Assembly (NCBI GenBank): GCA_003194525.1
Contig: NBIV01000274.1
Coordinates: forward strand, 1-64,000
Origin: Gracilariopsis chorda
Lineage: Eukaryota > Rhodophyta > Florideophyceae > Gracilariales > Gracilariaceae
DNA length: 64,000 nt
Reading direction: 5' to 3'
The notes beneath the pieces were generated by a model. That model saw only the letters and a list, made by a program, of their open reading frames with translations. It was not told the DNA's origin and did not search any database. The position numbers were made by a program, and so were the translations under genes. The first letter of the stretch is position 1. Every line of letters begins with the position of its first letter. Below are positions 1 to 64,000 of this stretch, piece after piece.

Positions 1-1158
1 CATTTCTATGGCATGTTTTTGGTTCATTTCTCACGTATTCCTGCCTTGGAGTGGATTGGCTACACTTCGGGCAGCAGAGCGATAAGCACATTAGAGTGAA
101 GAACTCGTGCAATCACGGATCTCTGGAAAGAAAAATTGGTACCTCGCCTGCTGCATTTTGCCCCTTCTCGTGCCCCGCAATTCGCTCTCGTTCGTCGATA
201 CAACTCATGATTATATTGTCACAAGAGAGCGAAAAGGTTTTCCACTGCCGACACTTCTAGCTCTTTACTGACTGAGGGCACAAAGTCAGAAAAGCCTCAC
301 TCGGAATTCGCTTGAACTCGAAAGGAAGAAAACCCTAGTTGGAACGCAGAATTCATTGGGTGAATGGCAGATAGATTTTAATTGGAGCTAAACGGGAGCA
401 AGCGAATCACGACGCATTTGTGAGGAGGTGTCTTGAGAGGCTACCGACATTGACAGGACTGGAGTTTCAAGGAACGCTGAAGAATATCGTCGGAATTCGA
501 AGTGTGCAGAATGGCAGATGTTCTCCTTGCCGCCGCCGGCATTGTTCCCTGGTTAAGAGCTTGCGCTCACTACTCTTCTTGTTTTGCCATTCCTGTGCTT
601 GTGCGACTTTGACAGTACTTGCGAGCTCTCGTTCTGGGATTTATCGTCTTTCTTGGGGTTTTCCGCTGTTGATCTCGTTCGCGCGCTTTTGATTGCCCAA
701 TCCACTCACCTAAGACCAGTGATTTTCCAGCGGATCACACTGAAGACACAATGTGTTTACCTTACGGTGTAGCCGAGCCTTAGAATTCTGTGCTTGCTCT
801 GTGTCTCCTACTTCCAAAACTAAAGGATATGCTGAGAGCACAAACGCAGGTAATAAATAAACATTGTTGTTAATTGCCGCAGGCAGCTAAGTCAACCCAG
901 GCTTAACACAAGCCATCGCTGCCCTTCTGCCTTTGCTACTCATAGCGCCCATCGATGGGCAGGGATTCTGCTATACAAAACAAAGGCCAAACCGTTCTTC
1001 TGTTCCCCTTCCCCTTTTTCGCTTTAGCATTTTTGAAATCATTGTCTTCATTCTACAGTGCACATGGGACACGCAACGAGCGACTGTCGCGATAGCTCGG
1101 TAACGGTTTCCGAGAGGTCTCTAAGTTTGTCGTTCATGGCCTCGATTTACATGCCCTT
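1..1158. other. Intergenic, no gene seen
   Basis: Only short overlapping open frames with no recognisable domain occur here on either strand. No repeat shared with the rest of the window was noticed and no RNA gene was recognised. Confidence 0.5.
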
Positions 1159-1199
1159 TCACCGATAAGCCGTCGCTACAGTCGTAGAATCAGTCTTCA

Positions 1200-1576
1200 C
1201 AAATCGATATTTTGTTGACCCTCCTTTGATACTGGCTGCAAGGAATGGACACGTACTTCTGGTTCGAGGGCTGGTGAGCGCCGGCGCTCGCTTTGACGCT
1301 GTGCACAGGTCCGGAAGCACGGCGTTAATGTGGGCGGCTTTTGATGACCAAGTGCTTGAGGTCGTTGAACTGCCACGTGCCGACGCTCGTGTGGAAGCCG
1401 CAGAGAACGAGTCACAAGCTGCGTTGATGCAGGCTACGAGGGTTAACCACGGGCAGGCAGCAGGCAGCCGGCTGCTCAAGCAGGCCGCCATTGTGCGCGC
1501 AAATCACAAATTCAGAGGCACCGCCCCGCACGTTGCAGTACGCGAGAACCACCAGCACTTGGCGCAGACGCTATAA
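1200..1576 (+). pseudogene. Ankyrin-repeat fragment
   Basis: The frame reads LILAARNGHVLLVRGLVSAG, then GSTALMWAAFDDQVLEVVEL, then a third degenerate unit (AALMQATRVNHGQAAGSRLL) and a fourth with APHVAVRENHQHLAQTL. This is the ankyrin pattern (G-x-T-A-L-x-x-A-A-x-x-G-H), with about four consecutive units of roughly 33 residues. There is no convincing ATG at the beginning and the frame closes after the fourth unit, so this looks like a fragment of a longer ankyrin protein, not a complete gene. A minus-strand frame of similar length over the same bases is alanine/serine-rich and reads as a shadow. No catalytic or membrane domain accompanies the repeats, so nothing can be said about the role of the parent protein. 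Confidence 0.6.
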
Positions 1577-2054
1577 AACGCCCTCTTAGACATGCGCAAG
1601 AAAAGCAACAAATGGCAACGCCGCTCTCGATGCTTCCGCAGTAGAGCTACCTCGCACACCACATTCGTGCCAGTGCGTCGCCTTTGGCGCCGCCCAATGC
1701 CTCCCAACTACCGATTCCATAGCTGTTGATCGAATACTCTACACGTTGCAGTACCGACTTGTGTCGTTATATGGGGAGGGCAGTAAGTAACAGACACAAA
1801 GACCCCAGAAGTCCTACTGAGGTTGCCTGCTTCCTCCAGATTTCTTCCCTTGGAGTCGGTCTTTTATTTTCGTCTGAATAGCACAGTCCGTCTCCTAGAA
1901 GGCTTCTACAGATGCGTAGGTTGCGTGTCCGTTACGCTATTTGGTACGCAATTCAAAGTTCGTCAAAGATTTGAGTTGCGTTCTTTTTGGAAACCCAAGT
2001 GTTCACTTTGATAATTTCTCGGGTGCATCAACAGTCCCCCATAAACAAAGGACT

Positions 2055-2220
2055 GTTATTACGCTCTTGTGCGAACCAGAACCAGATGTTTTGAGATTTT
2101 GGAAAGCCTTTCGTTGCGGTGCACGTATTTCCTTCGCTAGAATAGATGATATCACTCGTTTTGTTAAGATATCGGGAGGCACCAAGCCGCGCTGCTGCAA
2201 TGCATTATAATGTTCATCCT
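2055..2220 (+). repeat. Direct repeat, copy A (~165 bp)
   Basis: This copy matches 2616-2778 over its whole length at roughly 75-80% by eye. Shared blocks include GAACCAGAA, CGCTAGAATAGATGATA and CACCAAGCCGCGCTGCTGCA. It has no coding potential. It could be a diverged pair of terminal repeats, or two members of a short dispersed family. Confidence 0.7.
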
Positions 2221-2615
2221 AGCGCGATAGAAAAATAATCAGAATTACGACTCTGATCAAAAGGATCAATGCAGTGACCGCATAAGGCAAACGGGTGGGA
2301 GGGTGAGCATAAGAAAACTGCTATGCGGAGCAAAACAGATTTAAGTGTGAAAAGCGTTCATTTTCAACGAAAGACGACTAGAGCGTTGGGGTTCGGCGTG
2401 ACGAGCGTACACATCACTTCATAGAACCTGGAGTGAAGCGCATGCATTTCTATAAGTCGATTGCCAACCGCGATCGCCTCCGGCCACACTCACGGCGCAC
2501 GCAAAAAAAGATCAGATCTGGAGTCGTGCGGCTTTATGCTGTTATTCCAGATATATCACTTGTCTAGGTTACGCTCTCAAATCTCCCAATAAAACATTAT
2601 CAAGATTCATCCATT

Positions 2616-2778
2616 ATTATGCTTGTGCGCGAACCAGAAACAGACGTTATAAAATTTGGGAACGCCTGCGTTGCGTTGCAGGAATTTCTTTTCGCTAGAA
2701 TAGATGATAACACTCTTTATGTTAAAATATCAGAATCCACCAAGCCGCGCTGCTGCAATGCATTGTAATCTTCATCCC
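2616..2778 (+). repeat. Direct repeat, copy B (~163 bp)
   Basis: Second copy of the repeat at 2055-2220, in the same orientation and about 395 bp downstream. The intervening DNA shows no gene. Divergence between the copies implies an old duplication or two independent insertions. Confidence 0.7.
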
Positions 2779-3300
2779 GCGTCCCACGTTTAGATACATT
2801 GCATTGATAGGGGTTCGTAACGCCGTTACTTTAGCGGTGTAACGAACACATATTTGAAGACAATCTTTGAATGTTTGGAGAGTTTTCGAAGGCGGCATTG
2901 CGTAAAATTTGATACGGGCATGATGGTTAATGTAGCTCTATTATTGGTCAAGTAGCGATTCAATAAAGAAAAAGACTTCTAAAGGCCAGTGACTGCGATA
3001 TTTTTTGACGATTGCTCCCGCAAGTAGTCTACCAGGCCCCTTCGATTCGTGCCGAATGTGTTCTGAAGCGGTTGTAGTCGAAACTCAAATGCCTTGCTAC
3101 TTCTTTGAAAAAGCTATTATAGTTAGCATATGAGACATTAAAATGCCTAGAGGTTGATAAAAAATTTCGGCCCTAGACATTGCTTCGAAGCAAGGAGACA
3201 ATTTCTCTGTCACGCAATAGATTAAACTGCATCGGACCCGTTTTCGAATTTTGTATATTAGTACCAACCGCCCCATGCTCCAATTGCGTTGATCAATGCA

Positions 3301-3493
3301 TCATTTCAGACTTTGAGAAACGAAGCAGTAATTGGGATACTCTCCGGATACGCAATGAACTTTGGGTGAGCGAACGGGGGAGGAGAGAACGTAGGATTTT
3401 ATTTCCTGTAACATCTGATTAAATTCAGCACCGTTCAATGTAGGCTGCACGCTCTGAGGCATTCGCATGAGCCAGGATCTAAAATCCGGGGCG
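3301..3493 (-). pseudogene. Interrupted gene, C-terminal part
   Basis: Read on the minus strand from the left edge of the gypsy element, this frame begins exactly where the frame of 8862-9125 stops at the other edge of the element. It continues open for about 64 codons to a TGA. The peptide includes APDFRSWLMRMPQSVQPTLN and no known domain was recognised. Continuity of the frame through the 5 bp target duplication suggests that one coding sequence was split by the insertion. It may be a host gene or part of an older repeat. Confidence 0.45.
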
Positions 3494-3498
3494 GTTTT

Positions 3499-3741
3499 TG
3501 CAACAACACAACTTTAGCATAGTAGTTCACCCCATACCACAATCACATCCTTCGTGTCTCGCCGCTTCTCTAGGAAGCTCCATGCTGGATCAAGCCAGGT
3601 ACGCAGCCCTAGCTTGATCTAACAACTTCTATAAATAAAATCCCGCCCCAGGCTGATAGCTTAGAGGGGCGGTTAGACCTTGTCTCCGACTCTTTAGTCG
3701 TATTTCGTGCGAAGCATCTACCCTACGACTGCTTTGTTACA
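3499..3741 (+). repeat. 5' LTR of the gypsy element
   Basis: 243 bp, beginning TGCAACAACA and ending TTGTTACA. It contains a TATA-like TATAAATA near 3630, about 110 bp before the LTR end. It matches 8613-8856 except for one extra G in the downstream copy. Confidence 0.95.
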
Positions 3742-3743
3742 TC

Positions 3744-3758
3744 TGGTAGCATCTTTGG
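3744..3758 (+). promoter_or_regulatory. Primer-binding site
   Basis: TGGTAGCATC begins two bases after the 5' LTR. It is complementary to a tRNA 3' end of the form ...GCTACCA. The same ten bases begin one base after the 5' LTR of the Ty1/copia element at 43.8-48.4 kb, so both families appear to prime from the same tRNA. An initiator-Met tRNA would be the usual choice, but the tRNA gene is not in the window. Confidence 0.75.
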
Positions 3759-3832
3759 TCTTTCTCTGACCGCTGATTAACGCATACTTCCACTCTCTAT
3801 CCCCCGCACCCCGCTCCATCCCCGTTCTCGAC

Positions 3833-5107
3833 ATGTCGTCCAACCCGCCGAACATAACGAACCCGCCGGTGTACGCCAGTGAACGAGAGTCCTCCGCAAC
3901 TCCTGACGCGCTTGAGAGCCTCCAACTCCAGGCCAACAGGCTCCAGGACATGATTTATGGTGTGCAGACCACTCAAAATGCGCTCCATTCCCTTCTGAAC
4001 TCGTTCATGAAGGACCACATGGCTACTTCAGACGACATCAAACGTGCGTTCGGCATCTATGCACAGGACCTCGAAAAGCTCAAAGACGACTTTTCTACGC
4101 TGATGGCACTTCTCCGGAACTCACAGGCCGCCCCACAACCCGTGGACATACATCCTGCCACACGAAGCCCACACACGCCACCCCTAACCCGTGACTTCCC
4201 CGAACATGCGAACATATCCCCTCCGTCGGCCCCGGCTTTGAGTGTGCGTTCAATGCCGCCACTGCCACCCAACTCTACCCTACCCCCAACGGGCAACAAG
4301 GGACGACCGTCGTTGGCATCACTCGTTAAAACCGCCGCACCGGAAGCATTCAGTGGCAAAGCAGATGAACGCTCTTCGATCCGTATTCGCAGATTTATCG
4401 CATCTATACGCCGTACGATGCGTGTGGCAGGTGTGGAGCACCACCACGAGATGGTGGATGTCGCCAAGTGCTTTCTGAAAGGAGCGGCGAGTACCTGGAT
4501 TAACCGAGAAGAGGCACAAGGCACTGAATTTTCCAACCTCGACGCATTGGAAAAGGCCTTAATCGAGGAGTATGTCCCCGATAACGAAGACGCCCAAGCA
4601 CGTTCGAAGCTCATGCGTCTTCAATTCAAGTCCAACTTGGAGCGCCACATCTCCCAGTTTCGTGACCTCATTGAACTCTGCGGACCCCATCCTGGCGACG
4701 CCTACAACTATTTCTTCATGAGCCTACCTGACGAGTACAAGGCAGAGCTCGCTCAGCGTTTTCCCAAGGGCTCTACGGACCTGAAGGCCGTCTACAATTT
4801 CGTGCGTAACCTCGAAGTCGCACAGTCCTGGCGGGCACCATCCGCCCAACCCCCACGCCGTCGATCATCCAATGGGTTCCCCCGCACATCATCCAGACAC
4901 ACCGGCGCCACCAACTCTCGCACAACTACCCCCCAACATGACCCAGCAGCCACTTCATGGGGCCCGTGCGACAAGTCTAACGCACTGGAACGCCAACGCT
5001 ACCGGTCGAGCGATCGCTGCATGGCATGCGGAGGCGAAGGTTGGAGCAAACCAACCCATGTCTGCGACCTCACCGCCAAAGACAGCGCCGGAAAGCCAAA
5101 AAACTAA
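3833..5107 (+). CDS. Gag (capsid-nucleocapsid) protein of the gypsy element
   Basis: 424 codons from an ATG 91 bases after the LTR. The first ~170 residues are Ser/Pro-rich with a helical N-terminus. Residues ~175-330 form a retrotransposon Gag domain: a FSGKADE start, the segment FLKGAASTWINREEAQGTEF, and FRDLIELCGPHPGDAY. The C-terminal tail is basic (PPRRRSSNGFPR) and ends with a Cys/His cluster (CMACGG...THVC) that may be a divergent nucleic-acid-binding knuckle. The gene overlaps pol by about 80 bases and pol lies in the -1 frame, as in family members that make Gag-Pol by frameshifting. The product would assemble the cytoplasmic particle in which reverse transcription occurs. Confidence 0.9.
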   Translation: MSSNPPNITNPPVYASERESSATPDALESLQLQANRLQDMIYGVQTTQNALHSLLNSFMKDHMATSDDIKRAFGIYAQDLEKLKDDFSTLMALLRNSQAAPQPVDIHPATRSPHTPPLTRDFPEHANISPPSAPALSVRSMPPLPPNSTLPPTGNKGRPSLASLVKTAAPEAFSGKADERSSIRIRRFIASIRRTMRVAGVEHHHEMVDVAKCFLKGAASTWINREEAQGTEFSNLDALEKALIEEYVPDNEDAQARSKLMRLQFKSNLERHISQFRDLIELCGPHPGDAYNYFFMSLPDEYKAELAQRFPKGSTDLKAVYNFVRNLEVAQSWRAPSAQPPRRRSSNGFPRTSSRHTGATNSRTTTPQHDPAATSWGPCDKSNALERQRYRSSDRCMACGGEGWSKPTHVCDLTAKDSAGKPKN

Positions 5108-8100
5108 CGCCGCCGCCTTGGAAGGCGGCGAGCCCCCTGGGTACCGATCCCCATTTTCTATTGCGCCTCACAGGACTCGAATCAGATGATACGGAGTTCC
5201 ATTATGATGCATTTCTCAATAATTTTAACGTGGTGGCAAATATAGATCCGGGCGCGTCACACGCATTTGTGTCGCCCGTGACTGCCGCCGCGTGTGGCCT
5301 CTCGGTTACACCAGTGACCGACGCATATGTTGAGCTGGGAAATGGACAACGCATCCCCGTTCAAGGTTCCGTGCAGGCCCCTCTGCGGCTGGGCACTTCG
5401 GACCACCTTTTGTCGGCTTTTGTAATTGACATGCCAGACGATATGGACGCCCGGCCTTACATCATCGTTGGCCGCCAGTGGCTGCGCGCATGCGCACCAC
5501 AGATCTGCTGGAGTACTGGGGACTTACTGCTAAGGGGCCCTGAAGGGACACAACGGCGGATTCACACCCGACAGCGACCTCGATCCAGGCGTCCACCGGG
5601 ACTTACCTTCAAACTGATCTCTTGGAAGCGTGCCGCTCGCTGTCTCACACACAAACACAAAGGCTGTGAGCTGTTCGCCATCAAGCTCCGCCCGGAGGTA
5701 CTGACAGGATCCACACATCCTAACATCCTTCCACTAGTGGAGGAATTCGCCGATATCTTCCGATCCGAACTTCCACATGAACTACCCCCAACACGCGCGA
5801 TGGACTTCGCTATTCCCCTCAAGTCCAATATTCCCCCACCAGTGCGACCGGTAATCCGTCTTTCGGCAGAGGAGCTTCAAGAGCTAAGGCGTACCCTCCA
5901 CGAACTCCTAGACAGAGGCTATCTTCGCCCCTCGACTTCACCATACGGCGCCCCAGTTTTCTTCGTCAAGAAAAAGAACGGCGAGCTTCGTCTGGTCTGC
6001 GACTACAGGGCTCTCAACCGCATTACCATTCCAGATGCCACCCCGCTGCCACTCATCGAAGAGGCTTTTGATCAACTCGCAGGCGCAACCGTTTTTTCGC
6101 AGATTGACCTCGTCGGCGCATACCATCAGATGCGCATCCGCGACGAGGATTGCCACAAAACCGCAATACGAACACGTTATGGTTCATTCGAATGGACCGT
6201 TCTTTGTTTTGGCTTAACAAACGCGCCGGCTGCCTTCTCCCGACTCCTCGCATCCCTGCTTCGCGATCTCAATGGGCGATCCCTCATTCTTTACTTGGAC
6301 GACATCTTGGTATACAGCCGCAACATGGAGGAGCACCAAGCTCATTTACGGGAGCTATTCACCATCATGCGTAGGGAAAAACTGTACATTCACCCTACAA
6401 AGTCCCATTTCGGAGTAGCCGAAGTCGACTTTTTGGGCCACAGGGTCTCCTCTGCGGGTATTCAAACCCAAAGCCGCCTAGTTGATGCGGTAAGAAACTG
6501 GCCCACTCCCACCTCAACCAAAGAAGTCCAACAATTCGTCGGACTAGCCAACTACTATCGCCGCTTCGTAAAGGCCTACGCGGACATCATGCGCCCAATC
6601 ACGGACTTATTACGCCGCGAGGCGTTCAACTGGACAGCGGCACAAGCCGAAGCATTCCGTGCTATCAAACAAGCCCTCACTGCCGCTCCGGTCCTCGCAC
6701 TACCTGCCGCCGACAAGACGTTCGTTGTGTCCACAGATGCATCACAACACGCCGTCGGCGCCACTCTGGAACAAGATGAACACCCAGTTGCGTACCTATC
6801 CCATCGCCTATCTCCAGCAGAGTCACGCTGGGACACCGGGGACCAGGAGCTACTCGGGTTCATTATCGCCTTGCGTAATTGGAGCCACTACCTCAGGGGA
6901 AGACGTTTCATCTTCCGCACGGACCACCGCCCATTGCAGTATCTCCAGTCCAAGGCCACTCTCTCCGGCAGGCAATGCCGGTGGCTAGATTTACTTCAAG
7001 AACACTCCTTTGAAGTACAACACGTCTCTGGCCCTTCGAACACGGTCCCAGATGCCTTGAGCCGCCGCCCAGACCACCTTGCGGGAACCCTTGCCCGATT
7101 GATGATCAGTGTACAACCCTTCCTCCAGCGCATTCGAGGTGCATATGAGCAGGATCCGTGGGCCAAAGAGATGATCACCGCCCTACAACGCCCACAAGAT
7201 GCCTCCCCCCCCAGGATACAACGCCAACGCGCTCTGTTTTCCTTCGACAACTCCTTGCTTCGTTGGATTGGATTTCAATCCTCCCGGCTATATATCCCCA
7301 AGCTCCGCCGTCTGCGACGAGATGTCGCGTTTCATTTTCACGGCTTGGGCCACCTCGGTGCCGACAAGACGTTTTCCGCCGCACACCGCTACGTCTACTG
7401 GCCCAACATGTACCGAGACATTGTAGGGTTCCTGGCTGCTTGTCATCAATGCCAGACAAACAAACACTCCAATCGCATCCCAGCAGCCCCCCTTCAACCG
7501 CTCCCGATCCCCAACGAGTGCTGGGAGGTTATAGCGGTCGATTTTCTATCAGAACTACCTCGCTCCGTCAACGGGAAGGACATGATCATCGTCATCGTGG
7601 ACAAGCTCTCCAAACGAGGCATCTTCGTTCCGGCATCTAAGACGGCCACCGCGGTGGATGTTGCTCAGGTCTTCACTGATTTGGTCTTTGCGAGACACGG
7701 GGTTCCACAGACTATCATCTCTGACCGCGATGGTAAGTTCACCTCCGCCTTCTGGCAAGAACTACAGCGCATCTACAACGTCAAACTCAACATCGCCACG
7801 ACCGGACACCCTCAGACCGACGGCCAGACAGAGAACCTGATCCGCACCGTCTCATCTATGCTCCGCTCCACAATCCAATCGTCTCCGCATAACTGGGATA
7901 CACTTCTCAGCGTGTTTGAGTACGAATACAACGCCGCCAAACATCACTCCACGCAGTTCTCGCCCTTCGAGATCGATCTTGGACGCGTACCACCCTCACA
8001 CGCAGCACGCGAGATATCTTACAACTCTCTTTCCCAGAAAGCTACCGATTACGCCACACAGCGTGAAGCGTTCCGCCTCGCAACACGCGACAACCTCCTT

Positions 8101-8631
8101 TGCGCTCAGGAACGCCAGAGGTTCTACGCGGACCTCCGAAGATCCCCCGTGTCTTTTTCGCCCGGGGACTTAGTTCTTTTACAGGTTGCTGGCCTCTCTA
8201 TAGAAAGGCGCACGGATCTGCCGCAGAAATGGAGGCCTAAATTTGTCGGCCCTCTCCGGATCCTCGGGAAGATCGGCCCCGTAGCATACCGTCTGGAACT
8301 TCCTCCCGATATGAAGAAGGCACATAACGTATTCAATGTCGACAGAATACGCCGCTATACCCCGGATGATACTACAGCCTACGTCAATGTGGTCGTGGAC
8401 GCGAAAGGAGGCATCGAACAGGAAGTCAAAGCTATTCTCCGCCATCGCGGTCCCAAGACTCGTCGCCAATTTTTAGTACAGTTTGTGGGAGAAACACCAA
8501 ATGCCGCACTTTGGCATACTCGGACAGATCTAAAACACTGCCAGGATCTGGTCTACGAATACGAGAAGTCTCTGACGACGTCCCGGAGGACGTCTTCTAG
8601 GAAGCGGGTGAGTGCAACAACACAACTTTAG
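5026..8631 (+). CDS. Pol polyprotein (PR-RT-RH-IN-chromodomain)
   Basis: Open for 1201 codons, entered by frameshifting near 5104. Domains in order: protease-like segment with DPGASHAFVS; reverse transcriptase with VCDYRALN, QIDLVGAYHQ, FGLTNAPAAF and the catalytic YLDDILVYS (near 6290); RNase H with STDASQHAVGATL and FRTDHRPLQYL; integrase zinc-binding region (HFHGLGH...CHQCQ), then catalytic core with AVDFLSEL, SDRDGKF and HPQTDGQTENL; and a C-terminal chromodomain-like module (VKAILRHRGPKTRRQFLVQF...ALWH). The RT-RH-IN order is Ty3/gypsy and the chromodomain places it with chromoviruses. A chromodomain would steer integration through histone binding. The frame ends 20 bases after the purine tract begins, close to the 3' LTR. 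Confidence 0.95.
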   Translation: MRRRRLEQTNPCLRPHRQRQRRKAKKLTPPPWKAASPLGTDPHFLLRLTGLESDDTEFHYDAFLNNFNVVANIDPGASHAFVSPVTAAACGLSVTPVTDAYVELGNGQRIPVQGSVQAPLRLGTSDHLLSAFVIDMPDDMDARPYIIVGRQWLRACAPQICWSTGDLLLRGPEGTQRRIHTRQRPRSRRPPGLTFKLISWKRAARCLTHKHKGCELFAIKLRPEVLTGSTHPNILPLVEEFADIFRSELPHELPPTRAMDFAIPLKSNIPPPVRPVIRLSAEELQELRRTLHELLDRGYLRPSTSPYGAPVFFVKKKNGELRLVCDYRALNRITIPDATPLPLIEEAFDQLAGATVFSQIDLVGAYHQMRIRDEDCHKTAIRTRYGSFEWTVLCFGLTNAPAAFSRLLASLLRDLNGRSLILYLDDILVYSRNMEEHQAHLRELFTIMRREKLYIHPTKSHFGVAEVDFLGHRVSSAGIQTQSRLVDAVRNWPTPTSTKEVQQFVGLANYYRRFVKAYADIMRPITDLLRREAFNWTAAQAEAFRAIKQALTAAPVLALPAADKTFVVSTDASQHAVGATLEQDEHPVAYLSHRLSPAESRWDTGDQELLGFIIALRNWSHYLRGRRFIFRTDHRPLQYLQSKATLSGRQCRWLDLLQEHSFEVQHVSGPSNTVPDALSRRPDHLAGTLARLMISVQPFLQRIRGAYEQDPWAKEMITALQRPQDASPPRIQRQRALFSFDNSLLRWIGFQSSRLYIPKLRRLRRDVAFHFHGLGHLGADKTFSAAHRYVYWPNMYRDIVGFLAACHQCQTNKHSNRIPAAPLQPLPIPNECWEVIAVDFLSELPRSVNGKDMIIVIVDKLSKRGIFVPASKTATAVDVAQVFTDLVFARHGVPQTIISDRDGKFTSAFWQELQRIYNVKLNIATTGHPQTDGQTENLIRTVSSMLRSTIQSSPHNWDTLLSVFEYEYNAAKHHSTQFSPFEIDLGRVPPSHAAREISYNSLSQKATDYATQREAFRLATRDNLLCAQERQRFYADLRRSPVSFSPGDLVLLQVAGLSIERRTDLPQKWRPKFVGPLRILGKIGPVAYRLELPPDMKKAHNVFNVDRIRRYTPDDTTAYVNVVVDAKGGIEQEVKAILRHRGPKTRRQFLVQFVGETPNAALWHTRTDLKHCQDLVYEYEKSLTTSRRTSSRKRVSATTQL
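5098..5130 (+). promoter_or_regulatory. Candidate programmed -1 frameshift signal
   Basis: A classical A-AAA-AAC slippery heptamer lies at 5098-5104 in the gag frame, directly before the gag stop. After a 6-base spacer comes a GC-rich hairpin: CGCCGCC (5111-5117), a six-base loop, and GGCGGCG (5124-5130). Heptamer, spacer of 5-9 bases and stable stem are the standard parts of -1 ribosomal frameshifting, and pol is in the -1 frame. Confidence 0.8.
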
Positions 8632-8856
8632 CATAGTAGTTCACCCCATACCACAATCACATCCTTCGTGTCTCGCCGCTTCTCTAGGAAGCTCCATGCT
8701 GGATCAAGCCAGGTACGCAGCCCTAGCTTGATCTAACAACTTCTATAAATAAAATCCCGCCCCAGGCTGATAGCTTAGAGGGGGCGGTTAGACCTTGTCT
8801 CCGACTCTTTAGTCGTATTTCGTGCGAAGCATCTACCCTACGACTGCTTTGTTACA
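8613..8856 (+). repeat. 3' LTR of the gypsy element
   Basis: 244 bp copy of 3499-3741, differing by one extra G. It is followed by the second copy of the GTTTT target duplication. Confidence 0.95.
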
Positions 8857-8861
8857 GTTTT

Positions 8862-9877
8862 CAGAAAACGATCCGAGCAGTCGGCGATCAGAAGTTTGAA
8901 GTCTCCTCGAACCATTCTACTTGGTATCAGTTGCTCAAGAAAATCAAGCGCATCTTGTGTATGTGACATCTTGGAATCGCTTTGGAGTGCTGTAGAGCGT
9001 GGTACGCTTGGCAGGATAAGGTCTTCAATACCTGGTCCATGATATTTGTTAAATGCTTTGGTTGTGCAGTGTGTACTGAAGTTGCAAGGAGGAAGCTTCA
9101 GTGCGATGATTGAACCTACGCACAACAGCTATGGTCTAGACCCGAAAGCCATTTTTGGCGTTCTAAAGGCATGATACCCTAGAAACAGGAATTCAAGAGC
9201 ATCAAGGCAAGCAGAGACAACTTCATGTAAAGACTCCAAGATGGTTCGTTTTCTGAAAAAAGGCAAGAGGGAAAAGGTTCCTGGCCTTGAATTCATGTTG
9301 CGTCTGATTCAAGTTTCCCTTTACATCTGAGCTTACCCTAGCACGCTTCGCCTTTCGAGGGACAGAACGGTTTCGTTTCACTAGACTGCGGACTGTATTC
9401 CTCGCTCGCGGTGCTGCGGATACTTGACGGTTTACAATTGATCGCATGGCTGGAACCCTGATACCTACTTCAGGGTGCACTTCTAGAGATGGCATAGCTT
9501 GCTGCATTGCCTCCTTCCTGGTGAGCGAGCTTGGACCAGATGTCAGATTCTGTACTTCTAACAGGATCTATAACCTTCGTAGCGGTATCTCTGTCTATGA
9601 AGCATTCGTAATTGCCTTTTAAATTGTTGCAGAGCTGCACATGTGAAAATACAGACACCTTGCTAATGTCAAAGCTTCCAATTCGGATGGAAAAGACCTC
9701 GCGTCTGACGGGCAAGACTATCTTACGTTGCGAACTACTAGCCCAATGCTGAGACCTTCTTCGCAGAAAGAGTGCAGAATTGAAGGTTCTATTAGCGTCT
9801 GTACGTTTAACAGAACCGTCGATTGGCCTGGATATACTTTTAACTGACTCTGACGTACGGGCGTTGGGCCTTGACAT
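8862..9877 (-). pseudogene. Interrupted gene, N-terminal and middle part
   Basis: Three overlapping minus-strand frames follow each other from 9877 to 8862, with peptides such as RREVFSIRIGSFDISKVSVF, SLVKRNRSVPRKAKRARVSS and DALDFLEQLIPSRMVRGDFK. The last frame runs directly into the right edge of the gypsy element and resumes at 3493 on its left edge. The changes of frame could be frameshifts of decay or small introns. A TTTCTAG acceptor-like site occurs around 9173-9180 on the minus strand. No domain was recognised. The middle part is basic and could be nuclear. It is either a host gene knocked out by the insertion or an older repeat. Confidence 0.4.
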
Positions 9878-10169
9878 AGGTATTGAATTGTTTACGTTGG
9901 TGTCTACATTCTACACATTCTGTTTACAGATTTACAGATTACGTGTCATATTGAAGCGTGTCATGAAGTAATAGTATCTTGTAGATATTCTCTGTAAGTC
10001 CAAAGATCATCGACGTCTACATAACAAGTCTGGTGCCCCATAAGTAAAGAGTAAGACAAGCTCATCGTTCGACTTGGGAAAAGTTATGGGCCCAGATTCA
10101 CTACAACTACCTCTGAGCTTCTTTTGTTGAAACCGTTTCTGTCAAATTCTCTGCTTCATTGTTTTCATT

Positions 10170-13100
10170 AGTGTGAATCAAGTTTTTTATTCGTCATATG
10201 TGTCTTTGGTGATCCCGAGTCTTCTGCTGAGATTGATCTTCAGAACGTGCGCTTGCCTCTCTTAACGTCTTCCAATTATTTCATGTGGTCAAAGAAACTG
10301 GAAATCGTTTTGAAAAGCAAAATTTTGTGGGTTATCGTGAATGGCACCGAGTCTGAGCCGTAACTGCAAGATAACGGCTACAAAAAGTTTGCTCGTAGCA
10401 GAGACACTGCCTTATTTACAATTTTTCTCTTGTGGCATGATTGTTGTGTTGAACCGGTCCTGTAGATAACTGAGAACTCTTGGGTTTGGAAGGCTCTCAA
10501 AGAGCAGTACCATAGTGTCAGTCAGGCTAGTCGTGACGCTCTACTTGACAGGTATCAGAGCATGAAGATGGGTTCTGATGAGTCGGGACTGCAGTATCGT
10601 GCTCGTTTGGCGGAGCTAGAATCCAACCTAGTTGGAATTAGCTATTCTCTGGACGATGCCAAAAAACTGAGGGTGTTACTTAGAGGACTTTGGGAAAAGT
10701 TTCAGGTCACTTCTGAAGTAATCCACGGCATGGGAAACACTCTACCAGATGCACTCGCTCGAAGGAAGCTTCCCTTCAGAAGGACTTGGCCGGTACGGAC
10801 AGTGCGAAAGCGCTGAATGCCAAGTGAATGCCACAAGAAAGAAGAACTTCAAGTGCCATTACTGTGGTCAACCAAACAATAGAAAGGCTGATTGCGATGA
10901 AAATCAAGCGAGCCCAAAGTATCCTCCCAAGAAATATGCAAGTGTTCCTGGACGTGAGAAGAAGGCGAGTGATTCTGGTATTGACTCACATATAGCTTGA
11001 GCTCTTGTTGCTGGTATTCCAGGATCGTCAAGAAAGTGGTTTGTGGACTCTGGTGCTAATACGTCATCTTCATTTGCCTCTGGAATTGTTCAGTCTTTGA
11101 AAACGCATGTTCAGGTCTGTGATGGAATGAAACTTGATTTCATTGGGAAAGGCGTTGTGCCGTGCATTGCAATTGTGTCTGGCAGGGATATGTGTCTGAA
11201 TCTCAAAGTGGTAAAGTTAGTGCCGAAGCTCAGAATTAACCTACTGTCAGTCAGTGTCTTTCAGAGGAAAAGGATACAGTGTTCTGTTCGAGTTAGGTGA
11301 AGGAGAGAAGAGACTTTGTAAGGTGTGCGGTCCGAAGACTAAGCAGATTGTTCTTGTAGCAATCGGAAGGCGTAAGCATGCACTTTATGAAGTGGTTCTG
11401 CGTCCTAGTTCTGAACAAGATACAACAAAAGCACTGGTTGCGGCATCCAAGAATGAGAAGTCAATACTATAGCACAGTCGTCTTGGTCATACTGTGCATA
11501 CCATTTGAGAGCAACTGTTCCCTTTGTTAATGGAATTGGCCTCACGAGTGTCTCTGACTGGGATTCCTGTGAATCATGTCGAATGTCGAAGTCAATTCGT
11601 GATGTAAGACCAAGCGTGACTCGTAACCGATGCCATGAACCTAGTGATCTAATACACACAAACGTCGTAGGTGCAGTGAAATGCACATCTTCGGTGGAGC
11701 AAAGTATTACGTTACACTGTACAATGAGTTTACTGCATACTCTCCTGTTCGATTCTTGAGTCGTTGGTTAAACGTTCCGCACGCTGCTAAGGAAATAAAT
11801 GTCGAGTCGGAAGCCGCAAGCCAGGAGCCTGTCAGAGCAGCTCGTACGGACAACGCTAAGGAATACATATCTCAAGATATGCAGAATTGGCTTAAGCATA
11901 TGGGAACACTCTCCGAACCTGCTCCGCCATACAGCCCTGAATCAAACGGTAAGGTGGAAAGATTGAACAAGACTTTGAACAAATCCGCCAGAGCAATACT
12001 TCGCAACATATCCGTACCTCATTGTGAACAATTGTGGGCAGAAGCTGTCAGCAGTGCAAAATTCTTGAGAAACCAAATGTATTCCAGCGTTGTTACGACT
12101 GGGAAGACTCCTTTTGAAGCTGTGTGGAAAGGAAAGCCACATAAGTCCCATGTCAGGATATTGGGATCTACTGCATACGTCCACATTCCTAAAAAGCAAA
12201 GAAATGGAAAGTGCTCACCAACTGCGAGAAGGGGAGTATTGGTTGGCTTTGATAGAGGTAATTCCTACAACATCTTCTACCCGGAGTCGAGAAGCTTTGG
12301 AATATCTCGTGATGTGAAGTTTGATGAACGGTGTTTTGCCTGGAAGACTGGAAATGGACAGGAAGAAGCGGCGGAACATTTCAACTTGGAAAACTTTTTC
12401 GATGATCCGCAATCTGGAATGAAAGAGCTCGACATAGAAGCCTCTGTTGCCTCAATAGATTTATATGAAGATGACGATGTTTTTGAAGCAAATGAAGACC
12501 CGTTGCCACCACCCCACGCTACCCATGATTAACCTCCGAGACAGTCCACTCGCCAGCCTTCCGCTCCACAGCGGTATTCGCGAGAGACATTTATGGTGAA
12601 ATGCATGTTAGGGGTTACAGAAGATAACTTGCCACAAACCTTTGAACAGGCCATGAACTCCTCTGAGCGCAAGGAATGGTGGGCAGCAATGAACAATGAA
12701 GTGGACGGTCTGATGAGTAGGGGTGTGGTTGAACTCGTTATGTGCCCTCCCAATGTTGTCCCAATTGACTGCCGGTGGGTTTTTGATTGTAAACGTAACT
12801 CTAGTGGAGTTGTCACGAGGCATAGAGCACGAATTGTGGCAAAAGGCTTTATGCCGTGACTCGGGATGACTATGACAGAATCGTTTCCTCGTTTGTCAAG
12901 TATACTACTGTGCGACTGGTCTTATCCATCATTGTTGATCAAAGAATGGAATTCATTCGCTTGAATATCAAAGCCGCATTTCTGTACTGACAAATTGCAG
13001 AACAGGTATACATGCATCAGTTCCCCGGTTTCGAAGTGCGAGAGCAAAAAGGGAATTTGTACAGACTCAAACGTCTTATTTATGGTTTGAATCAGGCATC

Positions 13101-13539
13101 AAGGGCTTTTCGTAACTTTATTCATGCTCTTTTCCTTCAGTTTGGCTTTGAATGCTCTCACAAACATCCACCACTTTACTTCATGCATAACGGCTCCTAC
13201 TTGTTCATATTAATACTTTATGCTCATGATGTGCTGGTTGTGTGTCACAGCACAGAAAAGCTGCAGAGGGTGGTTTCTTTCTTGGAGAATCATGTAGATC
13301 TTCGAATAGAGACCGATGATGCCAAGTTTTCTGGGATAACAGGGGTTAGACAGGAGAGTGGTGCACTGAAACTTCATAACGCAGGCATGATTGGTCGTCT
13401 GTTGCACCAGTTTGACATGAAATCTTGCGCACCCGTTAGAACTCCAATGGTCCTTCACTACTCTCTGAGTTCTAGCCCATCTGAGGATCAGAACTACATT
13501 TCATTCAAAGAACTCGTCGGCGCACTGATATACCTGTAT
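10170..13539 (+). mobile_element. Decayed Ty1/copia element (no LTR seen)
   Basis: Regions in order: Gag with the copia signature NYFMWSKKLEIVLKSK (about 10.28 kb) and a following helical part (LQYRARLAELESNLVGISYS); a CCHC knuckle CHYCGQPNNRKADC near 10.86 kb; a protease-like KWFVDSGANTS near 11.04 kb; integrase with TDNAKEY and YSPESNGKVERLNKTLNKS (11.8-12.0 kb); and reverse transcriptase with GFEVREQKGNLYRLKRLIYG and SRAFRNFIHALF (12.7-13.5 kb). The GAG-PR-IN-RT order is diagnostic of Ty1/copia. It is broken in many places (about ten or more). The 3' part, with RNase H and LTR, is missing where the large LTR at 13540 begins. No matching LTR was found upstream. Confidence 0.85.
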
Positions 13540-14325
13540 TGCAATGCCCGGAAGCTGGAGTGTACCGAAAGACGTTCGGGATCTTTCCGCGTCAGAGGTG
13601 AGCCCAGTTGGGTAGAGCCCTCCCAGGAGTGGCACGACTATGTTTGGTTGTAAGGCCGAGGCCACCCGTTGCGACTTGCACAGGGAGGTTGAGGCAAGAA
13701 TCGGGTATCCGCAGGAGCGGTGTATGGGGGTGGTCGTCTTCTAGAGAGTTGAGGTTTCCATTTTAGTGGCAAGCGCGAACAAGAGCCATGGGTAGCGGGA
13801 AAGCCACCCTCTAAAGAGAAAAATAAGGGGAAGCTGAGTCACGAGTGTCGTGACGAAAACCAACGGCAGTGCCGGTAAATAAACCTTATACAAGGCGAAC
13901 ACCAATACAGCTGGAATAACAATCCGAATACTCGGGTCCTTTAGATAGGCAAGGGGGTTAGACTTCCCGTATGGGACAGTGCTTCCCTCCATAGAGGAGT
14001 AGGGAACACGCGAAGGCGGTGAGGTCTAGAGCCGATTCCCCAGGTTGGGGTCCCTTGTTCGGGAATGTTTACTGGTGCAACGGCAACCCGCTGGCGCACT
14101 AAGTACTAAACATTCCAGAAATGGGTGTAAAAATAATGAATAGAATTAACTAAATTACTCCACTTTGGTGGTACACGCCCACTACTGTGGCCAACCGCCA
14201 ATTGACTCTTCCGTGTCCCACCTGTCAAATCCACTATTAGTGGTCGTAGTTCATGCAATGAGTACAATACCGAAACATTCGAGAAATCAACCAAGTACCA
14301 AGAATCCCTCTCTGAGGGCATTGCA
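13540..14325 (-). repeat. 3' LTR of the large chromovirus
   Basis: 786 bp with TGCAATGCCC and GGGCATTGCA at its ends. It is about 92% identical by eye to 37308-38093. On its inner (right) side the minus strand carries a purine-rich tract (GGAGGGGGATATGAAG), consistent with a polypurine primer. Its outer flank cuts the copia reverse transcriptase of 10.2-13.5 kb. Confidence 0.9.
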
Positions 14326-14386
14326 CTTCATATCCCCCTCCTTAGTCGTGAAAGCAACCGCAAACGCGGGCAAATCCCAGCGGAAA

Positions 14387-16213
14387 ATGGGTGATAAAAG
14401 TCCAAACCTCTCCGGGTCCCCGGGTCAAGCCTCTGCCTCAGAGAAACAACCTCCTGCAAAAGCAGCGAACCAGCCTTCCACAAGTGCACGCTTTTCTTCT
14501 TCCTGCTCCACTCAGTCAGATCACGCCCTTTCGAAGGCGAATATGAACAACAACAACAACAAGCCTCCAAGACCGACTCCAGTCGGGAACTTCACAACGG
14601 GTTTCTGGTTGGTACCCTAGACAAAAAAGAGGCGAACGCCGGCACAGCCGGCCAACATTGGCGCAGCGTCTCAGCATGGGTTCCAACTTCCACCAGCGGT
14701 GGCTCCTTCCGGACTGATCCCGGTGGCTACTTGGCCTTCTTATAACGCCCTTGTAGGGTACGATCCGATGAATTGGAGTCACGCATCTCGGCTCCGGCTT
14801 GCACCGTGGTTCCATCCCATCGCTGCCCTCAACGAGGATTTGGCTACGGCCTACGCGGATGGTTCCGGTACTTTGCTCGGGGATCTACCCAGCCTCTTCA
14901 CCTCTTCGTGAGACTGGCGGCATCGAATCGCCAACCCGGTGCACCATATCCGAAGAAACTCGGGAGAATCCTCGATTGCGGCTCAAGCGGCGCTGGTGCG
15001 GATTGCATATCAACGGCAGAGCCGGGCGTCTTTCGAATTCCCGGTGCCTACCGGCTTTGGCTTCGACGTCAGCCTATTCCGGCAGCGCGGTGAAATCGGT
15101 TACGGCCAACGCCTGGCCAGCCTCGAAACCCTCGCGTGGAGGAACTTTCACGCTGTGCGGCAAGAGGACCTGTGTTGGGAACGACCGATACTTCATGCTG
15201 AATTCCGGTACCTTTCCCGGAAGTTCCGGTCCAACTTTTTCCAAAACTTCATCCGTTATGAACGGCGCTGGCGATCCCGATTCGGGTATTTTGTCCCATA
15301 TGAAAACGTGGAGATTGGGCGGATTGCTCCGCCTCACCGATACGGTCGTTATGTCGCACTCTCCGAGTGGTGGAGGTTCCTTGAAGCCTGCAGGGGTTGC
15401 TACGTTGAACTTCCGCCAGCACTCATGTACCTCGGTTCCTTTTTGCTTCAGGCTCCCCAGTCGGGGCTTTGGTCGGTAATCGTAACCGAGTGGGCTGCCC
15501 GCACTGCGGCGTATATTATAGTTGAGGTTAATGACCAGTATCGACTGTGGTTCATCCAACCGCGGGTGCAGGCCGCTATTCGCAATCTGGACCTCGGCGT
15601 ACCCCTTGGGGGTATTGCCAATAATGACGAAGTACTCCAATTACTTGGGTTGATCGACAGTATTGACTGGCGCGAGGTCCCGCTGGAACAGAGCGGTCGG
15701 CTTGACGGCGGCGGTGGCGGTACCGGTGGTCCGGGTCTTGGTAGAAAAACCTCCCTTGCAGGTTATTTCATCTACTTCGATCCCTGGGAGTTCCGGGAGA
15801 TTTCCTCCGAGGAGGCGAGGAAACTCCGCGATGCACCGCGGCAGGTGCCAGACGACTACCCGATTGGGTACGTCGATTCCGACGATTACTATCGTCCGTA
15901 TAGCGGGGATGACCCGATGGTCGATAACGAACCCCAAGAGCCGGGGGACATGGAACTAGACGTTACGGACATGGTCGTAGACGATTCCCCTGAGGGGGTG
16001 CCTCCGGTTCCCAGTCCTCCGACGGCGAGCGCAGGGCCTTCACTCCCCAGCGGGGGTACAGTAAATGAAAGTGATATCATTGCCCGTTTCCTCCAGGGAG
16101 CGGGTTTAAGCGCTGCCGAGGTTTCTGGTGACGTCACCGCGATGGCGGATGCCTTGGCTTACCTCCTTGCGGGTTGTCACGCCCCGGACGATGAAGAGGG
16201 GTCGAACCTCTAA
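14387..16213 (+). pseudogene. Antisense ORF of the large chromovirus, unknown product
   Basis: A plus-strand frame lies between the 3' LTR and the end of the minus-strand pol. It stays in one frame for about 600 codons from ATG 14387 and is broken in about two places; the downstream ~424 codons are open. The N-terminus is Ser/Pro/Asn-rich with a basic TKKRR motif that could be nuclear-targeting. The middle is well-folded-looking (ALSEWWRFLEACRGCY, GLWSVIVTEWAARTAAYIIV, YRLWFIQPRVQAAIRNLDLG). The C-terminal third is acidic and Pro-rich (DDYYRPYSGDDPMVDNEPQE) and ends with a short helical segment (IIARFLQGAGLSAAEVSGDV). No known family was recognised. Antisense ORFs at this position are known in some plant chromoviruses, but homology to those was not established. 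There is no transmembrane segment, so an envelope-like protein is unlikely. Confidence 0.65.
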
Positions 16214-16242
16214 TCCAGTATCCTGATCTCTTTCCCTGGCTT

Positions 16243-16313
16243 AGCCAGTAATGTAGCTTAGCATAACACAGGCACGAGAGGCTCCTGTGTTATGCTAAGC
16301 TACATTACTGGCT
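16243..16313. terminator. Perfect 30 bp hairpin between convergent coding regions
   Basis: The left arm 16243-16272 (begins AGCCAGTAATGT) is the exact reverse complement of 16284-16313, with an 11-base loop. It lies 29 bases after the antisense-ORF stop and about 100 bases beyond the pol stop, so transcripts of both strands would end with the same structure. A role in 3'-end formation is inferred. A TTTCCC direct repeat flanks it (about 16231 and 16314), so a small fold-back insertion is an alternative. Confidence 0.6.
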
Positions 16314-16410
16314 TTCCCGTTTAGAACGGCGTTTTCTCTTTCATTCCATAGAGTCCATATAGAACGGGGTATACTCCTTCTGTCCTACCTTTCACGGCTT
16401 CGTGGCGTTT

Positions 16411-19400
16411 TTATCCCACTTGGGCAATGCACAGCGTAGCTGGATTTGCGGTACCTGCGCTGCGGTGATATTGGACCACCTTCGAACGAGGGAGGTGTTC
16501 AACGGGTTCCATGGTGTCCCAGCTTGGATCATATCCGTACCAATGGACGAGGTAACTTAGAATGCCTTCCTGATTCCAGGTGTGCCCGACGATTCGGTCA
16601 ATCACACACTCTTGTTTGTATACCTGCCGGCCTTGCCGTGTTATGGTGACCTCGCTTGTCAGAGGTTGCCCGATGGACGGGATATTTTCCCTCAGGGGTG
16701 CATCAGGATGCAACGTGCCGGCTTCGCTCGGAGGATGCGGCGCAGAGTGCGGAATAACATCCCTCAAGAGGGTGTCTTCGTGGAACGGTTGCCATGTACC
16801 ACGGTAATTGGTTCGTACTGCTAGTTTGCGGGGGTCCTCCGTCCCATGTTGACGGTAGTCCGGTCGAACCACGAGCTTGCGGGCATCTTGCCACTTTGGC
16901 AGAGTTGTGGAGGTCACTCCCTGGTGGGGCTTTCCGCGACGCGCGGTGATTGGTGCGGGGCGCAGAATCTCCGTGCTTTCACGTGACTTTCATGGCATGT
17001 GGCTCTGAACCGCCTCCTTGCGTTCCGCCTGCCTTAGCTTGGGCTTTACACTGTCCGGCTGAGCCGTGCACTGCTTTGTTGGCATCCGGTATCCGTCGGT
17101 TACTTCCAGTGCTCCGATGTGTTGCCTCAAACTCCCTGATGGGGCATGGACAGATGGCGCCCTGGGCACCCTGTTCGGGGACTTTGCCTCTAATTGAGGT
17201 GTGATGTCTTCCTCAAGAGGTGCATCATCCAGGACGACCGGTTTAGCCCTGGCGACGAAGCCGGATTTTTCCGAGACGCTCGGTATACTACTGCGATTGG
17301 GCGGAGACTCTGGCACTTCTATCTCCGAAGTTCGGACAACATTCCCGTTATGAACGGTTCTCAAGTCTGGGGCTGTAGAGCCAGGGACTTGAGTTGCAAG
17401 ATGTGTATTCCTGCCTTCCTCCCTCAAGAGCGTCTTTTCACTTCCCAGCGTTGCTGGTTTTCTACGCCGTGCTTTGCCTGCTACCAGCGGTGTGGATGGT
17501 GCTGAGGAATCCGTTTTGGCGGGAAATTCCGTCGACGACGGTTCTGCGACTACACCTTGGTGAGGGGTCTGCGAAACGATATCGCTATCCTGATTCAGGG
17601 AATTGCCCTGGTTCAGGGGTACGGACTGCGATGTCGGTCCACTCTCCCGTATCATACGGTGTAACTGCGTCGTTCCGGAACCCTTTGTTGGGGATTGCAA
17701 GGCTTCATCGACCTTCCGTGTTTCACGGCTCAAATCCCGTTGCGACAGTAATAAATTTCCAGCGTGGCGATAGGTCCCCTCCCCCTCCTTATACGGAGCA
17801 AGGGGAGTAATAGTAGGATATCCCGCATGGCGGGTGTTAATGCGCGCCGAAGGGGCGGTAGCGTTAGGAGTAGAGAAATGTCCGTTTGGACCTGAACGAT
17901 CCGGCCGAGCCAGGGGTTCCGACAAAGTCAGTAAATCTGAGAGGCCCCAAGTAGGGTGTGGTAGAGTATTCGGTCTATTAAATCCCAGGGTTTCCAGCGT
18001 TGCTGAGTCCGTAGAGACGGGTTTCCCTTTTTCCAGGACGACCTCAGACGAGGGAGGAGGGGCAGGTACAACACGATCGGAGGAAATCCGCTCGTTTTTC
18101 TTGCCCATTTCCACTACGATAGTGTCGGAGTTAACGGATACCACTCTAAACGGTCCATCCGCCACAGGCAAAAGCTTGTGACGGTTCTCCCGTCCCCAGT
18201 TATAATATTTCTTTCGTATAAATACGTAGGTATTAACTCGTATGCGCGGAGCATTATCTCGTAAACGAGCGTCGAAATCCCACTTGTACGCGGCTTGCGC
18301 GCGTTCCATAGACTTCCGCGCTGCGGGGACCGGTTTAGCAAGCCATTGCTTCCATTCCTGGCGGTAGTGACCCACAGATGGGAAATTTTCCAAGGTGGCT
18401 TGGGATCCTAACGCCACAGGCGGGGGTGAACGAGATAGAACCCATTCGAACGGTGAAACTCCGGTAGTCCGGTGAACTTGTGTTTTGTATGGAACTGTTA
18501 AAGCATCTGCATACAAGTCCCAGGTTTGGGTTGATAAGCAACGTAGGAACGGAGAGAGGCCAACAAAGTCCGGTCGAACGGTTCGACTTGCCCATTACAC
18601 TGGGGATGGTAGGTAGTCGTGAAAAGGTTCTTCACGTCCAAGATGCGACAAACATCCTGGAATAACTTGGACGCAAACTGCCGTCCGTTATCGGAGAGCA
18701 CCTCCACAGGAGGACCGTAGACAAAAATCCAGTGCGTTACCAGAGCCTGGGCCACCGTGAAAGCGGTTATCCTCCGAAGAGGGACACAAGCATTGAAAAG
18801 CGATTGGTGATCACAAGTAAGAACTTGTTGTATCTCTTTGTAGTGAGGAGAGGTCCGAGAATATTGATTGCGATAAACTCGAGTAGCGCTCCAGCAGGGA
18901 ATAACTTCATTTTATTCGCGTTCCTGTGGAGCTTCACCCGGTTCTTCCAGCACTCGGTACAAAACCGCACAGTTGCGTAGCAATCAACCGCCATGGTGGG
19001 CCAGTAAAAAGCCCTTCGCAGGGTGAGGTAGAGCTTTCTCCCACCTACATGGCCACCGAGCTTCACATAGTGCGAGAGATGTAACACCCGCGACTGCAAG
19101 GAATGAGGTACCACAATCTGTGGGCGAGCTTCGACCAACCGAACGAGGTAGCCTTTATCGTTCACCTCGAACGGGAGGTCTTCGCCACCGTTTAAACGGA
19201 CACGAATCCTCATACAGAAGGGGTCACCGAATTGTTCTCGGATCAATTCCTTCGGTGAAACCGGTACAAAACTTCCTGGTAAGGGGTTCTCAGGGGTCTT
19301 GCGGGATGAGAGTAAGTTTGTCAAAGTCAGCATCTTCATCTCAGTCTTCTGGCCATTCCTCGAAATTGCACTCCTGGTCATCCGGTTCTTCAGCCATGAA

Positions 19401-20003
19401 CCATGTAATGTCGTCATCCTCCGTTAGGAGTGCTTCCCCATTTGTGGGTAAATGCAACAAGGCGTCGGCCTGAGTGTTGAGCTCCCCCTTTTTATATATG
19501 ACTTGGAAGTCATATTTCGCAAGGCGGAGTCTCCAGTGCATAAGAGGGCCCGAGGGATCCGATATGTTCATTAACCACCTCAACGAGGAATGACCCGTGT
19601 ATACGGTAAACTGAAATCCCATAAGATAGAGGCGTAGGGTGGAAAGCGCCCACGTGACGGCGAGACAATCTTTCTCCGACACAGAGTAATTCCCCTTGTG
19701 GACATTGGGCGAGCGTGACCAATAACCAATTGGCATTCGGTCCCCCTCTGGAATGGTTTGGAAAAGATCACAATCAAATTGGTAGTCGCTCGAGTCCGTG
19801 TCCACGGAGTACAGGAGTCCCAGTATGGGTAAAGATAAGATAGGTGCTGATGTGACAGCCTCCTTTTAGGATTTAAACGCTTCTCATTGCTCGGGTGTGA
19901 ATTGTCCCAATTGTGGGGTATTTGCTTTGCGTAACAACGCGTTCAACGGTGCCGCGATATCTGAAAAGTTCGGGATAAACCATTGGTAGACGTTGACCAG
20001 CCC
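16411..20003 (-). pseudogene. Pol of the large chromovirus: RNase H, integrase, chromodomain
   Basis: Reading leftward from the DNA-transposon edge: end of RT/connection (VNVYQWFIPNFSDIAAPLNA); RNase H (MPIGYWSRSPNVHKGNYSVS, VYTGHSSLRWLMN); integrase zinc region (HLSHYVKLGGHVG...FCTECWKN); integrase core (LSDNGRQFASKLFQD, TYHPQCNGQVEPFDR); a long linker rich in Ser/Thr/Pro; and a chromodomain at the end (VIDRIVGHTWNQEGILSYLV...WYGYDPSWDTMEP). The chromodomain assigns it to chromoviruses. The region is broken in several places. The remaining half of pol lies on the other side of the transposon at 33053-35015. Confidence 0.85.
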
Positions 20004-20005
20004 TA

Positions 20006-20025
20006 CGTCGGTGTTATCGTTATGC
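20006..20025 (+). repeat. Left terminal inverted repeat
   Basis: Pairs with 33031-33050 at 15 of 20 positions; the consensus begins CGYCGRTGTT. It is directly preceded by a TA target duplication. Confidence 0.75.
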
Positions 20026-20543
20026 AAGTTTGGCATTCAAAAGGCAAAGAATTAAAATGAACGACTAAGGACTCTTCAAACCCTATTTTGAATGAATCAA
20101 ATTTCTCAAAATAATTCCATACATAGCACGGAGCTATTTTGCTTGTTACAGAAGACTAGCAGTGTACTAGACATTTCCGAGTTTCTTTGGAGGTAAAACT
20201 AGCGCCAGACTCCACTAATACCTACCCTCTCAGGTGCACGTGGAATCCAAATCTTACTGGTCCTGAGCGAGTGCCCCTTCAAATAGCAAAATAGAATACA
20301 TAGAATAGATAGAATAGATACATAGCGTTTACATAACCAAATAGCTTTGGCTTTCTATCACCCGTTGCCCGACCTGCTCCCTGCATCGCATGCTCTACCC
20401 CACGCCCTACGAAAAGACGCTCTGCACCACGCGCACCACCTCATCTACGTGCGCCATATATTACGCTCCCAGGTATCCCACTCCACCACCAACCTCCCTT
20501 CTCTGTTTCCAAGCATCCCGTTCTCCGTTCTCCTTCCCCCGCC

Positions 20544-21789
20544 ATGATACCCTGTTGCCATCCCCGTTGCAGCTTCTATGGCCGCACTGCATTCTCTCTC
20601 CAGAGTCACCAACGCAGATGCCCTTATCGACTCACCCCCTATAAACGCCCTTCCTCTTCCGCCAACGCTCCCGTCCAGTTCCCTCCAAGGACCAAGCGAC
20701 GGAGATCCGTTCCAAACCTCTCCACCATTCCTCCTCCCACTCCCTCGCACCGCCCCTCCGACAACGTCCCCCTCGCCGAAGATGAACCCTATCACATCCA
20801 ACAGGCCTCCCTCTCCCTCCAAACACAAGACGCACACCACATGGCAAGTCACGCCCTCCGTTCAGTCTCCTCCTCAAACCCACCTCCCCATACGTCGTCC
20901 CAATCCCCCTCCCCTCTCCTCAACCACCCCCATCTCGAGCAACTCGTCCTCTGCATCTCCTCCATCGCTTCCTCCTTCAGCACACGCAAAGCCTACGAAC
21001 TCATCTCCCTTCTCAATCACCCAGAATTCTCCAAGTCATCGTTCCAGAAATCCATCTCCTCTGCAAAGCAGTGCCTCACACTCCAAGAACACCTCGTCAA
21101 GGGACGTATCAACTCCAGCAGTTTTCCCCCTCTCACAATCTCCGACCAGCACAAATCCTTCTCCGCAACTCTCTTCCAAAAAGACGCCATAGACGTCCTG
21201 AAGCAACAACTCGCTCTCGCACACTTCAAAAACATCTTCTTACAACGCATTTCCCATTCTTCACCTTACTCTTCTTCAACCCCCGCCTTCGCCCATCCTA
21301 TGGCCGCAGCCTTCGGAAACAAAGTCATTCCTGTCTCTAAACAGGCCATCACGCAGTGCCAAATCAATGATATCGTCTGGAACACGCCCGAAACAACCGG
21401 TATGGAATCATTCGTCGGTCTCGTCCAGTTCTACTCCGATACGTCTGTAAACCCACTCAAAGGCTCCTCCATCACCTCCTACCCCCTTCAAATCATTCTT
21501 CTCAACCTCTCCGACGCATTCCACCGAAAGTTTGTCTTCCACAACCTCACCCTACTCGGATAACTCCCAACTTTCTTCTCCCTCTCTTCCTCCCCCGGCG
21601 ACGGATACTCCATCCCACATTCGTCTTCCAACATCCCACGCGAAAAAAATGGCCCTCATTCAGCGTTCCATCTCCGCAATCTTCCGTTCCGAAGGTATCC
21701 ACAGCGCTACCTTCGCTTCTCTACTCCCATTGTAGCTGTAAAACGCGGGTCACCGTCATCGCAACCTTCATTCTCCAATTCTGCATGAT
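20544..21789 (+). pseudogene. C2H2 / KDZ- or Plavaka-like transposase, truncated
   Basis: Begins at an ATG in a CCGCCATG context. Residues 4-26 form a C2H2-type finger (CCHPRCSFYGRTAFSLQSHQ RRC, broken here for length). A Ser/Pro-rich linker with a nuclear signal (PPRTKRRRS) follows, then a helical region (LISLLNHPEFSKSSFQKSIS). Residues ~285-345 read VGLVQFYSDTSVNPLKGSSI...YPLQIILLNLSDAFHRKF and then LLG-LP. That block resembles the first catalytic-aspartate region of Kyakuja-Dileera-Zisupton and Plavaka transposases (xxYSDxTxLxxxGxKxxYPVYxxxGN). One in-frame stop falls after LLG and the frame ends about 75 codons later. The rest of the catalytic domain is absent, since the convergent gene begins there. 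Family assignment is by motif resemblance only. Confidence 0.55.
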
Positions 21790-22652
21790 GTAGTTCTCTC
21801 ACCCTCTCCCACGCCACGCCAAGTGTTTTCTCCACCGCAAACCAAAGATACTTCCCGTACAACTAGAAAGTAACAACTGACTTCTTCCTCTACGCCCCAT
21901 ATCTGTGTCCATTGATGTCAAATCAAATCCGATCCACGCATCCAAACGAGCCAAATGCATCACTGTCCCATCAACGTACTCCATCTTTCCCTCCCTTTCC
22001 GTCCCCACCTCATATCCCATGAATTATTCCAATACTTCCACCGCAGCCCCGTTCTTGAAGTACATGTCCTCTTCACTAAACTCCCTTAGCCGACCAGCTA
22101 CCTGAAATCCAGAATACGTAAGATCTTCGATTGTTCTCATCCTCCAAGAACATAAACTACCGCTCTTCGCCTCCCCATCCCCCTTGAACTTCGTCTTTGC
22201 TTCCTCTAACTGCTTCTTCAACTCAATGTCTAGCCTCGTTCCCTCTCGCGGTCTCACACGTCTGGCGATCAAGTCATATCCAAGCAACGAAAGCATTTTG
22301 TCTGGTGCCGCACGCTTCCGAATCCCAATCACATCACTCAAATTCTGCTTCATACTTTGCCTCACACACCTGTCTGCAACGATAAAAACCTATAAAAACT
22401 CTCTATGCACATCAACTACATACTTCCTACGCCCTCTCAAGCCATTTTAACCTTCAGATCCCTTTCTCTCCCCTCTTCCCACCTTCATCCATTCCCGTAA
22501 GCTATCTATCAATATATTCTTCTTGCTCATCTCTTCTCTCTTCCTCTTCAGTTCCTCTTGCATCAGCTTCAGTGACATATTTAGGCTGCAGTCGTCCCCT
22601 TTGATCTGGCAGAGTTCTGCCCTCAATATATTGACCCTCTCAACTAACGAAG

Positions 22653-22767
22653 ATCAAGAAATCACACCGATGTCGTCATTTCCTGCATCTCCCAAAACAT
22701 TGACAGGCACTGCCTGTCAATTTTTTGGGAGATGCAGGAAATGAAGACATCGGTGTGATTTCTTGAT
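22653..22767. repeat. Loop-free 115 bp palindrome (P1)
   Basis: Two 57 bp arms are symmetric about C22710, with only two mismatches and no loop (centre GACAGGCA-C-TGCCTGTC). It lies inside the region of the methyltransferase-SET gene and is one base away from a second palindrome. Confidence 0.9.
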
Positions 22768-22768
22768 G

Positions 22769-22867
22769 ATGAATTGTTCATTGATCGCCAAGTGAACCTG
22801 CTGACGAGCGAAGCCTGGCAGGGTTCGCTCGTCAGCAGGTTCACTTGGCGACCAATGAACAATTCAT
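22769..22867. repeat. Loop-free 99 bp palindrome (P2)
   Basis: Two 49 bp arms are symmetric about G22818, with about two mismatches. The outer ends read ATGAATTGTTCATTG. Its sequence is unrelated to P1, and the two abut with one base between them. Confidence 0.9.
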
Positions 22868-25800
22868 TTTCTCTCTCGCATGCCTTCCAGAGTCTGCGGC
22901 GTTCTGCTTCCTATATCACTTTCCAAGTTTTCAGCCAGTTGCACCTTTCGCTTCCGCACGACTGTGCTTGTGCGGTCTCCGCTTTTCGATGCTTCCTGTA
23001 TTCCATCCGTCGCTCTGACCACTTCCTCCACTTCTCGCGTTTCATTTAAATTAGAGCGGTGTCCCACTACTTCGTTTATCATATCTCTCGTCCATCTCTC
23101 CTTCAGAATGTGATCCTCTTCGTCCCTATCACTGTGTTCCAAAGAGACATTTACCTCTCCTACATCTCGGATTCCACTTGGGGCCCCACCTCTTTTCAGC
23201 GCACCTGCCTCCTCTATTTGTTTCTTTCCGGGCATATCTTCATCCTTATTTCGGTCTTCGACCGGCGCATTTCCTTTTCACCCTCCCTGATCTGTTACCT
23301 CTTCCGTTCTCTGAACAACCAACCCTTTTTAACCCTCCACTCTACCACCCGACCTAGGCATAGATCGCTGTCCCCGAACCGAATCTCTCCCACCTGCTAT
23401 ATGCGCATGGGCATCAGCCTTCAAATTCTCACTCGTCGTGCGGACACTCGTCGTGCGCTCGGATCCGACGTTCTTTGACCCACCTCTTCCCCCTCTCTTC
23501 CAAGCACCTTCTCCTGACCTCCTCCCCGATAATCCGCTCCTGGGAACACATGATTTCGCTTTTGTTCCTCTCGCGGTTCGCTCCTCAATAGCCTTCCGCC
23601 GCGTCTTAGCCGCACTCGCCGCACTACCCGTTCCTGGGCCTCGCTTCTTTCCCTTTGGCGCGATTCTTGGAGTCAAAACTCTTGCGAAAGTTGCTGATGA
23701 CGCTCTGGGTTGGCGCACGCCGTTGTTTTCCGGGAAAATCTCGCCACCCGATGCGCACAAAAATCTTTGCTTTTTGTGAAATCTTGAAAATACAGTCATC
23801 GATGGTACCGAAAATGGACGTTTCTGTGTCCGATCTATATCGCTTTGTATCTTCTATCCCTACTGAAAGGTAATATTGTCCTAAGTTAGGACTATACATC
23901 CGTTCACATAATAAACGACATCCTTTAGCCAAGCTGTGGAGAAAGGTTTATAACAACAAACTAATCAATGACTATCGTTCCATCCTCCACATTCAAATGG
24001 GTTTGTTAGTCAGAAACATCACCCTATCTGGCGAAGAGTTCCTCTCCTTGCCTTATGTCAGCTGTAGCCTCCATCTTAATAAGTTTGTAGTCCGATATTC
24101 CCCCTGGTGTTCGTTCCACTCCCAGTGTCCGTTTCATTCGCACATTAGCCTCCCTTTTTTTACAAGGCCATCCACCATGGAATCTAACTGTTTATCCCCC
24201 TCCACGTACTTTGGATCGTTGATATACCCCGCAATACAAAAAGGGGCAGGAACCACCGATAAAATGGGGTTTGGTTGTTTTCCATGCCAATTCGTCAGCT
24301 GTTTTCGATGCGGAAGTGATTGGAACTGTTCACCGTAGACTTCTATCCCCACCGCATACTTCCGGAAGCGATCCTTCGTCACACCCATGACTCCCTCCCC
24401 GTAGGCCTTGTGCACTTCTTTCCGATTCGAAAGGTCATGATAAACCAACGTCCCGTAGAAATAGCACACTATCTCGCCTGCAGCAATTCGAAGAGTTGCA
24501 AACACTCCAACAACAGCCTTTTCGTGACGAATAGTAGACTTGCCCACTCGCAACCCATATTGCACAGCCTCCATTTCCAATAGAGACTTTATGTTCTCCA
24601 GATTCATTCTTCCCTGCAGCCCCCTCGGCCATCTATCCATAGCTTTCTTCCTTCCCAACTTCCCTAGAATTTCACTTTGCCACAAAGTGGAGAGAAAGTC
24701 GACAAGGTGTGGGGGAAGAATTTGGTACGGTGGAAATCCGTCGACAGCCCTCCATAACACGGTGTGCCTGCTTCTTCCCATTGGGAATGGAGAGGAAACA
24801 CAATGGGTCATCTTTCAAAGCTCCTGGCTCTTCTCAATATCCATGTGTCCTTCCCGTATTATGGAAGCGAAGCGAACAATAGCGGCATGCCTGGCGTGTT
24901 CAAAGCAAGCTTTGTCCGGTTCACACCTCACAAACTTCTGATTCTTGGGCAGTTCCATGCACGACATCGCTGTCGAGAACGTTCCGGCAAACATGTCGAC
25001 CATGAGGTCTCCTGGCTGACTGAACCTGCAAATCAGCTCTTTCAACAGTCCCCTACACTTCTGTTCCGGTCGCACCCTCTTCCTCGTATACTTCCCATTC
25101 GGGTTTTTCACAGACCACATGAGCATCTCACTATTCGACATAGGCGGCACCTGATCCATGGTTGCATGATACGCTGGGTATCTTGAAGCAACATAATTGA
25201 AGTTCTCATAGTTGAACATCCAGTGCTGTTGTGCATAAGGAACTCCAGAACGAACAGAATGTACAGCGTATTCTGTCGTCTGGTGCGACCGGCAACTTCT
25301 TCTCCCAACGTTACCCGTCGTATTACCTAGAGACCATACGAAATGGAGGGGCTGTTCGTCGACGACGAAGGAGTAACGCTTCGTATAAGAGTCATCCATG
25401 TAGGTAACGTTCCGTAGCACATCCCGCCACAACGGTACCTGATCCCATGAGCGGAACTGTATAATATGTCTACCAGGACATAGAAGCTTTGACGACCTCC
25501 TCGCTGACCTGCTCATGCCCTTCTCGGTCATAATATCGTGCTCGCTGTTCTCCAAACGATGCTCAGAACGAGTGCCATATGATGGATCGGAAAGCAGGAA
25601 CTGTACCCTTCCTTCAATAGATACCTCGCTTTCGCCAGACTTGTTGTCGTCACCTTCGATGAGATTTTCGAACTTGCAGTTGTGGAGACGGAATTTGCGG
25701 GACATCTCCTTCTCACAATACTTGTAAGCTATCAAATCATCCAAAGTCGTAGGGTACGGTGGTGCACGAATCCCCGTGCCTTCGACACCATACGATAAGT

Positions 25801-26993
25801 TCTGCGACAAAGCTGTTGTCTGCAGTCCTTCAGTGGCCTTTGGTGCAGTAACACGTTCCGCAGTACCACGTTCCGCTTCCTCTACCATCTCTATCTCTTC
25901 CACTTCTTCCAACTCACCCTGATCACCACTTTCCACACGCTCAGCACGAGATTCACTAAATTTCTCAAACCGCAGAGGGAAAAGTCTCGTTCTCGTGATG
26001 ATGAACCTTTTGAGGGCATCCCATTTGCTGGGAGCATAGATGTCGAACAGTTTCTCTTGTATCACCACATTAGAAAGGTCACCAAGATATTATTTGGCAC
26101 AAAGGCGAGGCGCTGTATCCACTGGGTCCGGCAGATTCCATGCCCATTTGGTAACGTTTTCTTCTACGGTGGTGACGTCCTTCTTCTCCACAAACTGTTT
26201 GAAACAATCTTTGTGTTGGAAGCCCATGGAGCGTTGTACGATATCGCTGAAGACTACACTGATATAGTCCAGTCGAATGTAAGGCAAGATCATAAACGCA
26301 ACGTTTGGAAACCCAAAGAATTGGGCGAGACAATCCCAAGCCCTGGTGATCAGCTGCACACCATACCCGACTCTCTGACTCTGGGTCATGTCCGACAAAC
26401 CCACTTTCGAGAGCTTCTTAGCTGCCATGCCCCTTTTCCTCTTCATGCCACTTCCTTTCTTATCCACGGCAATCTGTTGCACCATAGACAACCCAATGAC
26501 CATTTCAAAGTCGGTGCAAAGATCTGTGTGGAAAGCGGAAGCTTTCTTGGTTGCTCCCAGAAGACAGGACTTGGAAAAGACAGATAGCAACACGTTACGA
26601 GGAATTCCTTTAAGCCCTTCCCTTTTACAATAAACCTTCCAAAAGTCCCTTACATGCCTGTCTTCTTCACGGTCCTTTACGTCCACCACTCTTGCCATAA
26701 GATAGAGTTGACGTGGTAGGCCTCCGAGAGACATGTTACGGAGCTCGGAGTCCTAATACGAGATGTAATCCGGTCTGATGAGAGTGAGAAACATTTTCTT
26801 GGCAGAGTCATGAACGTTGCAACTTTGTACCGCGAACTCCACAAAGTCGGTGTGCTTCAAACTTCTCGGCTCATCCATATTTTGCCTTGTCGCTGCGTAG
26901 TCATCACAAACTGTAAGATAAGCATCAATAAGCTCTTCTCCGGTTCCGTGCATCTTGAATGAACCCATTTCCTTCGGATTATGTTTCTCTTCG

Positions 26994-27152
26994 TTTTGGG
27001 TCCAGGACCGTGGTCCGAGGTGTCATGGTGCTCCATCGCGAACACGATGGAGCACCAGGCATGAATTTTAATTAAAATTTCGCGTCCTGGCGCTTTATCA
27101 TGTTCGCGATGGAGCACCACGACACCTCCGACCATGGTCCTCGACCAAAAAA
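26994..27152. repeat. Inverted repeat in the divergent promoter (P4)
   Basis: Arms of about 51 bp (26994-27044 and 27101-27151, about six mismatches) flank a 56 bp AT-rich core containing AATTTTAATTAAAATT. The left arm also forms its own 13 bp hairpin (TGGTGCTCCATCG / CGATGGAGCACCA). It fills most of the gap between the divergent start codons at 26968 (-) and 27359 (+). It may be a small MITE-like insertion or a native control element. Confidence 0.8.
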
Positions 27153-27358
27153 TTATCAAATGCTTTTTGCAATGCAAGTAATTGGGAGAGGAATTGCAGG
27201 GATGCTACGATGACGACGGATGGATGTCATGAAACGTCTTGAAAACGGTATATAGTGCTTACGTCCATCTCTTTGGAACCAAGCATACGTGATCACGGGA
27301 GCATTCGACGTCAGCGGGTGCCAAGAAAAAGCAAGCGCGACCTTTGAAGTACTCAGCC

Positions 27359-30300
27359 ATGGATTCCACTGGGAAGAAGATAAACGCGCCATCACGGAAA
27401 CGGACTCCGAGGAAGCCTGTTTCGCCGAAGAGACGTGTTATCGACATGCCGACCACGCGAGGCAAAGCGAAGAGCCGGGGCGTCACCCGAACTGCCAGCC
27501 ACTCTGAATCATCAATTGGGGGCAATAAGGGTCAGGTGCTTAAGGGCGATGCGGAGGTTAATCTGTTCGTACGAGTTGGGAGTAGTGATGCGAAGATGAA
27601 GGTAGGAGAGGCGAAATTGCGCGGTGTGGGGGTTGCTGGGGGGCCGGGGACGAGACTCTGTCGTTCTCTACACAACCATCCCCTGTCCTCTACGCAGAAA
27701 CCTGGAGAGGACTTGGTGGTTATCATTAAGACAAATATTTCGTCACACCAAGATGAGAAGTACCCTTATGTTCTTGGGGGTCCCGAGGAACCGCCCGCAA
27801 CTTTGAAGGAGATGGTTTCAGCGGGTTTATATGCATGGGACACTGCGATGATGAGTGTCAAAAATGAAGGCGGAGAGGGGAATGAGTCGGTTCCACCGCA
27901 GTAAGGAGCAAATGTGAAGACTGTCCACAGACGTACAGCTTCCAGGACCACTGCAAGACAAGTCAAGCGCCTTCCCGCTGTTGCCGGTACACCATCAAGC
28001 ATTTTGGTGACCAAAGCGCCGGTGAAGAGCCTTGAGAGCGGTGGATAGGCTCCGGTGAAAACCCGTCAGAGCGGTGTAGGAACATCAGGTGCTCTCGCGG
28101 GCGGCGCTGGAAACCGAGGAGGCCCTATTATCGGAGCAAGCTCCGATGATGACGTCATAGAGGTGTCTGTACTCTCCAGGAACGATCTTGATCCGGAGGA
28201 GAGGGATTTATATGATGACGGTGATGCTGTTCCTTTGGAAGAGGTGGATAACAGTTTGGGGGTCTTAGACATCAATCGAGATGATTATGACCAGCACAAT
28301 CGCGTAATCGATATCCACAACATTCGATTTCCAAAGAACATGGTTCGTTCGAAGAATGACAAACATCTTCGAGATACTTCGAAAAAACTGAGGAAATTCG
28401 GATGGCGCTCTTCTCTTGGGTCGATTGCGGTGGCCCTGTTGGAGGATGTGCCGGTTCGTGACGCTATTGATGCAAGTGGGCGTTTGATTGTTCCTGTGGT
28501 TTTGGTGGAAGGCTTCTATCGAGTGATTGTTCTACTGGAACTCGAGCAGGATGGTGCGAGATGGGCACGGATTACTGCTGGTTTGAACGTCACGCTTTGG
28601 GAACGGAACGACGGCCGGAGAATGACATTGAATGAAGTGTTGTGGCTGGGGAAGACGTTGAATGATTTGAGCTCCAATGTTCTGGTGATGTCCTTCGCAG
28701 ATAAGATTCGCACTGCTGTTTCGTTTATTCTTAATGGCGTAGAGCAGGATGGGTATGAGTTGTCGAAGCTTAAACCAAGCCAAATCACGGGGGTGTTGTG
28801 GAGCAGTGAGACGAAGGGTAAAGAAGGGAGCATACGTCATTTCAATCGCCATTCTGCTCTTGCTCTGAAGCTTGCGCGTAATCCCGGTAGGTTAGAGTTC
28901 TTCGATGTGGTGTGGCTGGAGACGCCTCAAATTGGAATCACTCATGTGTCTAGTGATATTCTGCTTGGAATGTCAGGGGATAAACTTCGTTTTACTATCC
29001 ACTGTCTACAGGTGCATGTTTGAGTGAGGTCGGTGGCCACTGTGAAGACGGGACCGTTTGAGGATTTCCGAAAGTACTTCTTCGACTGCGCTTCTAGAAC
29101 TTATGACATTTGCAGTGAGCTGGGGAGTTCCATGAAGGAGAAAAAGAATGTACAGGAAGTGATGAATACCACGGTTACCATCGGCGATTCTGACCAGACT
29201 GTGTCAAAGCATATCATATTTCGTCTGGGGAAGTGGTATACGAAAGGGAAACGCAGTTCACTGGAGTCCAGAGTGATTAATAAGGTGAAAGAGGTTCGTA
29301 GGACGTTCTCCAGCGCTTTGCAGGGCATGCAGGGACAGGATGCTACTGCTGCTGCTCCCTCTGCGGCCGATGTGGACGTGATCGAGTTGCTTGGTCTGAA
29401 TGAGGAAGCTGCTCAGGAGCCTCCAAACGCTGACCAGGAGGCTCGAAGAAGTAAGTGAATATCAAAAAAGCGTAAAGTGGAGGTCCTGGACGAAGATGAA
29501 GATGAAGAGTCAGTTGACTTTGAGCCACCGGTGAAGAGGCAGAGACGATCGAATCGTAAGCCGACTGCACCTGGTGTGAAGCGACCTGGCTTTGGTATCT
29601 CGCAGGAGGTAGTGGAGGTGCTGCATAGTACGGAAAAGAGAGATTTAAAGAGGTGGTTGACAGCAGAGGAGATCATTGTGCTCGAGTCAAGCGAGGATGA
29701 AGCTCAGGAGGACTTTGTGGATGATGAGGAGGACGAGGCAGAGGAGCAGCAAACCGCAGGCAGCTTTGACGATAAGAATCCTGACAAGCTTCCAGCTGCC
29801 TTAAGTACGCCAGGAGAGCTGGCTATGGGAGCGGACATGTCTTGGGTGGACCAGGTGTATTCATTGCCGAGTGAGTGGCCTGCAAGCGAAAATGCAGTGA
29901 AGCATTCCGATTTATGGATGCAGAGGATAAATCTGAGGAAGCACCATTGGGTAGAGTGCCTATCACCTGATGACTTCCGAATGGTTCATCATGCTGTGTA
30001 CTGGCGTGCGTCGCGCAACATGCACAAAGAGATGGGTACTACGACAGGTGCAGTGCTGGGCGTGAAGATGCCGTCATCAGAAACGGCATCGAATGAAGAG
30101 GAAGCGTTATGGATGGCCGCTTTTGAGAGAGAGGACTTGACTCGTGTTTATTTTGCGAAGAAGAGAGTGGAGCTGTCGGAGAGAGGGTTTTGTGTGCTGG
30201 AGAATTTCGGGACAGATGAAGGCATAGCGAGTGAGGCTTCGAAGAGGGGACTGCAAATGGACGAAAATGTTATAGGAGAACTGATGGAATTCTTCGAACG

Positions 30301-31234
30301 CGACTTTGTTTCGCAACCAGATCTCACGAACGAAGCGAATCGTGTTTTCTAGATTATGATCATCAATGAAGGAGGGGTAAAGGATGTTAAGAATGGTATC
30401 AAGGCGGTGGGGCATTTCATCACAACCAAAAGAGGGATTGCGGACAGAATTGAGGAGCTTGAAAACGGTACGGTTCTTGCTCGAAAGAGAGCCATGTTGG
30501 ATGCAAGGCTCGGTCAAATTGCAGCGGCTCTCGGGTTGTCTGAAGGTGGAACTATGTATGCCCCTCACACGGGTGGCCGTATCCTTTGTACTGGAGAGGA
30601 TTGTCCGAGGCAGGTGCTACACAGGGATTTCAGTGGTTTGACGGAGAATGACAGGATGAGAAATGTGAGCCCGGGGTATTTTGCAACGGCATCGGGACTG
30701 GATGCGTTCATGATTTGGGTTTGTGAACGGTCACATACTCTAACAATGACACGGGGTAACTTGAAAGAGCTTTCGGCTTCTATGATGGTTCGGAAGTTCA
30801 GAGTTCCACCGTTTTCTGTGTTCATTGGAAGAGGGGATGTCATTAATGCTGGGGCTGGGTACAATGATGCAATAGCGAAAGGCTATTGCATGAGATACCA
30901 TATGTACTTTTTACCTGAGGGATACAATCTCCCGGATGCGTTGCATAGGCAAAGCAGTTTTTGCCCTCCCTTTTTTAATGATGAAGAGGACCGTGGCGAT
31001 TTATGTGAGGTGGGAGGAGGGGAAGAGGAGCGGGGAGATGAAGCTGACGATAGAGATGTAGTTATGCAATAAGCCGAAGGTGAGAACCCGTCAGATGAGG
31101 AGGACGATGAGAATATACTGAAACCAGCGGAAATAAACACTGATGAAGATTATGAACAGGAGGATGACGATGAGGGTGAAATGGTTCCTAAAGGAGCAGA
31201 GGGTCTGATAGGTGAGGACGATGAAAGCGATTGA
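27359..31234 (+). pseudogene. ParB-like / 2OG-Fe(II) dioxygenase-like fusion
   Basis: A single frame of about 1291 codons starts at ATG 27359 with a basic N-terminus (RKRTPRKPVSPKRR). It contains six internal stops and no change of frame. Residues ~320-450 resemble a ParB domain: IHNIRFPKN..., then VVLVEGFYRVIVLLEL (box II G-x-x-R) and RMTLNEVLWLGKTLNDL. An SV40-like KKRKVE nuclear signal occurs near residue 702 in an acidic linker. Residues ~940-1190 look like a double-stranded beta-helix oxygenase: SERGFCVLENFG, then VLHRDFSGL (H-x-D), PPFSVFIGRGDVINAGAGYN and MRYHMYFLPEG. In related algal proteins as I recall them the distal ligand is a His (HAGAG); here it is Asn. The tail is very acidic. 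Pairing with a methyltransferase suggests demethylation or base hydroxylation, but the substrate is unknown. Confidence 0.65.
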
Positions 31235-31887
31235 TATTGATAAGTAAACTAGTGATATACGTTTGTTAAATCTGATGATTGCTTTTTGATCTTTATAGTG
31301 AATGTTTATAGTGAATGGGAGAGGTTTCCTACGATGGGGATTACTTTTTATGCGGCTTCATTCGAATGATGCGTAATAATGAAGAGATGATGTCTACAAA
31401 GATTTCGCTTTGTTCTATTCCATAAAGAAAGGTCTACAAGTATGAGAAGAAACTTGGGATGGGTGTATTGGAGGGGAGAATGAAGGGGCAGCTCATATGA
31501 AACACGAATGGATGTAAAATTGAGTATGGGATTATGCATGAGAATTGAAGGTGATTGTACGGATGTGAAGGATCCCGTTGTTATAGCCAAATACCACGAT
31601 TGTCCATTCTGTTGATATAGTAAGTACTGGTTCTTTTCATACATGAATGCATTGTGGCGTGCTTGATGTATGAAGAAGAGTGAAGAGGGTGAAGGCATTA
31701 TCGTGTAGAGGTTCAAAATATTGTTTTCTGTGTTGGGAAGGACAAGGGGTGAGCAAATGAGAAGATGATAAGCTGTACATTTAAGCGGTGACAAAGTTGG
31801 TTCAAGTGAAGAGGTGGGACATTCATTATCGACTTTTGAAAATTCATTCACGAATCTTGAACATTCATTCACGACTCTTGAAGATTC
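31235..31887. other. Spacer between the dioxygenase and coiled-coil genes
   Basis: No gene is supported; the minus-strand frame over 31348-31872 has no domain and is probably chance. It includes the 21 bp tandem repeat at 31821-31884. Confidence 0.5.
31821..31884 (+). repeat. Three imperfect 21 bp tandem units
   Basis: Units of the form ATTCATTCACGACTCTTGAA repeat three times, followed by a partial fourth, ending directly at the ATG of the coiled-coil gene. They could be binding sites in its promoter or for the transposase. No function is demonstrable from sequence. Confidence 0.7.
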
Positions 31888-32574
31888 ATGTCATTTGAGA
31901 ACATCCACACGCACCATGACTACTATTTGCAATTTTCGGTCAGTGAGCTTTGGGTTGGGACGATGATGGGAGGGGATGGTGGGGAGGGAGGTGCGGGCGA
32001 GGGTGGTCGAGGAGGAGGGGTAGGGGGAGGTGGAGGGAGGCGAATGGATGGGTTCTACCACGATGTGAAGGAACTATTGAGGAGCGATTGGGGAGGGATT
32101 AAGAAGCGTTTGGATGAGTGTATTGAGGAGGTTGTAGTGGAGTTGGGAGGGATGGTTCTGAGTGCGTCGGAGGAAGGAGTGCCGATGGGTGCTGTGGCTG
32201 AGTTGCGCGGGAGGGTGGGGGAGGCAGGGGTGTGGGCAGAGCAGCACGTCGATGGGGTTGTGGCGTGTGTGGGAGAGGATCTGGGGAGGCTGTGGAAGGA
32301 GAATGAGGAGTTTCGAGGACGGATTATGGAGTTGGAGAAGCTGCTTTTACTGGTGGACAGGGCTGTGTATCTAGTCGAGGATATGCGGAACAAGATGTAT
32401 GGAGGTAGAAGGGAGGGTGGGGTGGGAGGTGTTGTCGGGAGTGGGTCTCCGGTTACTCCTGGAGGTAGAGGGGTCGTGAAAAGGAGGTTGGAGGAGAAGG
32501 ACGAAGAAGGATTGGAGGTCAAGAGTCGGTTGAAGAGGAGGCATGGAAAGAGGGAAGAGGGAGAAGAAGGCTAG
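31888..32574 (+). CDS. Small Gly-rich coiled-coil protein, unknown function
   Basis: 228 codons, intact, with ATG at 31888 (an alternative ATG-ATG at 31963 precedes the Gly-rich run). Residues ~30-50 are glycine-rich. Residues ~55-165 are helical with heptad spacing (YHDVKELLRSDWGGIKKRLD; LGRLWKENEEFRGRIMELEK). The C-terminus has two basic clusters (GVVKRRLEE and SRLKRRHGKR) that could be a bipartite nuclear signal. It is the only undamaged gene of the transposon. The composition and size would suit a DNA- or chromatin-bound accessory or oligomerisation factor, but no family was recognised. The opposite strand is also open (155 codons, Ser/Pro-rich), which is expected from its base composition. 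Confidence 0.6.
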   Translation: MSFENIHTHHDYYLQFSVSELWVGTMMGGDGGEGGAGEGGRGGGVGGGGGRRMDGFYHDVKELLRSDWGGIKKRLDECIEEVVVELGGMVLSASEEGVPMGAVAELRGRVGEAGVWAEQHVDGVVACVGEDLGRLWKENEEFRGRIMELEKLLLLVDRAVYLVEDMRNKMYGGRREGGVGGVVGSGSPVTPGGRGVVKRRLEEKDEEGLEVKSRLKRRHGKREEGEEG

Positions 32575-32772
32575 TGATGTTTAGGAGTGTCGTTGAGGCT
32601 GTTAGGACGACGGAATGGGTGGTATTGGAATCTGATGCGCGGTCCGTCGGGTATGTGAGAACGGAGAGAGCTGCCAAGATGAGTTCTTGAGGATGAGTTG
32701 GAAGTCAAACTAGGGCAGTATGAAGTTTGAAATTCAAAAGATGGAAATAAAAATGTTAGTTTTGGTTGGGTG

Positions 32773-32815
32773 CTCGAAATGGCGCTGGCCGCTGCGCGGC
32801 GAGCGCCATTTCGAG
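32773..32815. repeat. 14 bp-arm GC-rich hairpin near the right end
   Basis: CTCGAAATGGCGCT (32773-32786) pairs perfectly with AGCGCCATTTCGAG (32802-32815), and the 15-base loop can pair further (GCCGC/GCGGC). It lies 200 bp after the coiled-coil gene and may serve as its 3' structure or as a subterminal transposon site. Confidence 0.7.
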
Positions 32816-33030
32816 ATCTGTATCTAGCTTTTAGTGGAGAATGAACTTGTTCCAAACTTGCAACTAGCGATGCGCAATGCAGGTGAGGCAAGGCTATGTA
32901 AGATATGAAAGTGCGAATTCCAAAAAATTCTTTTTTTTACTTGGCAAGCGCCAGAAACTAGCATAATCTATCATTTTCGTAGTATTTTGAGCTTTTACCT
33001 AAGAAACTTGCAACCTTGCACCTCTATCTA

Positions 33031-33050
33031 GCATTCCGAGAACATCGGCG
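33031..33050 (-). repeat. Right terminal inverted repeat
   Basis: Reads inward as CGCCGATGTTCTCGGAATGC and pairs with 20006-20025. It is followed by the TA target duplication. Confidence 0.75.
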
Positions 33051-33052
33051 TA

Positions 33053-35015
33053 AAAAGGAGCGGAGTTCCGTTTGAGTGCGAAGTTCCTTAGCCCCAACGA
33101 GGGACTTTACTTGGGCCTTCTCGATCATTAACCGTCCCGGACTGATGATATGTCCCAGATACTTGACAGTATCTGAGAAGAACTCCCACTTCCTCAACTT
33201 GAGGGTAATTCCCGCATCGTGGAGCATGGTCAGAATGTCCCTGACATGGGTGAGAGGGTCTTCCAAATTATTGGAGAAGATGACAATATCATCCAAGTAG
33301 ATCAGGCACCTCCGCCACTTGAAGCGGTTCAATAGAATATCTATTGCACGCTGAAAGGTGGCGGGAGCGTTGATCAAACCAAAAGGCATCCGCTTGAAGC
33401 GGTACAATCCTGCGTGGCAGGTGAACGCGGTCTTATCGCGATCCTTCTGTTTAGCAGGGACCTGCCAATAACCCCAATTGGCGTCCAAAGCCGTGAAAAC
33501 GGTAGCGTCTCCAAGGGAGTCGATGCACTCGTCCATAAGAGGGATAGGATATGTGTACCTAACAGCCACAGCATTGAGCCGGCGATAGTCGACACAGAAC
33601 CCCCAGTTTCCGTCGGCCTTCAAAAACAGTACAACTGGGGATGCCCAGGGTTATTGAGCGGGCTCTATCACACCTGCGCGGAGCATTTTGTCCACCTGGG
33701 ACTGCTTCTCTTCCCGAGCGTTCGGTACTGGCCTGTAAGGGGGTTGTGCCATCGGACGTGCACCCGGTAACAAATCTATCCGGTGTTCCGTAGCATTACT
33801 CTCGCCGAGCGAGCTATCCCAGATTGTGGTAAATTCCCGTAGCATTGCACGGAGTTTGTCGCGGTGTGACTGCGGCACATGGCCGAGGTCTATACCTTCG
33901 AGTGCCTTTATGGGGTCCATTCGGTCAGAAAGCGCTGTAACATGGTCCTGTGATACAGGTGTGGCCATCGGTTCCGAGTTATCCGGGGTGTTCGACGCTA
34001 AAATAACGGTTTCCTCTCCCTTCTTTGACGATAGTTCGTCAGTGGTGGGGGTTGCTTTCTCAGAAGAGGCGGCAATTCGGAGAACATCGGCGGTCGTCAT
34101 CTTCGTCGGGAGCATCCCAAGGGGGTGTGGAGTGACGCTTTCCATTACTTGTTTCTTTACCAGATACTGGAGGCCTTGGCTAAGATTGGCAACCAGTATC
34201 CGGAAAGGAGCATCAGGGGTAACGTGAACAATTCCGTTCGCCAGCGCGAGCTGGTATTTATCGTATAACGAGGACAGAGGTTGAATAACCCAAAGACCGT
34301 GTTGACGGCAATTGACTTGCACCCAGACTTGGGACTCAGGCGGTATAGAACCCGAGGCTGCTACTCGAAGTTTGATGGACTCGCGAGACGCGGCCGGTGG
34401 TTCCTGCGCAGCAGGTAGTGGTACTTGCTTCTGCGAAGCACGTTTCAGCGGGCGACGGACGATCGGGACTGACGATCCGTGGTCGAGTTCCACACGCCTA
34501 AGGCAGGGCCTGATTGCTTCGAAAAATATGTCGCAGTAATCACATCCCAGTATGACTGGAGCGGTTAATGACCGACAAACAATAAAGTCGAGCTTCACCA
34601 CGGAGGTGCCCAACCGCACGACTAAATCGACGGTACCCACCGTTTTTAACGGATTATTGTTCGCATTTGCGACGTCGGGAACCGTTTCGGAACGGATACG
34701 AGACCATATCTGCGGGGGTAGCAATGATTCCACGATGAAGTTGGGGCCTGCACCTGTGTCCAGGACTGTTAGAAATCTAACCATAAAATGGGTGTCAAGG
34801 CCAAGGTCGGCGTAAACCTTGTAGTTGCGCTTGGCCATGACAAAGACTCTATCCGGGATCCGGGGGTTTTTACTCCGTATCCACGGGCGACGCAGCACAG
34901 AAAGGTGTGCAGAGTGCGCGTCTGTGGTGTACTTCCTTGAAAGGATTTTCACCGGAGAGCGAGGCGGCGACGCCTCGGGCGTCAACAACCTCATCTCTGA
35001 GGATGCCTCTCCCAA
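33053..35015 (-). pseudogene. Protease - reverse transcriptase part of the large chromovirus pol
   Basis: Read leftward from 35015: a retropepsin-like segment (VLDTGAGPNFIVESLLPP and VILGCDYCDIF), a spacer, and the RT N-terminus with LLPGARPMAQPPYRPVP. RT fingers/palm follow: FCVDYRRLN, ALDANWGYWQVP, FGLINAPATFQRA and the catalytic YLDDIVIFS (near 33.29 kb), then the thumb (YLGHIISPGRLMIEKAQVKS). The region is broken in about one place and stops at the right edge of the DNA transposon; the rest of pol continues on the transposon's far side. Protease separates directly from gag with an 18-base gap and a different frame. Confidence 0.85.
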
Positions 35016-35032
35016 AGGGGAGACTCCCTTAA

Positions 35033-36988
35033 TTAGTTTTCCTGGGAGGTTCCCGCCGTAGGCAGTAGTAGAGGATACTCGACAACGAGAGCTTCGATCC
35101 GGGGGCCGGGGTTTTTATCCGCATAAGCGGTGGTTGCATCGGACGTTGTCGCAACTTCCCGATTCGGGTTAATTGAAGCTAGCCGTGCACGCCGGATATG
35201 TGGAAAGGCATGCGAGAAGTCCGTTTTAGCACGGAGGTAGGAAGCCATCGGAACGGAACGTTTCTCCTCTGGAGTGAGGGCCTCGTAATTTGCCACCACC
35301 TTGGCCATATCTTTCAGTGAGCAAAGACACTGAGGGGATGTATGGCCATGGGTGTAGCACAGGTGGCAAATTAGAGCCAACACAGAGACGTGCCGGTTAA
35401 TATCCCGAGCATCATAGAAGAGTACCGCCGGTCGGGTGTCACTCCATCCAGGCCGTTGATAACGGGATTGGCCGTTCATAAATGGGACTTGTGGCGGCTG
35501 AACGCGATTGTTCCCCACGCACAATACGGGGTGGTCTTGCGCCGTTTCGAACGTGTCCTCCGTCGTTGACGGTAAGTCCGTGGTTGCTATAGACACACCA
35601 TCTCCCTGTGCAAAATGCACGGTGTCGTATCCCTGTTGGGGGGTTCTATCCGCAAAACGCGAGGGCGATGAGAAGTCACTCTCCAGCACCAACGCCTTGG
35701 CGGGCTTAGACCGACGATTTGGAGTTCTTGCACGAAGTGCTTCCCCTTCCACTCGAGCATGTTGAACAAGCTCGAGGTAGGTGACCCTCCGCTTGTCCTC
35801 GCGGTAACGAGTGACAAGACTCCGGATTGCCGGGTCAAGGCCATCGATGAACATGGTACAACGTTCCCCTGCGGGGTATACATTCCCACAATGGTGGAAG
35901 GCCTTGTTAAAGTACACCGAGTAATCAGTTTCACTCTCGCTTGAGCGCTGACAAGTATCTGGCAAAGCGAGAATTGCCCCCTGAATGGCGGTATTGGTGG
36001 CATAGGAGTGCAATAAATATCGCACCGCCTCCGGCCAGCAGGTTACTCCTCCCTCTGAGGCATGAGATGATCCTCTGACAGAGCTGTACTGGTCCTCTGC
36101 CACTCCCCGTAAGAAATACGGTAATGCCAAATAGGATTGTCCCTCGTTCATTCCGAGGATATCGGCTTCCGCTACAAAGCGGGAAAGAAAGTCCAACACC
36201 ATAATTGGGTATTCTCCAGTAAAATACTGGTTACGCAATGAGAGTTGCATACGTTTTATGCAATCTTTCACCTTCCCTGTGCCACGGGGTGTACGTCCTA
36301 AAGAGGAAACTTCGAGCCGGTAGTACCGGTAGGACAATAGTTTCCGATACAACGGGTTCGTCGGTTTTAATTCCCTGAAGCCAGGGTGTCTTCTCCACTT
36401 GCTGCGGGTCCGATTTCCACCTTGGGTGGTGGATGACTGCTTAGAGCGGGAAGAACGGCCTCGTTTCTCGTCATCCGAATCGGAGTCCAAAGAACTAGAA
36501 CCATCTGACCCGTTTCGGGATGAATCCGATGATGTCGTAGAATTAGAATCCAAGTGATATTGTTTGTATTTTCGCTTATAGCGGCGCTTCTTTCTTCCGG
36601 CATGCTGGTCGTGGTGTGACGCAGCTGGTGCCGGATCATCCGGGGACGGTTTATCCATGAGAATAAACTGCTCTAACGTCTCCAGACGGGCACGAATTCG
36701 ATCAAATCTAGAGTTAACTCCTTCTATGAAGGTGGCGGGTTGCCCTAAACTCTCTATCATAGAATTGAAATCGGAACGTAAGATACGGAGATCCTCTGCG
36801 ACCACCTTTGTAGGGGTGTCCATCACCACCTCACGGAGGGTTTGTAATTCCCCGACAAGGGTGTTGTGGGCGGTCCACAAAGCGTCAACCTGAGATTCCA
36901 GGGAATTCCCCTGGGGGGTGGTATCGCCCGTCAGACGGGGTTCAGGTGCGGCGGCGGCCACGGCCGGAGCCGGTTGAGCACCATCCAC
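35033..36988 (-). CDS. Gag of the large chromovirus
   Basis: 651 codons, open. The N-terminus has a coiled-coil-like segment (LESQVDALWTAHNTLVGELQ). A Ser/Asp-rich and basic low-complexity stretch follows (KKRRYKRKYKQY; SSLDSDSDDEKRGRS). The Gag core comes next (FLSRFVAEADILGMNEGQSY, LRGVAEDQYSSVR, YSVYFNKAFHHCGNVYPAGE, MFIDGLDPAIRSLV). A Cys/His knuckle-like CHLCYTHGHTSPQC near residue 555 would bind nucleic acid. The gene starts about 320 bases inside the 5' LTR and ends 18 bases before pol. Confidence 0.8.
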   Translation of the reverse strand: MDGAQPAPAVAAAAPEPRLTGDTTPQGNSLESQVDALWTAHNTLVGELQTLREVVMDTPTKVVAEDLRILRSDFNSMIESLGQPATFIEGVNSRFDRIRARLETLEQFILMDKPSPDDPAPAASHHDQHAGRKKRRYKRKYKQYHLDSNSTTSSDSSRNGSDGSSSLDSDSDDEKRGRSSRSKQSSTTQGGNRTRSKWRRHPGFRELKPTNPLYRKLLSYRYYRLEVSSLGRTPRGTGKVKDCIKRMQLSLRNQYFTGEYPIMVLDFLSRFVAEADILGMNEGQSYLALPYFLRGVAEDQYSSVRGSSHASEGGVTCWPEAVRYLLHSYATNTAIQGAILALPDTCQRSSESETDYSVYFNKAFHHCGNVYPAGERCTMFIDGLDPAIRSLVTRYREDKRRVTYLELVQHARVEGEALRARTPNRRSKPAKALVLESDFSSPSRFADRTPQQGYDTVHFAQGDGVSIATTDLPSTTEDTFETAQDHPVLCVGNNRVQPPQVPFMNGQSRYQRPGWSDTRPAVLFYDARDINRHVSVLALICHLCYTHGHTSPQCLCSLKDMAKVVANYEALTPEEKRSVPMASYLRAKTDFSHAFPHIRRARLASINPNREVATTSDATTAYADKNPGPRIEALVVEYPLLLPTAGTSQEN

Positions 36989-37307
36989 GGCATTCGATAA
37001 CGGGGTTGACGTGGAGTTTCGGGGTTCCCAGGCTGGGTTTGGAGTCCTAGACGAGGCAACCCCAGCATGGATGGATTTAGCCCTAGTCGGGATCCAAGAA
37101 ACGAACTGAACTTCGTGGTTATCTCCACCATTGTAGGAGCGACTGCACGTAGTGGCAGGCTACGCAGAGGAGGGTTTTCTCGACATGAGGTCCAACTCTT
37201 ACGACGGGAAAGCAACGGAACTTCCGGAAAACAAACAAAAGAAACAGAACCACGAAAGAGGGAACCAAACACCAAAACAGATTCTAGGTCGAGAGACCAT
37301 TTTGTAG
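36989..37307 (-). other. Leader and candidate primer-binding site
   Basis: Between the 5' LTR and gag. On the minus strand, eight bases (CTACAAAA) follow the LTR, then TGGTCTCTCGACC, which is complementary to a tRNA 3' end GGTCGAGAGACCA. This differs from the TGGTAGCATC site of two other elements in the window. The spacer is longer than usual, so the call is tentative. Confidence 0.45.
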
Positions 37308-38093
37308 TGCAATGCCCGGAAGCGGGAGCACACTGAAAGACGTTCGGGATCTTTCCTCGTTAGATATGAGCCCAGTTGGGTAGAGCCCTCCCAGGAGGGG
37401 CACGACTATGTCGGGTTGTAAGGCCGAAGCCACCCGTCGCGACTTGCACAAGGAGGTTGAGGCAAGAATCGGATACCCGCAGGAGTGGTGTATGGGGGTG
37501 GTCGTCCTCTAGAGAGGTGAGGTTTCCACTTTAGTGGCATGCGCGAACACGAGCCGTGGGTAGCGGGAAAGCCACCCTCTAAAGAGAAAAATAAGGGGGA
37601 GCTGAGTCACGAGTGTGGTGCCGAAGACTGACGGCAGTGTCAGTAAATAAACTTTATACAAGGCGAACACCAAGACAGCTGGAATAGCAATCCGAATACT
37701 CGGGTCTTTTAGATAGGCAAGGGGGTTAGACTTCCCGTATGCAACGGTGCTTCCCTCTATAGAGGAGTAGAGAACACGCGAAGGCGGTGAGGTCTAGAGC
37801 CAATTCCCCAGGTTGGGGTCCCTTGTTGGGGAATGTTTACTGGTGCGACAGCAACCCCCCGGCGCACTAAGTACTAACCATCCCAGAAATGGGTGTAAAA
37901 ATAATGAATAGAATTAACTAAATTAATCCACTTTGGTAGTTCATGCCCACTACTGTGGCCAACTGCCAATTGACTCTTCCGTGTCCCACGTTTCAAATCC
38001 ACTATTAGTGGTCGTAGTTCATGCAATGACTACATTACCGAAACATTCGGGAAATCAACCAAGTACCAAGAATCTCTTTCTGAGGGCATTGCA
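37308..38093 (-). repeat. 5' LTR of the large chromovirus
   Basis: 786 bp partner of 13540-14325, with the same inverted termini; about 60 differences by eye. Its outer flank (CTTCA) does not match the outer flank of the other LTR (TGTAT). Confidence 0.9.
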
Positions 38094-38095
38094 CT

Positions 38096-38490
38096 TCATT
38101 TCCTGCCAGCAAATCCGGCAAATGCATCGGGATGTCCTTGTCCTGATGCTTCAAAAGGAAAAACACATGTTCCGTAAACACTTTTGAACTCTCCAAACGT
38201 CCGCTTCAACAGTCTACCATCCCGTATATGTGGTCGTTCTGCTGAGTCAGTTGCAATGGTATAATCCAGCGTAGCTCCTCCCAAGAGAACTGTGTTGGCC
38301 TTTGGTTCGAACCGTTCATCATTGAAAAGCGGGGCAATTGTAAAAGACCATGGATCATCTTGTTGCCGATCCAGCTGATCCCGAGACATGCATTGCATCA
38401 ATCTCTGTCTTATAGCTTTTATTTGAACATCCCTCAGTATATGAAGTAAACGGCAATACTTTCCTTCTTCAAAATCAGGTATTCTGTCAC
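38096..38490 (-). pseudogene. Fragment of an unidentified ORF cut by the LTR
   Basis: The minus-strand frame reads EEGKYCRLLHILRDVQIKAI, SRDQLDRQQDDPW, APLFNDERFEP and ends FEASGQGHPDAFAGF, abutting the LTR edge at 38093. It lacks a start and an end. The spacing of conserved-looking Trp/Phe/Asp residues resembles Myb/SANT-like DNA-binding ORFs that accompany some transposons, but this is only an impression. It is not a continuation of the copia pol on the far side of the chromovirus. Confidence 0.35.
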
Positions 38491-38532
38491 CCTTTTGAAT
38501 TATAATTTGTTACTGAGACATAGTTATTCAAA

Positions 38533-38600
38533 TAATTACAGCTGCAAACAAGTGGAAACGGCCTTCGGCCGTGGGCGGCGCAGCGCGCCGCGTTGGTTTT
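38533..38600 (+). repeat. GC-rich inverted end, left
   Basis: TAATTACA followed by CGGCCTTCGGCCG and GGGCGGCGCAG. Matches 41585-41638 in inverted orientation with a small length difference. Confidence 0.5.
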
Positions 38601-39479
38601 GTAGCTTTGTGTATTTCGTGGCGTTCGGAGGCTCTCCGAGCACTTTGCTCGCTTGCGCTCGCAATAGCGCTCGTAGAACCACGGGGCGCCGCGGCGCCTA
38701 GGTGACTAAATTGACTGCAGTGCCAGCCAATGATGAGAAAGCGTGACACGTTGCTTTGTGTAACTGGGTGGCACTGCAGTCATTATGGGAGTGCCAGCCA
38801 ATAAGCAGGAAGCTTTGCTGCTGCTGCTGCTGCTGAATTTTTTAAATGGTAGGGAGGCGTTGCGCCAAATGGCAGTTTTGCATGCGCGTAGAGGGGCATA
38901 CAGAGCGGTTAATTGGCGCACCGCCTCCTATCAATCAACAACACCCCCTTATACATGTGTAAATCATTAAGAGTGGGGTGTTGAGATCAATTCGTAATAA
39001 CTGGTACGTCTTTTCTGACGTGTTCAGTTTCGTCATCGCCATTTTCTGTGCGTACAATGCTTACCGTAGTTGATGCAAATTCCTGCGTCCAATCATTGTT
39101 GTAGTTAGAATTTAGTTTTTTAGTACTCAGTTCTCTAATCTGCGGCATATTAATCGATATTTGCACCATTTTATGTCCTAGAAAAAGTTGTTTGGTTGAT
39201 AGGTGAGCGTTTTGTGTGCGTTTTATTTTCAGCTCTTTGAAAATTTCCTTGCATTTTTGAGTATCGAGTAAAGCGGCTTTGATCAAACATTTAGCTTCTT
39301 TGACTGTTGTGGGCGCTCGAATTGTGTCTGATTAAGTTGCATCATGTTGGCTAGTTTATAATCTCTCCAAGTTGGACGAAGAGTTATGCTGCTCGTGGTG
39401 CTGTGACGTATTCGAGCCAATGGCGTAAACTGCGCTTGTGTCCATCTTCTTGTAAGATTTGATTGGAAGGATGTCACTC

Positions 39480-40742
39480 AACAAGCAAGAGTAGGCAGAT
39501 GAGTTAAGGTGTTGTTCACATGACTGCGGAAACTTTTGGGTTGCAGACGGAAACGAAATTTGGCAAGCATGTTTTGCAACGTGCTGTCGTTTTATTGGAC
39601 GTCTTCAGACTTCGCGTTCACTGTTTCCACGTAAATAAAGTCATAGAACGGCCCTTAGAGCGGAATTGATCAAATTGATCAAGTGCATTCATAAAAAAGT
39701 TGTAGGCAACAATGATCGCTGTCTGTGGAGTGGTACGCCGCAAAGATTCGTTACCCACCCATCGCTATAACGGAGCAAGACCGTGCGCACAGTTGACAGC
39801 GTGCATAACTGGCGTATGAATACGCGATGTTGGGGTATCTGCTGAGTCATTGGTATAACAAGGTACTACCGAATGGTCTTTGAACATGACAATCCCTGCG
39901 GTTTGCGCAGCTCGAAAAGGCGCAGTGGAATCTTCACCTTTGTCAACCACTTGATCTAAGCGCCGTTCTCCTAGCTCTTCGTGCTTTAGGCTCTCAATTG
40001 CCTCTTTCAGCGCTGCTCTGTTTACACTATCGATATTGCTGAAACGCACACTACCGAGCACTTTGCATTCTCCGTCACTAAGACGATCCAACTGACATGA
40101 CAAAAAATGTCGTGTATAGAAGTTGTCTATAACCATCAACCTTCCGTTTACAGGTGTTGGATGGGACTGTGATTAATGCGTTATTTGTTCGCACCGTAGA
40201 GCCGATGGCTTGCGTTTTGGCAACGATGTGCCATCAATTTTACGCTCGACAGCCCCGCAAAGATTTCTAAAGCCATTTGTGTATCTCTGTACTGGAGTCT
40301 GACCAGATTTGTTCCTTGAACCATTATCCTGCACGATATGCAGGTAGAATTTTGAACCTCCAGACACAGCGTAAAACCTTATCCTGAAGTTGACGGGTTT
40401 GGAATTCATGTATGAACGTGCCACTGTACGTTCTTTGCAGCGAACGGTGTTTTCATCGAGGGAGCTCACACTAACAAGACTTGCAGCGGTCGCAGCATTC
40501 CTAGAAAAATGCTCATGGAGCTGGCGACTATGCCACAGGGGTTCGGGAAGTGCAAGATCCGAATCATAAGAAGCATAAATTCGAAACGCTGCACGCATGC
40601 TCATAAGCGTATCCCGTCCCATAGTCTTTTTGAAAAACGGAACTCCTAAGTGATCAAATTGGAACCAGTACTCTCAAAGCTGATTCATGCGGTATACTAA
40701 AGGGGCCAGCGCAAGACCAAGATATGCATGCAAGTCATCCAT
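39480..40742 (-). pseudogene. piggyBac-like transposase, broken
   Basis: Minus-strand peptides follow family order: LHAYLGLALAPLVYRMN, then YWFQFDHLGVPFFKKTMGRD, then SLDENTVRCKERTVARSYMN with KPVNFRIRFYAV (family pattern DE-x-M...GR...QYMP-KP). Next come a VIDNFYTRHFLSCQL block (DNF-Y, containing a catalytic Asp), a VMFKDHSVVPCYTND block (W-x-D-K-x-V), and finally YNFFMNALDQFDQFRS (YN-x-x-MG-x-VD-x-x-DQ). Several in-frame stops and at least one frameshift interrupt it. The first and last motifs are both present, so nearly the whole protein is represented; the downstream Cys-rich tail is not clear. Confidence 0.75.
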
Positions 40743-41584
40743 TCTAAAAAACCTCGATCTTCGTTCACGTTTCAGAAGTTATTTGCTTGTCCAACTTCCT
40801 ATATAGTTTAGATACGAACCATTCAGAAACAAGCTGAACAAACTCAGTTCTTGTCTATAGACATACGCCAGCTTGATATGGTCAGCATTTGCCAAAAAGA
40901 GGCCACTCTTTTGTTGCCATCCTGCAGAGAAGGGAAGTGTTTTGTATAAGGTTTCTTTTCAGAGGCTTTTAAAGCCATGACCAAAAATTCTTCGTCGTCT
41001 TTTGTATCCCAACAAAGTTCTCCTGCGGTCTCACAATTACACTGGCAGCGTGAACAGATACGTTCAAAGCTTCTGCATTGTTCACAGTGGCAGTCTGGGA
41101 TGGGTTATTTGTCATGCCTGTGTGTATATGGTATAGAGAGGCAGACGGAGGATGAAATTAAGTCACGCCACGTTGCTTTGCCGTCGCTAGTGCTCTTGCA
41201 CAAAGCCTTTACCGCATTGTATGTTTCAATTCTGTGCACTTGGACATAAAGTCGTTTGCTAGCCATAAACCAGCAATCCATAACAACCAATTTCATCGGC
41301 TTTAAGCAGCAAAGAATCATGCGACAGCCAATGAAGAGCCGAAGCGCCTATTGCTGGTATATTAGCTATACGCAAAGCAAACAATTGGCCAACTGATAAC
41401 CAATTGTTTCCGTCGCTACCCAATCACAATCATACTTTAAAGCTGTTATAGTCGCTTTAAGCTTTTCGGGTCAAAAGGGTCAGTACACAACGTCACTCTC
41501 ACCGCGGCGGCCATCACCGGTCTACAGGCAGTTGGCGAGCGATAGCGAGCAAACGCCCGCTGCAGATCCCTCGAATTCATCCTC

Positions 41585-41638
41585 ACTCAGTGGCGCAAAG
41601 GGCCGCCCTTGGCCGAAGGCCGCATTCGATTGTAATTA
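41585..41638 (-). repeat. GC-rich inverted end, right
   Basis: Reads inward TAATTACAATCGAATGCGG and then CCTTCGGCCAAGGGCGGCC; partner of 38533-38600. Confidence 0.5.
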
Positions 41639-43760
41639 TAGAACGGGGGGTGTTGAGATGAGATACTGTCATCTTGAACTTGGATCATAAAGATCTCTCA
41701 CGATCATTCCCTGTTTTGATTGAAAATGAAAGTACACTTTTGACAAGGATACTTCAACACTCATGAAGGGTCATTAGTTGTTATAAGTCCTTCAGCAAAG
41801 TCGTCACAGAATAATGTACTATGAAAGTTAAGACAGTCAAGTTTTTGTCCCAAGCACATGCAAGCTCTTCTATGAATCCCTCTCCACTAGATGGTAAACT
41901 ACTACAAAGCACCGACTTACTCACCACAACTAGAAAGGAGTTGCCCTACTAAAGCGCATATAGATGCTATAGGCGTTGATATAGAGTCAATGCGCATGTA
42001 GCACAACATACCTCAGGTAATGGGAACACTTCATTTACTAATAAACTTATCACAAAATATAGTACTAGCGTAGTTAGCTTAGAACCACAGCAAAAGTGCA
42101 AAGTACGTACTCTTCATTCAACAACCCGGATCTAGAATCTTGTCATTGCTCGCAAGGTAACAGACCCGAACGTCCATGCGGCGCTGGCGTTTGTCACAAG
42201 ATTATGAGTAGCCAATCTTCTCTTTTTTCCATTTTCCTCCCCAATAGCATACTGCCTATTTATGACACGCACATAAAAGTCTCCATCCAGATTCTGGAGT
42301 GGGTGCAAAGTCATATACTTGTTTCCCATTTCGAGACAATACTTAAGCATTTTGTTGTACGGTGAATCATTCCACCTGAATTTTAAAGGTAAAATAGATC
42401 ACAAAATGAACAAGCAACTGAAATAATTTTCTACAGTTATCCGATCAGAGGAAAGTTTTCAATTATCATTCCTCTCATCCAAACTAAGCAAACTGTTCCT
42501 AGTCTTCTTTTCAGAATGTATAGTCCTACCGGATTCATTTGCTCCTTGATTCTTTTTGTCCTATTGTCCTGCCCAGTAATTTTTTAACACATCGGATAAA
42601 GTTCCAAGGTCAGTATTCCTTTTTTCAATATTTTTTTCAAGGCAACTGAATAAAACTTGTTAGTAGTTACACGCATAATACCGGTATGAGCTACTAAACC
42701 ATAGTTACAATTAGAGAATCCAGTTTTCAAATGAATCGTTAGCACAAATAATTTAACTTTAAATATACAAGGCTTATAATTTTCACTAAAATATCGTTTC
42801 TCTTTTTCGCCACTTTCTGACGAACGGTAGAATTGCTGAAAAGTAACATCAGTTTTGTAGCCTGCTTATTGAAATTATTTCAATTTCATATGTTTTGGGA
42901 TGGTTTTCGGCATTGACGAATGACCGTAAGTTTCCAAAACGAACTTGAAATGCACGTGATGGTCAATATTGTCGATAAATGTGTTGATAAGAGGCTGAAA
43001 TGTAGTTCTTTTTATTTTAAAAACCTTTTCCAGAAACTCCTACTTACCATTGTGTTTCACAACCGTCATCGGCATGAATAAAATGTTTCTTTCAGAAACT
43101 GAAACTATTTTCCTGCGTTCCGTGCTTTAATTTTAGCGAGTAAAATTTGAATGAAAAACTTAGACTTTTGAAATCCAGATGCAATAAATTTTTCATTTTG
43201 AGAAATGTTTTAGACCCTTCTTGATGGTAGAAAATATCGAAAATTGGGCTTTGGAAGACTGGATCTTTGTCATTATCAGCCTGAGTGAAAGTGCTAGGTA
43301 TAACCTGAAGTTTACACTGGGGTTGCAAGGTTGCTTCAGCGCGTGTTCGGCGCCAGTCAACGAGATGTTGGCCGTGAAGTTTGTTGATCGCAATAAGGTC
43401 TGTAAAGAACGTAAGAAAGTGTGTAAAGTTTTGTTTTTTGTAGTCTACTACATTTCTTTTGTGTTTCACTGCAGTTTCTTAGTCTATCCGTAGTGAAAAG
43501 AGTTCGGAGACATAGTCTAAGTTCTTCATAGTCTTTTTTCTGGTGCGGATGCGGCGTCTAACTGCACAGATACCGCCTCTGCCATAGAATGACATGAGTA
43601 ATTATGGCAGAGGGAGTATCTGCGCTCAACCTGCTTCATTTGGGCATACGTCGTATTGACTAAAAACTCTGAAATCAATCCCGCAGCATAGACTCCAAGT
43701 ATCAATTATATCCATAAATACACTCAAATGCCGCACAGTTTCAAAACGAAGTCACCGATA
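41639..43760. other. AT-rich intergenic region
   Basis: No supported gene on either strand; open frames are short and lack domains. A small imperfect hairpin (GATAC-CCTCTGCCATA arms, 18 bp) lies at about 43568-43620. Confidence 0.5.
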
Positions 43761-43765
43761 TAACG

Positions 43766-44036
43766 TGTTGAGTGGTTGGGTGACTCTCATCAGCTCTCTC
43801 AGCTCCGGAGACTCCTTTACTCTTTATATAGATTGTAACTGCGTAAAATCCTGCCAAAATCACAGTACGTATGTCTATTGTAGTCTAACGAGCAGGGGAC
43901 CACAAACCCAAGATAGTATATCAATACGCAGGGTCCGACACCTCACAAGAGGTATCGGGCAAAGGGACTCACGTAACTACCTTACGTGAGTCCTAGACCT
44001 GTAGGTAATGGCATCACGATTGCGTGTTCCTCATCA
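43766..44036 (-). repeat. 3' LTR of the copia element
   Basis: Begins TGTTGAGTGG and ends CTCATCA on the plus strand. It includes a TATATAGA-like box and a CTCACGTAACTACCTTACGTGAG palindrome. Confidence 0.93.
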
Positions 44037-47000
44037 CCCTTCCCATGCCATTGTTACTCCTGATCAGTCCAAACTTTGTCGACAATCGATGAAAGCGGTC
44101 TACACTCAGTGCTTTGGTGAATATATCTGCAAGCATTGCGTCAGTGGTGCAATAATTCAAAATGGCCTCTCCTGATTCAATTGCCTGAACCACGAAATGA
44201 TATTTGAGCTCAATGTGTTTTGCTCTTCGCGTTCCATGACTCCAATCCAGTACCCCTGTGTTGTCTTCATAAACAGTAGATGGAACTGCTGGGTCAAGCA
44301 TACAACTTTCACGCAGCAAGTTACGCGCCTATTTCACTTCCTTCAGACATTCACATAGAGAAACGTACTCCGCTTCTGTCGTAGAGGTGGCAATACAGCT
44401 CTGCTTCAGTGTGCCCCAGCCTACTGCATTGCCTAGGACAAAAAGACAAAAGCCACTTGTAGACTTCCTGTCCAAGTCATCCCCAGCCCAATCGGCATCT
44501 GTATAAGCCATCAAAACATTCTCCATTCCATACGCTGGCCTTCTGTACCTAAGACATAAACTTCGAGTTCCGTTTAAGTATCTCAGAATCCTCTTGACTG
44601 CCTTCCAATGATATAATGTCGGCGTGGCCTGGGCGCGCGATAAGATGTTCACGGCAGCACATATATCAGGTCTCGTGCGTGTCGAGAGGTAGAGCAAAGA
44701 GCCGATAGCTTCCTGATACAATGTTTTCGATGTCATCGGTTCTGCGTTCAGTGCATCAGATGGCTTGTAGCTTGTTATCATCGGTGTGGGGACAGGGCTC
44801 GACTGTGACATATTAAATATGTCCAGTATTCTTGCAACCATTGGCTGCTGGTGCAGAATGAGTCCTCCTACTTCCCTCTGTATGTAGACACCAAGAAAAC
44901 TGTTCGAGCAAAACACTTCCTTCATTTCGAACTCTTTACCCAGTATCTTCTTAACATTCTTGATCAGGTTCGCACTATTGCCGATTAGCAGAAGGTCGTC
45001 CACGTAGAGGAGAAGGCACAAGGTGCTGCTATCCTTCTTAATGTAGAAAAAACAAGGGTCAGAAAGGCATTGCTGAAATCCCAATGCCAGTAATCTCTGC
45101 GTGAACAATTGACTCCAGATCGAGTTGGACTGTTTGAGACCGTATATAGATCGGTTTAGCTTGAGGAATTCGTGCTCTGCCAGGCCTATATCTACTCCAG
45201 ATGGTGGAGCCATATAGACTGGGTTTGTATCATCGATACGTCCATTCAGGAAAGCACACTTGACGTCCAGTTGGTGTATTTCAAAGTTGTACACACATGC
45301 TAGCGCAAGGGCGATTCGGACTGTGGGAAAGTCAACGAAAGGTGAGTATATGTTTTCCACATGGCCCTGTTGACATCCCTTGGCAACCAGCCGTGCTTTG
45401 TACTTTGATACTGTACCATCATCGTTCAACTTTGTCGCAAAGACGAGTTTAGATGCCAGGACTTGAGAATTCGGTGGCCTCTGTACCACATCCCATGTGT
45501 TCATAGACCTGAGGGATGCTAGTTCTTCCTTGATTGCCCCTTCCCAATGTTCCCAGTCCCAGCATTTCCTGGCCTCATCGAGGTCTGCAGGTAATCTTGT
45601 TGGTTTCTGAACTAGGCTGACATGGCTGCTGTGTTGCATATCTGAAAAGCGTTCTGGAGGCTTTCTGCTTCGCTCGGGATAGCGTCTAATGGGATAGTGG
45701 GTAAGAAATTCCTGCATGCTGGAGGTAATTGATCCAGCTTCTGCATCTTCCACATTATCGGACTCGATGCCTTCATCTGAATTTGCTTCTGCGAGTAGTT
45801 CTTCAGAGCCCATTGGGTTTCCAACTGAACCCACACGATCAACGGCGGTCTCATTAGTGCCATTATGCTCACTATCTTGCGCATCAGTGAGCACCTGGTC
45901 TTCATCTAGGCCAAGGTCTGGTGCCGGGTTGCCTCCGACCTCATCAAGGGTATTCTCTCTTCCACTTTCTCTTCCCGAGGAAAATAAAAGCCTCCCAGGG
46001 AAGACGTCTTCATTGATGGTCACATGTCTGGCAAACGTCACTTCTCTCCGTTCAATGTCATACACTCGGTAGTTTAGATGTGGCAGGGACCTGAGTAGAA
46101 TCCCACGTCGTGCCTTCTTTTCCAGCTTCTTTCTCTGTGCAACATGTATCCAGACTTCACAGACGAATGTCGTCAAGGACTCAAGGTTTGGGACGGTTCC
46201 TGTGAGGACTTGATGTGGTGTCATGCCATTATTGGCGTCACAGCTGATGGTGTTCATTATCCTTGTAGCAGTGACAACAGCTTCTGCCCAGAACCTATGC
46301 GGAAGTCCAGCGTGGCGCAACATGGACCGTGCCATTTCCATCACTGAACGATTGAACCGCTCAGCTACTCCGTTCTGTTGGGGAGTATACGGGGCACTTA
46401 CTTCCCAATCTATGCCTTCAGTAGACAAGTACTTCCGGAGCGCAATGTATTCTTTTGCATTGTCAGAGTAAACCAGTTTGATTTTCTTCTCAGCCTGCCT
46501 TTCAAACTTTACTTGGAAGCATCTGAACTGCTGTGTGAGTTCTGATCAACTACTTAGACGTCTAATGTCCTTGTATCTTGATCTTTTGTCGATAAAAGAG
46601 AGAAAGTACTTCTTTCCTCCAATACTCGGAGTACTGAAAGGACCACAAATGTCTGAGAATATGACATCTCCGACATTACAAGAGTCATTGGCGCTTCGGC
46701 TTGGCAGAGTACGGCGGATCATTTTGCCTTCTAGACATGGCGTGCAGCGTAATCCAGACTCTGGACCCTTTGTTAGGTCTAGCCCAATTACCGCAGTACT
46801 GTTGGAAATTTGCCTTATCCGACTTCTGCCAATGAGGCCAAGTCTCTCGTGCCATAACTGGATACCCCTCGCATTCTGGGCTACGTACGCTCGTTCGCTG
46901 CTCAGGTGAGCATGGATTACATACAAACCTTCACAGGCTTCAGCTGTTATCCTCTTATTCCCCATCTCTATCGTGCATCCCGATGTATCAAATCGGATGC

Positions 47001-48063
47001 ATTGTCCTATTGAAATTAGCTTTGAACACGAGATCAGATTGCAGTCCAGTTCATCGGCGAACAGCAGACCATCAAGTGTTAGATACGCAGTACGTTCTTG
47101 TGGTTGTATCACACTCAATACAACTCGTCCTTCACTCTTAGCTTGTACACGCCTTCCATCTCCAAGGGAAATGGTCCTAGGCTGTACTGGAATAAACGAT
47201 TGCGATAGAGCTTGACTCCCAACCATATGGCACGTAGCGCCTGAATCAATCAAGAAGCGATAACCTGGGTCTCTAAGAGCGAGGAGAGCACGATAAATGC
47301 TTTTGCCACTACCACCTTCTCTTTGATTTTGATTCCGTGAGCGGCAGTTGCGTTTATAATGGCCCTTCTTTCCGCACAGGAAACAACGGCCCTAGACTTT
47401 TGCTTTCATGGCACGTTCGGTTTCTACATGTTCATCGGGTGGCACAGATGTTCCAGTTGTTTCCTCAATTGCTCGAGTGTCGTACTCCTGCAGGAGCCTC
47501 GCAGTAACCTTATCCCAAGTAAGTTCAGTGTCTGACATCGTTTGCAACGCAGATATCACAGGTCCAAACGCACTGTCACCCGTGGAGCCAAAGCTTGAGA
47601 AGAAGATGGCTATCTGCATGCTTTTGTCGAGAGAACTTCCCATCCCATCAAGACGAGCAAACACGGATTGCATCTCATTTACATAGTCAGACATGGGCTT
47701 GCCCTCGGTATATCGGAATTGGTGTAGTCTGGTTTGAAGCTGTACTCTCCTTGCTGCGTTCTCAGTTGCATGACGCTCACGGAGTTTTCTGTACATAACG
47801 AATGGGTTTTGTCTCCCCGAAGCAATTGCTCTCAACGGCTTGTCACCGAGAGACTGTAAAAGGTACATCCTTGCCTTCAATAATTTTTGCTTCATTTCCG
47901 TAGTAATTGCATCAATACCTTCCGTACCAATCACATCATCAACCACGACGTGAAGAAAATCCTTAGATTCTAGCAGCGCTTCAATTCAAATGGTTCAAAG
48001 AGCAAAATCTTCATCCCGACGAGCATAAAAGCGCGGAAGCGTTTTGTACGTGTCTTCTTTCAT
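44014..48063 (-). pseudogene. Copia Gag-Pol
   Basis: Reading leftward from ATG 48063: copia Gag (LLKARMYLLQSLGDKPLRAI, LQTRLHQFRYTEGKPMSDYV); knuckle CFLCGKKGHYKRNC (near 47.37 kb); protease FLIDSGATCHMV; integrase zinc region (HERLGLIG...CTPCLEGK) and core (DICGPFSTPSIGGKKYFLSF, YTPQQNGVAERFNRSVMEMA); a variable acidic linker; reverse transcriptase (VAKGCQQGHVENIYSPFVDF, LDVKCAFLNG, YGLKQSNSIWSQ and catalytic YVDDLLLIG); and RNase H (AYTDADWAGD, STTEAEYVSLCE, DNTGVLDWSHGTRRAKHIEL). All parts are in one frame, as is common for Ty1/copia. It is broken in about five places. Confidence 0.9.
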
Positions 48064-48139
48064 TGTCAACGTGAGTAGAACAGTACTCAAGCGTTAGAAG
48101 CTCAGTGATGGTCGACGGTAGCAGCTTTCTTTAGCCGGC

Positions 48140-48149
48140 GATGCTACCA
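48140..48149 (-). promoter_or_regulatory. Primer-binding site of the copia element
   Basis: On the minus strand TGGTAGCATC starts one base after the 5' LTR, identical to the first ten bases of the site in the gypsy element at 3744, with different bases beyond. Confidence 0.75.
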
Positions 48150-48150
48150 C

Positions 48151-48421
48151 TGTTGAGTGGTTGGGTGACTCTCATCAGCTCTCTCAGCTGCGGAGACTCC
48201 TTTACTCTTTATATAGATTGTAACTGCGTAAAATCCTGCCAAAATCACGGTACGTATGTCTATTGTAGTCTAACGAGCAGGGGACCACAAACCCAAGATA
48301 GTATATCAATACGTAGGGTCCGACACCTCACAAGAGGTATCGGGCAAAGGGACTCACGTAACTACCTTACGTGAGTCCTAGACCTGTAGGTAATGGCATC
48401 ACGATTGCGTGTTCCTCATCA
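48151..48421 (-). repeat. 5' LTR of the copia element
   Basis: 271 bp partner of 43766-44036 with three substitutions. Confidence 0.93.
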
Positions 48422-48702
48422 TAACGAGACCACAGTGTGATGGACCTCTGCAGCCTGGCCAACATATTTTCCGCATATAATACTGTCTGCAATAGCCATC
48501 TACAATGAATCTTAGCAAAATTTAAGCCTTCGGCTTTATGTTACACATAGCAAGTCCTACATGTCAGGCTTTTTTTGTTAGCAGGATTGTGCTCGACAGA
48601 AATAGCACTTTTAATCGGTTTAAACAGGCTTTTCTACTCACTTCTACGAGCCTTCTTCTATATATGTATTGGCCTCAAAAGAAGGCTCAGTGGCAGGTCT
48701 AC

Positions 48703-50559
48703 CTAACTGTACCTACGGTAATTGCTGGCCGAGCTGTTTTTAACGTTGATTAGGTTGAACCACATGTCAAACTGAAGTTTCACTTCTTGCAATTCAATGT
48801 TTGGATACTTTCTTTCAAATTCACGAGTTGCATTTGCAGCAACCCTAAGGTCATCACGAATATCGCGGGAAATTGCCAAAGGTAGGGAATTCGGAATGAC
48901 GAAGGAGATGTGTCTTAGTCGTTTCATATGAGTCCCCACTTCGTTCAGAAACAAAGGCCAGTTTTGCAGAAAGGGACGGATTCGATTCGAGTTAACAAAA
49001 CTTGTAGACAGTTGAAGGTATTGTACTTTGGATGTACGCTGCAAGACCATTTTGAAGCAGTTCGAGTTTGGGATATCCTCTGATAGATGTAGATATTCGA
49101 CAAGAACAGACGGTATCCTTAGATGAGTGATTTTCTTGCAGTAGAACAGACAGCACTGAAGGAAGCGGCACAATTTGCTGTATGTGACAGGCCTGGCGAG
49201 CATTGGAAGGTTTTCACAGAGGAGATGAGTCATGCTGTGGCGTGCAGTTTTCCATATCTGTCGGAGCTGACTTCTGAACATCTTCGAATAGTGAAAGAGA
49301 GAGACTGCAGAGGACGTCTCAACGGAGGCTGACTGAAGATTTCGATAAGCATCTATATTTCCAAAAATTTGGGCTGATTGGGAGATTTCAAGATTTGCGG
49401 GGAAAGCTTCTGCCACAGGGTTGTCTTCATCATCAGACAGGGGCCACTCACCATCTCGCTCTTCATTCGGACATCTTTCTTCGTCACGGTAATACCCTGG
49501 ATCGAGTACGCGGGATGCCGTTTTCTGCTCATTAAAGGCCGAGATGAATGATTCGAAGTACAGATGATACACCGAAGGACTCCCGACTTGAGAGGAACCA
49601 TTTGCACACAAATCTGTTTCAACCGTGGCTCGACCTTCAAACTTCTGTTTAAGTGCCATCTCGTAGGCCAGGCAACTTGGCATTCGCAGCTCAGAAAATC
49701 CGAGGCATGCAACTTTCAGATAATTTAGAACGGGAAGTTGCACCCCGTTTGGATTCAAAAGGAAAGACATCAAAACTCTCTCAGCTTGGATAGTCTTTCG
49801 GGCATGATACACGTGATCTCTTTCGGGATCAGTGCTATCCTGCCAAACAATCCTGTCAATTATTAAGCTCTTAAGTGAAAACCTGTGAGATATAACAACG
49901 TCCAAGAAAGCTGGAAGATCATGCCATTGAAGGCGAGCAACCTGCAAGTGATTTAGCTGAGCATCTGTTGTTTTGAGGGCCCTGATAATTTCCCCGGTGG
50001 GAGAACTGATTACAAACTTCTTTAACTTCCGCGAATTATATAGTAATCTTGCCAGATATGTCGAATTCTTCTTTTGAAGTCCATGTGACGTTTCAATTTC
50101 AGTCAGGTTTGGGCAGTTGTAAAGTAAGCATCTGAGAATATCCGCTTGCGCTCCTGGAATTAAGGGTAGCCTAATTACTTGAAGGGTTTCTCCGATGCGC
50201 TCGATAATGAACTGAAGCAACTGCGAGAAGCTTTTTCGAAGTTCCCAAGTGGCATTGCAATCTAATTCTAAAAATGAATTGAGGCGCAGCACTGGCGCCT
50301 CGAGTAAATCCCAAGGACTGGTGTTCCATTTCGGATCACTGAATGGAGAACGAAAGTCGATATTGGTGATACTTCCTTCGAAGAGTTGAATATAAAGACG
50401 GTAGAGCGCTTTGTTCTTACAAATGGGCAGTATAGCAGATTTGATGTCTGCCATATCTTTTCTACGAAGAACAGTCCCAAAGTTGTGGAAATGATCTACC
50501 AAGACCTGGAGTACGTCAGATGGTAGATCCAAGAGTTTAAAAGTATTATCTGAGCTCAT
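48703..50559 (-). CDS. F-box / leucine-rich-repeat-like protein, intact
   Basis: 618 codons without interruption, starting at the ATG of MSSDNTFKLLDLPSDVLQVL. Residues ~8-50 fit an F-box (LPSDVLQVLVDHF...ILPICKNKALYRLY), the part that binds Skp1 in SCF ubiquitin ligases. From ~90 to 330 irregular LRR-like strands alternate with helices (ETLQVIRLPLIPGA, CPNLTEIETSHGL, SRKLKKFVISS, LNHLQVARLQWHDLPAFLDV, LNYLKVACLGFSEL), which would form a substrate-binding solenoid. An acidic insert (ERDGEWPLSDDEDN) separates this from a C-terminal solenoid (CKKITHLRIPSVLVEYLHLS, SKVQYLQLSTSF, MKRLRHISFVIPN). No signal peptide or membrane segment is seen. It is intronless and the only clearly intact host gene here. 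The function is inferred from fold-type resemblance only. Confidence 0.75.
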   Translation of the reverse strand: MSSDNTFKLLDLPSDVLQVLVDHFHNFGTVLRRKDMADIKSAILPICKNKALYRLYIQLFEGSITNIDFRSPFSDPKWNTSPWDLLEAPVLRLNSFLELDCNATWELRKSFSQLLQFIIERIGETLQVIRLPLIPGAQADILRCLLYNCPNLTEIETSHGLQKKNSTYLARLLYNSRKLKKFVISSPTGEIIRALKTTDAQLNHLQVARLQWHDLPAFLDVVISHRFSLKSLIIDRIVWQDSTDPERDHVYHARKTIQAERVLMSFLLNPNGVQLPVLNYLKVACLGFSELRMPSCLAYEMALKQKFEGRATVETDLCANGSSQVGSPSVYHLYFESFISAFNEQKTASRVLDPGYYRDEERCPNEERDGEWPLSDDEDNPVAEAFPANLEISQSAQIFGNIDAYRNLQSASVETSSAVSLFHYSKMFRSQLRQIWKTARHSMTHLLCENLPMLARPVTYSKLCRFLQCCLFYCKKITHLRIPSVLVEYLHLSEDIPNSNCFKMVLQRTSKVQYLQLSTSFVNSNRIRPFLQNWPLFLNEVGTHMKRLRHISFVIPNSLPLAISRDIRDDLRVAANATREFERKYPNIELQEVKLQFDMWFNLINVKNSSASNYRRYS

Positions 50560-53500
50560 ACCTTTGTTTTTGTATAGCGTGAATTTTGTCGCAAATTAGC
50601 AGTATCTTAAACAGAAGTGATGTAAAAATATGTGAGAGCGTGTGCAGGTTGTTGCAAAGAATTTGCATAGCGCAAAAGAACAATTTGTTTATATAGGTGT
50701 CTTGGAAGCCTCAGTAGATGAACGGTTTTAAGGACTAACTGTCTAGTTTTATAAAAACGCTGATATACTTAAAAACCGAAGCACAATTCTCATGGTAAAT
50801 GTAGAAAGTTTTGTCGAGAGAATCAATTAACGATTCTACCTATTTCTGTCATACAAGTCTTAAAGGACACTGAATTTCATACTCTGGTCTGTATCATCAC
50901 CGACTATTCTGCGTGAATAACACGCGACGGTTTGGCAACCTCATTTGGTGGGAGGGTGCTTATTCCATTTAAGACACAAAATGATGTTCCTTTGTGTCCT
51001 CAAGAACTCTAATTGGAAGTAAGGGCTGCCAATTTGTCCAGATTCTTTAGATCAGTTAGTCAAAAAGGGGCCCTTTTCCAATATGAACCATCCTTTTCTT
51101 GACACATTTGGGAAGAGCATCGATCCCTTTTCATATTGCAGAGACCTTTTCTCCCACTGGAAATGAAACATTCCTAGTGATGTTTGCTTTCACTCACGTC
51201 AATTAGCTCATTGGTGTATTCGAAACAAAATCGCCCATTTAAGTTTTCTTCTGACGTATTCTTTATTGTATGACATATCTCGTTCTTAAGAAAAGAGAAA
51301 TTTTCGTTGAAATACCATGTGCTATGCAAGGGATGGGATTTATTGTTCGCCTTCAGGCTGTTGCCAAGCGACAGATTTTTTCGTTTGGAAAAGGGAGAGG
51401 TGGAGGTTAAAAAACCATCACCAAGAACTCAGCAGAGCTGAGATCCTACAGGATGATCCAGAGGATACATCCGGTTCCCGGGAGTGTTGGGCGGGTAAGT
51501 TGAATTGCTACATGATATCCTATATCTAACACGATCCGTACCGTAGTTGACCAACAGAACAACAACGAAAGATCCTCTCTTCCAAAGTGGCGTCGGCCAG
51601 ACGTCCGGTAGCTCTTCACAACCAAAATTGTCTCAAATAAATCCACTTCTGCGGTGCCCTTGAAAATCTAGAAAGATTTGATAATTTTGCGCCACCTCAC
51701 CGAAGAAAGCAAATCTTTTTGACATCTTTATGTTTTGGGGATACTTTCGGGGCTAAGATGAAAGAGCATAGAAGGTGACAGTAGAAACAAAACAGCGCGC
51801 TTCGTTTGACGAAGAGAGGAAGGTGTAGCGATGTGGCAGTGTCAATGCCCGTGTGCAACACAAGCGACTACGTCATGATGCGAAAAAAAATTCAGTATGG
51901 ACCCGATAAAAATGACGAGCCATAAACCTTGTCCCAAGACCGTAATCAATAGTCGCAGTTGTCTCCTATTGTTTTCAAAAATGAACGCAACATATACCAT
52001 AATCTCTCTTCCCTCTGCGATCGCGCTTCCAGCACATTGCTCCCTCAGAATCATATGGTCGTGTTACTTTATATCGCTGGTTTGAAGTGGAAGCTACTTG
52101 TTGTATCATGAAACGGTTTTCAGATCTTCCAAAGAGTCCAGGTCGCTCAACCTACCCCTGATATCCTCACAACTTTGCTCCGAGAGGCTAGATGTACGCT
52201 TCAGGCACAATGGTGACAATCCACACAGAAACGGCTTCTTTGTTGAAAACTCTTCCCTCACATGACAAGACCATAAGAATTCAGCCCGTTTTTCACTGCG
52301 TTGACTCACTTCAGCTGCTGTGTCTTCCGGTGAGTGCAATTACTGTTGTGTAGATTTGTGGCTATTCGCATGTGCTCAGTGTTCTGTTTATCATTATTCT
52401 TGTTTTCGTATCAATACTTTTCTTACGCTTCATGTACCATGTCTCAGTTTCAAGCTTGTACGCTACCAAAGTCAGAGCTGCTAGTCCTCTGGAATAAACC
52501 TCGCTTTTTTTGCAGAGAAGAAAGCCTTTTATTGGCATTGCGCTATTATTTTTCTAAAGAGTTATAGAACAGACTCTTTGAACGCATTTTATTGTTCACG
52601 TTGACGAAAAGACTTCTCGAATGTATGTCTGGAAAACTATGCGTTGTATATGTGACATTGAAAAAGTAATATTATGGCCTTTGCTAGTACTTAGTTAAAA
52701 GTCTAAATATACTTTCAGAATGACCTTTCGAATCGTTTACACAAAATCCCAAAATTTCTAAGCTGGTTTTATGTTGTTTGATGGAATTATCTTTTTATCT
52801 ATCTAAATCCTCGCGTGTTAAGAACTCAACGATTTTGGACATCTTTCTTTGACACCTTTCACAACTGAGTGACTATTCCCGAGCGCCACTGTCTTCGTCA
52901 CATGTTCGATGTTGGATATGGCTTGCAACTACCGTTGTGACTTCTAGCATGGCATGCGTTGTCATGAGGAGCTAATTCTATCACCTTTACTGCAGCAAAC
53001 GAATCCTTGAAAGTAGCAAAGACTATTTCAAATTATCTGCCTTGGGATTGACGTTGGTTCGTTAAACTGTTTGAGAAGGGTACACACAATGTATTCTAGA
53101 CTTTCTACTGCCTGGGTTCTCTTAGCTTTATATCTATTTTGATTGTATTTTTTTCGGGTTTAAAAGTGCTAGAATTGGCGTAGCATGCCTTTCTATTACG
53201 TACCGAGAGATCAATCGATGGTGGCTGATAAAGAGACCGAACAACGAGAGAGTCTACGAAAGATGGAAACCAGAAGGATTACCTTGATGTGGCATTCCAT
53301 TGCAAAGGTGTATGATGGGGGTAAAAATAACAATATACCTCCACATAACCAAAATACGATTACCAATACACAAGCATGAATTGCATTTACAATGAGATGA
53401 GGACAGGCCGTCCATCGTATGGCAATTTCTATGTTTATAGCTAGAGTGCTCCCTCGTACAGAAATCATAGCGTCATGTGCTGCAAGGTAGAATTGATGGT

Positions 53501-56103
53501 ACAGGGGTTTGAGGAGGCTCATCCTCCTTCTTTACTTGTTTTAGACTATTCCACATCTCTTAAATCCAGGAATCACTCCTATAAGCATCTCTTCATCACT
53601 TCAGTGTCGAACATCGTAGAAGGATCGTTCTGTTTGATCTCTAGCCCTAGTGGCAATCGCCTTCAATCCAGACCCATAGTTTTCATCCAACTGGGACCAC
53701 AACCATGGTGAAATAAAGGTATATCTTAGTGCTCTCGTGTCTGCTGTTCACCGTTCTACTAGCTACACTAACTCTTTAGTCCGTGGCCAAACTATATCTA
53801 GTCTCTTGTCTAGAAACCAAAGCCGTGGCTGCAAGTTTGGCCTTGGCTCCATATATCATGCATGGCGCCTCGTGACCGCATTTGCGTCTTCTGGGCACGA
53901 GTGCTACACCTCGTGGAATGACTAGTCTAACATCTCGATTGTAACGGAACCAAGGCTCTTATTTAAGGCTCATAGGAATCGTGCCTGTTCTTGCTTGAAA
54001 GAATACTATTCTTCGCAGATATGACTTCGAAATTTGCTACCCTTCGTGATGCAAACAAGGAAATCCTGAGGTCCATCTCGTCTCCTCGAGTATAAACGCC
54101 TTTTCGTTTGTCGCACCTGCCAAGAAGAAGTCCGTCTTCGCCCCAAGCTTCCGCGTATTTATCGAGCTTCTCTTACAGGCATATCAGTATGGATGCAACT
54201 TTGAACAAATTCGTACTTTTTGTTTTGGTGCTCATTTTCTTTCTCTTTTTCTTGCCGGTTGATGCGGGATTGTTTGGAAACAATTACTGAGTAAGAAGCT
54301 GTTAAACTTAATTTGTGCAGTGTGCTGTGCAGTTGCGAGGGGAAAGGTGTAGTGCGGTAGTTGAAGCTACCTTCTTCTTTTTACTCAGATCAAGCTAGAC
54401 CTATCGCTGCTTATACTGTTTTTCAGACCTAGCGTACTTAGCTGTTCAACTGTTCAACTGTTTCTTACATCCTGCTTGGAGGTGGACTTCCTCTCTGAGG
54501 AACTCCACCCGTTGCTATCTACCCATGCAGCAGTCTGGTAGGTGATGAACAGACCTCAAGGTTCGACCAGACTGCCTGCGCAGACAAGCCTTATTGTCCG
54601 ACGTGGAAAGCCGCGCAAATGCGCCAACCAGGATATGGTAAAATATCCTGATGTTTTTCTCAATGCAGCATTTTGCTGCAGCGCAACAGAAGCTCATTTT
54701 TCAAAGTCGCAGGGTGTCTGCTGTCTCTCCAAACTACAAGAATTCCTGCGAAATGTTCTTACCATTTAGGCAGTCCGGGATGCGAAGATTGCGAGTGTTG
54801 TAGAATGTAGTATTTTAGCTTAGGGAAGACTGCAATAAACGCAATGTTGATTTATCTTGATAACTCGGCTTGACTTTTATCAGTCATCGAAGCTCTGTAG
54901 TTCTAACTTCATTTGTAGTCTTCAAAACTTCTTGAAGACCATTTCTGTTCTTCTTTCATGCTTTTACTTTACACATTGAATGCATTTATATTTGTAGCAT
55001 CTGTAGAATCTTCTGGAACATTCTATACAAGACTTTTTGTAGTTGCTTCCATATTCTTCAAGAAGAACTCACAACTGCGACGTTTGCCGTGGATCCATCA
55101 AGCGTTTTGTAATGTTTTCTCGCTGTGTAAGATTTAGCTTACCATCTACTAGCCTCAGAGAGTTTTCATGTATCGACCTGGAGAGAAGTGGAATGTGCGA
55201 TCTTTTGGGTGGACTGCATAGGGGCAAACATTAGTGAAGAGCGTCTGGCGGAATGAAGGGATCTGTGTAGGACTAAAATGTGTTGAATTCCTGGGGTACA
55301 GAAATGTGATGTTTGTATGGAGGAGTTTGGTTGGGCAGTACTTTTCTAAATGAAGAATGCGGGGTTTGAGCAATACGTTGTGGGAGATTTGCTGAAGATA
55401 ATTCTTATATGTAATGGCTTATTCCATGATTTCATGGTCAATTGACATATTGCTGAAAATAGGACTAGAAGAGGTACAGATTGAAGATTTTTGTTTTCTG
55501 TTAGTCCGCTTACTAGGTGTTTCTGATCCGCAACTAAGCTGAAGTTTCTTAGTGGCGTTGAAAGTAGTATAGCTTGTAATGTCTCGTTAGAATATACTTG
55601 AGTGAACAGATGATCCTAGGAATCCGGGAACCAAATGTGGAATGCTTGCTCCTTTGTAGAGGGAGACGGAAAGTATTCACGACAAACATCATGTCTGACT
55701 TACAATCTCAATGTTGAAAAGAGAAGCTACGTCCCTTGACGCTGTAGAGAAATGTAATGGATAACAGGCTTGTTCTCGCCGAAGAGACTAATGATTTCGG
55801 CGCTTGGGAGCATGCGATTTGGGAATCTGGGGCACAAGAAAAGGCTGTGGCGAAAGGAAGGAAACAGGGCGAGAGTCTACATATCGCTCATATGAGAGGG
55901 TGCGAAATGATAAGCGCGCAAAGTAGTAGCGTGTGGTCTCATTGGCTGAAATGTGATGAATGAAGCTTGTTGTTGTGTTCCATTGTGAGAGCGTGGTCTC
56001 CGTTTACCAGAGATCTCAGGCCTCTAAGGCTCTTCAAAGGAGGCTGAAGTCTAACGCTAGAATGGTCTGCCAAGCTTGAAGTACAAAGGTAGCTTGAATA
56101 TGA
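50560..56103. other. Long intergenic region
   Basis: Apart from one possible short peptide (54189-54290), no gene is supported on either strand. Frames are under ~105 codons and show no domain or repeat shared with the rest of the window. The first 300 bases presumably include the promoter of the F-box-like gene. Confidence 0.5.
54189..54290 (+). CDS. Possible short hydrophobic peptide
   Basis: 33 codons: a short polar start (MDATLNK), a very hydrophobic core (FVLFVLVLIFFLFFLPV) with a signal-peptide-like end (DAG), and a short tail. TATA-like TATTTAAGG and GTATAAACG lie about 230 and 100 bp upstream. Chance is a real possibility at this length; it could also be the first exon of a secreted protein. 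Confidence 0.2.
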   Translation: MDATLNKFVLFVLVLIFFLFFLPVDAGLFGNNY

Positions 56104-56108
56104 CTTGT

Positions 56109-56517
56109 TGTTGTATAATACAGCCAGCGATTACGCGTCTGTCGCATAAATAGGGTTGCAAATGTGCCACGTCTACTGTCTTCTGCGCAAATGCGTTCAG
56201 CATTGCGATAGAGCATACCATACTTAATTGTATTGGTTGCGCGATGATAGCAATATCTTGTATCTTCAATAGCCCACATCAGGCTGCGCAAGCTATCGTT
56301 TGGTCGAGTCAGTGTCAACTGACCCGGCAGGTGCTTATAAAGGCTATCCGAATTCTCGGATGGCCACTCATGAGAGGAGGCAACTCTCGTTGAGTGTACC
56401 CACTGTTGTTCCCCTGCGCTCGTCACTACAGCATTTGCACACTTTTTGTGGCATCTTTCACCGTATTGCCTGCCGTTTTTGTTCTTTTCAGAACCGTACT
56501 CCAGTACTTAACAGACA
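56109..56517 (+). repeat. 5' LTR
   Basis: 409 bp, TGTTGTATAA...AACAGACA, with a TATA-like TTATAAAGG about 190 bp before its end. Confidence 0.88.
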
Positions 56518-56570
56518 AGCGCTTTGTTCTTAAAGAGCAAAATGTCTGTAGTACTGTTCAAAGTGCGATA

Positions 56571-59500
56571 ATGACTACCTCCAACTACGGTTTTGTCGCT
56601 GTCATTCAACCCCCGCAACTGAAATCTGTAGATCAACCGGCCCTGATCAAATTTGAGACGGCCGTTGCTGCATACAGAGCCAAAGTCGAAGACGTGAACA
56701 ACGATCGCGATGAAGATGCTAAATTAGCAGTTGCCACGGTAAAGGATTGTGTGGAACCAAATGCATAACACGCCTTATGTGTTATGGGCGACATCGAAGC
56801 TGCTGAAACTCTTGAAGAGGCTACTGTGGACAAAGTACAAGCTTGGTTTGCAAGAGCTTCTGGCTCATCCCCGAAAGACCTCGCTGAGCGTATCGATGCT
56901 GCACTTCGCAAAGTCTCCTTCAAACTGAGCAACGAAGACCCTGCTGGTAGTGTATCAAACTTTATTATTTCAGTGATTACTGGGTTAGACCAGAACAACG
57001 CTTCAGAAATATTGAAGGACACTGACCTGGCAAAGAAGTTTCTTGATCGCCTTTTTGGGAAGTTCCAACCCGACGTACTGCAGGAACGCATTTAAATGAT
57101 GAGGAGGGCATGGAAAAAAGAACAGCTTGCGAGTCTCAAGCTCTTCAGAGATGAGGTATCCAACATTGCTCTCGAATTTGTCCTGACGGAAAAAGCACGA
57201 GCACATTTTAACCCACGTAAAAGCCGTAGTTTTCGTGAACGCAGCAAAGCAAACAACAAAGGTGTTGGTACCGGAATCCCGGAGATGACACCTAACGCAG
57301 ATCCTGCCGTGTCGAACCGTCGTACCAGTAAGCGGAAAGACATAGAATGGAATAAGCCGTGTCTTAATGAGTACTATGACGGTGTTCATCGTCTAAAGAA
57401 CTGTCACTTTACCTCTCCCGAGAAAAATAAAGAACTCTTCGAGAAGCATTATGGAAATAAGAAGACTAAGAAAGCCAAGACGGTTACAGGTGTATCGAAC
57501 GTGAGGACAAAAGGCCCGAACGGAAATGAAGGACGTTGCAGGGTAGCCTTGGAAGACACTGTGTTTGAAACAGTTCTTGGAGACTCTGGCGCAGATTTTA
57601 GCGCAATCGATGCGAAGAAGTTCGACAAGGTACAAGCTGCGGTTCAAGGTATCAGAGTCAAGGCTTTGCCAACTCCACTGACCCTTGAAGGGGCTTTCAA
57701 ATCAAAGGGTTCTGCAATCGCCACTGCGTCCAAAACGGCACTTCTCACAGTCACTATCTTCCTTCCTGGTTCTAACATTCCTGTTAGGGTACATGGTATT
57801 GAATTCTACGTTGTAGATCGCAACATGGACGAAATACTACTTGGTCGACCTTTCCTTAACTCCATTGGATTTAACTTGAAAGACCACTTGGTCCAGATAA
57901 GGGACAGAATCCACAACAAACATTTGTTCGACATTAAAACCGAACGAATTAAACTCGCTACTGCCAAGTATCAGGGTTTGTCGTACATGGTTGCCAACGA
58001 TGATCCCATCGAGTTACCGGAATGCCTGGCTGCCGGGATCGGCAAGGATAGTAAGGAGTCTATCGACAAAGCATTCATTCAAATCACCAAGGAAGCAAAT
58101 TCAAACGGCATATCTCAGAAAGGATCCCAGAGGCTCGCTGAAATGCTTGAAGAATACCGCGACGTGCTTAGAATCAAACTCGGATCGGACCCACCTGTCG
58201 ATGTTCTTCCGCTTAGAATCACTGCTACTGAGAATTCTAAGCCATATAGATCTCCCCAACGTCGTTATGCACTGCAGCAACGGGATTTTATCCTCCATAC
58301 GATTCGAGAATTAGAGGCCGTTGGTACCATATAAAAAAACCCTTCCGCTCGTTGGGCCTCGCCTGCCCTTGCAGTGCCGAAGCCCGGACCTACCAAACTA
58401 AGGTTCACTGTGGATCTGCGCGGACCCAACGCACGCACCATACCGATTCAGTCCGCAATGCCACACTTTGAGTCCAAGTTCCAGGACATTTCAGGAAGCA
58501 CTTGCTTCGCCAATATCGACCTAGCGCATGGCTATTGGCAAGTATCTCTGTCTCCGGAATCACAGGAAATGATGTCGATTCAAACTCCACTCGGCGTATA
58601 CTCCTCCAAACGTCTTCTAAAAGGTGGTAGTGACTCCGGAAATAACTTCCAAGCAGTATTGTCTGAAACATTCGACGGACGCGTCGACCAGATGCTTCAA
58701 TAGATAGATCATCTTCTCTTCTACGCGAACAACGAAGAAGAGCTGCTCAAAAATATCCATTCTTTCCTTGTTGTCTGCAAGGAAATAGGACTCAAGATAC
58801 ATGCAGAGAAGTCAACTCTATTTGTACACCAGGTCCAGTTCTGCGGAAGGATCATTTCGGCACAAGGTATAGAGTATCATCCACGACATTTCAGCACATT
58901 GGTGTCCATGAAGACCCCCACAATGGCAAGTGAACTCCAACAGTTCGTATGCGCTACGAACTGGATGCGTAACGCAAGCCCTGCCTACGCCGAGCGAATT
59001 GCTCCCCTGCACGCTCTACTCGAGGAATGTTATTCCAAAGTCGGTAAGAGAACCAAGCAAGCAGTTCGAAAGCTTTCCCTCAGCACCTCATGGGGCGCCA
59101 CACATGACTCAGCTTTCGCTGACATCAAAGATCAATTAGCCGCTTCGGTCAAGCTTGCGTACCCAAAATTCAAGCACATCCTATGTCTCTTCACAGATGC
59201 CTCAGAGACTCACTGGGCAGCCATTCTCACCCAGGTTCTATACAAATATCGGAACAAAAGTATCGAGGAACAACCACACGAGCCTCTCTGTTTCCTTTCT
59301 GGAGCATTCTCAGTATCAGCAGTCAACTGGTCCGTTCCAGAGAAGGAAGGCTACGCAATCGTAGAAGCAATGTGTCGATTAGACTACCTCGTTCTGGGCC
59401 ATGAAGTAAATATCTTCACCGATCACGCAAATCTGATATATCTTTTCGACCCTTACGGACGCAATCCGGGAATGGCAAGGCACATAGCAAGCAAATTAAT

Positions 59501-61171
59501 GCGTTGGGCAATCAAATTAAGCGCATTTAGATACGTTGTGGAGCATTTACCAGGAGAAAGAAACGTTTGGGCAGATATGTTGACCCGGTGGGCTGTGAAA
59601 CCCAGTTTTGCAGTACGCGCTGTATACGTTCCACGCGCCATGGCCTTGATGTAGGCACCCATCAATCCAGGAGTAGACTCAAATTTGACTGGCCAAATTT
59701 GAAGGACATTCGGCAGGCACAGGAACGCTCCGCCGAGTCACTGCCAACTGGGTTCACGACTACCAATGAAGGAGTTCAGAACTAGAATGGTGCCTTTTGG
59801 ATCCCGAGTGATGAAGATCTACTCAAGTTGCGAATACTCATTGCAGCGCACACTGGTCATGGCGGTCATAGAGCTTTCAATGTAACTGCCACCGCAGTTA
59901 AGGCTCATTTTTACTGGAAGGGTATGGACCATAACGTGAAGACGTTTTTTGAATCTTGCCTTCATTGCCTTTGCACACAGTCTGGTAAGATTATTCCACG
60001 TCCCCTGGGCCACGCCCTGCATGCAAATGAACCAAATGAACTCCTGCATTTTGATTTCTGCTACATGTCTCCCGGTGAAGATGAGTTCCTGTACGTTTTA
60101 GTATTGAAGGACGATCATAGCGGATACGTATGGCTCACACCAGCTACCAAGACCACTGCAGAAGTCGTCGCAAACGCAATGATTCAATGGTTTGCCGCTT
60201 TTGGCGTGGTACAAAAGTGGGTATCTGATAGAGGTTCACATTTCAAGAACAAAGTTATCAGATTTTTGCAAGAGAAGACAAAGTCATCTCATCACTTTAC
60301 ACTCGCGTACTGTCCTTGGTCGAATGGAACGGTGGAAGTTGTGTGTCGAGAGCTGCTGAGGACATGTCGTGCGCTGCTTCCAGAATACCAACTTCCCCAC
60401 AGCTGCTGGCCCAGCGTTTTGCCGGTTGTTCAGTCCGTACTCAACAATTCGTCGCTGCATCGTCTTGGGAACCGATGCCCTTTGACAGTCTTCGCAGGTC
60501 ACAAACAAGACTCTCCTATGACTGCAATCACGCGCAGGGTATGTAAGAAGACAAAAGTTCTCAACATTGATGACGTACGACGACTGCAGCTGAGACAAAT
60601 TGAAGATATGCAGTGCGCATTGAACAACATGCATAAGGATGTCGCAGTCCAATCTGGCAAGAAACGTAGACAAGCAGTCGACCATCACAATCGAAAGACT
60701 AATGTCCGTCCTATTAATTTTACCGAAGGGGACTTTGTTTTGCGCGGGGTTGAACAACGCGATCACACTCGTAAGCCGTCTTTAAAGTGGTTTGGCTCAT
60801 ATTGCGTCACAAAATGCCGGTCTGGATACATATTTCTCATCAAGTCTCTCGTGGATGGATCGACAATGAAGGTTCATGGTCTTCGTCTGAAGTTCTTTCG
60901 TAATAAGGCTTTTGAAGTCACAGAAGCCCTACTGGGCCATCTTGCGTATCAACAAGGCAAAATGATTTTAATAGATCGCTTCCTTAATCTAAGAAGGCAG
61001 AAAGGACCTACGGAAGTATTGGTAAAGTGGCGTGGTTTTACCGTCGACGAGACTGATTGGGTTCCTGTTAATTCTCTGCAACAGGACATTCCAGCTATGG
61101 TACAAGAGTACCTGACGGAAGTATCTACAGCAGGAACTCCACGACAACGCGGTATCGCTGAACATCTCTGA
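56571..61171 (+). pseudogene. Gag-Pol of the older chromovirus
   Basis: Gag-like helical region from ATG 56571 (PALIKFETAVAAYRAKVEDV; KVQAWFARASGSSPKDLAER). Protease with VLGDSGADFSAID (near 57.58 kb). RT with FTVDLRGPNA, ANIDLAHGYWQVSLS and the region near 58.7 kb. RNase H with LFTDASETHWAAIL, KEGYAIVEAMCRLDYLV and FTDHANLIYLF. Integrase with HTGHGGHRAF...CLHCLC, FDFCYMSPGEDEF, VSDRGSHFKNKVIRF and YCPWSNGTVEVV. A chromodomain lies at the end (LINLRRQKGPTEVLVKWRGF-type segment with DETDWVPV). Broken in about half a dozen places. Confidence 0.88.
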
Positions 61172-61211
61172 GTAATCAAGTGTGGTTGTCACCTACATAA
61201 TTACAGGGCGC

Positions 61212-61618
61212 TGTTGTATAATAAAGCCAGCGATTACGCGTCTGTCGCAGCAATAGGCTTGGAAATGTATCACGTCTACTGTCTTCTGCACAAATGCGTT
61301 CAGCATTGCGATAGAGCATACCATATTTAATTGTATTGGTTGCACGATGATAGCATTATTTAGTATCTTAAATAGCCCATGTCAGGCTGCGCAAGCTATT
61401 GTTTGGTCAATTCAGTGTCAACTGACTTGGCGGGTGCTTATAAAGGCCATTCGAATTCTCGGATGGCCACTCAGAAGAGGAGGCAACTGTCGTTGAGTGT
61501 ACCCACTTTTGTTCCCCTGAGCTCGTCACTACAGCATTCGCAACCTTTTCGTGGCATCTTTCACCGTATTGCCTGCCGTTTTCGTTCTTTTCAGAACCGT
61601 ACTCCAGTACTTAACAAC
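61212..61618 (+). repeat. 3' LTR
   Basis: 407 bp partner of 56109-56517 at about 91% identity, ending just before the CTTGT target duplication. Confidence 0.88.
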
Positions 61619-61650
61619 ACTTGTATGTCACTATATATGCCAACCGACTA

Positions 61651-62446
61651 GTGTGCGTGTGACCTACTTGGAAGTCTAGCTACGTGTAGAACCGTTTTGT
61701 TGCACTGCGCTCTGTGTGCATGCGCCGGCGGGCGCGAGTCTCGCTATTGCTCAATGAGATCGAATGATGTATTCAGACTGCCAGCATTTACACGTTGACG
61801 CGGAGCGCACGTGGAAATGTTTGCCACGTTGACGCGTGGACATGCTTGAATGGCACTGCACGGATATTGTTTTTTGTTGCTTTTGGGGGCCATGTTTCTA
61901 ATTCGGAATACACGGTACAAAGTAGAAAAGCGCACACTCTTGTGTCACTTGTGACGTGGAGGGTAGGCCGTAAGCTTACAGTACGTGTAGCTACACGTAT
62001 ACCTTTAGCTTTTGAAAAACATTCGCTATTTGTTTTATTGGAACGGCGCAACCTTCGGTCAACGCGCGCCCGAAAGTGCAGGGCAGTTTGTCTGAAAGCT
62101 GCGTCTGTTCTTTTTTTTACTGTGGTATCCCTAGGATATAGGGATATCCCATATCCCTATAACCCTTCGGTACAGTTGTCAATGAACGATCAGTCATATC
62201 GCTCATTGTTATCGTAGGGTTATGCTACCGCGTCTGTGTTGGGCGCTGGTCACAATCAGCACACTGCTGGGGTTCCGCTTGCTCCTCCGGTCCCCTACTC
62301 TGTTTACTCGGCCAGTCGCTCGGCCTTTATGCTCTCTTCTGTGCCCGTTCGCTTGGGCGCTTGTGCCATGCTGACAATTGCTAATTGTCTCTCTAGGCCG
62401 TTCGGGCTCGCGCTCATTTGCAATTTCAGCTTATTGCACATTCACA
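61651..62446 (-). repeat. Probable 3' LTR of the right-edge copia element
   Basis: The plus strand begins TGTGCGTGTG and ends CACATTCACA, matching as inverted termini at 8 of 10 positions. On its inner side the minus strand has a polypurine tract (ACTGGGGGGTA, 62447-62457). The partner LTR would lie outside the window, so the left boundary is a proposal. Confidence 0.45.
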
Positions 62447-62478
62447 TACCCCCCAGTTGCGGTAAACTCTTATCGCAA

Positions 62479-64000
62479 CTAATTCCATGTCTTACTGTTA
62501 AGGCTAAACGTTCTATGGTCTGGTAGCAATAACATTCCAGTAGCTGCAACACGATTCAACAACTTGTGCATAAAGCGATTGTGTTTCGTCAGTGCGTCGG
62601 CGATGTTAACTTTGCCCTGAATCCATCGTAGTGTGTCTAGCTCCCGGGATTCAAACGAATCTCTGATACGTTGTACAGTCTGACGGAGTCTGTATTCTTT
62701 GCTCTCATGAAGTGTAGTAATCGTGTCGAAGAGACCCTTAGAATCGACGTTCAAAACGTGAGGGAACTTGTCTGATGGGAATATAGACTGCAATGTGCAT
62801 TTGACGTTGAAGCCTCTGTCGTCCGCTTCCGTACATGCAATTATCTCTGCACCATATGACGAGTAGGACACACGCTTCTGTTTCATACTGGCCCAGTCAA
62901 TTATATGATAGCTAGTCCCATCGCCTTCAGTCGTAGTATACCTAACACCAGTGATAAAACCTGTTTGTCCGTACTGCTGCGAGGCGGATATATTGAAAGA
63001 TGCGTCCGAAAACGATACTACTTCAGCTGAGGTGATTCTTCCTTGTGGTGTTCTGAATGTTATAATCGGCCGTAGGCCGCGGAGTTCATTTAAGATCTTG
63101 TTAGCATCTACAAGATCTGCAACGGTGAGCTTAGGAATCTTCTGTTGCAACAAAGAGCCAAAATAGGACGCTTGTGGGAGCGCTCCGCAACCGAGCCAAA
63201 TTAGTTCTCCTGCTAAGGTGCGATAAAGATTGACTTCATTCGAAAATGCCCTGTCGTGACTCATAGCCCTTCTATGTTTGCTGATATTTATCCTCTTGAT
63301 CTCGTCCATATACTGTTGCATAGACAGTTCAATCGTGTAATCCTTGGCCTGACGAATCTGACATCCATTGAACTTAATTTCGTCGTCTAAGATCGTCTTA
63401 CTTACACGAAATCTGCCGGATACCATCTGAGAGAACTCTTTCATGTCTTTAACGTTGCCACAAATCAGTAGGTCGTCCGTTAGCTTGGCAATCATGAGTC
63501 GAATGTCTCCTTTCTCTGTTCGCTTAATATATAATTGGCTCACTCCGAACGCGCGTTGGAATCCTGCGATATGTATCAGCCAGTGCTCGATTACCATTGC
63601 CCACTGTCTTCCTGCTTCGCTGATGCCGTACGGAAGTTTAAGTAACTTCCACAAGCTACCACGCCTGCCTGTCCACTCCCGAGGTGGTCGTACATACAGT
63701 TCGCGCTTGATTGGTCCGCTTTGAAGATAAGCTCCTTTGATATCAATACATCCAATCCGAAATTGTAGTATTGTCGCAAAGGACAGAAGAATGCGTATGA
63801 TATCGAACTGTGCGTTGGCAGAGTCATTTCTAATGTTACCTTTTTCCTTGTCGCGATTACCGTGAGGGCAGAGTCTGGCCTTCATACGTTTGCGGTTCTT
63901 CTCTTCGTTTTTGACTTTGTACACGACGTGCGAATTTATCACATTGGCATTACGAGGAACTGTATGTTCGTCGACTTCAACATAAGCCCCCTTCCACGCC
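62479..64000 (-). CDS. Ty1/copia Pol, reverse transcriptase - RNase H part (runs off the right edge)
   Basis: Open from the window edge to a stop at 62479 (about 507 codons visible). RT motifs of a divergent copia lineage: KARLCPHGNRDKEKGNIRND, CIDIKGAYLQSGPIKRELYV, LPYGISEAGRQWAMVIEHWL, and a catalytic segment AKLTDDLLICGN. RNase H: FSDASFNISASQQYGQTGFI, YSSYGAEIIACTEADDRGF, NVDSKGLFDTITTLHESKEY, RWIQGKVNIADALTK. The GISEAGRQW and LTDDLLI variants set it apart from the other two copia elements here, which have YGLKQ- and YVDD-type motifs. The upstream gag, protease and integrase are not in the window. No break is seen in the visible part. Confidence 0.85.
   Translation of the reverse strand, partial: AWKGAYVEVDEHTVPRNANVINSHVVYKVKNEEKNRKRMKARLCPHGNRDKEKGNIRNDSANAQFDIIRILLSFATILQFRIGCIDIKGAYLQSGPIKRELYVRPPREWTGRRGSLWKLLKLPYGISEAGRQWAMVIEHWLIHIAGFQRAFGVSQLYIKRTEKGDIRLMIAKLTDDLLICGNVKDMKEFSQMVSGRFRVSKTILDDEIKFNGCQIRQAKDYTIELSMQQYMDEIKRINISKHRRAMSHDRAFSNEVNLYRTLAGELIWLGCGALPQASYFGSLLQQKIPKLTVADLVDANKILNELRGLRPIITFRTPQGRITSAEVVSFSDASFNISASQQYGQTGFITGVRYTTTEGDGTSYHIIDWASMKQKRVSYSSYGAEIIACTEADDRGFNVKCTLQSIFPSDKFPHVLNVDSKGLFDTITTLHESKEYRLRQTVQRIRDSFESRELDTLRWIQGKVNIADALTKHNRFMHKLLNRVAATGMLLLPDHRTFSLNSKTWN

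Follow-up and report, generated by a model that had tools for sequence, protein, structure and literature searches.

A 64,000-nt stretch of Gracilariopsis chorda DNA (hereafter the window) contains at positions 20006-33050 a DNA transposon of 13,045 bp, which is a cut-and-paste element of the CACTA-like Plavaka group and one of many copies with common ends and a fixed gene order. Besides its transposase, the element carries a gene for a DNA methyltransferase fused to a SET domain, of which unbroken relatives exist, and a second gene with a ParB-like box and an oxygenase-like motif pattern; between two families of such elements, these genes have been under purifying selection. On balance, we lean towards the view that this Plavaka-group element carries its own chromatin-marking set, with which it may mark its own DNA and histones and counter silencing by the host. 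The chemistry of the two proteins, what they act on and their role against silencing are our inferences.

The element is bounded by imperfect 23-bp terminal inverted repeats that, counted by eye, match at 17 of 23 positions in the window copy and at 21 of 23 in copy C114. It is inserted into the pol gene of a Ty3/gypsy element, and joining the flanks with a single TA restored the RT-RNaseH frame, giving an uninterrupted 239 aa that span the junction. The target-site duplication is 2 bp long, is not always TA, and was found as a strict match in the window and in eight of ten fetched copies (9/11 altogether), the exceptions being C10 and C135. A first-pass annotation of this DNA had proposed a mobile element with terminal inverted repeats and a TA duplication, and had named several copies with common boundaries as the support to look for; repeats and duplication were both present, further copies with these ends and genes were found in the source genome, and recurrent ends, target-site duplications and common geometry bore out the proposal. 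The copies, the empty site and the fixed geometry likewise rule out a chance assembly of unrelated genes. The KDZ class, on which the same annotation had drawn for comparison, was rejected on the transposase profile and the target-site duplication. The Plavaka transposase profile PF18759 matched the longer frame of copy C7 with 64.7 bits (cut-off 26.3), with no match in the window copy itself, where only the 5' part of the gene is kept, and the 2-bp duplication lies within the 2-3 bp of Plavaka elements. A KDZ transposase profile gave no match in searches of the window and copy C7, and the criterion we used for KDZ was the 8-bp duplication given for Zisupton in the part of PMC12730594 available to us. 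The same source lists TGT..ACA or CATCA..TGATG as termini of the PlavakaA and PlavakaB subgroups; the window family has CGTCG..CGACG instead. The features of the window copy are compiled in Table 1.

Table 1. Features of the Plavaka-group element and its insertion site, in window coordinates.
Feature	Position	Strand	Remark
Left target-site duplication (TA)	20004..20005	.	
Left terminal inverted repeat, 23 bp	20006..20028	+	Recurs in 10 fetched copies with point differences
Plavaka transposase gene, 5' part	20544..21684	+	About 2.3 kb shorter than in long copies, lost after 21681
Decayed gene with a basic and coiled-coil region, flanked by the transposase and methyltransferase genes	21680..23853 (approximate)	-	Longer copies have minus-strand frames here; Pfam gave no match above cut-off
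Methyltransferase-SET fusion gene, broken here	24024..27022	-	About 1,060 aa in relatives
SET domain, motif-based limits	24027..24511	-	Below cut-off here, above it in relatives
N6/N4 DNA methyltransferase domain	24902..25591	-	PF01555 and motifs
DMFAGT motif (methyltransferase domain)	24977-24997	-	
DPSY motif (methyltransferase domain)	25574-25591	-	
155-nt deletion site in methyltransferase-SET gene	25944..25949	-	Deleted at about 25946 relative to long copies, with frame loss; bases kept in the other compared copies
ParB-like/oxygenase-like gene, broken here	27293..31234	+	
N-terminal piece of ParB-like/oxygenase-like gene	27293-27904		Joined to core by eye from L045
ParB-like D-G-x-H-R box (VEGFYR here)	28505..28522	+	
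H-x-D pair (HRD here)	30620..30628	+	
GDVFHAG box (GDVINAG here)	30833..30853	+	Distal His lost
Small coiled-coil-like frame	31882..32574	+	No Pfam match
Right terminal inverted repeat, 23 bp	33028..33050	-	
Right target-site duplication (TA)	33051..33052	.	

Queries with the left end, the right end and the methyltransferase gene against the genome (91.3 Mb in 1,081 contigs) each gave 40 scored loci, window copy included, among 248, 145 and 119 candidates, respectively. Ten long copies that were fetched measure 14,590-17,619 bp, and three of them (C35, C46 and C63) are 1.5 kb longer near 31945 and differ in their left repeat. The window copy, at 13.0 kb, is decayed: every main gene is broken, with in-frame stops among the defects, and point changes have converted DPPY to DPSY and the distal His of GDVFHAG to Asn. 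Because its main genes are broken, the window copy is incapable of any of the marking functions proposed here. Eleven compared copies differ by 2.8-4.5% from the majority, whose codons are free of stops throughout five gene pieces. Over the whole element, 4,227 differences were private to one copy and 623 were common to two or more; in the ParB-like/oxygenase-like gene, 823 were private to one of the 11 copies and 24 occurred in three or more. Single-copy changes within the window family gave neutral ratios of 0.82-1.09 over the five gene pieces, in counts that left out variants seen in exactly two copies, any column covered by fewer than six copies, duplicate rows and rows of which more than 60% was gaps. 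Changes in three or more copies formed a small class with uneven ratios over the five pieces (1.23, 1.08, 3.55, 0.76 and 2.0). The genes of the window family decay neutrally, and therefore these copies do nothing now; presumably, an intact source gave rise to a burst of copies that later decayed. CpG transitions measured in the copies reached 0.0448 per site compared to 0.0194 for G and C sites outside CpG (2.3-fold), and this raised CpG decay is compatible with 5mC deposited on the copies by the host.

The fusion protein consists of an N-terminal domain without assigned family, followed by the N6/N4 DNA methyltransferase and the SET domain. In the window, PF01555 (34.7 bits, cut-off 26.7) was the only domain of the fusion gene to pass, SET (PF00856) reaching 12.5 bits, below its cut-off of 22.4. 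That methyltransferase and SET motifs reside in one protein, as suggested in the first-pass annotation, was confirmed by profile in relatives and in L047 (contig C53), a gene from a second family of this genome that is unbroken over 1,065 aa. L047 matched PF01555 at 66.8 bits and SET at 23.3 bits, the latter over all 105 SET positions, and both domain families were recovered. Of the other relatives, P0001, encoded on a database contig, shares 94% identity with L047, and P0002-P0006 are more distant. Both cut-offs were passed by P0002, P0005 and P0006 (SET 28.3, 26.6 and 22.6 bits). P0003 and P0004 passed the methyltransferase cut-off only; they had no SET profile match and lack the C-terminal Tyr. 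SET scores below the cut-off were obtained for L024 (18.2) and P0001 (20.5). With P0002 as query, 49 loci of 352 candidates were scored, each as a single match spanning the methyltransferase into SET; 25 of the 49 have no internal stop, and an open 1,065-aa frame is common to five loci (C332, C745, C53, C48 and C241). A search of viral contigs with P0002 returned ten pattern matches and no relative. Assignment to the N6_N4 DNA methyltransferases is based on PF01555 scores above the cut-off together with DPPY and FxG motifs. DPPY persists in 16 of the 18 copies of the window family that were examined and in P0001-P0006, and the C-terminal Tyr is lost in 6 of the 18 copies. Seven solved structures were matched, over 50-75 residues only, including the adenine methyltransferases DpnA, MboIIA and RsrI. 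Because of these nearest solved enzymes and the DPPY motif, which we take to be of the adenine-N6 type, the methyltransferase is most likely a bacterial-type adenine-N6 writer.

The second gene is conserved and recurrent across the genome, and its domain names are to be read at the level of motifs. A D-G-x-H-R box is followed further on by LHTDF, GDVFHAG and RYHMY, with H-x-D, GDVFHAG and RYHMY spaced by 75-78 and 16 residues in L048, L045 and P0007. L048, a copy of the second family with one in-frame stop, is 43% identical to L045 over 446 residues, and both retain the H-x-D, H and R residues. Frames of 1,417 aa at C204 and C550 have no stop in the matched stretches. In copy C1 the 1,062-aa core frame is open, but Q replaces the first His; the first His and the distal His are each kept in 9 of 11 copies compared. 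Spacing of this kind is typical of the 2-oxoglutarate iron oxygenase superfamily, and the H-x-D/H/R part is probably such an enzyme. Of the earlier suggestion of a ParB-like protein with an oxygenase pattern, the motifs, namely the G-x-x-R box and the H-x-D/H/R pattern, stood, and neither family was recovered by profile: a ParB profile matched nothing in Pfam, NCBIfam, PHROGs or PADLOC, leaving the G-x-x-R box, and an oxygenase profile had no match in any library tried. Sequence searches of the PDB with this protein returned nothing below E 1, alignment A2 identified no further relative among 7,999 candidates, and P0007 gave two pattern matches and no relative in viral contigs. Seven weak matches of the oxygenase part to phage records (E 2-8, 15-17% covered) were attributed to chance. 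An identity as PE-type TET/JBP was ruled out, since L045, L048 and P0007 have HxD in place of the hallmark HxE.

A second family is sampled by L047 on contig C53 and L048 on contig C31, which presumably belong together, as the Plavaka matches of the two contigs agree in score (77.7 bits) and in frame length (1,160 aa). It looks young, because 14 methyltransferase matches share a single score of 71.1 bits. Comparison of the window family with the second family yielded dN/dS values of 0.15-0.20 for the methyltransferase pieces, 0.16 for SET, 0.09-0.16 for the ParB part and 0.12 for the oxygenase part; with a between-family dS of at least 0.9 these values are rough, yet far below 1, and all four modules tested were under purifying selection between the two families. 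Genome-wide, we obtained 150 methyltransferase matches, all over the cut-off and scored from 175 candidates, 114 Plavaka matches (110 over the cut-off) and 44 scored ParB-like/oxygenase-like loci of 296 candidates. A Plavaka match lies within 15 kb of 73 of the 150 methyltransferase matches, where about 5.6 are expected from random scatter, and in 71 of these pairs it is located on the opposite strand, on the 3' side of the methyltransferase. Similarly, 30 of the 44 ParB-like/oxygenase-like loci have a methyltransferase within 15 kb (about 2.2 expected), divergently oriented in 30/30, and 17 of the 44 have a Plavaka match within this distance, on the same strand in 17/17. The unpaired loci comprise 77 methyltransferase matches without Plavaka and 14 ParB-like/oxygenase-like loci without methyltransferase within 15 kb; some of them may be accounted for by contig ends, by deletions or by candidates outside the scored set.

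If the element indeed manages its own marks, the methyltransferase-SET fusion would mark DNA and neighboring nucleosomes together, the ParB-like box of the second protein would bind element DNA, and the oxygenase-like part would oxidize, and thereby remove or alter, a silencing mark of the host. Between them, the two proteins would maintain the expression and mobility of the element. More tentatively, and with less confidence than in self-marking as such, one may think of a transposon clade with a private epigenome, in which one enzyme writes DNA and histone marks and a ParB-like partner rewrites or erases them. In that case, with 150 methyltransferase matches, adenine methylation in this genome could be largely a property of transposons. 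Under the self-marking reading itself, a single protein would give transposons control over DNA as well as histone marks, and the five loci with a common open 1,065-aa frame make this reading testable. The element may also bear on the 6mA signals of Dikarya, which are described as low and disputed in the accessible part of PMC13297926.

Other explanations were considered for the same gene set. The genes might be passengers that were captured by the transposon and are useless to it, as the neutral decay of window-family copies could indicate; however, the low dN/dS between families (0.09-0.20), a gene order fixed over dozens of loci, the frame open in five loci and the 73 methyltransferase matches close to Plavaka make this highly improbable. 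We also regard it as unlikely, though less so, that the marks serve transposition itself, with methylation of the ends timing or directing excision and the ParB-like protein organizing the ends. Dam methylation times or directs the excision of some bacterial elements, and a bacterial-type methyltransferase and a ParB-like box beside a transposase in fixed order would suit such a function. However, it is hard to see what a SET domain would contribute to this scheme. In two copies inspected, the terminal repeats and a few short repeats were the only repeated end motifs to stand out, and neither end motifs nor palindromic 4-mers proved decisive. Finally, the second protein may not be an eraser: its C-terminal part could adopt another fold or modify proteins, in which case the element would only write marks. 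Consistent with this possibility, the oxygenase assignment is based on motifs and their spacing and not on profiles, but the H-x-D, H and R positions conserved in L048 and L045 and a spacing typical of the oxygenase superfamily argue against it, and we consider it a rather improbable alternative to an element that both writes and counteracts marks.

Transposons with genes for epigenetic modifiers have been described before. Among the closest known systems are fungal elements, as TET genes reside on Plavaka, KDZ and other transposons of fungi (Kojima, 2025; PMC12730594), and with these the present element shares a Plavaka transposase, a short target-site duplication, a dioxygenase-like passenger and a proposed escape from silencing. 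In contrast, the TET carried by Plavaka is of the PE type and has HxE where the present protein has HxD, and the termini differ as well. The terms ParB and adenine do not occur in the main text of that study, and the sections available to us contain no methyltransferase-SET fusion. They do report SET genes on HarbingerS and MuDR transposons of oomycetes, which resemble our element in combining a transposon with a SET gene, but have other transposases and are presented in these sections without mention of a fusion to a DNA methyltransferase. Within the open-licence literature, as far as its text was accessible, we found no report of such a fusion on Plavaka. Retrotransposons with C5 cytosine methyltransferases, according to the accessible part of PMC5890265, likewise are mobile elements with a DNA methyltransferase of their own, although this is the C5 class on retrotransposons and not the N6/N4 class on a DNA transposon. 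A further parallel, described in the available text of PMC12477816, is Sola1-1_Ec32, a giant transposon of the alga Ectocarpus encoding a 1,104-aa protein with ParB-like and N4/N6 methyltransferase parts, and similar proteins are reported there from green and red algae. Both elements thus combine a ParB-like part and a bacterial-type methyltransferase on a large DNA transposon, and the same idea of self-marking applies to both. In the Sola element, however, the two parts are united in one protein, whereas on the Plavaka-group element they lie in separate proteins, the methyltransferase joined to SET and the ParB-like part joined to an oxygenase-like part.

The window copy of the element carries two snap-back inverted duplications lying side by side, with arms of 57 and 49 nt that are 96% complementary and separated by 1 nt. 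Among the ten long copies in the same genome, the 57-nt arm occurs once in every copy and the 49-nt arm once in each of the six where it was found. The duplications are probably a scar that repair or replication left in the window copy. A 43-nt palindrome lies 235 bp from the right end of the element. Of the 40 loci scored (drawn from 145 candidates), 39, the window included, showed it as a match on the reverse strand.

Features of the window copy and its insertion site
Feature	Window position
Ty3/gypsy pol gene, split by the element	19341-20003 and 33053-35114
Snap-back inverted duplications	22653-22867
Position equivalent to the extra segment of C35, C46 and C63	31945
Palindrome	32773-32815

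Three of the long copies, C35, C46 and C63, contain an additional 1.5 kb and look like a second subfamily of the element with a left repeat of its own. In C46, this segment includes an open frame of 400 aa, for which a Pfam search returned no match. In copy C114 of the element, GATC was observed 37 times against 67.6 expected under a simple Markov model, and CATG 61 times against 93.5; this shortage, measured in a single copy, could be meaningless.

The methyltransferase-SET fusion may extend beyond the group found in the source genome, because its distant relative P0006, a database protein of 1,190 aa rich in Gly, Ala and Asp, scored above the cut-offs of both the N6/N4 DNA methyltransferase (PF01555) and SET profiles.
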